NCBI GenBank assembly: GCA_027619975.1
Contig: JAQCGX010000034.1
Location: 1-36,977 of the forward strand
Reading direction: 5' to 3'
DNA from: Nitrospinota bacterium
GTDB lineage: Bacteria > Nitrospinota > Nitrospinia > Nitrospinales > VA-1
DNA length: 36,977 nucleotides
In this document: positions 1 through 36,977 of the stretch, piece by piece
Layout: the number at the start of each line of letters is the position of its first letter
Position numbering within the stretch: the stretch's first letter is position 1
Translations under genes and position numbers: made by a program
The notes under the pieces: generated by a model
Told to the model about the DNA's origin: nothing
The model's input: the letters and a program-made list of their open reading frames with translations, nothing else
Databases searched by the model: none

Positions 1-245
1 GTTTTCGGTTTCCAATTTCTTGCCATTTCTTGCGCTTTCTCTATTTGTTGTTGAGTCATTATCTTTTCCGCTATACCTCTATTTTTTACAGCATTCTTAT
101 GTCCATTAGAACCTGCAATATTAAACCACATATGTGCTGATACATCATCTTGTGTAACTCCTTGTCCTTTGACATACATCGTTCCCAATTTGAATTGTGC
201 TTTAGCAAATCCTTGTTCCGACTTCCTCCTGATTATTAGTTCCTT
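1..245 (-). pseudogene. Sel1-repeat protein fragment, no start codon, runs off left edge
   Basis: The minus strand encodes an uninterrupted reading frame with a Sel1 (SLR/TPR-like) repeat: FAKAQFKLGTMYVKGQGV, then DDVSAHMWFNIAGSNGH, and a typical Sel1-protein tail with MTQQQIEKAQEMARNWKP. Sel1 repeats are alpha-helical solenoids used for protein-protein contacts. The frame opens just after a TGA at 246-248 and has no ATG, GTG or TTG near its upstream end; the first ATG lies inside the repeat (GTMY). The 5' part of the gene, including any signal peptide and earlier repeats, is therefore missing. This looks like a truncated remnant rather than a working gene. It sits next to a sequence resembling IS ends, which may explain the truncation. 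The 3' end is outside the window, so the true extent is unknown. Confidence 0.6.
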
Positions 246-268
246 TCAGGGAAGAAAGCTTAACGTGA

Positions 269-336
269 GTGGTACACTTTTACTCCGCCACAAATGAAAT
301 ATATCAACGACTCACTGGTACATTATTGCTCCGCCG
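269..336. mobile_element. IS21-family-like terminal repeat doublet (remnant)
   Basis: Two near-identical direct repeats lie 46 bp apart: TGGTACACTTTTACTCCGCC at 270-289 and TGGTACATTATTGCTCCGCC at 316-335 (17 of 20 positions equal). Multiple internal copies of a ~20-bp motif near each end are typical of IS21-family elements (known of the family; the motif itself resembles IS21-type ends by recall only). No istA or istB gene is present to either side within the window, so this would be a solo end or remnant. It abuts the truncated Sel1 fragment at 1-245. Confidence 0.4.
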
Positions 337-1103
337 TTCTCAGGTTGTATTTTTATGTTGGTTCAATTGATAAATATTATTCCTGACCTTATTAAAATCT
401 TAACCCCTCCACCTAACTAGATTTATAGGCATGTAAATCTGTTAATCGATTTAATTCTACGTGTAAAATGAATGAGATATGAGGGTGGGCCACGTTTCCC
501 GGCCCCCGGTCCTCCACTTTGAGATTTTTCTTATTTCATCTACGCCTTGTCGCCAGGGAGAATAATCAAAGGTAATCAGGCCACGATATAAAACGAATGC
601 CACCACTCCACCTTCTAGGAAACAGAGCCACCACCCCACAGAAGGACAGCAAATCGACTGGCAATATGTGAACCGTTAGGTAATATCCCCAGCTGTCAAA
701 TCAATACCCTTTATATTCCATGAGTTAATAGATTCGACCCACGAACATGTGGTTCTATGGTCAGGCGATCACCCAAAGTACACTCAATATTGACCATAGT
801 TTATCCTTCATGAATTCAGCCCGGATATAATGAGTGAGGAGATTTTCTGCAATCGAATTGACCGGCCTAAAGAATTATTGTCAATTTCCGGCTCTAAAAT
901 AAAAATAGGAAAGTGTGTGTGCGCTACGGTTAAAAGGGGAAATCTCGTTAAAAATATAAGCTTTCACGGGAAAAACGCACTATAAAGAACACCAATAAAT
1001 ACCATATAACGGTGTAATTTATTGATTTAATTACATATTACTATTGATCATTAATACATTAAATAATGTATATATAATTGTATTGACACTATTAAATGGC
1101 ACT
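337..1103. other. gene-poor AT-rich stretch with decayed sequence
   Basis: No gene can be supported here. A 60-codon GTG-started minus-strand frame at 457-639 lacks a ribosome binding site and family resemblance. A 16-codon minus-strand ORF at 761-811 begins with a signal-peptide-like stretch (MKDKLWSILSVLWVIA) and then stops. It lies 30 nt from a sequence (841-865) that is nearly repeated 27 nt upstream of the secreted-protein gene starting at 2118. An AT-rich inverted repeat (ATACATTA, 2-nt loop, TAATGTAT) is at 1054-1071, just beyond the end of the 1104-1379 gene. The tract looks like decayed accessory DNA. Confidence 0.5.
841..865. repeat. direct repeat, copy 1 (paralogous upstream region)
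   Basis: The stretch beginning GATTTTCTGCAAT and containing GAATTGAC is repeated at 2145-2168 with two substitutions and one gap. Both copies lie about 30 bp upstream (minus strand) of an ATG followed by a hydrophobic signal-like sequence, at 811 and 2118 respectively. This suggests that a related secreted-protein gene once followed copy 1 and has decayed. Confidence 0.45.
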
Positions 1104-1379
1104 TTAAAGCATACGAAACTCCGGCAATTCAATATTGTTGGTTTTTCCTATTAGCTTCAGCTCATTAATTAATTCTACATATTCTTTGCGAGATTTTATT
1201 TGGAAGAATTTTGACCTAATGACTTCCTCGTCTTGGACCGAAATGAATGGCCTAGTTATGATGAAACATTTTTCAAAATAGTTGGATGCCGTTTTAACAT
1301 ATCTAAACCCGTTCCCTTTCCTATTGACTCCCCAGCAGTAATTATGGGCGACCAAGATGTCAAACGCCTTGCTGGCCAT
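1104..1379 (-). CDS. small hypothetical protein (91 aa)
   Basis: I do not recognise this protein. It has a coding-like composition: mixed hydrophobic and charged segments, a central VKTASNYFEKCFIITRPF stretch and a Lys/Glu-rich C-terminal helix (SRKEYVELINELKLIGK). No signal peptide or membrane segment is evident. The ATG at 1377-1379 is preceded in frame by a TGA four codons upstream, and no clear Shine-Dalgarno is seen, so the gene could be the 3' part of a longer one. A 78-codon plus-strand frame overlaps it (1233-1469) but has a less protein-like composition. Function unknown; moderate confidence that it was ever a gene, low that it is expressed. Confidence 0.4.
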   Translation of the reverse strand: MASKAFDILVAHNYCWGVNRKGNGFRYVKTASNYFEKCFIITRPFISVQDEEVIRSKFFQIKSRKEYVELINELKLIGKTNNIELPEFRML

Positions 1380-1488
1380 GAAAAAAATTCAAAACATCGA
1401 AAAGGCGAGGAACTGATTTTAAAAGGTCATCCAATTCGTATTATCAGGGAAACCGTTTTAAAAAGTTGATGGGATAACACCCCACCCA

Positions 1489-2118
1489 TCATCCATAAAT
1501 AGACAACTGCTCAGGGGGCCGGATTGGGCACGCGGAGACATATCGCACGAGCAGTAATTTGTGATAGCGCATTTGTGTTAAGGTTAATGGTGCATCGATC
1601 CCATCTTGGAAATCAGAACTCATGAAAGGTAGCTCACCAGTGCGCTCGCACCCCCCTCCTCCTGCACAGCCAATGAGACATCCACTTGCCATGAGGACAT
1701 CGTTCACGTCATCGCACTGGGCTGTGGCGATTGGACTCGCACCGGCTGTTTCGGACTGCGCCGTAACTTCAATCGTATAGATGGTTGGGTCCGCCAGACT
1801 CGAACCATGCGGGTCTGGGCCAACGAGGAGACCATCAGCACCTTTCGGCCCTTGCAGCCCAGAATCAGGTTTATCCGAACAAACCCATTGGCTTCCGTTA
1901 TACTCAGCTATTTTGTTTGTATTACAGGACAAGCTACCAAGCGTATCAGAATTCTCATCGAGGGAACATTGCCACTCTATACCGTTAAATCTTGCGATTT
2001 CGTTTACGGCGCAGGAAAGGTCCTTGAGGTGTTTTGCTGTTTTATCTTTAGCTAAAGCTGGGTCGGAAATAAATACAAACAGTAATCCTAGCGTGAGAAC
2101 CAATAGATTTCTGAGCAT
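1489..2118 (-). CDS. secreted protein with duplicated Cys motif and collagen-like tract, probable C-terminal frameshift
   Basis: The start is ATG at 2118 because AAGGAG lies 6 nt upstream; a GTG further up (2133) would place this site inside the gene. The first ~24 residues form a signal peptide (MLRNLLVLTLGLLFVF... ending in ALA). Two imperfect copies of a motif of the form LSC-x3-(E/K)IAx(F/Y)NG-x2-W-x-C follow, then a short collagen-like GLQGPKGADG tract, then a Cys-containing domain (CDDVNDVLMASGCLIGC). In the annotated frame the C-terminus ends in PPEQLSIYG, but an alternative frame entered near 1576-1582 reads ITARAICLRVPNPAP and stops at 1511-1513. The latter looks like a natural beta-strand terminus, so a one-base deletion is likely. 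Role unknown; exported surface or periplasmic protein (inference). Confidence 0.55.
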   Translation of the reverse strand: MLRNLLVLTLGLLFVFISDPALAKDKTAKHLKDLSCAVNEIARFNGIEWQCSLDENSDTLGSLSCNTNKIAEYNGSQWVCSDKPDSGLQGPKGADGLLVGPDPHGSSLADPTIYTIEVTAQSETAGASPIATAQCDDVNDVLMASGCLIGCAGGGGCERTGELPFMSSDFQDGIDAPLTLTQMRYHKLLLVRYVSACPIRPPEQLSIYG

Positions 2119-2144
2119 GGGGAACTCCTTCACTTGGATGAACT

Positions 2145-2168
2145 GATATTCTGCAATGGAATTGACGG
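2145..2168. repeat. direct repeat, copy 2 (upstream of secreted-protein gene)
   Basis: This is the partner of 841-865. It starts GATATTCTGCAATGG and contains GAATTGACGG. It lies 27 bp upstream of the ATG at 2118 on the minus strand. Confidence 0.45.
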
Positions 2169-2202
2169 TGGCTGGATTGTGTCAAATTAAAGTTAAGGAG
2201 AT

Positions 2203-2224
2203 AATTATAAATATATTTATAATT
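2203..2224. promoter_or_regulatory. 22-bp perfect AT-only palindrome upstream of secreted-protein gene
   Basis: The sequence with half-site ATTATAAATA (flanked by one further A/T pair) is perfectly self-complementary over 22 bp, and short GTTAA/TTAAC arms flank it. It sits about 85 bp upstream of the ATG at 2118. It could be an operator, or simply an AT-rich chance palindrome. No regulator gene is nearby to pair with it. Confidence 0.25.
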
Positions 2225-2408
2225 TAACTTCCATTTGGAACATTTTTTCACAAATTCCTTGGATGGCAATAATGGCGGCAACATAATTATCCTGACAACA
2301 GAATAAAGAGAGTGGAGTTATAAATAACCTGGTAATTTTGTGGTAAAAATAAAAAATTTCACTTTTATTAAAACCTATTTTTAACAATAACCTATTGAAA
2401 AATAAGAG

Positions 2409-2482
<74 letters not shown>

Positions 2483-2512
2483 AATTGATCCATCAATGAT
2501 GGAGATCACCAT

Positions 2513-2541
2513 CTTATAGCACTTCCTTTAATTTGCGTCAA
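2513..2541 (-). promoter_or_regulatory. sigma-70-type promoter of tRNA-Arg
   Basis: On the minus strand TTGACG (-35) and TATAAG (-10) are separated by exactly 17 bp, each 5/6 to consensus. The predicted start is about 24 nt before the mature tRNA 5' end, a sensible leader length. Confidence 0.7.
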
Positions 2542-2639
2542 ATGCCACTTGCTCCATTGAATTGGCGTTATTTTTCAACACACTTATTGTTCTTGTTCGT
2601 TATCCCCAATGCAAATATCGTAATTTATCCACCCCGGCT

Positions 2640-2668
2640 TTGACTTATAGGATGGGTAAGACTATGAT
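2640..2668 (+). promoter_or_regulatory. sigma-70-type promoter of the PpiC-rhodanese gene
   Basis: TTGACT (2640-2645) and TATGAT (2663-2668) are 17 bp apart and each match consensus at 5/6. Transcription would start near 2675. A GGAGG ribosome binding site follows at 2692-2696, 8 nt before the ATG at 2705. Confidence 0.65.
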
Positions 2669-2704
2669 ATTTTGAGAATTTCATAATCAGCGGAGGTCGC
2701 TTTA

Positions 2705-3586
2705 ATGGTTAAGGTCCGTGCAAGTCAAATTTTTTCCCACGCGATGGAAGATGTGGTTGCCGCTAAAAAGGCATTGGATGCTGGAACTCCTTTTACCGAG
2801 GTGGTCGAGAAATACAGCACCTGCCCTTCCAAACAAAATGGTGGAGATTTAGGGTGGATGCCTGAAGATGCGTTACAAGCCATCATGGGTGAAGGTATCT
2901 CTGAAGAGGACAAGGGGAAGATTATTGGCCCGGTGCATTCTCAATATGGTTATCACATTTTGATCGTTTCCGAAATTGAGGTGGAAAAAATCGAGGGTCC
3001 ATTTAATGCGGACACTCCCATGAAGGAAATGAACCAACTGTGGCCCGAAGCGCACACGCATCTATTCAAACAGTTTCATATTGGCCTTCCGGTAAGCGGT
3101 TACAATGATAAAGAAACCATCGCTTCCGCATGCAGCGACCAAAACAAATCGGTCACTGAGGTTCTCAATTTTCTCAATCGGGAATATTTTGAAAAAAATA
3201 TTGCGGTCATCCCCCCTGAAGAACTGGATTTAAAAATCCAAAATGGGTCCACCCAACTGGCTCTTTTGGACATACGCGAAAGCTGGGAACGCGATATTTC
3301 CAAAATCGAGGGATCGCATTTTATCACCAGCGAAAACGCTGAGACTCTCATCAATTCCTTCGGTAAAGATAAGGAAATTGTGCTGATTGACTGGAAGCAG
3401 GACCGCAGCCCCAGTTTTTTGAAATGGCTGCGCCAAAAAGGATTCACCAATGTAAAATGCCTGGAAGGCGGCATCGACGCCTGGTCGGAAAAAGTAAACT
3501 CCCGTCTCAACCGCTACGATATCGACGAGGACGATGGCTACCGTTATGAAGACATCATTGAAGAGCCTGAAGATCACAAGCATTGA
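2705..3586 (+). CDS. parvulin (PpiC-type) peptidyl-prolyl isomerase fused to a degenerate rhodanese domain
   Basis: Residues ~1-92 are a parvulin domain: VRASQIF at the start, FTEVVEKYSTCPSKQNGGDLG in the centre (core residues only) and GPVHSQYGYHILIV at the end. Parvulins catalyse cis-trans isomerisation of prolyl bonds. Residues ~105-150 (IGLPVSGYNDKETIASAC ... VTEVLNFLN) resemble a DUF1858/ScdA-N-like helical module without its usual paired cysteines (inference). Residues ~165-265 are rhodanese-like (LLDIRESWERDI; CLEGGIDAW), but the catalytic-loop cysteine is replaced: the loop reads IVLIDWKQDRS with Asp229 where Cys is expected. Sulfurtransferase activity is therefore unlikely. There is no signal peptide, so the protein is cytoplasmic. 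It is the first gene after a clear promoter and is followed by the dppD-like gene after 61 nt. Confidence 0.85.
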   Translation: MVKVRASQIFSHAMEDVVAAKKALDAGTPFTEVVEKYSTCPSKQNGGDLGWMPEDALQAIMGEGISEEDKGKIIGPVHSQYGYHILIVSEIEVEKIEGPFNADTPMKEMNQLWPEAHTHLFKQFHIGLPVSGYNDKETIASACSDQNKSVTEVLNFLNREYFEKNIAVIPPEELDLKIQNGSTQLALLDIRESWERDISKIEGSHFITSENAETLINSFGKDKEIVLIDWKQDRSPSFLKWLRQKGFTNVKCLEGGIDAWSEKVNSRLNRYDIDEDDGYRYEDIIEEPEDHKH

Positions 3587-3647
3587 GCAATGAGGATCAT
3601 GAGCCTGTCATTCACCCGCTACAACCCGTTTCAATAAAAACTCTTCC

Positions 3648-4652
3648 TTGAGAGAGTCTCCGCTGAATCCCTTACTTCGCATTGAAAACCTGACTGTTCA
3701 ATTCCATACCGAAGAGGGTGTGGTTGAGGCTGTGCGCAATGTCACCCTGGAAGTGGATCGGGGGAAAACCCTGGCCCTGGTCGGTGAATCGGGATGCGGA
3801 AAGTCGGTGACCGCTCTCAGTGCATTGCAACTCATTGCCACCCCGCCGGGAAAATACGAATCCGGCAAAATTCTATTTGAAGATTCTGACCTGCTGAAAT
3901 TGCCCGAAGAGGCGATGGAGAAAATTCGCGGCAACGACATCAGCATGATCTTTCAGGAACCGATGACTTCGCTCAACCCGATCTTCACCATCGGCGACCA
4001 GGTGGCGGAACCCATCACGCTTCATCAAAATAAGAACTCCGAAGAAGCGCGGGCGCTCACTTTGGAAACATTAAAAAAAGTTGGTCTCCCCTCCCCCGAA
4101 CAACGCATTGACCAATACCCTCACGAGCTTTCGGGAGGAATGAAGCAGCGAGTCATGATCGCCATGGCCATCGCCTGCAAACCCAAGCTGTTGATCGCGG
4201 ACGAACCCACCACAGCCCTCGACGCAACCGTGCAGGCACAGATTCTCGAACTGCTCGAAGACCTGCGCCAGAAAACGGACATGGCCATTCTATTGATCAC
4301 TCATAATCTTGGTATCGTCGCGCAGTACGCCGACCACGTTGCCGTCATGTATGCGGGTAAAGTCGTAGAAAAGGCATCCGTTGAAGAGATATTCGAATCG
4401 CCCGCCCATCCTTACACCCAGGGGCTGTTGAACTCTCTGCCTAAGGGCGAACCCGGACACCGGCTGGAAGCCATACCAGGGACGGTGCCCCACCCGGCTT
4501 ATATTCCTGAAGGCTGTGCTTTTCACCCCCGGTGTCCGCAGGTCATGCCGCATTGCAAAAAACTATTGCCTCCTGAATTTGCAGTTTCAGACTCCAAAAA
4601 CCACAAAGCCGCTTGTTGGCTCTATGGGAGTCCTCCAGAGGAATCGTCATGA
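3648..4652 (+). CDS. dppD: oligopeptide/dipeptide ABC transporter ATP-binding protein (DppD/OppD type)
   Basis: This is one of the two ATPases that energise peptide or nickel import through a DppBC/OppBC-type permease. Visible motifs are Walker A GESGCGKSVTA, Q-loop region FQEPMTSLNP, signature LSGGMKQRVMIAMA, Walker B LLIADEPTTALD and the switch His in LLITHNLG. The C-terminal OppD/F extension has the Cys-rich motif GCAFHPRCPQVMPHC with a last Cys in AACWLYG, often an Fe-S site in this family. The only in-frame start before the ABC domain is TTG at 3648 (frame open from 3603), without a good Shine-Dalgarno. Length (334 aa) is normal. Its stop overlaps the next gene's start (ATGA). No permease or binding-protein gene is adjacent, so the exact substrate is unknown. 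Confidence 0.9.
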   Translation: MRESPLNPLLRIENLTVQFHTEEGVVEAVRNVTLEVDRGKTLALVGESGCGKSVTALSALQLIATPPGKYESGKILFEDSDLLKLPEEAMEKIRGNDISMIFQEPMTSLNPIFTIGDQVAEPITLHQNKNSEEARALTLETLKKVGLPSPEQRIDQYPHELSGGMKQRVMIAMAIACKPKLLIADEPTTALDATVQAQILELLEDLRQKTDMAILLITHNLGIVAQYADHVAVMYAGKVVEKASVEEIFESPAHPYTQGLLNSLPKGEPGHRLEAIPGTVPHPAYIPEGCAFHPRCPQVMPHCKKLLPPEFAVSDSKNHKAACWLYGSPPEESS

Positions 4653-5626
4653 AACCTTTGATCGAAATCAAATCCCTGAAAAAATATTTCCCCGTCTATG
4701 GAGGGTTGCTCTCGCGCGTGGTGGGTCATGTCAAAGCGGTTGAAAATGTTTCCCTGCACATCGGACACAAAGAGACGCTAGGGTTGGTCGGAGAATCAGG
4801 ATGTGGTAAAACCACCGTGGGTCGGATGTCCATCCGCCTTATTGAAAAGACAGCGGGTCAAGTGTTGTTCGAAGGAACCGATATTTTTCAATTGAACAAG
4901 AAACAAATGGCTCAACTGCGGCCACGAATGCAGATAATTTTTCAGGACCCCTACAGTTCCCTCAATCCAAGATTCACCGTTGAACGAATCATCGGCGAGG
5001 CCATGCTGATTCACGGGACGGCCACTAAGAAAAATCAGAATGACCAGATCAAAGCCGTGATGGAGCAGGTGGGCCTGTCTCCCCGATACATGAAACGCTA
5101 CCCGCACGAATTCTCAGGAGGACAAAGACAGAGAATCGGCATCGCACGCGCCATTGCCCTGAATCCTGACTATATCGTGTGCGATGAACCCGTTTCAGCG
5201 CTTGATGTTTCCATACAGGCACAGATCATCAACCTGTTACAGGATCTTCAGGAAGAAACCGGCATTTCCATGCTTTTTATATCCCACGACTTAAACGTGG
5301 TCAAACACCTCTCCCACCGTACGGCGGTGATGTATCTCGGCCGATTGGTGGAAGTTGCTCCGACTTCGGTACTAAACAAGGAACCTGCCCACCCATACAC
5401 TCGGGCTTTACTATCTGCGAAACCGTCATTGAACCCCAGGGACCGAAGCCATCGGACCGTGTTGGGCGGCGATGTTCCCTCGCCTCTCAATCCCCCTTCC
5501 GGCTGTCACTTTCATCCCCGCTGTCCCGAAGTGATGGACCGTTGCCGTACGGAAGAGCCAAAACACCTCCAAATTGGAAACGATCACCAGGTCCACTGTC
5601 ACCTCTACGATAAAAATCTGCCCTGA
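4649..5626 (+). CDS. dppF: oligopeptide/dipeptide ABC transporter ATP-binding protein (DppF/OppF type)
   Basis: This is the second ATPase of the peptide-importer pair. It has Walker [26 protein letters not shown] (Q-loop), signature [16 protein letters not shown], Walker [13 protein letters not shown] and [10 protein letters not shown]. The C-terminal oligo-binding extension carries [15 protein letters not shown] and a terminal Cys in HQVHCHLYD. The start is ATG at 4649, overlapping the dppD stop by 4 nt, with AGAGGA 7 nt upstream; an upstream in-frame TTG (4613) is inside dppD and unlikely. The 4-nt overlap indicates translational coupling, giving the 1:1 ATPase heterodimer expected for this family. 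Confidence 0.9.
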
Positions 5627-5783
5627 AACCTGCCCAAAATGGGAACCTGTTATGGACAAAATTGCCCACTTAGTAAGATCTCCCTCCTCAGTGTACTTAA
5701 ACTCATCAAAATTTAAGATTCAATTCCTTTGATTTACCGAGGGTATTGGCCAAATTTCATTCGCTCCAAAATCCTCTAAAATT

Positions 5784-5799
5784 TGGTCCAAGATTTGCT
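5784..5799 (+). promoter_or_regulatory. candidate sigma-54 promoter upstream of motA
   Basis: TGGTCCAAGATTTGCT has the GG and GC elements separated by 10 nt and a TTTGC -12 box, as in sigma-54 (-24/-12) promoters. Transcription would begin near 5811, ~97 nt before the motA TTG. Flagellar genes are often sigma-54 controlled. Only part of the consensus (TGGCAC) is matched. The remaining 5627-5907 gap shows no gene. Confidence 0.3.
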
Positions 5800-5907
5800 T
5801 TATTCTCAAGCATTCCCTTATAAAATATTGATTTTATTGCGATTTATCTCTCAATATGTTAAATTTAAATAAACCATAAATGTAACTATACGAATGACAG
5901 GTGCTCT

Positions 5908-6711
5908 TTGGATATTGCCTCCTTTATAGGAATCATTTCAGGTGTTTCACTAATTATCACTGCCATTTATATGGGCAGCGGTTTTGATATTTTTATCAAT
6001 GGACCAGGAATCATGATCGTATTTGGCGGAACCGTTGCCGCCACCCTGATCACATTCCAAATGAAAGACGTTTTTTCGGCCTATAAAGCGGCACTTTTCG
6101 TATTTTCGGAAAAAAACCATGACCCCAACGACATGGTGTCCACCATGGTCGATTTATGTAGTCTCACTCGCCGATCGGGCATTGTTTCTTTGAGCCGTTT
6201 GGATGTTCAATCCGATTTTTTGAAAAAGGTATGCAATCTCATCGCCGATGGCACCAAGGAAGAAATGATGCGGGATACATTGAATATTGAAATCGAATCC
6301 ATGAAACAACGGCATTTTATTATTCAGGATGTTTTCAAAAAAATGGCCACCTATTCCCCCGCGTTCGGCATGCTGGGAACCTTGATCGGTTTGATCCAAA
6401 TGCTGACCCAATTATCCGATCCAGACAGTGTCGGTCCTTCAATGGCAGTCGCTCTGTTGACCACTTTTTACGGGATGGTTCTTTCGACTATGATTTTCAA
6501 TCCGATTGCGGGAAAACTGCGGGCAAGGACAATGGTGGAGGTGATTAATCTGGAAATTATTTTTGAAGGAGCCATTTCTATTTTGCAGGACAATAACCCC
6601 TTGCTGGTTTATGAAAAGCTATCATCGTATATTCCAGAGTCGCTTCGTCGACCAATGCACCAGAAGATGTTGAATAAAAAATTCGCGTTGAACATTCAAA
6701 AAGTTAAATAA
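5908..6711 (+). CDS. motA: flagellar motor stator protein MotA
   Basis: MotA forms, with MotB, the proton-conducting stator in the inner membrane. The 267-aa protein has the MotA layout: two N-terminal membrane helices (IGIISGVSLIITAIYMGSG; GPGIMIVFGGTVAATLI), a large cytoplasmic loop with charged residues, then TM3 with the conserved proline (YSPAFGMLGTLIGLIQML) and TM4 (VALLTTFYGMVLSTMIFNP). The C-terminal cytoplasmic tail is basic. The start is TTG at 5908; nearby ATG 5894 and GTG 5901 are out of frame, and a weak ACAGG lies 6 nt upstream. motB follows after 20 nt. The frequent GMLGTLIGLI-type TM3 supports MotA/PomA rather than ExbB or TolQ. Whether it drives flagella or gliding cannot be told from this window. 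Confidence 0.9.
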   Translation: MDIASFIGIISGVSLIITAIYMGSGFDIFINGPGIMIVFGGTVAATLITFQMKDVFSAYKAALFVFSEKNHDPNDMVSTMVDLCSLTRRSGIVSLSRLDVQSDFLKKVCNLIADGTKEEMMRDTLNIEIESMKQRHFIIQDVFKKMATYSPAFGMLGTLIGLIQMLTQLSDPDSVGPSMAVALLTTFYGMVLSTMIFNPIAGKLRARTMVEVINLEIIFEGAISILQDNNPLLVYEKLSSYIPESLRRPMHQKMLNKKFALNIQKVK

Positions 6712-6731
6712 CGAACAAAGTTTCTCTTACA

Positions 6732-8144
6732 ATGACAACTTCTAATCAAATAGGAATGTTAAAAGAACAACTCAGGGTCAAATCCCTGGAGTTGAAAAAG
6801 AGAGATATCGAGAGGACCCAACATGAGAACAAGGTCCAACAAGTCATTGAAGTCAGCAGAAAGAAAATATCCAATTTAAAACAGGAAATTGCTGAAAAGG
6901 ACAAATCGATTCGGAATGCTTCTTCTGTCCCTATCGAGGGGTCGCAGTCAAAATCAATTGTAGACTCAACGCCAAACTCACTCAAAGAGATCAAACTTTC
7001 TAAAGGTATTTTAGCGCTGAGGCAGAAAAATTCCATTCTCACCGATAAATTAAGGGCTGAGAAAGAAAAACGAGAAAATTCAGCCAAAGAAATAGATCGG
7101 TTATTAGAGGAAATACAAAGACTCCAGGGAAATTCTGAAAAAACCGCCCTATTAAAAAAACAACTCGCGGAAATGGAGGTGGAATACCAGCACTTCCAGA
7201 AAAAATATAAAAAACTTCTTGAAGAGAAAAAGGAGATTTTAGCGGAGTATCAGGAACTCCAATCCGACAGGATAAATAATAGACCTGAAGTTAACCAGGA
7301 ATTGGAAGATCAACTTGCATTTTACAAAGCTGAAAAAGGAAACCTGGAACTTGAACTTGAGAACAATAAAAAACTTTTCAATAAAAAACTAGCCGATAAA
7401 ATTAATAAAGTTGAAGAAGAATGGAGGGGGAAAACCAAAGTTCTCCGCAGACAAAAAGACCGAAAAAAACATTTTTCCGGAGAATCAATGGATGAGGGCG
7501 AAGGGCCTGCGTGGATTATTACCTACTCGGACATGGCCACCCTGCTCCTGACATTTTTCATCCTCTATTATTCCATAGCGGCTCAGAACCTTGGCAAATT
7601 CAAGGATGCGATTCTGGAAGAATCTGATAAAAACCTGGGTCTGATTGAATTGATTGAGAGTACGAAAATAACAACCGCCTTACAGAATTTTTCCGGATTC
7701 AAGTCAAATAATATTCTAAATGATATGAAAGATTTCGCGACAGATGAAAACAATCTTGGTATTACAGAAAATAAATCAAAAATAATTATACGGATACCAG
7801 GCAAGACTCTTTTCCAGCCAGCTTCTGCAGTTTTAGAGAAACAAGGCTGGCCCATACTTACAGAAACAGCGGCAATTTTTAAAAAATACCCCAATTATAA
7901 AATTCATATTCAGGGTCATACGGATGATGATTCTGTTACAACGGAGAAGTTCCCAACAAACTGGGAACTTTCAGCAACACGGGCAACAGCGGTGCTTAGA
8001 TTTTTTGTGGACAAGGGGTTGGACCCCATTCGATTGACAGCAACCGGCTATGCAGACACGTTTCCCTTGCATCCCAATGACACGGCAGAAGGCAGGGCCT
8101 TGAACAGGAGAGTGGAATTTGTTTTGGAAAAAATCACACAATAA
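6732..8144 (+). CDS. motB: MotB-like stator protein with a ~250-residue N-terminal coiled coil
   Basis: The C-terminal half is a typical MotB: GPAWIITYSDMATLLLTFF is the single membrane helix, with the proton-binding Asp at residue 267, and residues ~350-465 form an OmpA-type peptidoglycan-binding domain (IHIQGHTDDD; NWELSATRATAVLRFF; LNRRVEFVL). Normal MotB proteins have only ~20-30 residues before the membrane helix. Here ~255 residues precede it, rich in Lys, Glu, Leu and Gln with heptad-like spacing (for example LKKQLAEMEVEYQHFQKK), so a long cytoplasmic coiled coil is predicted. It is 470 aa in all. motA lies 20 nt upstream and the PilZ gene overlaps its end by 26 nt. The extension may contact a cytoplasmic partner such as the PilZ protein (inference). 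Confidence 0.88.
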   Translation: MTTSNQIGMLKEQLRVKSLELKKRDIERTQHENKVQQVIEVSRKKISNLKQEIAEKDKSIRNASSVPIEGSQSKSIVDSTPNSLKEIKLSKGILALRQKNSILTDKLRAEKEKRENSAKEIDRLLEEIQRLQGNSEKTALLKKQLAEMEVEYQHFQKKYKKLLEEKKEILAEYQELQSDRINNRPEVNQELEDQLAFYKAEKGNLELELENNKKLFNKKLADKINKVEEEWRGKTKVLRRQKDRKKHFSGESMDEGEGPAWIITYSDMATLLLTFFILYYSIAAQNLGKFKDAILEESDKNLGLIELIESTKITTALQNFSGFKSNNILNDMKDFATDENNLGITENKSKIIIRIPGKTLFQPASAVLEKQGWPILTETAAIFKKYPNYKIHIQGHTDDDSVTTEKFPTNWELSATRATAVLRFFVDKGLDPIRLTATGYADTFPLHPNDTAEGRALNRRVEFVLEKITQ

Positions 8145-8601
8145 GAGCGATACTCCCAAAGTACTCTTTAAAAGTCCCGAGGAGATACGCCAATACTATC
8201 GAGTTGTCCCGTCATCAGGCGAGCCCGTTGACCTGACCCTGGATAATAAGCATGTATCTGTTATTGATATCAGCTCAGGGGGATTCTGTTGCAAAAACAG
8301 CGATTTTAGACCTGGAAGATTTTATTCATTTCACCTTTACCTTCCCGATAATACCCTTAAAATTTTTGGAAAAGTTCAAATTCTGGAAATCACAGAATCA
8401 AACTTATGCCGGGGTCAATTTAGTAACCTGGACCCTGAATTTGAAAACCACATTAACCGCTACACTCTGAACCGGCAAAAGGAAGAGCTGGAAAATAGAA
8501 AAAAAACCGCCGCCTCAAATAAAGTTTTTCTTCCCCGTCCTGACGTGGTAATTTGGTTTCCCCCATTCATTACCGTTTCCTCAAAACTCACTCAATGTTA
8601 A
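8119..8601 (+). CDS. PilZ-domain protein, c-di-GMP binding
   Basis: PilZ domains bind cyclic di-GMP through an RxxxR motif and a (D/N)xSxxG motif. Both are present: RQYYR at residues 24-28 and DISSGG at 50-55. The rest of the small beta-barrel follows (FRPGRFYSFHLYLP; LKIFGKVQILEI; CRGQFSNLDPE). The start is TTG at 8119, which overlaps motB by 26 nt, supported by AGGAGA 7 nt upstream (8106-8111). The C-terminal ~30 residues are basic then hydrophobic (VVIWFPPFITV) and are not part of the PilZ fold. The gene order motA-motB-pilZ suggests a YcgR-like role, coupling c-di-GMP level to stator output (inference from context and family). Confidence 0.85.
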   Translation: MFWKKSHNKSDTPKVLFKSPEEIRQYYRVVPSSGEPVDLTLDNKHVSVIDISSGGFCCKNSDFRPGRFYSFHLYLPDNTLKIFGKVQILEITESNLCRGQFSNLDPEFENHINRYTLNRQKEELENRKKTAASNKVFLPRPDVVIWFPPFITVSSKLTQC

Positions 8602-8615
8602 GCACAGGCTCTTAT

Positions 8616-9248
8616 ATGGAAAATGAAATTGAAAAAAGTTCTCACTGGTCTTCCCATGAAATAAAATTGATCAATCATGTGGAAGTTTTTCTGCGTAAAC
8701 CGGGAATCATGAAAAAAGCGGAGCAGTATTTGAATGCTCTCGGAGATGCGATGATTCTAGAACTTGCCCAGAGTAAAATACCTTTCCCCCCGGAAACCAA
8801 ACTGGAAAAAATCCAGTTGACCCGTGGAGAAAACCACAAAGGCTTCCCCTACCTGTCCCTGGATATTCCCCAGATGTTCACCAAAACAGAAATGTTTACT
8901 TTCCGGACCATGTTCTGGTGGGGGCACTACCTTGGTTTCTCGCTTATTCTAAAGGGAATAGATTTACCCCGATATACGGACAACCTGCTCAAAGAAAAAA
9001 ATAATTCTCATTTTGGAAATGTTTATCTGTCCGCCGCCACGACCCCATGGGAATGGAGTCGGACCGATGATAATTTCAAAAACATTCATGAAACGTCCGG
9101 TGAAGAACTTCAAAAGATTATCGAGACCGTTGAGTACATCAAGCTGGTCCGGTTTTGTCCCGTAAATGATGAATCTTTTAAAAAGCTGGATTGGGTCCCA
9201 GCAGGCATTTCCAGTTGGAGGGATTTATCGAAAATCACCGAGGCATAA
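8616..9248 (+). CDS. hypothetical protein following the motility genes
   Basis: I do not recognise this family. The ~210-aa soluble protein has aromatic-rich segments (TFRTMFWWGHYLGFSLI) and several conserved-looking charged motifs (LTRGENHKGFPYLSLDIP; AATTPWEWSRTDDN). No signal peptide or obvious catalytic motif is visible. I chose ATG at 8616 since upstream options (TTG 8553, ATG 8595) lie within or at the end of the PilZ gene; no start has a strong ribosome binding site. The tight linkage to the PilZ gene suggests cotranscription with motAB. Confidence 0.65.
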   Translation: MENEIEKSSHWSSHEIKLINHVEVFLRKPGIMKKAEQYLNALGDAMILELAQSKIPFPPETKLEKIQLTRGENHKGFPYLSLDIPQMFTKTEMFTFRTMFWWGHYLGFSLILKGIDLPRYTDNLLKEKNNSHFGNVYLSAATTPWEWSRTDDNFKNIHETSGEELQKIIETVEYIKLVRFCPVNDESFKKLDWVPAGISSWRDLSKITEA

Positions 9249-9279
9249 AATTCATCTGCCTCTGAAAGACCCGCAAATT

Positions 9280-9900
9280 TCATCCTTGCAGAAAATCCTC
9301 AACCACTTTTTTGGCGTTTTTGAGAATGCAATCCCCATCGCCCACCAGAAGCGTCTCAAAATCCCGATCCAGTAGAACCCGAAGCCCCTCTTTTGCCAGC
9401 TGAATATTCTTATATTTTTCCGGAGGCAGTAAATCGACTTTTCCAGGAACTTTTCCGATCAACGCATCCCCTACTATTAAAACTGCGCTGTCGGGAAGCA
9501 GGAAGGCGGATTCGCCGGGAGATTTCTGATCGTTCAGGTGAATTACCTGCAATCCACAGAACCCGACTTCGCCATCCACAAAGGTCTTGTCCGGCGGAAA
9601 CTCAAGAAGCCTCGCATCCTTTTCATGGATATGAACAGGAACCAAAAATTTTTCCTTGAGCTCACGGCTCGTCCGGTCATGATGCACATTGGTCAGTAAA
9701 ATTGCCTTCAGAGGACAATCGCTATGCTTTGCCAAAAGGGCTTGCAGTTCCTCCATCCCCGAATCATCAAACGCAGGTGGGTCAATGAGGACAGACTCCC
9801 CATTGCGGGCAATATAGTAGCCATTAAAGTTTAGTTGTTTTTCGTCTGAAAACTCTGACCAGGTAAATATTCCCGGTACGATTTCATTAATTAGAGTCAT
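9280..9900 (-). CDS. metallo-beta-lactamase-fold protein with altered metal site
   Basis: The overall layout is MBL-fold: N-terminal beta strands (EIVPGIFTWSEF; GESVLIDPPAFDDSG), LLTNVHHDRTS where the HxHxDH motif belongs, GESAFLLPDSAVLIVGDAL near the fourth strand, and a C-terminal LLVGDGDCILKN. In the first motif two metal-ligand histidines are replaced: Asn71 and Arg76, with His73 and Asp75 kept. The last-His position reads GDG-D. Metal binding is probably reduced or different from glyoxalase-II-like relatives. The start is ATG at 9900 with AAGGAAA 5-6 nt upstream. It lies 11 nt after the S24-like gene and probably forms an operon with it. Function unknown. Confidence 0.75.
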   Translation of the reverse strand: MTLINEIVPGIFTWSEFSDEKQLNFNGYYIARNGESVLIDPPAFDDSGMEELQALLAKHSDCPLKAILLTNVHHDRTSRELKEKFLVPVHIHEKDARLLEFPPDKTFVDGEVGFCGLQVIHLNDQKSPGESAFLLPDSAVLIVGDALIGKVPGKVDLLPPEKYKNIQLAKEGLRVLLDRDFETLLVGDGDCILKNAKKVVEDFLQG

Positions 9901-9911
9901 GGTTTTTCCTT

Positions 9912-10448
9912 TTATAAAATATTTTCACCCGGCAATATCAACACCAGCGGATGCATCCAGAGTAAATCCCCAACAGGAACAAGGGTCAAAGCTTCCGCTT
10001 CAGCAAGCTTTTTAAAATAAATCATTTGGTGAGTGGATTCCGCGATCGGAGAAATCCGGCTCTTTGGAATGTGGAGAGGGGTGGGCGTCATGAAACTTTT
10101 TCTCACCCTCCCCTTTCCAGAATCAGCTTTTCCATCGGGACGAATTTCATTCTTAACCACCTTCCGCACCACGGGAAGCTCGCCTTTACGCCCAATAGAG
10201 AAAATATCTCTAAGGGCTGACTCGCGGCTATCGCTTTGAGAAAAAACCGCGACCATTCCCGGACGCAATACGGGAGCCATGCTTTCATCTTCTATCTTCA
10301 CGCCATAGTACCCCTCAACCAACTGATGACCCTCAACCCGGAGCATCGGGAAAGCCTTTTCCGCACGGAAATTTTCCTCCCAAGGTCTTAGAGTTAATGG
10401 AAGAGAAAATGACAACAAGGGAATGGATGGGTTTTGATCTTGATTCAT
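9912..10448 (-). CDS. S24/LexA-like peptidase-domain protein without a DNA-binding domain
   Basis: Residues ~49-105 resemble the LexA/UmuD/S24 fold: VKIEDESMAPVLRPGMVAVF includes the nucleophile-type Ser (residue 56), followed by DIFSIGRKGELPVVRKV. In LexA-like proteins a Lys four residues after the conserved Glu completes the catalytic dyad; here that position is Val, with Arg and Lys just after, so autoproteolysis is uncertain. The N-terminal ~45 residues contain no helix-turn-helix. A basic insertion (GKADSGKGRVRKSF) precedes a C-terminal strand region (LTLVPVGDLLWMHPLVLILP). I used ATG at 10448; an upstream GTG (10493) is also possible, and neither has a clear ribosome binding site. It is transcribed divergently from folC. 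Confidence 0.6.
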   Translation of the reverse strand: MNQDQNPSIPLLSFSLPLTLRPWEENFRAEKAFPMLRVEGHQLVEGYYGVKIEDESMAPVLRPGMVAVFSQSDSRESALRDIFSIGRKGELPVVRKVVKNEIRPDGKADSGKGRVRKSFMTPTPLHIPKSRISPIAESTHQMIYFKKLAEAEALTLVPVGDLLWMHPLVLILPGENIL

Positions 10449-10647
10449 TAAAGTGAACGCCTGAAAATATATTCTGCCCACCGGAAAAAACACGGTATAT
10501 TTTAGAGACCTGACATGAATTCGCAGTGCCAGATTTTATTCGTGTCAAGGGAACCCAATTGTCATTTTACACCTTAGTTTTTACCAATTGCCAAATTAGT
10601 TCCAACGAGTCCAACCACTTCTCCACCCATCTGGTTTGCATTGTAAA

Positions 10648-11949
10648 ATGTCATCATCCGCCCCGCTCCCGAAAGCCCTGGATTATCTGTACGGCCTCAA
10701 CCCTGGAGCCATCAAACTGGGTCTGGAGAACACCCGCCGGTTGCTTGACCACTTTGGCAACCCGCACTTAAAAGTCCCGACGGTTCATATTGCCGGGACC
10801 AATGGCAAAGGTTCCACCTCCGCTTTCGTGGAATCTATTTTAAGATCCTCGGGATTTAAAGTAGGTCTGTACACCTCACCTCACCTCCTTCACTTTCAGG
10901 AAAGAATCCAGATCGACCGCATCCCAATCTCAGAAACCGAACTTACAGAGCTGATTTTTCGAGTCAGGCAAGCGGTTGAGGACCTGAAACTCCCCATCAC
11001 TTTTTTTGAATTCGCTACCGTAATGGCATTTGTGTATTTTTTTGAGGCAAAAACCGAATGGAACGTCATTGAAGTGGGTTTGGGGGGCCGGTTGGACGCA
11101 ACCAATGTTTGCCATGCGAAAGTTTCCATTATCACCTCCATCGGATTGGACCACACCCAGTATCTGGGAACCACCCTGAAACAGATTGCCTACGAAAAGG
11201 CCTGCATAATCAATGATTTCGGTACGGTAATTGCTCATATAGAAGATGAAGCGGCATTTGATGTCGTAAAAAATGTCGCTCTGGAAAGATCCGCCTCTAT
11301 CAAGCGGTTAGGAAACGATTTTAAAGTTGAACTGAAAACGATTTTTCCAGGAAGCCAAACCATCGATTTTGCCTTGGGAGATATTCATTTAGAGGATGTT
11401 GTGGTTCCTCTCCTGGGCAGCCATCAGGCGACAAACGCAGGCCTGGCACTGGCCGCATGCCTCGAACTCCGCTCACAGGGAATCCCCATGAATGCTACCA
11501 CCCTTCGAAAAGGCCTGGAGTCTACTCGGTGGGAAGGACGCATGGAAGTCATTTCCCGGCATCCCACGATTGTAATGGATTGCGCACATAATCCTGACGG
11601 GGTCATAAAATTGACGCAAACATTGCGTGATTTTTTCCAGTTTCAACGCTGCATTTTGGTCGTGGGAATGATGGAAGACAAACCTGTCGATGAAATGTTG
11701 GAGATTTTTTCAAAAATTGCGGATCACATTATTCTGGTAAAACCCAACCAGAAGCGATCCATGGACCCAAAACAATTAATAAATTGCATACAAGGCAATC
11801 AAAAACAAATTGAAATTATTAATGATATTCCCTACGCTTTGCAGACAGCAAAAAAATACGCAGGCCATAATGACCTCATTTGCATTACCGGCTCCATCTT
11901 CACCGTTTCTGAAGCCAAACAATTCCTGACAAATGATACTATTGTTTAG
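10648..11949 (+). CDS. folC: bifunctional folylpolyglutamate synthase/dihydrofolate synthase
   Basis: FolC adds glutamate to dihydropteroate and to reduced folates in the cytoplasm. The Mur-ligase-type motifs are clear: HIAGTNGKGSTSAF (ATP-binding P-loop, residues ~52-66), SPHLLHFQERIQ, EVGLGGRLDATNV, SIITSIGLDHTQYLG and MDCAHNPDGV in the C-terminal domain. Length (433 aa) is standard. The start is ATG at 10648; a TTG four codons earlier is unlikely. Its 3' end overlaps lptD by 17 nt, so folC and lptD are cotranscribed. The 200-nt gap upstream is the divergent promoter region shared with the S24-like gene. Confidence 0.95.
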   Translation: MSSSAPLPKALDYLYGLNPGAIKLGLENTRRLLDHFGNPHLKVPTVHIAGTNGKGSTSAFVESILRSSGFKVGLYTSPHLLHFQERIQIDRIPISETELTELIFRVRQAVEDLKLPITFFEFATVMAFVYFFEAKTEWNVIEVGLGGRLDATNVCHAKVSIITSIGLDHTQYLGTTLKQIAYEKACIINDFGTVIAHIEDEAAFDVVKNVALERSASIKRLGNDFKVELKTIFPGSQTIDFALGDIHLEDVVVPLLGSHQATNAGLALAACLELRSQGIPMNATTLRKGLESTRWEGRMEVISRHPTIVMDCAHNPDGVIKLTQTLRDFFQFQRCILVVGMMEDKPVDEMLEIFSKIADHIILVKPNQKRSMDPKQLINCIQGNQKQIEIINDIPYALQTAKKYAGHNDLICITGSIFTVSEAKQFLTNDTIV

Positions 11950-14137
11950 AATAGTCCTGTTATTTTGGATGGCGGTGATACCTGCCAACGAGGGTTTTGC
12001 CCAGACCAAGTCCGATTCTGATTTCGCCCCCAAAGGAGGAGATGAGGTTAAGATCAGTGCCGATCATATGGTCCAGGAGGGCAAAGAAGATTCGGTCAGG
12101 GCCTGGGGCAATGTCGTGATCCGGTTTGAAGATCGCGTTCTTCGTGCAGATACCGTAAAAATAAATAATAAAACCGGAGTTGGAGAAGCCAAAGGGAACG
12201 TGGTGTTAACTTCCACCGATGGCACCGTCATCAAATCAGAGCGCAGCCTGTTCAATATGAACAGCCAAAGAGGAAAAGCCTACGGGGTCATTGGGAAAAT
12301 CAAATCGGTGGATGAAACAGGAATTCCTGTCACTTATTATTTTACAGGCAAAGAGATCAAAAGATTCTCGCCCGTTCATTACAAGTTAAAGGACTCTTAT
12401 CTAACCACTTGCCAGGGGATCATTCCAGACTGGTCGTTTCAATCGAAGGATATGGATATCATTCAGGAAGATCGGGCCTTATTCACCCGAGGGGTTTTTA
12501 AAGTAAGGAATGTCCCCATACTTTATCTTCCCATAGGATATCTTTCCATCAACCGGGAGCGCAAAAGCGGTTTTTTGATGCCCAAGTTTGGGACCAGCAA
12601 CACCGATGGTTTCACCTTTAACCAGATCTATTATTGGGCCATCAATGAGTACTCGGATGCCACCATTGGGGTCCGGTACCTTCAAAAACGAGGCATCCAG
12701 CCCAGTCTGGAATATCGATACACCCCCAGCAAAAATACCGAAGGAAAATTCAATGGAACATTTTTGAATGATGATACGACCGGGGGAACATTCTACAAAG
12801 TTGACTGGAATCATGATCAGGTCCTGCCAAAAAATTCTCGTTTTAAAGCCAATCTCGACCTGGAAAGTGATAACAGTTTCAATAAAACATTCGCAAATAA
12901 CACCAGCCTGAGGACCCGGCGCAGTACAGATTCCTTTGCTTCCTATAATAAAAACTGGTTTAAAAGCACGCTGAATATCCTCACACGCTTTCGTGAAAGT
13001 AAACAAGACAGCAACGATGACACCTTCGGTCAGTTGCCAGAGATCACCTACCAGCATCAACGTCAGCCGCTCGGCAAAAGCCCGTTTTTGTTCAACCAGG
13101 AGACGAGTTTTACCTCTTTTCTTTTAGATTTGAATTCAAGTCCCGTTGTGGATGACAATTTTCAAGTGCATCGGTTTGATTTTCATCCTCAATTATCCCT
13201 CCCGATCCCAATCGCACCGTGGTTGGCATTCACTCCAACCGTTGGCTTGCGGGAAACCGTGTACAGTCAGGGTTTGCAACCCAATGGCCTCAACAACCAG
13301 AGGGCAGATTCCTTTACCCGTGAATTATTTGATATCAACGCTGCTCTTGCGGGACCAAAAATTAACAAAATCTTTATCTCTAAGGGAGATAATCAAACCA
13401 AAATTAAGCACCTCATAGAGCCCAGGATTTCCTACGATTTCATACCCAATCTGGATGAGAAAGATCGAAATAAAATCAGAGTGATAGATGCCATTGACTC
13501 AGTTGAATCTACCAGTAAATTTACCTATTCCCTGACCCAAAGGCTTTTAAAAAAATCGGGCAGTAATAATGAAGATTCCCAGTCACATGAAATATTGCGA
13601 TTTGATGTCAGCCAGAGTTATGACTTAAAAAAAGAAACTCGATCGACCACTCCGGGAGTTAATACTAAACCTTTTTCCGATATCAGATTTGACCTCGACA
13701 GCCGGCTTTCTGATGCTTTCATGTTTAATACGGCCGCAACCTATGATATTTCCAAAGGTCAAATCCAAACTTCCAATTTTGAGTTTGGAATCAAGCCTCT
13801 GGATCAGGTATCTTTATTCGTTGAAAGAAGGTTTATTCGCGATCAATCAACTTTTCTTCTGGGTTCCCTGTATTGGGCCCCAAAAAAGGGTTGGCTGTTA
13901 CAGGCCACCACAAGGTATGACGAATTGACAGAAACATTTCGTGAAAATGATGTGAGCATTCTGTACGATAACCCCTGCAAATGCTGGGGTTTTGGTGTCG
14001 ACTTTATTAGTAGAGATATTATCGCCGGATCAGTCAATAAAAGAGAAAACAAGTTCTTATTCACGCTCACCCTGCGTGGGATTGGAACAGAAGGAATCGG
14101 TGATAATTTCATAAACCACATTCATCGGCAATTTTAA
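11933..14137 (+). CDS. lptD: LPS-assembly outer-membrane protein LptD
   Basis: LptD is the outer-membrane beta-barrel that, with LptE, inserts lipopolysaccharide into the outer leaflet. The N-terminus is a signal peptide (LLFRIVLLFWMAVIPANEGFA). Residues ~40-150 are the OstA/LptA-like beta-jellyroll (VKISADHMVQEGKEDSVRAWG; GVGEAKGNVVLTSTDGTVIK), and the rest, rich in aromatic-ended strands, is the barrel. Cysteines at TTCQG and at CKCWGFGVDF near the C-terminus are placed like those forming LptD's disulfides. 734 aa is a normal length. ATG 11933 overlaps folC; pyrE starts 9 nt after its stop. Its presence shows that the host is a diderm with LPS. Confidence 0.93.
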   Translation: MILLFRIVLLFWMAVIPANEGFAQTKSDSDFAPKGGDEVKISADHMVQEGKEDSVRAWGNVVIRFEDRVLRADTVKINNKTGVGEAKGNVVLTSTDGTVIKSERSLFNMNSQRGKAYGVIGKIKSVDETGIPVTYYFTGKEIKRFSPVHYKLKDSYLTTCQGIIPDWSFQSKDMDIIQEDRALFTRGVFKVRNVPILYLPIGYLSINRERKSGFLMPKFGTSNTDGFTFNQIYYWAINEYSDATIGVRYLQKRGIQPSLEYRYTPSKNTEGKFNGTFLNDDTTGGTFYKVDWNHDQVLPKNSRFKANLDLESDNSFNKTFANNTSLRTRRSTDSFASYNKNWFKSTLNILTRFRESKQDSNDDTFGQLPEITYQHQRQPLGKSPFLFNQETSFTSFLLDLNSSPVVDDNFQVHRFDFHPQLSLPIPIAPWLAFTPTVGLRETVYSQGLQPNGLNNQRADSFTRELFDINAALAGPKINKIFISKGDNQTKIKHLIEPRISYDFIPNLDEKDRNKIRVIDAIDSVESTSKFTYSLTQRLLKKSGSNNEDSQSHEILRFDVSQSYDLKKETRSTTPGVNTKPFSDIRFDLDSRLSDAFMFNTAATYDISKGQIQTSNFEFGIKPLDQVSLFVERRFIRDQSTFLLGSLYWAPKKGWLLQATTRYDELTETFRENDVSILYDNPCKCWGFGVDFISRDIIAGSVNKRENKFLFTLTLRGIGTEGIGDNFINHIHRQF

Positions 14138-14146
14138 TCAAAACTC

Positions 14147-14815
14147 ATGACCGAATCAATGACGACATCTGAACAGTTAGCCGCTATTGCCCTTAAAATA
14201 GGAGCTATACGAATCAACACCGAGCAACCTTTTACTTGGGCGTCAGGGTATCGAATGCCCGTTTACAATGATAACCGCCTGTTCCTGGGAAATGCAGACC
14301 ACCGCCTTCTGATCGCCAAAGGAATTCAAAGCCTGCTTATTGAAAGAAACATTGCGGTCGATGTGGTTGCCGGAACCGCCACGGCAGGCATCCCCCCCGC
14401 GACAACCCTGGCCAACTTGATTCATGCACCTTTAATATACGTTCGACCCACGGCCAAAAAACACGGAATGCAAAATCAAGTCGAAGGAACCTTCAAAAAA
14501 GGACAGCATGTGATTGTCATCGAAGACCTTGTATCCACAGGCGGTAGCGTTCTCAATGCCGTTGAGGCCATTCGCCAATTGGGAGGAAAAGTGGAACATT
14601 GTTTTTGCATTTTCAATTATGGATTCCAGGAGACTGCAGACCAGTTTAAAAAATCCAGCTGCCAGTTACACTCTCTACTGACATTTGAAAACCTGATCAA
14701 TTATGGAGCGAAAACCGGAGAATTCACCGAACCACAAACTTCTATTTTGCGCTCCTGGTATGAGGATCCGTTTGCATGGGGGGAACACCACGGTTTTCCT
14801 CTGAAAAAGGACTGA
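14147..14815 (+). CDS. pyrE: orotate phosphoribosyltransferase
   Basis: PyrE converts orotate and PRPP to orotidine monophosphate in pyrimidine synthesis. The PRPP-binding motif is VIVIEDLVSTGGSVLNA, preceded by VAGTATAGIPPATTLA and YVRPTAKKHGMQNQVEG, which contains the catalytic-loop Lys residues. The N-terminus has FTWASGYRMPVYNDNR, the usual orotate-site strand. 222 aa is typical. ATG 14147 is used; a second ATG at 14159 is possible. It forms the end of the folC-lptD-pyrE unit. Confidence 0.95.
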   Translation: MTESMTTSEQLAAIALKIGAIRINTEQPFTWASGYRMPVYNDNRLFLGNADHRLLIAKGIQSLLIERNIAVDVVAGTATAGIPPATTLANLIHAPLIYVRPTAKKHGMQNQVEGTFKKGQHVIVIEDLVSTGGSVLNAVEAIRQLGGKVEHCFCIFNYGFQETADQFKKSSCQLHSLLTFENLINYGAKTGEFTEPQTSILRSWYEDPFAWGEHHGFPLKKD

Positions 14816-14871
14816 TAAATATAGGCTTTTTTACCATAGAAGCCCCTTACCTGGTTAAAAGAACATATTTA

Positions 14872-14900
14872 TTGACAGGGTTCACAATTGATAATAAAGT
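14872..14900 (+). promoter_or_regulatory. sigma-70-type promoter upstream of the CdhB-like gene
   Basis: A consensus TTGACA (14872-14877) is followed after 17 bp by TAAAGT (4/6). The start near 14907 would give a ~160-nt leader before the ATG at 15067, which has GGAGG at 15052-15056. The leader is AT-rich; no riboswitch fold was recognised. Confidence 0.5.
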
Positions 14901-15066
14901 ATCCTAGTCAAAGCATGGATTTTTTAGAAATTACTCTTATGCAGAGTAGTATTTAAAAGACCGAAACAAAAAGTTTGATACAATTAAATAATTGTCCTTT
15001 CCTTAAGGGTTTGGACGTCAAATCTTATCTCTAAATAAAAGTTGTATTAATGGAGGTTTTCTAAGG

Positions 15067-15789
15067 ATGGGTAAATTAAAACTAGGACCGATTGGATTAT
15101 TACCCCCTTCCGCGGCATCAGAAGGTATCTTTCAACCTGAAATGGATTCCGGCTACCAACTGGTTGAAGGGGAACACGTCCTGGAGGACAAAGCAATTGA
15201 AATCGCCGCAATCCAGATTTTAACACGGAAAAATCCCACTCTTTTCCCAGGCCCCATGATCTTGTGGGCGTGGAACGATGAAGCGATCCATAAATCCGAG
15301 TTGATCATGGATCTGGTCAGAGAGGTTCCGGGAATGAATGTCATCCCGATGCCTGATTACCGGCCGATCTACCCAAAAATTGATCCTGAAGCGGTTATCA
15401 ATCCTTGCCACCCCAATCTGACCGTTCAGCATAACAAAATCGAAGGCTGTATTCTTATTGGCGTTCATTGCCATTTTGCCAATATTACCCTGAAAATGAT
15501 TCGGGCTAATACCAATTGCTACACTATGGCTTTTTGCGCCTATGATGGCCACGAAGATGCTCTGTTGTCGATTCGGGATTTGGACGGTTCAAAAATAGTA
15601 AAAATCACGCAGGCAATTAAAGACGCAAAAAAATCAGGCGTGGTTACGCCATGGGGCTTGACGCCTGAAGGAAAAGAAGAATTAGAAGAAATCCGGGCTC
15701 GCAAGGCCAAAACTGCAGAGTTGACTAAAGGAAATGTCAGTTTATTTATGGGCGACTTGGAACAAGGTTTGGACGAAAACTCTGAGTGA
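15067..15789 (+). CDS. CO-dehydrogenase beta / acetyl-CoA synthase epsilon-like family protein
   Basis: The central part (EGCILIGVHCHFANITLKMI ... NCYTMAFCAYDGHEDALLSI) resembles the Rossmann-like fold of CdhB/ACS-epsilon proteins. Similar proteins recur in Nitrospinota/Nitrospirota genomes annotated as 'carbon monoxide dehydrogenase beta subunit family' (recall, not searched). No catalytic CODH genes lie in the window, so a role as a partner of a 2-oxoacid:ferredoxin oxidoreductase or another low-potential enzyme is possible but unproven. The N-terminus has a conserved-looking LGPIGLLPPSAASEG, and Cys and His residues are frequent (NPCHPN; GVHCH). No signal peptide, so cytoplasmic. The gene has its own promoter, a strong ribosome binding site and a strong terminator (15891-15922), and is monocistronic. 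Confidence 0.5.
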   Translation: MGKLKLGPIGLLPPSAASEGIFQPEMDSGYQLVEGEHVLEDKAIEIAAIQILTRKNPTLFPGPMILWAWNDEAIHKSELIMDLVREVPGMNVIPMPDYRPIYPKIDPEAVINPCHPNLTVQHNKIEGCILIGVHCHFANITLKMIRANTNCYTMAFCAYDGHEDALLSIRDLDGSKIVKITQAIKDAKKSGVVTPWGLTPEGKEELEEIRARKAKTAELTKGNVSLFMGDLEQGLDENSE

Positions 15790-15831
15790 ACTGAGCGACC
15801 AAAATTTATTCCCTAAAAAAATAAAGGTGGC

Positions 15832-15876
15832 ACGGGTTTATAGATAATCATTCCGACCAGTACCAAAACCCGTTTT
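15832..15876 (+). other. alternative stem arms before the terminator
   Basis: ACGGGTTT (15832-15839) can pair with AAACCCGT in AAAACCCGTTTT (15865-15876). The latter is almost identical to the terminator's left arm (15890-15901) and could pair with the terminator's right arm (15908-15919) instead. Four mutually exclusive arms recall an attenuator, although it lies at a gene's 3' end. Confidence 0.3.
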
Positions 15877-15890
15877 ATCACACATTTTAA

Positions 15891-15922
15891 AAACCCGTTT
15901 CGATCCTGAAACGGGTTTTTTT
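15891..15922 (+). terminator. intrinsic terminator of the CdhB-like gene
   Basis: An 11-bp perfect stem AAACCCGTTTC / GAAACGGGTTT with loop GATCCT is followed by a T-run. It lies ~100 nt after the stop codon. The rest of the gap to 16181 is AT-rich with no gene; a TATAAT at 16044-16049 lacks a good -35 partner. Confidence 0.85.
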
Positions 15923-16181
15923 CTACCCGCTTTACCCTCCGTTTTACCCTATTTATCCCCATTCCGAAAAAAAATCAAAAATCCTTACTTTTTACATTGA
16001 ATATTAATTACAACTACCTTATGCTAACAATATCATTGAAATATATAATCTAATTGGAATCAAGCGGCTATAAAGATTTCCGATTCCAACAGAATAAAAG
16101 ATTTACATCAACACATTATTTCCAAAAATAGTTGTTCTTTTTTTTTCACGTTACAAAATAAAAAATTAAGGAGGTTTTATC

Positions 16182-16535
16182 GTGCTTGCAATGGTTATTG
16201 ATGATTCAAGGGCCATTCGTCTCATTCTTGGAAACATTCTCAAAGAACTTGGATTTGAGGTGGTGAGTGCTGAGAATGGCGTAGATGCCCTGAACCAAAT
16301 GAAGTCTCATGACAAAATTGACTTCGCTCTGGTGGATTGGAATATGCCTGAGATGAACGGCTATGAATTCGTATGCGCACTGAGAAAGGACGATACCTAC
16401 AAGGATGTTCGTCTCATGATGGTGACGACGGAAACAGAAATGTCTCAAGTGATCAAAGCTTTGGAAGCGGGGGCCAATGAGTACGTAATGAAACCCTTTA
16501 CCAAAGAAGGGACGCCCGTGGGGAACACCCATTAA
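16182..16535 (+). CDS. CheY-like response regulator receiver domain, C-terminus replaced
   Basis: A single receiver domain. The acidic pair Asp7/Asp8 (VIDDSR), the phospho-acceptor Asp52 (LVDWNMPEMNG), Thr82 (MMVTTETE) and Lys104 (YVMKPF) are all in place. GTG at 16182 is the start: AAGGAGG lies 7 nt before it, while the ATG at 16191 is too far. After KPFTKE (residue 109) the sequence changes to GTPVGNTH and stops, so the last alpha-5 helix and C-terminus expected of CheY are missing. The following DNA in the +1 frame is the 3' part of a different gene (16510-16875). The domain may not fold stably. Its output partner is not visible. Confidence 0.85.
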   Translation: MLAMVIDDSRAIRLILGNILKELGFEVVSAENGVDALNQMKSHDKIDFALVDWNMPEMNGYEFVCALRKDDTYKDVRLMMVTTETEMSQVIKALEAGANEYVMKPFTKEGTPVGNTH

Positions 16536-16875
16536 ACTTTTGGGAGCCGAGGATTTCAGCTGGGACCTGGAAAAAGGCATCTACTCAGGCTACACGATCG
16601 CATACGTAGCCTTACAGATCGCAGTTTATATGGGGTTCAAAGAAATCTTTTATTTAGGATTGGACTTGAAAAATGAGGGGCCAAACACGCATTTTTTCGG
16701 ACACGATTATCATTCGAAAAATCATGAAACCACAGAGTTTCCAAGAATGAAAAAGATGCTGGAGTTTGGAGCGCAGACTTTGTCGAATACCGATGTTAAG
16801 GTATTCAATTGCAGTCCGTTTTCTCAACTGGAATGCTTTCCGAAAGTCAGCTATGAATATGAAATTTCGCTTTGA
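16510..16875 (+). pseudogene. 3' fragment of a DUF115/MptE-like (flagellin or glycan modification type) gene
   Basis: The +1 frame relative to the receiver gene is open from just after a TGA overlapping the receiver's KPF codons and reads GRPWGTPIKLLGAEDFSW, then IAVYMGFKEIFYLGLDL, THFFGHDYHSKNHET and NCSPFSQLECFPKVSYE. This is the C-terminal region of DUF115-like (6-hydroxymethylpterin pyrophosphokinase MptE-like) proteins, some of which act in flagellin or surface-glycan modification. Family placement is from recall. There is no start codon with a ribosome binding site (first TTG at 16540), and the N-terminal two thirds are absent. The fragment was joined to the receiver gene by a deletion near 16503-16510. 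Confidence 0.6.
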
Positions 16876-17128
16876 GTTAAGAAACCTGAGTTTTCAACTT
16901 ACAAAGAGCTTTCCTGTTGGAAAAGAAATACAATCCAAAGTAAATATCTAACCAAGTCCTGACGCCCTTCGATTCCTCAATTAAAAATGAACCTAGAGGT
17001 CATCTCTCCATTTATAGAAAATCAAGAGAATCCAACCGACACATGTATTTCCATGCAATTAAGTAAGTAAAATTAACTTTAAACTCATGGATAAAAGTGA
17101 CTCATATCACTTACTTAGAACTTTAATA

Positions 17129-18409
17129 TTAACCCTCGCATTGCATGAACTCCGAAGGTTTTTCGCCATCAAAAAAAGCCGAAATAACCCCTTCAGCCAG
17201 GGCGCGGTACCCCGATTCGTTTGGGTGCAACCAGTCCCTGGGCCCATGAATGGGTTCTTTGGCTGCGGCTTTTCTAAAAAAATTTCTTGTGTCCGCAAAC
17301 TTAAAGTTCTGCTTTCTGGAAACATCTTGAACTTTAAGGCAGATTTCCTGGCTTCTTGCATGGATGGAACCAGACTCAACGGTGACAATGCCTTTTCCCG
17401 TCGGAATGGTAACTGTAGGGGATACCCATTGATAGGAGGATAAAGGAGCGGGAATGTAAACAACGGCAATAGACGAGTTTTTAAAATAATCCGCTAAAAA
17501 CAATAACGACTGCTCAAATATATAAATGGCTTGTTTTGTTTGCTCGGCGGTCAATGTCATGGCAGGGTGCTGGGTATTAATTGGAATGGGAAACTCCTTG
17601 CCATCGATTAAGGCGGTGTCGTAGTGCACCGGCTCCGGCTTCTGCGAATCATCCTCCTTTATCTCATCGACCTTTTTGTTGATAGCCCGCTTGAGCTTTT
17701 TAAAACCTCTTTTGACTTCATTGACGACATTATCACCAACGCTTTCTATGAGAAACCGGGTGAATAGAAAATTTTTCAACGGACCTTCAGCATTATATAA
17801 GGGGTCCACCTCCAAAACCGATTTTTGAATGAAGGTTTTAAAATATTCAGGGTCATAAAACTTATCCGGGTCAATGATGTCTTTATATTTGCCTTGAAGA
17901 TCAATCATGTTGTCGTTCAAATCATTGCCCTCAAAAAAATACACCAGAATCATTTCAGGGTCTTTTAATTCGAAAGCGCGCAGAGAATTGATATGCCTAA
18001 AGTGAGCTATAGGCTGAGACACCAGACCACGTAAACTGCCGGAACCCAGGGCTCCATAAGAAATGATATCCCTCCCGGTACGGTTATAGAGAACATGGGC
18101 CGAGTGATAATCCCCCTGGCTGAGCTTATGCTTGCGAACGGCCTGCAGATACCAGTCCCCCTGCCCCAGCGCATGGGAGTCTCCTACAATGGCGATATAA
18201 TTCTCGGGGATCACGGATTTTTTCGTGGATTGTCCCAAAACTTTATAGCCGTCATCCAATCCTACATAAATAGATAAGGGAAGCTTGTGCAATACATGGG
18301 GGAAAATCAATTCCATTACGAATATAAGAATAACCAAGCTGGCAAGGAATACTAAAATATTCGAAAAGAGGGAGGCGGGTTTTTGATTCAATTTTTTCAT
18401 CCTGGACAT
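17129..18409 (-). CDS. membrane-anchored SGNH/GDSL-type hydrolase-like protein
   Basis: The N-terminus has a basic stretch and one membrane helix (residues ~14-34, NILVFLASLVILIFVMELI). SGNH-family blocks follow: VGDSHALGQG (Ser78 nucleophile), FFEGNDLNDN (Gly and Asn of the oxyanion hole) and DWLHPNESGY near the C-terminus (Asp and His). The domain therefore faces the periplasm. Such proteins de-acetylate or acetylate polysaccharides and peptidoglycan, or act as esterases; the exact substrate is unknown. A Lys-rich insert (VKRGFKKLKRAINKKVDEIK) lies in the middle. 426 aa. It is the last gene of the minus-strand series HAD-rsmE-scpA. 16876-17128 upstream of its stop holds no gene. Confidence 0.75.
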   Translation of the reverse strand: MSRMKKLNQKPASLFSNILVFLASLVILIFVMELIFPHVLHKLPLSIYVGLDDGYKVLGQSTKKSVIPENYIAIVGDSHALGQGDWYLQAVRKHKLSQGDYHSAHVLYNRTGRDIISYGALGSGSLRGLVSQPIAHFRHINSLRAFELKDPEMILVYFFEGNDLNDNMIDLQGKYKDIIDPDKFYDPEYFKTFIQKSVLEVDPLYNAEGPLKNFLFTRFLIESVGDNVVNEVKRGFKKLKRAINKKVDEIKEDDSQKPEPVHYDTALIDGKEFPIPINTQHPAMTLTAEQTKQAIYIFEQSLLFLADYFKNSSIAVVYIPAPLSSYQWVSPTVTIPTGKGIVTVESGSIHARSQEICLKVQDVSRKQNFKFADTRNFFRKAAAKEPIHGPRDWLHPNESGYRALAEGVISAFFDGEKPSEFMQCEG

Positions 18410-18541
18410 TCAGCCAATCATTTATAAAAGTAATTTATTATCTGACGGTCCTTATCGGTGTCAGGGGGTTTGGTTCCGTCACCGATTCCCATAGGTTCAA
18501 TGCCCTGTCTTTAAAGTTTATCAGAGGCAGGAAAATCTATT

Positions 18542-19330
18542 TTATTCTGGCAACGAAGATGTCTCATCGCTTGAGGTAAGGTAGTGTTGAAGAGCTTCAT
18601 CTTGAGCTTCACGGTCAGAGGATCGGTAGATGCGAATAGGGTCGAATTGATTGACTTGCTGAATACGGAGAAGTTTTAACCGCATCAGTTCCAAAAGGGC
18701 CAAAAAAGTCACGATCACTTCCTGCCGGGTATTTAGAACCGTGAACAGCGAATCGAAGGTAACGGTTTCCGCCGCGTTCAATATCTCCAGAATATAGATC
18801 AACCGGTCCGCAACCGAGAAAGTGGAAATCTTGACTTCGTAATCTTTTTTGAACTCTTTGCTCTTTAAAATTTTTTGAAAGGCATTTAAAAGATCAAAGG
18901 CTGAGGCTTCCACAAGAATTTCCTCCCCGTTCCCTTCATCAATGGAGATATCCCCTCTGCGCACAAATATCTGCTGGCGATCATATTCCCGCGCTCGCAA
19001 CTCAAACGCCGCATCTTTATATCGCTGATATTCCAGCAGGCGGCGCATCAAGTCCGCTCTCGGGTCCTGCCCTTCTTCTCCCTCCTCCAGTCCCTGCTCC
19101 TGAACCGGCAACAGACATTTGGATTTGATGCGTGTCAGCTCCGCTGCCATGACCAGATACTCACCGGCGATTTCAAGGTCCAGATCCTGCATCAGGTCAA
19201 TGGTATCCATATACTGCCGCGTTATTTCTTTAATGGGGATATCATTAATATCCATTTTCTGCTCTTTGAGCAGATGCAGGAGCAGATCCAACGGCCCTTC
19301 GAAAATATCAAGTTTGCATTGATAAGCCAT
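18542..19330 (-). CDS. scpA: segregation and condensation protein A
   Basis: ScpA is the kleisin that links the SMC heads and ScpB in the bacterial condensin complex. The N-terminal kleisin region reads LDIFEGPLDLLLHLLKEQ with the diagnostic DINDIPIKEITRQY, followed by AGEYLVMAAELTRIKSK. The C-terminal winged-helix region is EVIVTFLALLELMRLKLL. The start is ATG at 19330 (MAYQCKLD) with GGAAGAT upstream; a TTG five codons earlier is possible. ScpB is not adjacent. 97 nt separate it from rsmE upstream. Confidence 0.93.
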   Translation of the reverse strand: MAYQCKLDIFEGPLDLLLHLLKEQKMDINDIPIKEITRQYMDTIDLMQDLDLEIAGEYLVMAAELTRIKSKCLLPVQEQGLEEGEEGQDPRADLMRRLLEYQRYKDAAFELRAREYDRQQIFVRRGDISIDEGNGEEILVEASAFDLLNAFQKILKSKEFKKDYEVKISTFSVADRLIYILEILNAAETVTFDSLFTVLNTRQEVIVTFLALLELMRLKLLRIQQVNQFDPIRIYRSSDREAQDEALQHYLTSSDETSSLPE

Positions 19331-19427
19331 GAATGCATCTTCCAATCAATTAAATATAGTTATGCCAAATCTAACATTTATGGGTAAAAGAAAAAACCCC
19401 ATTTTAACCCCGCCGTACGAATGAAAT

Positions 19428-20165
19428 TCATAAATCCCCCCAGCGGCTTTGCAAAAGAGACAGGACCACGATCGGAGCGGTTTCCGCACGCAAAACACGG
19501 GGCCCCAACGTGATGGGTCGAAATCCGTACTGGTGGGCGGTTTGAATTTCCGATTCGGTAAAACCGCCTTCAGGCCCGGTCAGAAACGCGAGCGAACGTG
19601 GAGAGGTTTGCGGCGAAACATCCGCCAGGCGGTGCGCTTCTTCCTCTTCCCAGAAGATCAGTTTGATTTCAGCATTCTGGTTTTCCCGGCAGAAACCTTC
19701 AACGGTCAGAATATCCGGGGAAACAGCGGGCAGGTGACTGCGGCCCGACTGTTTGGCCGCCTCCTCAGCGATCCGTTGCCAACGCGCTACTTTTTTTTTA
19801 GCGTCTGTCCGATCCACTTTGACAATACAGCGGTCCGTTCTCAAAGGAGCAACGATATGAACTCCCAGTTCCACGGCTTTACGGAGAACCGGGTCGAATT
19901 TATTACCTTTAAGAAGCGCCATCCCCATTTGAATGGCTAAAGGAGACTCGGTCTGATATTTTTCCTTCGACTCCACCCTGCCATGAACTTCTTGCGCCTT
20001 CACATCCGTCAATTGCACAAAATACCGGTTCCCAAGCCCATCCAGAACCTGAATCCGGTCCCCCTGGGTCAACCGAAGAACCGTGCGAATATGACTCACA
20101 TCGGTCCCGCGTAGAACCACCTTATCTCCTGAAATATTTTCCGGCTGAGTAAAAAATCGGTGCAT
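19428..20165 (-). CDS. rsmE: 16S rRNA (uracil1498-N3)-methyltransferase
   Basis: RsmE methylates U1498 in helix 44 of 16S rRNA using S-adenosylmethionine. The N-terminal PUA-like domain begins MHRFFTQPENI and contains HIRTVLRLTQGDRIQVLDG. The C-terminal SPOUT (knotted) domain contains FLTGPEGGFTESEI and LGPRVLRAETAPIVVLSLLQ, the AdoMet-binding knot signature. 245 aa is typical. It lies between the HAD gene and scpA on the same strand. Confidence 0.95.
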   Translation of the reverse strand: MHRFFTQPENISGDKVVLRGTDVSHIRTVLRLTQGDRIQVLDGLGNRYFVQLTDVKAQEVHGRVESKEKYQTESPLAIQMGMALLKGNKFDPVLRKAVELGVHIVAPLRTDRCIVKVDRTDAKKKVARWQRIAEEAAKQSGRSHLPAVSPDILTVEGFCRENQNAEIKLIFWEEEEAHRLADVSPQTSPRSLAFLTGPEGGFTESEIQTAHQYGFRPITLGPRVLRAETAPIVVLSLLQSRWGDL

Positions 20166-20205
20166 AGATGCCCTTTAAGCTTTTAAAACTTCTCGAAAAA
20201 TTCAA

Positions 20206-20220
20206 CCAGCCTAAGGCTGG
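20206..20220 (-). terminator. small hairpin after the HAD gene
   Basis: CCAGCC, loop TAA, GGCTGG form a 6-bp GC-rich stem between the HAD stop (20267) and the rsmE start. On the minus strand it is followed by TTGAATTTTT, a modest U-tract. A weak terminator is plausible. Confidence 0.35.
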
Positions 20221-20266
20221 ACCCAATGGTCACGTTCGATGGGTTTTTGTGTTGCAACAAAATTTA

Positions 20267-21007
20267 TCAATCTATAGAAGTTACTTTAACAGATCCGATC
20301 TCCAATAGATCTGTCAGGGTGCGAACCTCATATTCAGGGTGGATTCCTGCGGGAAGCTCTTTCCCATTCCGATTGATCCATGCCGCCTGCATGCCAACAT
20401 TCTGGGCTCCGGCAATATCATGCGCGGGACTGTCTCCCACAAAAAGGATTTCTTTAGGTTCCAGTTTTAAATAACTGATCGCCAGTTCGAATATGGACGG
20501 GTGCGGCTTGCGGTAAGGAACATCCGACGAATAAATGGAAAATTCGAAAAATGGATCCAATCCCATTTGCACCCGTTCGTAATCTTTCATGAAGGGAGGA
20601 TTTGTTGTATTGGAGATGATTCCCAATCGCATGCCTGCCGACTGCAAGCCCTGTAACGTTGTAAGTACATCAGGAAACACTTTACGAACGGAAAAAACTT
20701 CCTGATAATAAATTTTCAATATCTCATCAACCGTTGCTTTCCCTGCGATGTCGATAGAATATTTCAACAAAAGATATTTTAACACCGGCTCAAAACAGGC
20801 TTCTCGATGCGTCTTGCGTGATTCCTCGATCATTTTATAAAAAAGATCCCGGTAGGTTTGGTAGCAATCATTAAAATCAGGCAAACTGACTTTCCTGCCC
20901 TGCAAAAATCCGAACATTTTCAGAAATGGCCGTCTATCATCTTCGTCTACCAGATCCACCAGAGTCCAGGCCCAGTCAAAAATCACCGCTTTTATGGAAA
21001 GATTCAT
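20267..21007 (-). CDS. HAD-superfamily hydrolase with Ala in place of the second motif-I Asp
   Basis: HAD motifs: I, VIFDWAWTLVD (nucleophile Asp11; the +2 position is Ala13 rather than Asp); II, LGIISNTT; III, PYRKPHPSIFELA; IV, ILFVGDSPAHDIAGA. The cap domain lies between motifs I and II. Phosphonoacetaldehyde hydrolase also has DWA at this site, but the following GT is WT here and no cap Lys of PhnX was identified. The missing general acid/base suggests an altered substrate or low phosphatase activity. Substrate unknown. ATG at 21007; cytoplasmic, 246 aa. Confidence 0.85.
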   Translation of the reverse strand: MNLSIKAVIFDWAWTLVDLVDEDDRRPFLKMFGFLQGRKVSLPDFNDCYQTYRDLFYKMIEESRKTHREACFEPVLKYLLLKYSIDIAGKATVDEILKIYYQEVFSVRKVFPDVLTTLQGLQSAGMRLGIISNTTNPPFMKDYERVQMGLDPFFEFSIYSSDVPYRKPHPSIFELAISYLKLEPKEILFVGDSPAHDIAGAQNVGMQAAWINRNGKELPAGIHPEYEVRTLTDLLEIGSVKVTSID

Positions 21008-21332
21008 ATCGCAATCATGTGGTTAGTGTAATTATTTTTTCCCATCGTCCCAAAATGAGACAGAATGTTGTAAAAATAACTACAAATTAATCAATATATT
21101 ATATTTTTAGTACGCGTTACATCTCTATTTTTCCGATGTTCCCTATGCCAATGTTGCGTTTATCCCTTGATAAGTCTCCCCAAGCCCCCTTCCCTCATCT
21201 ATAATGGCCCCTACAATCCAAGCTTAAATTTGAACAAATCCTTACTGGCAACCAATTCGGAAACTCCAGAGTTCTGGAAAAATTTAATCATCTATGGGCG
21301 TTGGAACAACTTAAGAATTGGAAAATAATACC
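21008..21332. other. divergent intergenic region, no gene
   Basis: About 325 bp between the HAD gene (minus) and the DUF2284 gene (plus). The left half is very AT-rich, the right half C-rich. A TATAAT occurs in the C-rich part (within CATCTATAATGG), but no convincing -35 box lies 16-18 bp before it. No RNA gene or repeat was seen. Confidence 0.4.
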
Positions 21333-21878
21333 ATGAAATCACTACCATCAAATATTCGGCAACTACCACTGAATGTTAAAAGCAATACAGAAATGATTCA
21401 AGAGGCAGTAACTCTCGGATGCAGCCGGGCAAAGGTTATTTGGACAAAGACCATCGCCATCGGTACCTGGGGCAGACTTCAATGCCAGTATGGTTGTTCT
21501 CATTATGGCAAACTACACACCTGCCCCCCGCACTCACCCAACTCAGACGAATTGGGTGAAATTCTCGTTGACTACCAAAGAGCCTTATTGCTCTATGCAA
21601 TACCAAAAGTGGACATGAGAGATGTCGCGGTGACTTTGGAAGAAAGCTTCAAGTCCAAAGGTTTTTATAAAGCATTTGGTTTGTGCTCACGCGCCTGCGA
21701 CTTATGCGAGATCTGCACCATAGACAGCTTCTGCAAGTATCCCGATAAAGCCCGCCCTACATTGCAAGGCTGTGGCATTGACGTACAGAGCACCGTTTTT
21801 AATAATGGATGGGCAGATGTCTCGCCCAACCAGCCCTGTGCGGACATGAATAACATCGGCATGGTATTGCTGGACTGA
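21333..21878 (+). CDS. DUF2284 Cys-rich predicted metal-binding protein
   Basis: The cysteine pattern is that of DUF2284: CQYGCSHYGKLHTCPPHSPN in the N-terminal half, then GLCSRACDLCEICTIDSFC, and KARPTLQGCGIDV near the end. Such proteins are predicted to bind a metal or an Fe-S cluster; no reaction is established. About 182 aa, no signal peptide. I chose ATG at 21333; a TTG at 21318 is possible and neither start has a strong ribosome binding site. The saccharopine-dehydrogenase-like gene follows after 91 nt on the same strand. Confidence 0.8.
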   Translation: MKSLPSNIRQLPLNVKSNTEMIQEAVTLGCSRAKVIWTKTIAIGTWGRLQCQYGCSHYGKLHTCPPHSPNSDELGEILVDYQRALLLYAIPKVDMRDVAVTLEESFKSKGFYKAFGLCSRACDLCEICTIDSFCKYPDKARPTLQGCGIDVQSTVFNNGWADVSPNQPCADMNNIGMVLLD

Positions 21879-21969
21879 ACGACCTTATATAATTGCAACT
21901 GAATTAACTGTCCAGACTTCTCATCGTATAACGCTTCTCGCAACCTTTATTTCGGACGAAAATCATTTT

Positions 21970-23142
21970 ATGAGTTACCGTTACGCCGTCATTGGTTCTG
22001 GCCGCCAGGGATTATCCGCCGCTTATGACATGGGCCGGTTTGGAAACGCAAAAGAAATCCTGCTTTACGACATCAATCCTCAAGCCGCAAAGGCTGGGGC
22101 CGAAAAGATCAATTCCCTGCTGGGTGCCAACATCGCTAGCGGGCATGGACTGGATGCCGGAGACCCTGCTCAACTTTCAAAGGCTCTTAAAGGAGTTCAT
22201 TCTACCCTGAGCGCCGTGCCCTATCCATTAAATCCGCTCATAACCCGAATCGCCATTGAAAACGGTTCGAGTTTATGCGATTTGGGCGGTCACACGGATA
22301 CCGTACGCGGCCAACTTGCACTCGACGATGTTGCCCGAAAGGCAGGCGTCACCATCACCCCCGACTGCGGAATGGGACCGGGGCTCAACATTTCCATGGG
22401 TGTGCTGGCTATGTCGTTCGTCGAAAAACCGGAAGACGTGTTGATCTGGGACGGAGGACTGCCGCAAAACCCAGAGCCTCCCTGGAATTATCTTCTTACA
22501 TTCAATATCAATGGGTTCACAAACGAGTATTTTGGCGACGCCTATTTTCTCCGTAACGGGGAAGTCGTGCCCATCCCTTGTCTTTCGGAAATGGAAACGC
22601 TGGATTTCCCTTCCCCCCTGGGGCAACTGGAAGCGGCTGTGACTTCCGGTGGATTGTCCACCGCACCCTGGACGTTTGCCGGGAAATTAAAACGGCTGGA
22701 AAACAAAACCCTTCGTTACCCCGGACACTGGGATCAATTCAAGGCATTTCAGTTATTAGGATTGTTCGAAGAAGACCCCATACAGGTGAACGGGACAACG
22801 GTTTCTCCGAGAGAGGTCTTCCATTCACTGCTGGAACCTAAGATCACGGCGGATAAAATTCGCGATATTTGTGTCATCCGCACCCGGTGCAACGGAACAA
22901 CCAGTGGCAAACCCGCATCCAGCACCATTGAATTGATCGAAACCTACGATGAAGAAACGGGATTCACCGCCATGGAAAAACTCACGGGCTGGCACGCTTC
23001 CATCGTCGCCATCCTTTCCGCTCAGGGTGACATCCCAAGAGGAGCCATCCCCGTGGAAACTGCGCTGACGGCCGACGCTTTGGCCAAAGAGGGAGCCCGA
23101 CGGGGATGGGAATTTAAAAATAAAACTGTCCTTCCGGTTTGA
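21970..23142 (+). CDS. saccharopine dehydrogenase-like / lysine dehydrogenase-family oxidoreductase
   Basis: The N-terminal NAD(P)-binding Rossmann motif is YAVIGSGRQGLSAAYD followed by an acidic residue at the end of the second strand (EILLYDINP). The catalytic/substrate domain includes SAVPYPLNPLITRIAIENG, DLGGHTDTV and TPDCGMGPGLNISMG, characteristic of the saccharopine dehydrogenase C-terminal family, including L-lysine 6-dehydrogenases. 390 aa. The substrate could be lysine, saccharopine or a carboxyspermidine-like compound; the sequence does not decide. ATG 21970 is used without a strong ribosome binding site. Cytoplasmic. Confidence 0.82.
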   Translation: MSYRYAVIGSGRQGLSAAYDMGRFGNAKEILLYDINPQAAKAGAEKINSLLGANIASGHGLDAGDPAQLSKALKGVHSTLSAVPYPLNPLITRIAIENGSSLCDLGGHTDTVRGQLALDDVARKAGVTITPDCGMGPGLNISMGVLAMSFVEKPEDVLIWDGGLPQNPEPPWNYLLTFNINGFTNEYFGDAYFLRNGEVVPIPCLSEMETLDFPSPLGQLEAAVTSGGLSTAPWTFAGKLKRLENKTLRYPGHWDQFKAFQLLGLFEEDPIQVNGTTVSPREVFHSLLEPKITADKIRDICVIRTRCNGTTSGKPASSTIELIETYDEETGFTAMEKLTGWHASIVAILSAQGDIPRGAIPVETALTADALAKEGARRGWEFKNKTVLPV

Positions 23143-23236
23143 TTTTCTTTTTCATTTTCTAGCAGTTACAATATATCCTGTAAAAAAACCCTCTGTTGTC
23201 GAAAATCACTCCTGCCTATTTTCAGGACAAGTCAAA

Positions 23237-23713
23237 ATGAAACTGTACCGTCCTTATACCCTGATTCCTTCATCGCGATTGAATGAAGACTACGATGAAA
23301 AAGATATAAGGATCGACTGGATCTGTTATTTGCGAGATCATCCCCTACTGCCCTTTGGCGAATTAATCGAGAAATACGCAGAGCTTAAAGCGTCCGGGGA
23401 GAATATACGGTGGATTATAGAACGAGCCAACAATTTTTTATCGGAGGCAGAAGTGGCGGAATTGAGCCACTATCTGGAACAACGCTATGGCTTCTCAGTG
23501 GAAATCGAGTCATTTGAAACGCCGCTGAACCTTAGAAAACTCCCCTGGTTTAAGGAAAATCACGTAAATGCCGCCATCATTTGCCGCGACCCAGGCGATC
23601 CCTTCTGTTTGAGCCTCAGTATCCTCGGCATGGTCGCACCCATAAAGGATATAGACAGTGTCAGAACCGTCAATGAATTTCTGGAAGAAATAGATAAACA
23701 GAACGGCAATTAA
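23237..23713 (+). CDS. hypothetical protein (158 aa)
   Basis: Not recognised. A soluble acidic protein with a helical middle part (FGELIEKYAELKASGENIRW) and a strand-rich end (AAIICRDPGDPFCLSLSI). AGGA lies 9 nt before the ATG. It follows the saccharopine-dehydrogenase-like gene by ~95 nt and converges with the YdcF-like gene, whose end is 16 nt away. Confidence 0.65.
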   Translation: MKLYRPYTLIPSSRLNEDYDEKDIRIDWICYLRDHPLLPFGELIEKYAELKASGENIRWIIERANNFLSEAEVAELSHYLEQRYGFSVEIESFETPLNLRKLPWFKENHVNAAIICRDPGDPFCLSLSILGMVAPIKDIDSVRTVNEFLEEIDKQNGN

Positions 23714-23729
23714 AATTGCTAAAGGAAAT

Positions 23730-24536
23730 TTAGAGAGAGGGCTTTGGAAAAAGTTCCGATGTCTTGCCTGTCATCCAGTAAATAAACAGGCCGGTCCATT
23801 CGTGCAGACCTTTGGAAAATTGTATAAAATTGTGCAGACTGGCGAATTTCCAGTCAAACCTCAATTGCCCGGTTGTCTGGTAATCCACCGGGTAGGGAAT
23901 GACATTCCATCCGATTTTCCTGAATATTCCCACAGATCTGGGAATATGATAAGCGGATGTGATGAGAATCCAGTTACCTTCTGGTTTTTGCCCTATCAAC
24001 TCGAAGCTGTTGACGGCATTTTCATAAGTGTTCCGGGCTTTCGCATCAAACAGAACGCGCTCTCTACTCAAACCGAGCAACTCGAAAAGCATCCGGGCGG
24101 TGTCGCTGGTTTTATACTCCCGGGATGTCAGGGAACCCGATCCACCGGCAAAAATCAATCGCGCCTCCGGGTAACGACGGGCCAGCCCAACAAAGGTGAT
24201 CAGTCTTTCTCCTCCTTCATTGAGTGAAGGTTGACCCCGTGTCGCGGTAACACCGGCTTTCTCAGGTCCTCCCAGCACAATGATGCCCGCTATATTTTTG
24301 GGCAATTCTGAGGGCGGGGAAAATCGTTCTTCAAGAGGCCACAACAAAAAACTACTTATGGGAAGAAGGGTACCGACCATTAATATTAAAACGGCGATCG
24401 ATATCAACCAACGGCCCAAGATGTTTTTCCGGGTCCAGAGTAGGGTCGCCCCGAGAAACAAAAGAATCAGAAGAACTTTCTCCGGCGCCAGCAATTGCCA
24501 CAACAGTTTTGAAAGTATCCAGAAAGTTGTTTCCAT
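23730..24536 (-). CDS. YdcF/ElyC-like (DUF218) membrane protein
   Basis: Two N-terminal membrane helices (LLWQLLAPEKVLLILLFLGA; GRWLISIAVLILMVGTLLPI) precede a DUF218 domain: IAGIIVLGGPEKAG, ARLIFAGGSGSL, ARNTYENAVNSFELI and WILITSAYHIPRSVGIF. ElyC/SanA/YdcF relatives act in cell-envelope (peptidoglycan or enterobacterial common antigen) processes; the specific role here is unknown. The start is ATG at 24536 (METTFW); a TTG 39 nt upstream is less likely. Divergent from the vanZ-like gene 73 nt away. Confidence 0.82.
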   Translation of the reverse strand: METTFWILSKLLWQLLAPEKVLLILLFLGATLLWTRKNILGRWLISIAVLILMVGTLLPISSFLLWPLEERFSPPSELPKNIAGIIVLGGPEKAGVTATRGQPSLNEGGERLITFVGLARRYPEARLIFAGGSGSLTSREYKTSDTARMLFELLGLSRERVLFDAKARNTYENAVNSFELIGQKPEGNWILITSAYHIPRSVGIFRKIGWNVIPYPVDYQTTGQLRFDWKFASLHNFIQFSKGLHEWTGLFIYWMTGKTSELFPKPSL

Positions 24537-24609
24537 ACGGTGTTTTTTTCCGAAGTCTTCACGCCAACTTAACAACTGGGCAATGATAAATCAGCGTCAA
24601 TAATAAAAA

Positions 24610-24978
24610 ATGGTCTCGGTGAAATACTACAAATTGCGATTGATCCTTGGCGGCCTGTACATCGCGCTGATTATTATCATGTCACTGATTCCCGGTTCTT
24701 ACTCGCCCGCCGCCGGGTTCGACCCCTCCAGACACGATGTGCTTTCTCATTTTACAGCATATTTTATTATGATGATTTGGTATGCCCGGATTTACTCTGC
24801 AAAATATTATCCCCGTTTGGCGGTAATTTTTATTTTGCTGGGAATCGGCTTGGAGTGTATGCAAGGAATTCTGGGTACCCGTGAATTTCAAATCATAGAC
24901 ATGATGTTCAACTCTATCGGCGTGCTTTCGGCCTGGCTGTTTGCCAGGTTCCGCTTTGCTCCCACAATTTCCCAATGA
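24610..24978 (+). CDS. VanZ-like membrane protein
   Basis: A 122-aa protein with the VanZ-like layout: first helix ILGGLYIALIIIMSLIPG, then the conserved DVLSHFTAYFIMMIWYAR, a third helix VIFILLGIGLECMQGILG and a C-terminal IDMMFNSIGVLSAWLFARF. VanZ proteins confer low-level teicoplanin resistance in some hosts, but most family members have no known function. Inner membrane. It converges with serB, whose stop is 3 nt away. Confidence 0.85.
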   Translation: MVSVKYYKLRLILGGLYIALIIIMSLIPGSYSPAAGFDPSRHDVLSHFTAYFIMMIWYARIYSAKYYPRLAVIFILLGIGLECMQGILGTREFQIIDMMFNSIGVLSAWLFARFRFAPTISQ

Positions 24979-24981
24979 TTT

Positions 24982-26226
24982 TTAAGAAACCGGAAAACGC
25001 AGAGACTCTTTCCGTTTGACGAAAGAACGCAATTCCTGCAGATCATCCCCATTGTAGCCCAGGAAATAAAGGATCAACTCCAGGTTGGATCGATTGATAC
25101 TGGCATGGGCATGTTTTTGCACAATCGGTTTGGCGTTGAAGGCGATCCCCAATCCCGCACACGCCAGCATGTGAATATCGTTGGCACCATCTCCAACGGC
25201 CACCACCTGTTTAAGAGTAAACCCTTCCTTTTCCGCCAGGGAAATTAAAATACGTTCCTTGGCCAGAGCATCAATGACCTCCCCCTCCAGTTCGCCAGTG
25301 ACCTTGCCGTTTTCTATCTTCAACTGGTTGGCGAATCCATAATCAAGACCGTACTTCGCGCGGATCTTGTCGATAAAAAACTGAAATCCGCCGCTGACGA
25401 TGGCTATTTTGTATCCCAGATATTTCAAAATCGTCACCAGGTCCGTCGCTCCCGGCGTCAATGGGATGCGTTCGAACAACTCCTCAAGCTGTTTTTCGGA
25501 CAATCCTCGAAGGAGTTTCACGCGTTTCACCAGCGCTTCTTTAAAATCCATTTCTCCTGTCATGGCCAACTGCGTGATCTCAGCCATCTCGGCTCCCACT
25601 CCCGCCAGTTTCCCCATTTCATCGATGACTTCACACTGCAGAAACGTCATATCCGCATCAAAAACGATCAAACGCTTGTTGCGCCGGAACAAAGTATCGT
25701 CCTGCACCGCGAGATCGACCTGAAACTTCTCCTTGAATAGCACCAGGGCATCGAGAACATCGACGCCGGAATGCGTCTGTCGGGTACCTATCACAAACTC
25801 AATCACATGCTGATCGCTATGATCGAGTTGCTCGATGCGAAGAATATTGATGTCTCGGGACGCCAGGGTTTGAGTAAGCTCCAGCAAAACATCAGACCCA
25901 ATACTTGCCCCCAATAGCGTCACCACCGACCGGTGTTTATAAGGCTCGTCCGGGCACATCTCTTTTTTCCACGGATGGATGCTGATTTTAAGACCCGACC
26001 GCTCTTCAAATTCACCCAATGCCATTCTGAGCGGTTCGATGGCGTTGGCATCGTTACCGTCCAAAAATATGGAGAGATTCAATAAACCGTTAAAGACAAA
26101 TTGTTTGATGTCCAGCACGTTCCACTGACAACGAACAACGGATTGCAGAGCTTCCGCGAGAATTCCGGGGCGGTCTTCCATAGAAATATGGACATATAAC
26201 AGGCAGTTTTTTTCAGGAGAGTTCAT
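24982..26226 (-). CDS. serB: phosphoserine phosphatase with N-terminal ACT domains
   Basis: SerB hydrolyses O-phosphoserine, the last step of serine synthesis. The first ~185 residues are two ACT-like regulatory modules (MEDRPGILAEALQSVV; VTLLGASIGSDVLLELTQTL), often involved in serine feedback. The HAD core has LIVFDADMTFLQCEVIDEM (DxDxT nucleophile motif), IAIVSGGFQFFIDKI and VAVGDGANDIHMLACAGLGI. 414 aa. ATG 26226 with AAGGA 7 nt upstream lying inside the end of the LRR gene; the genes are 3 nt apart, so translation is coupled. Confidence 0.95.
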   Translation of the reverse strand: MNSPEKNCLLYVHISMEDRPGILAEALQSVVRCQWNVLDIKQFVFNGLLNLSIFLDGNDANAIEPLRMALGEFEERSGLKISIHPWKKEMCPDEPYKHRSVVTLLGASIGSDVLLELTQTLASRDINILRIEQLDHSDQHVIEFVIGTRQTHSGVDVLDALVLFKEKFQVDLAVQDDTLFRRNKRLIVFDADMTFLQCEVIDEMGKLAGVGAEMAEITQLAMTGEMDFKEALVKRVKLLRGLSEKQLEELFERIPLTPGATDLVTILKYLGYKIAIVSGGFQFFIDKIRAKYGLDYGFANQLKIENGKVTGELEGEVIDALAKERILISLAEKEGFTLKQVVAVGDGANDIHMLACAGLGIAFNAKPIVQKHAHASINRSNLELILYFLGYNGDDLQELRSFVKRKESLRFPVS

Positions 26227-26229
26227 TAT

Positions 26230-26685
26230 TTATCCTTGCGGTCGATACCGCCACCCTTCTCTTTTTTTGCACGTCCAGCCATCGTGAACCTGGAAGGTGG
26301 CAAGATTTTCCAGAGTTTCGGAATCAAACAACGCGACAATTCCCTCTCCCTGAATCGGATTATCTTTAAGATGCAGGCGCTTCAATTTACCGAGAACTTT
26401 TGATTTCGCCAGGCATTTCAACCCTGCATCCCCGACCCCGTTTTTGTTGAGGTTCAAATATTGAACGTTGGTCAGATACTGGCATTCGGCCAAGTCTTTA
26501 ACACCCTCGTCGCCAAGATCATTGTCGTCGAGATCCAGCCAGTTGACCTCTTCCATTTTAGGGGAATTCCACAGCAACCGCGCTTCTTCCGGGTTGAGAT
26601 TAACGCCGCTCAGCATCAGCTGGTTTCCCCGCTTGCGTCCCGCAAAAATCGTTTCAACATCTTCATACTTGACCGTTTTACTCAT
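26230..26685 (-). CDS. small leucine-rich-repeat protein (ribonuclease-inhibitor-type)
   Basis: About 151 aa with four LRR units such as VNWLDLDDNDLGDEGVKDL, VQYLNLNKNGVGDAGLKCL and LKRLHLKDNPIQGEGIVAL, of the alpha/beta ribonuclease-inhibitor class. LRRs bind protein partners; no enzyme motif is visible. No signal peptide, so cytoplasmic. GGAAGG-type ribosome binding sites lie just before ATG 26685. It sits between rarA (31 nt upstream) and serB (3 nt downstream). A longer frame to 26880 runs into rarA and is not used. Confidence 0.8.
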   Translation of the reverse strand: MSKTVKYEDVETIFAGRKRGNQLMLSGVNLNPEEARLLWNSPKMEEVNWLDLDDNDLGDEGVKDLAECQYLTNVQYLNLNKNGVGDAGLKCLAKSKVLGKLKRLHLKDNPIQGEGIVALFDSETLENLATFQVHDGWTCKKREGWRYRPQG

Positions 26686-26716
26686 TGCTTCCTTCCTTCC
26701 TTCATCAATTTCACAA

Positions 26717-28027
26717 TCATTTTTTCGCATCATCCGTATTAAATCCCGTTTTATTTTTCTTCTCCGGGCCGACGTATTTTCTGCCGCGCAACTCCTCCGG
26801 CAGATATTCCTGCTCCACATGATGCCCCGGATAGTCGTGCGGATATTTATACTCCACTCCGTAGCCGTACTTTTTGGCATCGCTATAATGCGAATCTTTC
26901 AAATGGTCGGGCACGGGATACGATTTTCCCTGCCCCTGAATATCTCCCAAAGCCCGATCGATTGCAACAATCGCAGTATTATCTTTACGTGCCAGAGCCA
27001 CATAAATGGCCGCCTGCGCCAGTGCAATACGCGCTTCCGGCATTCCCAGCCGGTCCACGGCTTCAGCCGCCGCGTTGGCGATCACCAGGGCTTGCGGGTC
27101 AGCGAGTCCCACATCCTCTGCTGCTGTGACCATCAAACGGCGGACGATGAATTTAGGGTCTTCCCCACCGGCGATCATTTTGGCCAGCCAGTATATAGCC
27201 GCATCGGCGTCTGACCCTCTCAGGCTTTTCTGGAAAGCCGAGGCATGATCGTAATGTTCCGTGCCTCCCTTGTCATAAAGGGTCGCCGCTTCCTGAATAA
27301 TACCTTCAATCACTTCCCGGCTGACCGGAGCCGTCTCCCCTTCACCCTGGGCGTAATCCATGGCCGCTTCCAGAACATTCAGCGCGCGTCTCGCATCGCC
27401 ATTGGCATGAGAGATGATGAAATCCAGCGCATCCTCTTCCAAATGAGTCGTTTCGTTGCCCAGTCCTTTTTCTTTATCCTGCAACGCCTTCTGCAAAATA
27501 GCGCGGATATCTCCCTCACTCAGGTATTTCAGCCGAAAAATCTGGCAACGGGAGCGCAGGGACGGGATCACTTCCAGAGAAGGATTTTCCGTCGTCGAGC
27601 CGATGAGCCGGACGGTGCCGTCTTCCACATAGGGAAGCACCGCATCCTGCTGGGCTTTGTTGAAGCGATGAATTTCATCGATAAATAAAATGGTCGGGCG
27701 GCGCGACGCTCGCAACATTTTTTGCGCAGTCGCAATCACTTTGCGTATATCGGCCACTCCGGCATTGACGGCGCTGATCTCGTGAAATTCACTTTTTGTG
27801 GAACGAGCTGTCAATCTTGCGATGGTGGTCTTTCCCGAACCGGGAGGCCCCCATAGGATAAACGAAAAACTGGCATTTTTTTCGATCAATCGCCGAAGTG
27901 GACGACCCTCGCCCACAAGGTGTTCCTGACCGAGAAATCCCTCCCATCCACTGGGCCGCATGCGGTTGGCAAGCGGCGACCCGGAGGCGTTCTCTGTATC
28001 TTCATATTCGGGAAATAATTCCATCAT
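26717..28027 (-). CDS. rarA: replication-associated recombination protein A (AAA+ ATPase)
   Basis: RarA (MgsA) acts at stalled replication forks in DNA repair. Walker A is ILWGPPGSGKTTIAR, Walker B is ILFIDEIHRFNKAQQDAVLP, sensor 1 is RLIGSTTENPS, followed by SLRSRCQIFRL. The C-terminal MgsA region contains GDARRALNVLEAAMDYA, MIAGGEDPKFIVRRLMVTAAED and VPDHLKDSHY. About 436 aa is typical. Start taken as ATG 28027 (a TTG at 28030 and ATG at 28024 are adjacent). It follows the ABC-2 permease gene by a short gap on the same strand. Confidence 0.95.
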   Translation of the reverse strand: MMELFPEYEDTENASGSPLANRMRPSGWEGFLGQEHLVGEGRPLRRLIEKNASFSFILWGPPGSGKTTIARLTARSTKSEFHEISAVNAGVADIRKVIATAQKMLRASRRPTILFIDEIHRFNKAQQDAVLPYVEDGTVRLIGSTTENPSLEVIPSLRSRCQIFRLKYLSEGDIRAILQKALQDKEKGLGNETTHLEEDALDFIISHANGDARRALNVLEAAMDYAQGEGETAPVSREVIEGIIQEAATLYDKGGTEHYDHASAFQKSLRGSDADAAIYWLAKMIAGGEDPKFIVRRLMVTAAEDVGLADPQALVIANAAAEAVDRLGMPEARIALAQAAIYVALARKDNTAIVAIDRALGDIQGQGKSYPVPDHLKDSHYSDAKKYGYGVEYKYPHDYPGHHVEQEYLPEELRGRKYVGPEKKNKTGFNTDDAKK

Positions 28028-28039
28028 CAATATAGAAAC

Positions 28040-29725
28040 TTAAATATCCATTTTTTTAAGGGCGCTGATTCCACGTTGAATGGGCAGGTAGGCGACTGTC
28101 AGGGAGATAATGATAATGAGCGCGTAACAAATGGGCACTTCGATTCCGCCCAGGAATTTGAGCAAAAACTTTTCGTTAAAGTGGACATACATGGGCCGCC
28201 CCACCAGCATAATGACCAGGCCAATAAAACCCAAACTGAGCGTCATGAAAAGTATGCCCCCGGTTCCCGCCGGTATTTCAGAAATATTATCATGATTGAA
28301 AGAGGGGTACATCGCCCCCAGGCCAATTCCCAAACCCACCAGTCCCAGGGTGATCAAAAATACCCCGATGATGGAAATATTCATAACATAGGCATCCACT
28401 TGAAGCAAATAGTTCGAAACGACCACCAAAAATTCCGCGATCAATAACAGGGGCGGAAAAAACATCCAGAACTTGCTCCACAGAAATTTTTTCATTTCCA
28501 CCGGCGCGGTATAAATCGCCCAGATGTTTCTGCCTTCGAGACTGATGGCTGAATACGCGAACCGCGAAATCAAAGCCGACAACACAAACCCGATCAGACC
28601 GATGTTTAAAACCGATATCACATTTTTCAATACAAAATTTTCCAGCGGCAGGTTCATGATGTTGAATATGTAAACGAACACCAACGCGCACAGAATGAAG
28701 ATCTGCGACCACTGCTCCGGGTCTCTCATGAATATCTTTATATCCTTTGCCAAAAGGGTCCGTTGTATCGGAGAAACAGGCAATAGTTTCCAAATCGAGA
28801 ACCGGGATTCTGTTTCCTCCTTGGTGAAGGCGGCGGGCGCGTTGCTGGCTTCTTTAACCAGACACCAGCCGTCAAAATATATTTTTCGTCCCGTGATCCA
28901 AAGAACCGCCATCCCCGTCAACGCCGCAGAATAAAGATACAACGATTGCGTCAACGCGATTTTGACATTGCCATCGACCCAGCTCGTCAGGCCAAAGGAT
29001 ATCCAACTGGTGGGGAGAAATTTAAAGTCGGGAACTTTCAGGCTCTCTACGAATAGTATTATGCGTTCATCGGAGACTTCCTGACCAAAAAATTTTTCCG
29101 GCGAAAGAAACCGCAAATACACCACCACCCCGACCAGAAAAATCATACCGAGGAAAGACAATACCTGATGCGCCTTCTTGGTGGGAAAATACCGCATCAG
29201 GGCCATGATCACCAGAACGCCAAGCAGACAGGAAATAATGATAAAGGGAACAATGTTGAACAGCAGATAGGCATAATAGCCCCAGGGAACTTCAAAGTAA
29301 TAGCCGTACGCCGAAAAAATGGGCAACGTGAACAGCAAAACCATCCACGAACTGTGCATCACGCTTTGCTGAAAGCGGGAAAAAATAAAGGCTCCCATCG
29401 TGACAGGGGTGGAATGCATGAAGTCCAGATCACGGGAAAGATAAAACACCGACAGCGACACGATCAGGCTGGAGAACCACACCATGACGAACAGAGTCAG
29501 GAAGATGACATTCATCATCTGCACTATCATAACCTCACCCACCTCCATTGGAAGCCCGTCCAGATAACGGATGATGCGCAGGAAAAATATGAAATCGCCG
29601 ATGACAAACAACGTTCCCATGATCCCAATCGCCGCCAGGCGCGTTTTATTATCGCGCCCAGGGCGAAACAGGATATTTTTCAGGGCCGCTAGGCGATAGC
29701 GGAGCAATAGTAAAAATTGGTTCAT
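28040..29725 (-). CDS. large ABC-2-type membrane protein (putative ABC exporter permease)
   Basis: About 561 aa with 10-12 predicted membrane helices (for example IGIMGTLFVIGDFIFFL, ILCALVFVYIFNIM, IIGVFLITLGLVGLGIG), and a polar SPIQRTLLAKDIKIFMRD stretch before the second half. The layout matches a putative ABC-exporter permease of the ABC-2 class. No ATPase gene is next to it, so its partner must lie elsewhere. Start is ATG 29725 (MNQFLLLLRYR); an upstream frame to 29803 lacks a signal. rarA starts 12 nt after its stop. 29726-29989 holds no gene. Confidence 0.7.
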   Translation of the reverse strand: MNQFLLLLRYRLAALKNILFRPGRDNKTRLAAIGIMGTLFVIGDFIFFLRIIRYLDGLPMEVGEVMIVQMMNVIFLTLFVMVWFSSLIVSLSVFYLSRDLDFMHSTPVTMGAFIFSRFQQSVMHSSWMVLLFTLPIFSAYGYYFEVPWGYYAYLLFNIVPFIIISCLLGVLVIMALMRYFPTKKAHQVLSFLGMIFLVGVVVYLRFLSPEKFFGQEVSDERIILFVESLKVPDFKFLPTSWISFGLTSWVDGNVKIALTQSLYLYSAALTGMAVLWITGRKIYFDGWCLVKEASNAPAAFTKEETESRFSIWKLLPVSPIQRTLLAKDIKIFMRDPEQWSQIFILCALVFVYIFNIMNLPLENFVLKNVISVLNIGLIGFVLSALISRFAYSAISLEGRNIWAIYTAPVEMKKFLWSKFWMFFPPLLLIAEFLVVVSNYLLQVDAYVMNISIIGVFLITLGLVGLGIGLGAMYPSFNHDNISEIPAGTGGILFMTLSLGFIGLVIMLVGRPMYVHFNEKFLLKFLGGIEVPICYALIIIISLTVAYLPIQRGISALKKMDI

Positions 29726-29989
29726 TATAAAGGCCCATAAAATGCTGTTTTTTGTATAGGAAATATGATCTAGGATCGCACAGTCTATATGGCTATACAA
29801 CAATAAAACAATAGGTTAAGTAGGCTATAGATTTGGTGCGAGGGAGGCTATTGTAAAAGTGTTGAAAATCCGCGAATCATTGAATATCCCCATAAGAAGT
29901 CCATGCGGACATTTAATTTTTTGGGAAGCTCTTGGGATATGGTAAAGTTGTATTTCATAACGACTGCGATTAATTAGGTACTTCAAAAA

Positions 29990-30514
29990 ATGAACTCGAC
30001 TCCTTCATCAACAAAATGCCTAATTTTATTTTTTAATATTTTTATTTTTTCAGGATGTGCTGGCCCGAACCCCAATATAGGGGAAAGAACGGCGGACAGG
30101 GCTTACTTAAGGCATGACTTTAACAAACAAGCTGTGAAATGGTATAAAAGGGTCGCTGTTCAAAAGGCGGAGGGAGATTGGGCAGAAGGTCAATCAATCG
30201 GAGCGTTTGGAAAAAGTGGCTATTACAATCAAAATAGTGATGCACGCATAGCACAAGCTTGGTTGGCTGATAGCTACTTGAATGGCCCTGAGGGAGTGCC
30301 CAAAGATTTATTAGAAGCCTATTTTAATATTAGGACGGTAATGGAAGAGACGAAGGGAAACCACATATTTTTCTGTTGCGAATTTGCTGGGGGTAGGTGG
30401 ATCACAGCTGAATATATTGAGGGAATTTACAACCAAGTCATAGAAGAAATGTCACCTGAACAATTGGAAGAAGCAAAACGCTTGTATCCGAATTGGAAAC
30501 CCACAGCAGATTAA
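29990..30514 (+). CDS. Sel1-like lipoprotein
   Basis: The N-terminus is a lipoprotein signal with lipobox IFSGC (hydrophobic LILFFNIFIFSGC), so the protein is attached to a membrane in the periplasm. One Sel1-like unit is seen (ARIAQAWLADSYLNGPEGV ... DLLEAYFNIRTVME), then a C-terminal MSPEQLEEAKRLYPNWKP tail typical of Sel1 proteins. The middle has two adjacent Cys (IFFCCEF). 174 aa. The same tail type appears in the fragment at 1-245, but the two proteins are not close copies. Function unknown. Confidence 0.75.
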   Translation: MNSTPSSTKCLILFFNIFIFSGCAGPNPNIGERTADRAYLRHDFNKQAVKWYKRVAVQKAEGDWAEGQSIGAFGKSGYYNQNSDARIAQAWLADSYLNGPEGVPKDLLEAYFNIRTVMEETKGNHIFFCCEFAGGRWITAEYIEGIYNQVIEEMSPEQLEEAKRLYPNWKPTAD

Positions 30515-30627
30515 ACTTATACTCCTCCCTAATTTATTTTAGATAAATTCGAATCCAACCCCGTTTTCCCTATACAATACAATCGTCAGAAGAATGAAAT
30601 TTCAAGCAATCCATTAAGGTCCACATT

Positions 30628-31257
30628 ATGAAACTGCCCGGTTCCAAGGGGGAGCATCGACTGCAAAAGGAACTCGCCACCGGCAAGAAGGCGCTGGCTT
30701 TTTACAACAAGCAGATGCTGGATCATCTCAATCCAACGATGAGTGAATTCCTCGCCAGTCAAGAAATCGTTTTCATCGCCACCGCCGACGCCAAGGGCGA
30801 ATGCGACAGTTCGTTCCGCACAGGGCCACCCGGTTGGGTGCGCGTCATCAATGAAAAAACCCTGGCCTACCCGGAATACCGGGGCAACGGCGTATTCGCC
30901 AGTATGGGTAATATCCTAGAGAACCCGCACATCGGCATGATCTTCATCGATTTTTACGACAGCACCGTCGGCCTGCATGTGAACGGCAAGGCCCGGATTT
31001 TTAAAGACCAGAAACTTTTAAAAAGTGAACTCTTCGGGGACGCTCTGACAAAAGGCGTCCCTAAAAAAAGTGGCCTGAAAGCCGAATGCTGGGTGATCGT
31101 TGAAATCGAAGAGGCGTATATTCATTGCTCCAAGCACATCCCTCTCCTTAAAAAAATGGATAAGGAGATCCACTGGGGAACGGAGAAGATCCTGCATAAA
31201 GGCGGCGATAAGTTCAAAGCCAAAAACTCCCCCCGGCCCTGGGTCAAGAAGAAGTAA
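30628..31257 (+). CDS. pyridoxamine 5'-phosphate oxidase-family (FMN-binding split barrel) protein
   Basis: The core reads FLASQEIVFIATADAKGECDS, where a split-barrel strand pair starts, then GPPGWVRVINEKTLAYPEYRG and NPHIGMIFIDF, characteristic of PNPOx-like FMN proteins. Such proteins bind FMN, F420 or heme; the ligand cannot be decided. The N-terminal ~30 residues are helical (LQKELATGKKALAFYNKQ). 209 aa, cytoplasmic. AAGG lies upstream of ATG 30628. Its 3' flank is the hairpin repeat region. Confidence 0.82.
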   Translation: MKLPGSKGEHRLQKELATGKKALAFYNKQMLDHLNPTMSEFLASQEIVFIATADAKGECDSSFRTGPPGWVRVINEKTLAYPEYRGNGVFASMGNILENPHIGMIFIDFYDSTVGLHVNGKARIFKDQKLLKSELFGDALTKGVPKKSGLKAECWVIVEIEEAYIHCSKHIPLLKKMDKEIHWGTEKILHKGGDKFKAKNSPRPWVKKK

Positions 31258-31267
31258 GGTAAAATCC

Positions 31268-31490
31268 CCCCGGCCCCTGTGGTATCCCTTTCTTAGCCTT
31301 CATGCCCCGCAGGGGTACTTTACGAAAGGGGGAGCCGCTGCCCCCCCCAGCCCTTGTGGTATTCCCTCCGTTGCCTTCATGCCCGGAACGGGTATGTGAT
31401 ATTTTACCGTTGCCTTCATGCCCGGAACGGGTATGTGATATTTTACCGTTGCCTTCATGCCCGGAACGGGTACTTCACAGAAGGGGGAGA
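31268..31490. repeat. intergenic hairpin repeat region with 39-bp tandem units
   Basis: Two larger blocks share a CCC(C/T)TGTGGTAT(T)CCC start and a GTACTT-GAA-GGGGGAG end. Inside the second block a 39-bp unit (beginning CCGTTGCCTTCATGCCCGG) repeats in tandem at 31368-31406 and 31407-31445, with a partial third at 31446-31472. Each unit holds a small hairpin, CCCG-GAA-CGGG. In the first block the equivalent hairpin is CCCC-GCA-GGGG (31305-31315), nested in an outer CCCTTTC/GAAAGGG stem (31286-31330). The region separates two convergent genes and may act as a bidirectional terminator. It has too few copies and no spacers, so it is not CRISPR. Confidence 0.7.
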
Positions 31491-31496
31491 AGTAAA

Positions 31497-32468
31497 TTAC
31501 TCCGGGTTTTCAACCCAGTTGACCACCACATAATCCATCCAGCGATGGTCTCCGAACGGAGTCTCTTTGCTGGTGAGGTAGCCCATGTGACCGCCCTTCT
31601 CGGGGAAAATCGTGTTGATCGGCAGGTTCATTTTGATGTTGTCAAATACGCTCGGCGGAACAAAGGGGTCGTCTTTGGCGCACAGGATGACTGTTGGTAT
31701 GTCGATGGAATCGATGAACTGGGTGGCACTGCATTTGGCGTAATAATCCTCCACATCGGCAAACCCGGCGGCGGGAGCGGTGTACACTTCATCAAAGTCC
31801 CAGATGGTCTTGAATTGTTTCTGCGGCTGAAAGGCGTCAGGATGACATTCGGCCAGCGCTTCGCATTGACGGTGAATCATGTGCATATAATAATTATTAA
31901 AAATACCGCCGCCGTTTTTCTTAGACAGTATTTTGCTGGCAACTTTCAGGTTGACAGGCGGGTTGACGGCAAAAGCGCCGTGGATATTTGTGGGAAGGGT
32001 TCTCCCCTCCCCCAGATATTTCAGCAACACGTTGCCGCTCAGGGAAAATCCCACAATGAGAAGCGAACGCTTGGGATACAGCTTGACGATGTGTTTCACC
32101 ATGTGATCCAGATCGTCACTGGAACCGCCGTTCCACAGGGAGTCGCTCAAGCCCATTCCGGGGCCACTGCCCCTGTGGTTCATCATGAACACGCCCGACC
32201 CCTTGGACCAGAGCTTGGCGGCGATGCGCCGCATATATCCCGACTCGGAACATCCTCCCATGCCATGCGCCAAAAGGACGATGGAACCGCGCGGATTGGT
32301 GGCTTCCAGTTCCAGGGCGATGATCGACGATTTCGGACCGACCTGAATTTTATGGGTTTTTCGTTGCGGAAGTACAGGCTCTCCAGGGAATTTCGTCGCC
32401 AAAATGGTTTGCACCACACCGCCCCGGAACAGCCAGTGGACTTTGAATGGAACAAATGAATCAATCAT
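31497..32468 (-). CDS. alpha/beta hydrolase, YheT-like
   Basis: The YheT/ABHD1-like layout is present: FRGGVVQTILATKF at the start, IVLLAHGMGGCSESGYMRR (oxyanion region), MMNHRGSGPGMGLS, VGFSLSGNVLLKYLGE (nucleophile elbow GFSLSG), KDDPFVPPSVF (acid) and EKGGHMGYL (His). Members are serine esterases of unknown physiological substrate. 323 aa, cytoplasmic or membrane-associated. A long plus-strand frame through this gene is its antisense shadow. The 32469-32702 gap has no gene. Confidence 0.88.
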   Translation of the reverse strand: MIDSFVPFKVHWLFRGGVVQTILATKFPGEPVLPQRKTHKIQVGPKSSIIALELEATNPRGSIVLLAHGMGGCSESGYMRRIAAKLWSKGSGVFMMNHRGSGPGMGLSDSLWNGGSSDDLDHMVKHIVKLYPKRSLLIVGFSLSGNVLLKYLGEGRTLPTNIHGAFAVNPPVNLKVASKILSKKNGGGIFNNYYMHMIHRQCEALAECHPDAFQPQKQFKTIWDFDEVYTAPAAGFADVEDYYAKCSATQFIDSIDIPTVILCAKDDPFVPPSVFDNIKMNLPINTIFPEKGGHMGYLTSKETPFGDHRWMDYVVVNWVENPE

Positions 32469-32702
32469 TTTAGTGAAGGAACCCTCCGACGGCCTTAAAC
32501 ATTATAAGGAAAGGGAATTTTTTGCTATCATCGGTATCTTATCAAAAATACAATTAAAAATATTTCATAAACTTCCTATCCCCGAACTTTATGACAGAAT
32601 AGGTCTTTGTAAGCAAAAAATAACTTTTGAGCAGGTTGACAGTCTATAAACGAGATTGTTAAATTGTTCATTACATTACCCAACTTTTATTTAAGTAGAT
32701 AT

Positions 32703-34076
32703 ATGCAATTATCCCGCACATCAAAACGTTTAAAAATGACGGCAACCCGTTTGCTACTGATTCTTCTCACATGCGCCTTGTTTACCGTCTCGTCGGCATC
32801 TGCGCGACCAGCAATGGATGCCGAGGGGCATTATCAAAAAGGAATCCGTTACAGTCAGGCTAAAAATTGGCAGGATGCCGCTGAGGAATTCCAAAAAGCC
32901 ATCGATTTGCAACAAAAATTTTCCCTCGCCCATGCCAACCTGGGGGTGGCGCTCAGCCAAATTGGAAAACACAAAGAAGCTCTTCTTGAATTCGATGCGG
33001 CGTTGCGACAGGGATACGATCATGCTTTTTTGCGATACAACCGTGGCTCTTCATTTGCCCGCCTGAAACTCCTCGAAGAAGCCGAAGCTGAGTTTAAGCT
33101 GGCTTTGGAGAAGGATTCAAGAATGTCGAAGGCACGGTATGATCTGGGAATTGTCTACATGATGCAGGCCCGGCTGGATAAGGCCCGAGAGCAGGCCAAC
33201 CTGCTCTATACGAAAAATGAGAAACTGGCCAAAAAATTATTCGATCAGATTCCTGCCGACTACACTGTCGTTTCGATGGATAACGGTGGCACACTCACCG
33301 GACGGGTGACGTTAACGGGCGCCAGACCCAGAGCCCGGTCGTTTCATTTGATTCATGCACCCAATATAGAATTCTGTTCGCGGATTTCGGATGGCAAAGG
33401 CCACCGTCTGCTTTGGGATTTCACCTTTTCCCCGGACGCAGGACTCAAGGACACGGTCATCGCCCTTCAGGGAGTCAAAAAAGGCAAACCGTTCACGACC
33501 AAAATGCAGACTTTCAACATCGATCGCTGCCATTCGGACCAATATGTGATCGGCATCCGTAACGGTGAAAATATTCTTTTGGAAAATAAAGATCCTATTC
33601 GCCATGAAATAGTGACTTATGAGATCAACAGCGACTCTTATGTGAAACAAAAATCCAATAAAGCCATTATCAAACAATCCAGCCAGGTCCGTTCGGCATT
33701 TGTCCATCAGGATACAGATGAGTTCCTCATCAAATGCAACCTCCACCCCTTTCTGCAGACTAGAGGCTTCATGGTCGACAATCCTTACTACACCATTTCC
33801 GACGCTGACGGTAATTTCAGGCTGAAAGATATTCCCCCCGGAACTTACGATGTTCTTGCCTGGCATCCTTTCATTCCCACAAAAAAGGGAACCGTTACCA
33901 TACAGGCCGGTGGCGAGTCACAATTAAATTTTGGATTCAATTCCGAGGAAATAAGACGGAAGCTCTATCACGACGATATCGAGGGGTACCGGTTTAACAC
34001 TTGGTTTGATAGTAAAGAAAAGTTTTACGGCGGGACGCGTGTGGATGATCCGGTGGAGGTTCTACAAAAGTTCTAG
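32703..34076 (+). CDS. exported TPR protein with cupredoxin-like and carboxypeptidase-regulatory-like domain
   Basis: The N-terminus is a signal peptide (LLLILLTCALFTVSSASA). Residues ~45-165 hold TPR units (AEGHYQKGIRYSQAKNWQDA; FSLAHANLGVALSQIGKHKE; AFLRYNRGSSFARLKLLEEA). Then comes a plastocyanin-like region with His301 (DPIRHEIV), Cys345 and His348 (KCNLHPFL), where related proteins have HPWM; the expected axial Met position is Leu351, with Met357 nearby. A carnitine/CarboxypepD-reg-like beta fold (ISDADGNFRLKDIPPGTYDV) follows. Likely periplasmic; copper binding is possible but the ligand set is altered. Start 32703 is chosen; ATG 32736 is also possible. Its TAG stop is part of the left CTAG of a MITE-like element. 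Confidence 0.75.
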   Translation: MQLSRTSKRLKMTATRLLLILLTCALFTVSSASARPAMDAEGHYQKGIRYSQAKNWQDAAEEFQKAIDLQQKFSLAHANLGVALSQIGKHKEALLEFDAALRQGYDHAFLRYNRGSSFARLKLLEEAEAEFKLALEKDSRMSKARYDLGIVYMMQARLDKAREQANLLYTKNEKLAKKLFDQIPADYTVVSMDNGGTLTGRVTLTGARPRARSFHLIHAPNIEFCSRISDGKGHRLLWDFTFSPDAGLKDTVIALQGVKKGKPFTTKMQTFNIDRCHSDQYVIGIRNGENILLENKDPIRHEIVTYEINSDSYVKQKSNKAIIKQSSQVRSAFVHQDTDEFLIKCNLHPFLQTRGFMVDNPYYTISDADGNFRLKDIPPGTYDVLAWHPFIPTKKGTVTIQAGGESQLNFGFNSEEIRRKLYHDDIEGYRFNTWFDSKEKFYGGTRVDDPVEVLQKF

Positions 34077-34310
34077 CAGGTTGCTGAAAAAGAGAAAAAT
34101 CCGTCAGCGGGTTAAGTTTTACAGGTTTTTGCTTTTAAGTGGCACAGCCTTTCCAGGCTGTGCGCACAGGCTGGAAAGGCGGAATTAAATTCCGCACTTC
34201 CGCATAGACTTTAAGGATAGGTCGCCTGTGCTACTGGTTTTCTTAAATTAACAGTAAACTTGAAATTAACATTTTAAGATCCCAAAAATAGTTTTTCAGC
34301 AACCTGCTAG
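34073..34310. mobile_element. MITE-like element with 19-bp terminal inverted repeats including CTAG
   Basis: CTAGCAGGTTGCTGAAAAA (34073-34091) and its exact reverse complement (34292-34310) frame a 238-bp element without an ORF. CTAG at both outer ends is a likely 4-bp target duplication, as seen for IS5- and IS1182-type transposons with similar TIRs (by recall). The TAG of the left CTAG is the stop codon of the TPR-cupredoxin gene, so insertion did not change that protein. The interior contains a dispersed repeat (34160-34235) and a 32-bp near-palindrome (34148-34179). It fills almost the whole gap to the SPOR gene's end at 34328. Confidence 0.75.
34160..34235 (-). repeat. dispersed 76-bp repeat, copy A
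   Basis: Read on the minus strand, this segment matches 36901-36976 at 68 of 76 positions. It contains the hairpin GCGGAAT-TAA-ATTCCGC (34179-34195) and the flank GGAAAGG. It lies inside the MITE-like element. Confidence 0.8.
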
Positions 34311-34327
34311 GCTGAGAGTGGGCCCTC

Positions 34328-35062
34328 TCACCCCGATTGTCGCTTGATAACCATGGCCTGAAGATTTTCTTCTCTCTGCACCCGTGCCGCAGCCACCTCC
34401 GCGCCCGCACGATCCAGATATCTGCCGAGATACACCCTGTACCAGGTGCCTTTGTTATCTGAAAGTTCGGTTTTGCCAATGAAAGACGCATACCCTTTTT
34501 TGGCCAGATCCCCTTTGAGTATTTCCGCGCGCTCCAACTGCCGGAAGGAGCTGACTTGCACGGCATAGGCCAGAAACGCGGACAGTTCCCTGTCCACCGT
34601 CCTTACGGTCTCGACTTTTATTGCCTCGGCAGGTTCCACTTTTGGAAAGATGGGGTTTGACTTGGGAATCTCAATCTGCTGGTCCGTTTTTTTGACTTCT
34701 CTCTTTTCGATGTGAATAGGGGGAGCGGCGATTATTTTTTCTGGTAGGACTTGTACCGCTACGGCGTTTACAGGCTGAGAGCGGTAATTTTTGTAAACCT
34801 CTCCATTCAAGCCGACCATTTTACTCATGGAAGGATCTTCCAGGACAGTAAAAAAACTGAAATTCTCATTTCCGTCGAGGGCCGCTTTTCTGAAATTTTT
34901 ACGGTCTGAGTTAAAATTCTTTGGCTTGACGGCGCTGATTTTTTTCTCAATCCGATGTACTTCGGGCGTAAAAAAAGGCAAAGGGTCCAAAGCATGGGTT
35001 CCTACCAAAGCGCCAGCTCCTGCAATACCCAAAATCAGAAAAATTAGAATTTTTGACTTCAT
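34328..35062 (-). CDS. SPOR-domain protein
   Basis: A short cytoplasmic start (MKSK) and one N-terminal membrane helix (ILIFLILGIAGAGALVG) lead to a ~130-residue Pro/Lys-rich periplasmic linker and a C-terminal SPOR domain (AYAVQVSSFRQLERAEILKG ... GTWYRVYLGRYLDRAGAEVA). SPOR domains bind glycan strands of peptidoglycan that lack stem peptides, often at division sites. 244 aa. It lies 91 nt after argS on the same strand, an arrangement often seen in deltaproteobacteria-like genomes, so it is probably cotranscribed with argS. Confidence 0.88.
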   Translation of the reverse strand: MKSKILIFLILGIAGAGALVGTHALDPLPFFTPEVHRIEKKISAVKPKNFNSDRKNFRKAALDGNENFSFFTVLEDPSMSKMVGLNGEVYKNYRSQPVNAVAVQVLPEKIIAAPPIHIEKREVKKTDQQIEIPKSNPIFPKVEPAEAIKVETVRTVDRELSAFLAYAVQVSSFRQLERAEILKGDLAKKGYASFIGKTELSDNKGTWYRVYLGRYLDRAGAEVAAARVQREENLQAMVIKRQSG

Positions 35063-35153
35063 ATTCTGTGTTTTGGCTCTGCGGTTTTCAATTGCACCCT
35101 ATCAAATCCAGGTTTGATAGAACCACGACTCTTGCCCCACGCTGGAATTCGGT

Positions 35154-36818
35154 TCACATTTTCTCCGGCGCCGAAATTCCCATTAATGCCAGCCCGTTGC
35201 GGATGGTGATTCGCAAACATAGCAGCAGATACAACCGCGCTAACGTTAACGGCTGGTTTTCCGTCACCACCCGATGCTTGTTGTAATAACCATGAAATAC
35301 GCCCACCAGATCGTGCAGGTAATGGGAGATCCGGTGCACCTCAAACGACAGTGCGCTTTTCTCCACGACTTCCGGAAAAGCCAGAATTTTCTTGATGAGC
35401 TGGATCTCTTCTTCCTCCTCCAAAGGGGACAGGTCTACATCCTTGGAACCGGGGACAGCAACCCCCTGACTCTCTGCTTTGAGAAATACATTACAAATGC
35501 GTGCATGTGCGTATTGAATATAAAAAACGGGATTCTCCGGCGTTTCCTTCTTGGCAAGTTCCAGATCGAAATCCAGGTGACTGTCGCAACTTCTTGACAG
35601 AAAAAAATACCGGGCCGCGTCCACCCCAACCTCGTCCACCACTTCCTTAAGAGTCACAAACTCTCCCGAGCGCGTGGACATGGAAACTTTTTCTGAACCC
35701 CGTTTCAGGGAAACAAACTGCACCAGAAGCGCCTTAAAGACGTCCCGGCCATAGCCCAGAGCCTCCATTACCGACTGTATGCGGGGTACATAGCCATGAT
35801 GGTCGGCGCCAAATAAATCGATCAGCTTATCAAACCCGCGCTGAACTTTATTCTGATGGTAGGCGATATCCGAGCAAAAATAGGTCTGATCGCCGTTTTG
35901 TTTGACGATCACCCGATCCTTGTCATCCTGAAACGCGGAGGACTTCAACCACACCGCGCCATCCTTTTCATAAACGAAGCCTTTTCCTTTCAGCCAGACC
36001 AACGCGTTGTCAACCGCATTATTATCGTACAGCGTCTTCTCACTGAACCATTGGTCGAATTCAACTCTAAAATCCTTGAGATCTGTTTTAATCCCCTCCA
36101 AAACCCAATTGGCTGCATAGTCTCTGAAGAAAGGTAGTGTTTCCTCTTCAGACGTTTCAAGGTACGCATCGCCCTTCTGGTCAATAATTTCCTGGGCAAT
36201 GTCGTTTATGTAGTCGCCCTGATAATGATCCTCGGGAAACTCCACCTTTTTATTTAGAATCTCTTGATAACGCAACCATGTCGAGCGGCCAAGAATATTC
36301 ATCTGGTTGCCCACGTCGTTGACATAGTATTCCGTCTTGAGATCATACCCCGCTTTCAAGAGAATTTTGCTCAGCGTATTCCCCACCGCCGCGCCACGAC
36401 CATGCCCCACATGCAAAGGCCCTGTCGGGTTGGCGCTCACATATTCCACAAGAACCTTTTCCCCATTCCCCACGGTGCAACTGCCAAAATCCTCGTCGGC
36501 TTCCGCAACCTTCAGCAACCGCTGAAGGAAAAAGGCAGGCGCCATCCTGATATTGATGAATCCCGGACCAGCCATCTCCACGTCCTCCACCTGCTCCGAA
36601 CCATTTTTCAGGTATCTTCCGATCACCTCGGCAATAACTTTTGGGTTCTTACGTTCCGGCTTGGCAAGAATCATTGCCAGGTTGGTCGAAAAATCACCCA
36701 TTTTGGAGTCTTTGGGTTTTTCAATGACGATCTCCGGCTCAACAGCCATTTCGAGTTCACCATTTTGCTTGGCGTGCGCCAGGGCATCACGCACTAATTG
36801 TTGAATGACGTGCTTCAT
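35154..36818 (-). CDS. argS: arginyl-tRNA synthetase
   Basis: ArgS charges tRNA-Arg, including the tRNA at 2409-2482. The N-terminal Add-1-type domain is followed by ANPTGPLHVGHGRGAAVGN (HIGH-like motif), then VNDVGNQMNILG, YFCSDIAYHQNKVQRGF and DLFGADHHGYVPRIQ; VSMSTRSGEFVTL stands at the KMSKS-like position (degenerate in this family). The C-terminal DALR anticodon domain ends LRITIRNGLALMGISAPEKM. 554 aa is typical, and the gene is complete. ATG 36818; AAGGAAA lies upstream at a long spacing. Confidence 0.97.
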   Translation of the reverse strand: MKHVIQQLVRDALAHAKQNGELEMAVEPEIVIEKPKDSKMGDFSTNLAMILAKPERKNPKVIAEVIGRYLKNGSEQVEDVEMAGPGFINIRMAPAFFLQRLLKVAEADEDFGSCTVGNGEKVLVEYVSANPTGPLHVGHGRGAAVGNTLSKILLKAGYDLKTEYYVNDVGNQMNILGRSTWLRYQEILNKKVEFPEDHYQGDYINDIAQEIIDQKGDAYLETSEEETLPFFRDYAANWVLEGIKTDLKDFRVEFDQWFSEKTLYDNNAVDNALVWLKGKGFVYEKDGAVWLKSSAFQDDKDRVIVKQNGDQTYFCSDIAYHQNKVQRGFDKLIDLFGADHHGYVPRIQSVMEALGYGRDVFKALLVQFVSLKRGSEKVSMSTRSGEFVTLKEVVDEVGVDAARYFFLSRSCDSHLDFDLELAKKETPENPVFYIQYAHARICNVFLKAESQGVAVPGSKDVDLSPLEEEEEIQLIKKILAFPEVVEKSALSFEVHRISHYLHDLVGVFHGYYNKHRVVTENQPLTLARLYLLLCLRITIRNGLALMGISAPEKM

Positions 36819-36977
36819 ACAAAAACAACTTTCCTTATGGGTATCTCTAAAAATTGACTAAATGCTCCTAATCGTCAACTTAAGGAGATGGCTTTGTTTT
36901 AGTGGAACAGGCGACCTGCCCTTAAAGGTTATACGGAAGTGCGGAATTTAATTCCGCCTTTCCAGCCTGTTCGCACG
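36819..36977. other. upstream region of argS, with a dispersed repeat at the window edge
   Basis: On the minus strand a TTGACG lies ~55 nt before argS, but its -10 partner is poor. 36901-36977 is covered by copy B of the dispersed repeat. No gene is visible. Confidence 0.4.
36901..36977 (+). repeat. dispersed 76-bp repeat, copy B (cut by window edge)
   Basis: Same sequence as the reverse complement of 34160-34235 (68 of 76 positions), with the hairpin GCGGAATTTAATTCCGC at 36941-36957. It may continue beyond the window. The MITE ends found around copy A are not seen to its left. Confidence 0.8.

Follow-up and report, generated by a model that had tools for sequence, protein, structure and literature searches.

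A long N-terminal extension of MotB common to two stators of a Nitrospinota order, with a possible role as a docking or control arm

How stators are recruited and opened, and how one is chosen among several, are open questions, and the short tail that MotB carries in the cytoplasm is itself poorly understood. This tail is described as short (PMC9039648), and in Salmonella a GFP placed at the MotB N-terminus raises proton leakage, with the tail located near MotA and FliG (PMC7564593). PilZ proteins that act on flagellar motors are known as well, namely YcgR, FlgZ and MotL. Zorya motors require a long tail made by ZorA, and the length of the ZorB N-terminal helix varies between types (PMC11890865).

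Here we describe a MotB with a long N-terminal extension, encoded in a window of 36,977 nt (the whole stretch of DNA analysed, contig JAQCGX010000034.1) from a Nitrospinota bacterium genome of 2.93 Mb and 96.6% completeness. By titles or abstract starts, no description of a long N-terminal MotB coil was found in the open-licence PMC literature; passages of PMC9039648, PMC11890865, PMC10659934, PMC7564593, PMC9389320 and PMC9093738 describe none in MotB, and none of the motility terms tried occurs in PMC10839748 or PMC8026999.

The stator locus and its MotB

The genes for MotA, MotB, a PilZ protein and a conserved protein X follow one another on the forward strand, ahead of an opposite-strand metallo-beta-lactamase-fold gene (Table 1). 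MotB retains an intact plug and transmembrane helix (MotB_plug, PF13677, residues 245-293, 9.3e-13) and an OmpA domain (5.1e-17), and its Asp267 is invariant across 25 aligned rows. Because 266 residues precede this Asp, the short N-terminal cytoplasmic segment typical of the MotB family is absent; the alignments to solved MotBs and their relatives begin no earlier than residue 248 of the window protein, which corresponds to residue 6 of 6ysf, so that ~240 residues are extra. The earlier note on this DNA had reported a long extension ahead of the membrane helix and, as the next gene, a PilZ protein overlapping motB. Both are confirmed: ~253 mostly helical residues come before the transmembrane helix, and the PilZ frame (PF07238 at 1e-6) starts 26 nt before motB ends. 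In what follows, stators of the window's type are called class 1, and a second long-MotB type of the same order of marine bacteria class 2.

Table 1. Features of the stator locus, with positions in the window.
Feature	Position	Strand	Basis
MotA/PomA-type stator subunit, 267 aa, TTG start	5908..6711	+	PF01618 6.2e-26; PomA structure 8bri 3.7e-51
MotB with long N-terminal extension, 470 aa	6732..8144	+	ORF, Pfam, alignment to solved structures
Tip helix, residues 2-64; best-conserved residues 1-20, motif KEQL(R/K)	6735..6923	+	AlphaFold2, pLDDT ~92 over residues 11-50
Variable linker, residues 65-81, low confidence	6924..6974	+	pLDDT <50 at 66-81
Distal rod, helices 82-130 and 135-178	6975..7265	+	AlphaFold2; landmark spacing 96-124
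Possible hinge, residues 179-184, inside conserved block C; 6 residues below usual length	7266..7283	+	Helix break
Proximal rod helix 185-253, reaching the membrane	7284..7490	+	AlphaFold2; landmark spacing 191-228
GGAG + 5 nt + ATG (residue 253), possible internal start of a short MotB	7479..7490	+	Start-codon/SD scan
Transmembrane helix 261-284 with Asp267	7512..7583	+	Ortholog alignment, AlphaFold2
OmpA-like peptidoglycan-binding domain, residues 360-459	7809..8108	+	PF00691
PilZ protein, TTG start, 26-nt overlap with motB; RxxxR and DxSxxG	8119..8601	+	PF07238, motif alignment
Conserved downstream protein X, without Pfam match, DUF1054-like model	8616..9248	+	Adjoins PilZ in most class 1 loci

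Protein X gave no Foldseek match at E 0.001 or better, while VIA-align returned Z scores of 12.2 to 2a8e (B. subtilis Q45498) and 9.8 to 3mqz (DUF1054); its model points to no more than a fold shared with DUF1054 proteins, and to no link with the motor.

Selection, anatomy and distribution of the extension

Comparison with relatives shows the extension to be under selection as protein, with dN/dS of 0.06-0.28 in 10 of 11 pairs with finite dS (the pair of the window and L006 is saturated) and extension dN above core dN in 11 of 11 pairs. The MotB orthologs are collinear through the extension, and this together with the dN/dS values rules out a frameshift origin, one of the ways in which the earlier note thought its own proposal could fail. 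Another was an internal start that leaves the N-terminal part without expression. There is indeed an internal ATG at residue 253 (7488-7490) preceded by GGAG five bases upstream, Met253 recurs in many class 1 orthologs, and the scan found no SD at the annotated MotB start; all three would favour a functional MotB that begins here as a normal short MotB, its N-terminal part mostly unused. Against this stand the GGAG, found in the window only among 35 sequences, the lack of a start codon at the residue-253 position in all six class 2 members compared, and the protein-level selection and constrained lengths of the extension, which make this reading very improbable. A non-expressed N-terminus, whether from a frameshift or an internal start, was rejected on dN/dS and the constrained spacings. 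A short second MotB product from ATG 7488 is possible as an extra, in which case the N-terminal part would still be expressed. In L009, L011, L013, L016 and L049, different internal start codons have SD-like matches of another kind ahead of them.

The helices listed in Table 1 are those of an AlphaFold2 monomer model (mean pLDDT 76.6, pTM 0.35), and K, R, E and D make up 40% of MotB residues 1-250. A coiled coil, as proposed earlier, is supported for the extension as a whole, where hydrophobic periodicity near 3.5 beats shuffles (p 0.0014), and for helices 3 and 4, which carry the signal (p 0.0006 and 0.0016), but not for helices 1 and 2, neither of which is significant when tested alone (0.13 each). 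If straight, the rod at residues 96-253 would reach at most ~24 nm (158 residues x 0.15 nm); there may be a hinge at residues 179-184 and a fold-back of the rod. Its dimer state, straightness and direction are inferred, the model being a monomer with a pTM of 0.35. A search of PDB sequences with the extension profile gave a single weak match, to the coiled coil of JIP3 (E 9e-4).

Residues 1-20 of the tip are the best conserved, with a mean pairwise identity of 0.47 versus 0.15 in the linker. Landmark spacings, taken from an alignment of 40 extensions (26 class 1 and 14 class 2, tip-less members left out) and dependent on that alignment, are largely fixed: one is 35 residues in 39 of the 40, and that between landmarks 96 and 124 is 28, again in 39. 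Between 124 and 166 the spacing is 42 in 21 of 26 class 1 members and 49, one heptad more, in 10 of 14 class 2 members, with outliers that are not all heptads (30, 34, 38, 41 and 109 in class 1; 46, 48 and 51 in class 2). The 166-191 spacing is 31 in 28 of 40 and 25 in the window, i.e. six residues short at the hinge, and the 191-228 spacing is 37 in 24 of 26 class 1 members (30 and 44 in the rest) and 36 in all 14 of class 2; neither 31 nor 36/37 is a multiple of seven. The heptad rule is thus strong and not absolute. The tip-to-rod linker, between landmarks 64 and 96, ranges from 32 to 91 residues across the 40 extensions.

A profile built from 18 extensions was used to survey 77 genomes of the phylum at E 1e-6. 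Fifty carry the arm, all of them within the order (50 of its 64 genomes): the window's family accounts for 33 of 46 and three further families for 17 of 18. The 13 remaining genomes of the class have none; seven of these do have a MotB, with frames of at most 317 aa among the matches listed. In six genomes searched at E 0.01 the profile matched MotB loci only, giving no case of the module outside MotB. The number of residues before the invariant Asp varies from 126 to 328 in 25 extended MotBs; in six class 1 relatives (L008, L012, L021, L023, L028 and L030) the tip has been lost and 126-245 residues remain, and the class 1 MotB of G038 is in pieces (L032). Taken together, the alignments and the survey show a selected module, specific to the order among the genomes of the phylum surveyed: its predicted tip helix is conserved, its linker is free in length, and the spacings in its rod are largely fixed and mostly heptads. 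In loci L079-L135 (Halieaceae, SAR92, SAR116 and others) one or two MotB-like genes come after MotA, and many of their products carry 30-160 residues before the Asp; the MotB-like N-terminus in L080 and L084 is acidic, Ala/Pro-rich and not coiled-coil-like.

The window's own genome carries FliG and flagellin, and in the window's family 31 genomes have both arm and FliG, five FliG only, two the arm only and eight neither (Fisher p 1.7e-4); on this co-occurrence the window stator may drive a flagellum. The arm could instead belong to a non-flagellar 5:2 motor for secretion, envelope or defence functions, like the ZorA tail in Zorya. Such motors with long cytoplasmic tails do exist (PMC11890865), the Pfam scan, which covered 26 of the 34 window frames, recognised no flagellar gene besides MotA and MotB, and G031 and G032 (61% and 84% complete) have the arm without a FliG match. 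We nevertheless consider this improbable, given the arm-FliG association, the joint absence of FliG and arm from G002, G008 and G009 (91-98% complete), and a PomA-like MotA of normal length that lacks a ZorA tail and matches nothing in PADLOC at E 0.001. The window MotB matches ZorB models over its plug/OmpA part only. In G028 (95% complete) FliG is present, and arm, plug and flagellin are absent.

One extension on two stators, and the PilZ neighbour

The class 2 stator of the order is encoded as MotB, class I adenylate cyclase, MotA and pentapeptide repeat protein, with no PilZ in the operon; the putative cyclase has both domains of its family (Adenyl_cycl_N, PF12633, 5.6e-48; Adenylate_cycl, PF01295, 3.7e-72). 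Among 36 class 2 extension loci, assigned by position and length, a cyclase lies within 4.5 kb of 33 extension matches, the misses being in G011, G050 and G007. Cyclases without class 2 also exist, e.g. in G061 and other families of the class. Class 2 operons with a long MotB, at L042:9343-14820 and L035:5390-10890, tie a cAMP enzyme to the stator. The second long MotB of the window's genome (L035:9299-10938, minus strand; G000:C3) is split over two reading frames, and class 2 MotB has stops in G006 and a shortened extension in G003; these forms may reflect decay in the genus or assembly errors. A third MotAB of the same genome has a short MotB, of 269 aa, with a receiver-HD protein before it (L034:7052-10036), so that all three stator loci adjoin genes of the cyclic-nucleotide-signalling type.

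Class 1 and class 2 extensions are homologous. The class 1 extension HMM matched six class 2 extensions at 2.7e-35 to 9.7e-10 (34.6-118.4 bits), whereas 1200 heptad-preserving shuffles scored 1.7 bits at best and reversed sequences at most -0.5, and hhalign aligned the two extensions collinearly over 243 columns (99.5%, E 8e-23). The motor cores tell a different history. In a tree of 50 MotA + MotB cores, from which L159 and L207 are missing owing to a TM pattern mismatch and in which L177, L123, L224 and L028 form long branches, class 1 is nested in Desulfobacterota MotA - short MotB - PilZ stators (100/100) with L202 and L209 as its nearest cores (100/99), and class 2 falls elsewhere; a clade uniting class 1 and class 2 cores is rejected (AU p 2.2e-5). 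A homologous extension on cores that are not sisters is therefore a module shared between unrelated stators, with a history that differs from that of the motor core. The simplest reading is recombination or fusion between paralogs as the route of sharing, in whichever direction; loss of the arm in Desulfobacterota would need several events on the core tree.

The earlier note saw in the extension a contact arm that responds to c-di-GMP through the PilZ neighbour. The window PilZ (160 aa) has PF07238 as its only domain to reach the cut-off, Hormone_3 falling below it, and so has no separate N-terminal YcgR domain; its ORF is ~30 residues longer C-terminally than those of relatives (160 vs 123-133 aa aligned). 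It retains RxxxR...[DN]xSxxG, which we take to be the c-di-GMP motif of PilZ, and because this is kept, c-di-GMP control of this stator is plausible, though not necessarily via the arm. For the arm as the binding site of the adjacent PilZ, making the stator c-di-GMP-responsive, one could point to the intact motif, to the 27 of 28 class 1 loci in which PilZ adjoins MotB, and to the precedent of the motor-acting YcgR, FlgZ and MotL. But the same MotA-MotB-PilZ order, with a short MotB and overlapping open frames, is found in 9 of the 9 top Desulfobacterota loci, the query's own included, in a survey of near relatives of the L122 MotB (the PilZ of L210 and L211 being weak BLAST matches, 2.8e-4 and 1.2e-4, and Pfam having been run on L202, L209 and L216). 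PilZ is also retained in the six class 1 relatives that lost the tip, the class 2 arm occurs without it, and L026 has a full arm with no PilZ detected within 1.5 kb downstream. PilZ and the arm are thus each found where the other is missing, and PilZ is not the arm's obvious partner; on this distribution it is instead a partner of the stator core here, in an association that either predates the arm or is unrelated to it. A c-di-GMP response through the arm thus finds no specific support, and we judge PilZ binding by the arm to be unlikely. L122, L202 and L209-L216 form a Desulfobacterota stator subfamily with PilZ in the operon; no PilZ was found just downstream in 21 more distant loci (L217-L237), of which L218 and L236 end too soon to tell.

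A possible docking arm and its relation to known motors

We suggest that the extension, as a coiled-coil stalk of constrained length that tethers a conserved tip helix to the static MotB axle, serves as a docking or gating arm, a reading for which we see about as much reason to believe as to doubt. The earlier idea of a contact arm fits this anatomy, in that the tip is conserved, the rod is constrained in length and the whole is common to two stators. Because MotB is a dimer, which we infer here, two copies of the extension would pair as a parallel coiled coil and emerge from the MotA5 ring on its cytoplasmic face, lengthening the static axle. The tip might then dock on a putative partner in the cytoplasm that both stators share, most likely the rotor/switch or an adjacent factor. 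Docking could aid stator recruitment, or open or brake the stator ion channel, an effect proposed on the precedent of Salmonella, where even the short MotB tail takes part in gating. The second-messenger proteins of the two operons, PilZ and adenylate cyclase, would tune the stators directly or indirectly. The arms of neighbouring stators might, alternatively, pair with one another and steady the stator ring without any separate partner or signal; the rod is helical and charged, and mixed pairing is possible because the same module sits on two co-resident stators. Yet conservation is highest in the tip, which lies past a linker of free length; docking accounts for this better than rods packed side by side, and we place little belief in such bundling.

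That one arm is common to two unrelated power units suggests a docking or control arm absent from well-studied motors. More broadly, and more tentatively than the docking arm itself, the extension could be a transferable antenna whose length is constrained, carried on the static MotB axle and acquired by unrelated stators. A single system in the cytoplasm, be it the rotor switch, the chemosensory baseplate or a dedicated hub, could then select among them. Each would have its own input: c-di-GMP through PilZ, cAMP or, in one relative, a receiver domain borne by an independent coil. We hold this doubtful. If true, MotB, not MotA or FliG, would be the signal-input subunit of the motor, and the rod a ruler that sets its reach. 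A natural MotB arm with constrained lengths and a conserved tip would provide a handle on stator recruitment and ion leakage, and would exemplify the transfer of a regulatory module from stator to stator without the motor core.

Long coils ahead of a MotB plug also occur in three proteins of other genomes of the order. The first, of 711 aa (L257:4219-6351, minus strand, G012; MotA at 6404-7279, minus strand), reads receiver, ~350-residue coil, MotB plug and OmpA, in a cluster rich in receiver-like genes; its sister MotBs, of 600 aa (L258:6630-8429, minus strand, G012) and 635 aa (L259:6531-8435, plus strand, G010), have no receiver match. The MotB core of all three is presumably of the E. coli-like type. 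As homologues of the arm these coils were rejected: G012 and G010 whole-profile scores of -17.4 and -19.8 bits do not exceed the top score of 300 shuffles each, and with the block A matrix fractions of 0.027, 0.523 and 0.372 of 1000 shuffles score as high, giving no support. That a coil of this kind can bear a signal domain is clear from the receiver - coil - MotB arrangement, which is independent support for MotB coils as signal input and is silent on the partner of the window arm.

The window stator can thus be set beside several known systems. Like MotB, PomB and MotS, its MotB has a plug/TM helix with the invariant Asp, an OmpA domain and MotA directly upstream; unlike them, it carries ~253 residues before the TM helix in place of a short cytoplasmic segment. 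The Desulfobacterota MotA-MotB-PilZ stators (L202, L209-L216) have the closest motor core, the same operon and overlapping MotB/PilZ frames, but their MotB frames of 238-266 aa are without the extension. The class 2 stator, by contrast, has an extension that is homologous to and collinear with that of class 1, on an unrelated core and with adenylate cyclase in place of PilZ. L257, L258 and L259, from the same taxonomic order as the window, share with it a long coil ahead of the MotB plug, whereas their coil has no detectable homology to the arm and only one of the three bears a receiver. Zorya ZorAB is likewise a 5:2 rotary motor with a long cytoplasmic tail, but that tail is a bundle of five ZorA C-termini, whereas the window arm is on the MotB side. 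The comparison suggests that a docking or control arm on MotB is a variant not described in well-studied motors, and one with an unusual evolutionary signature.
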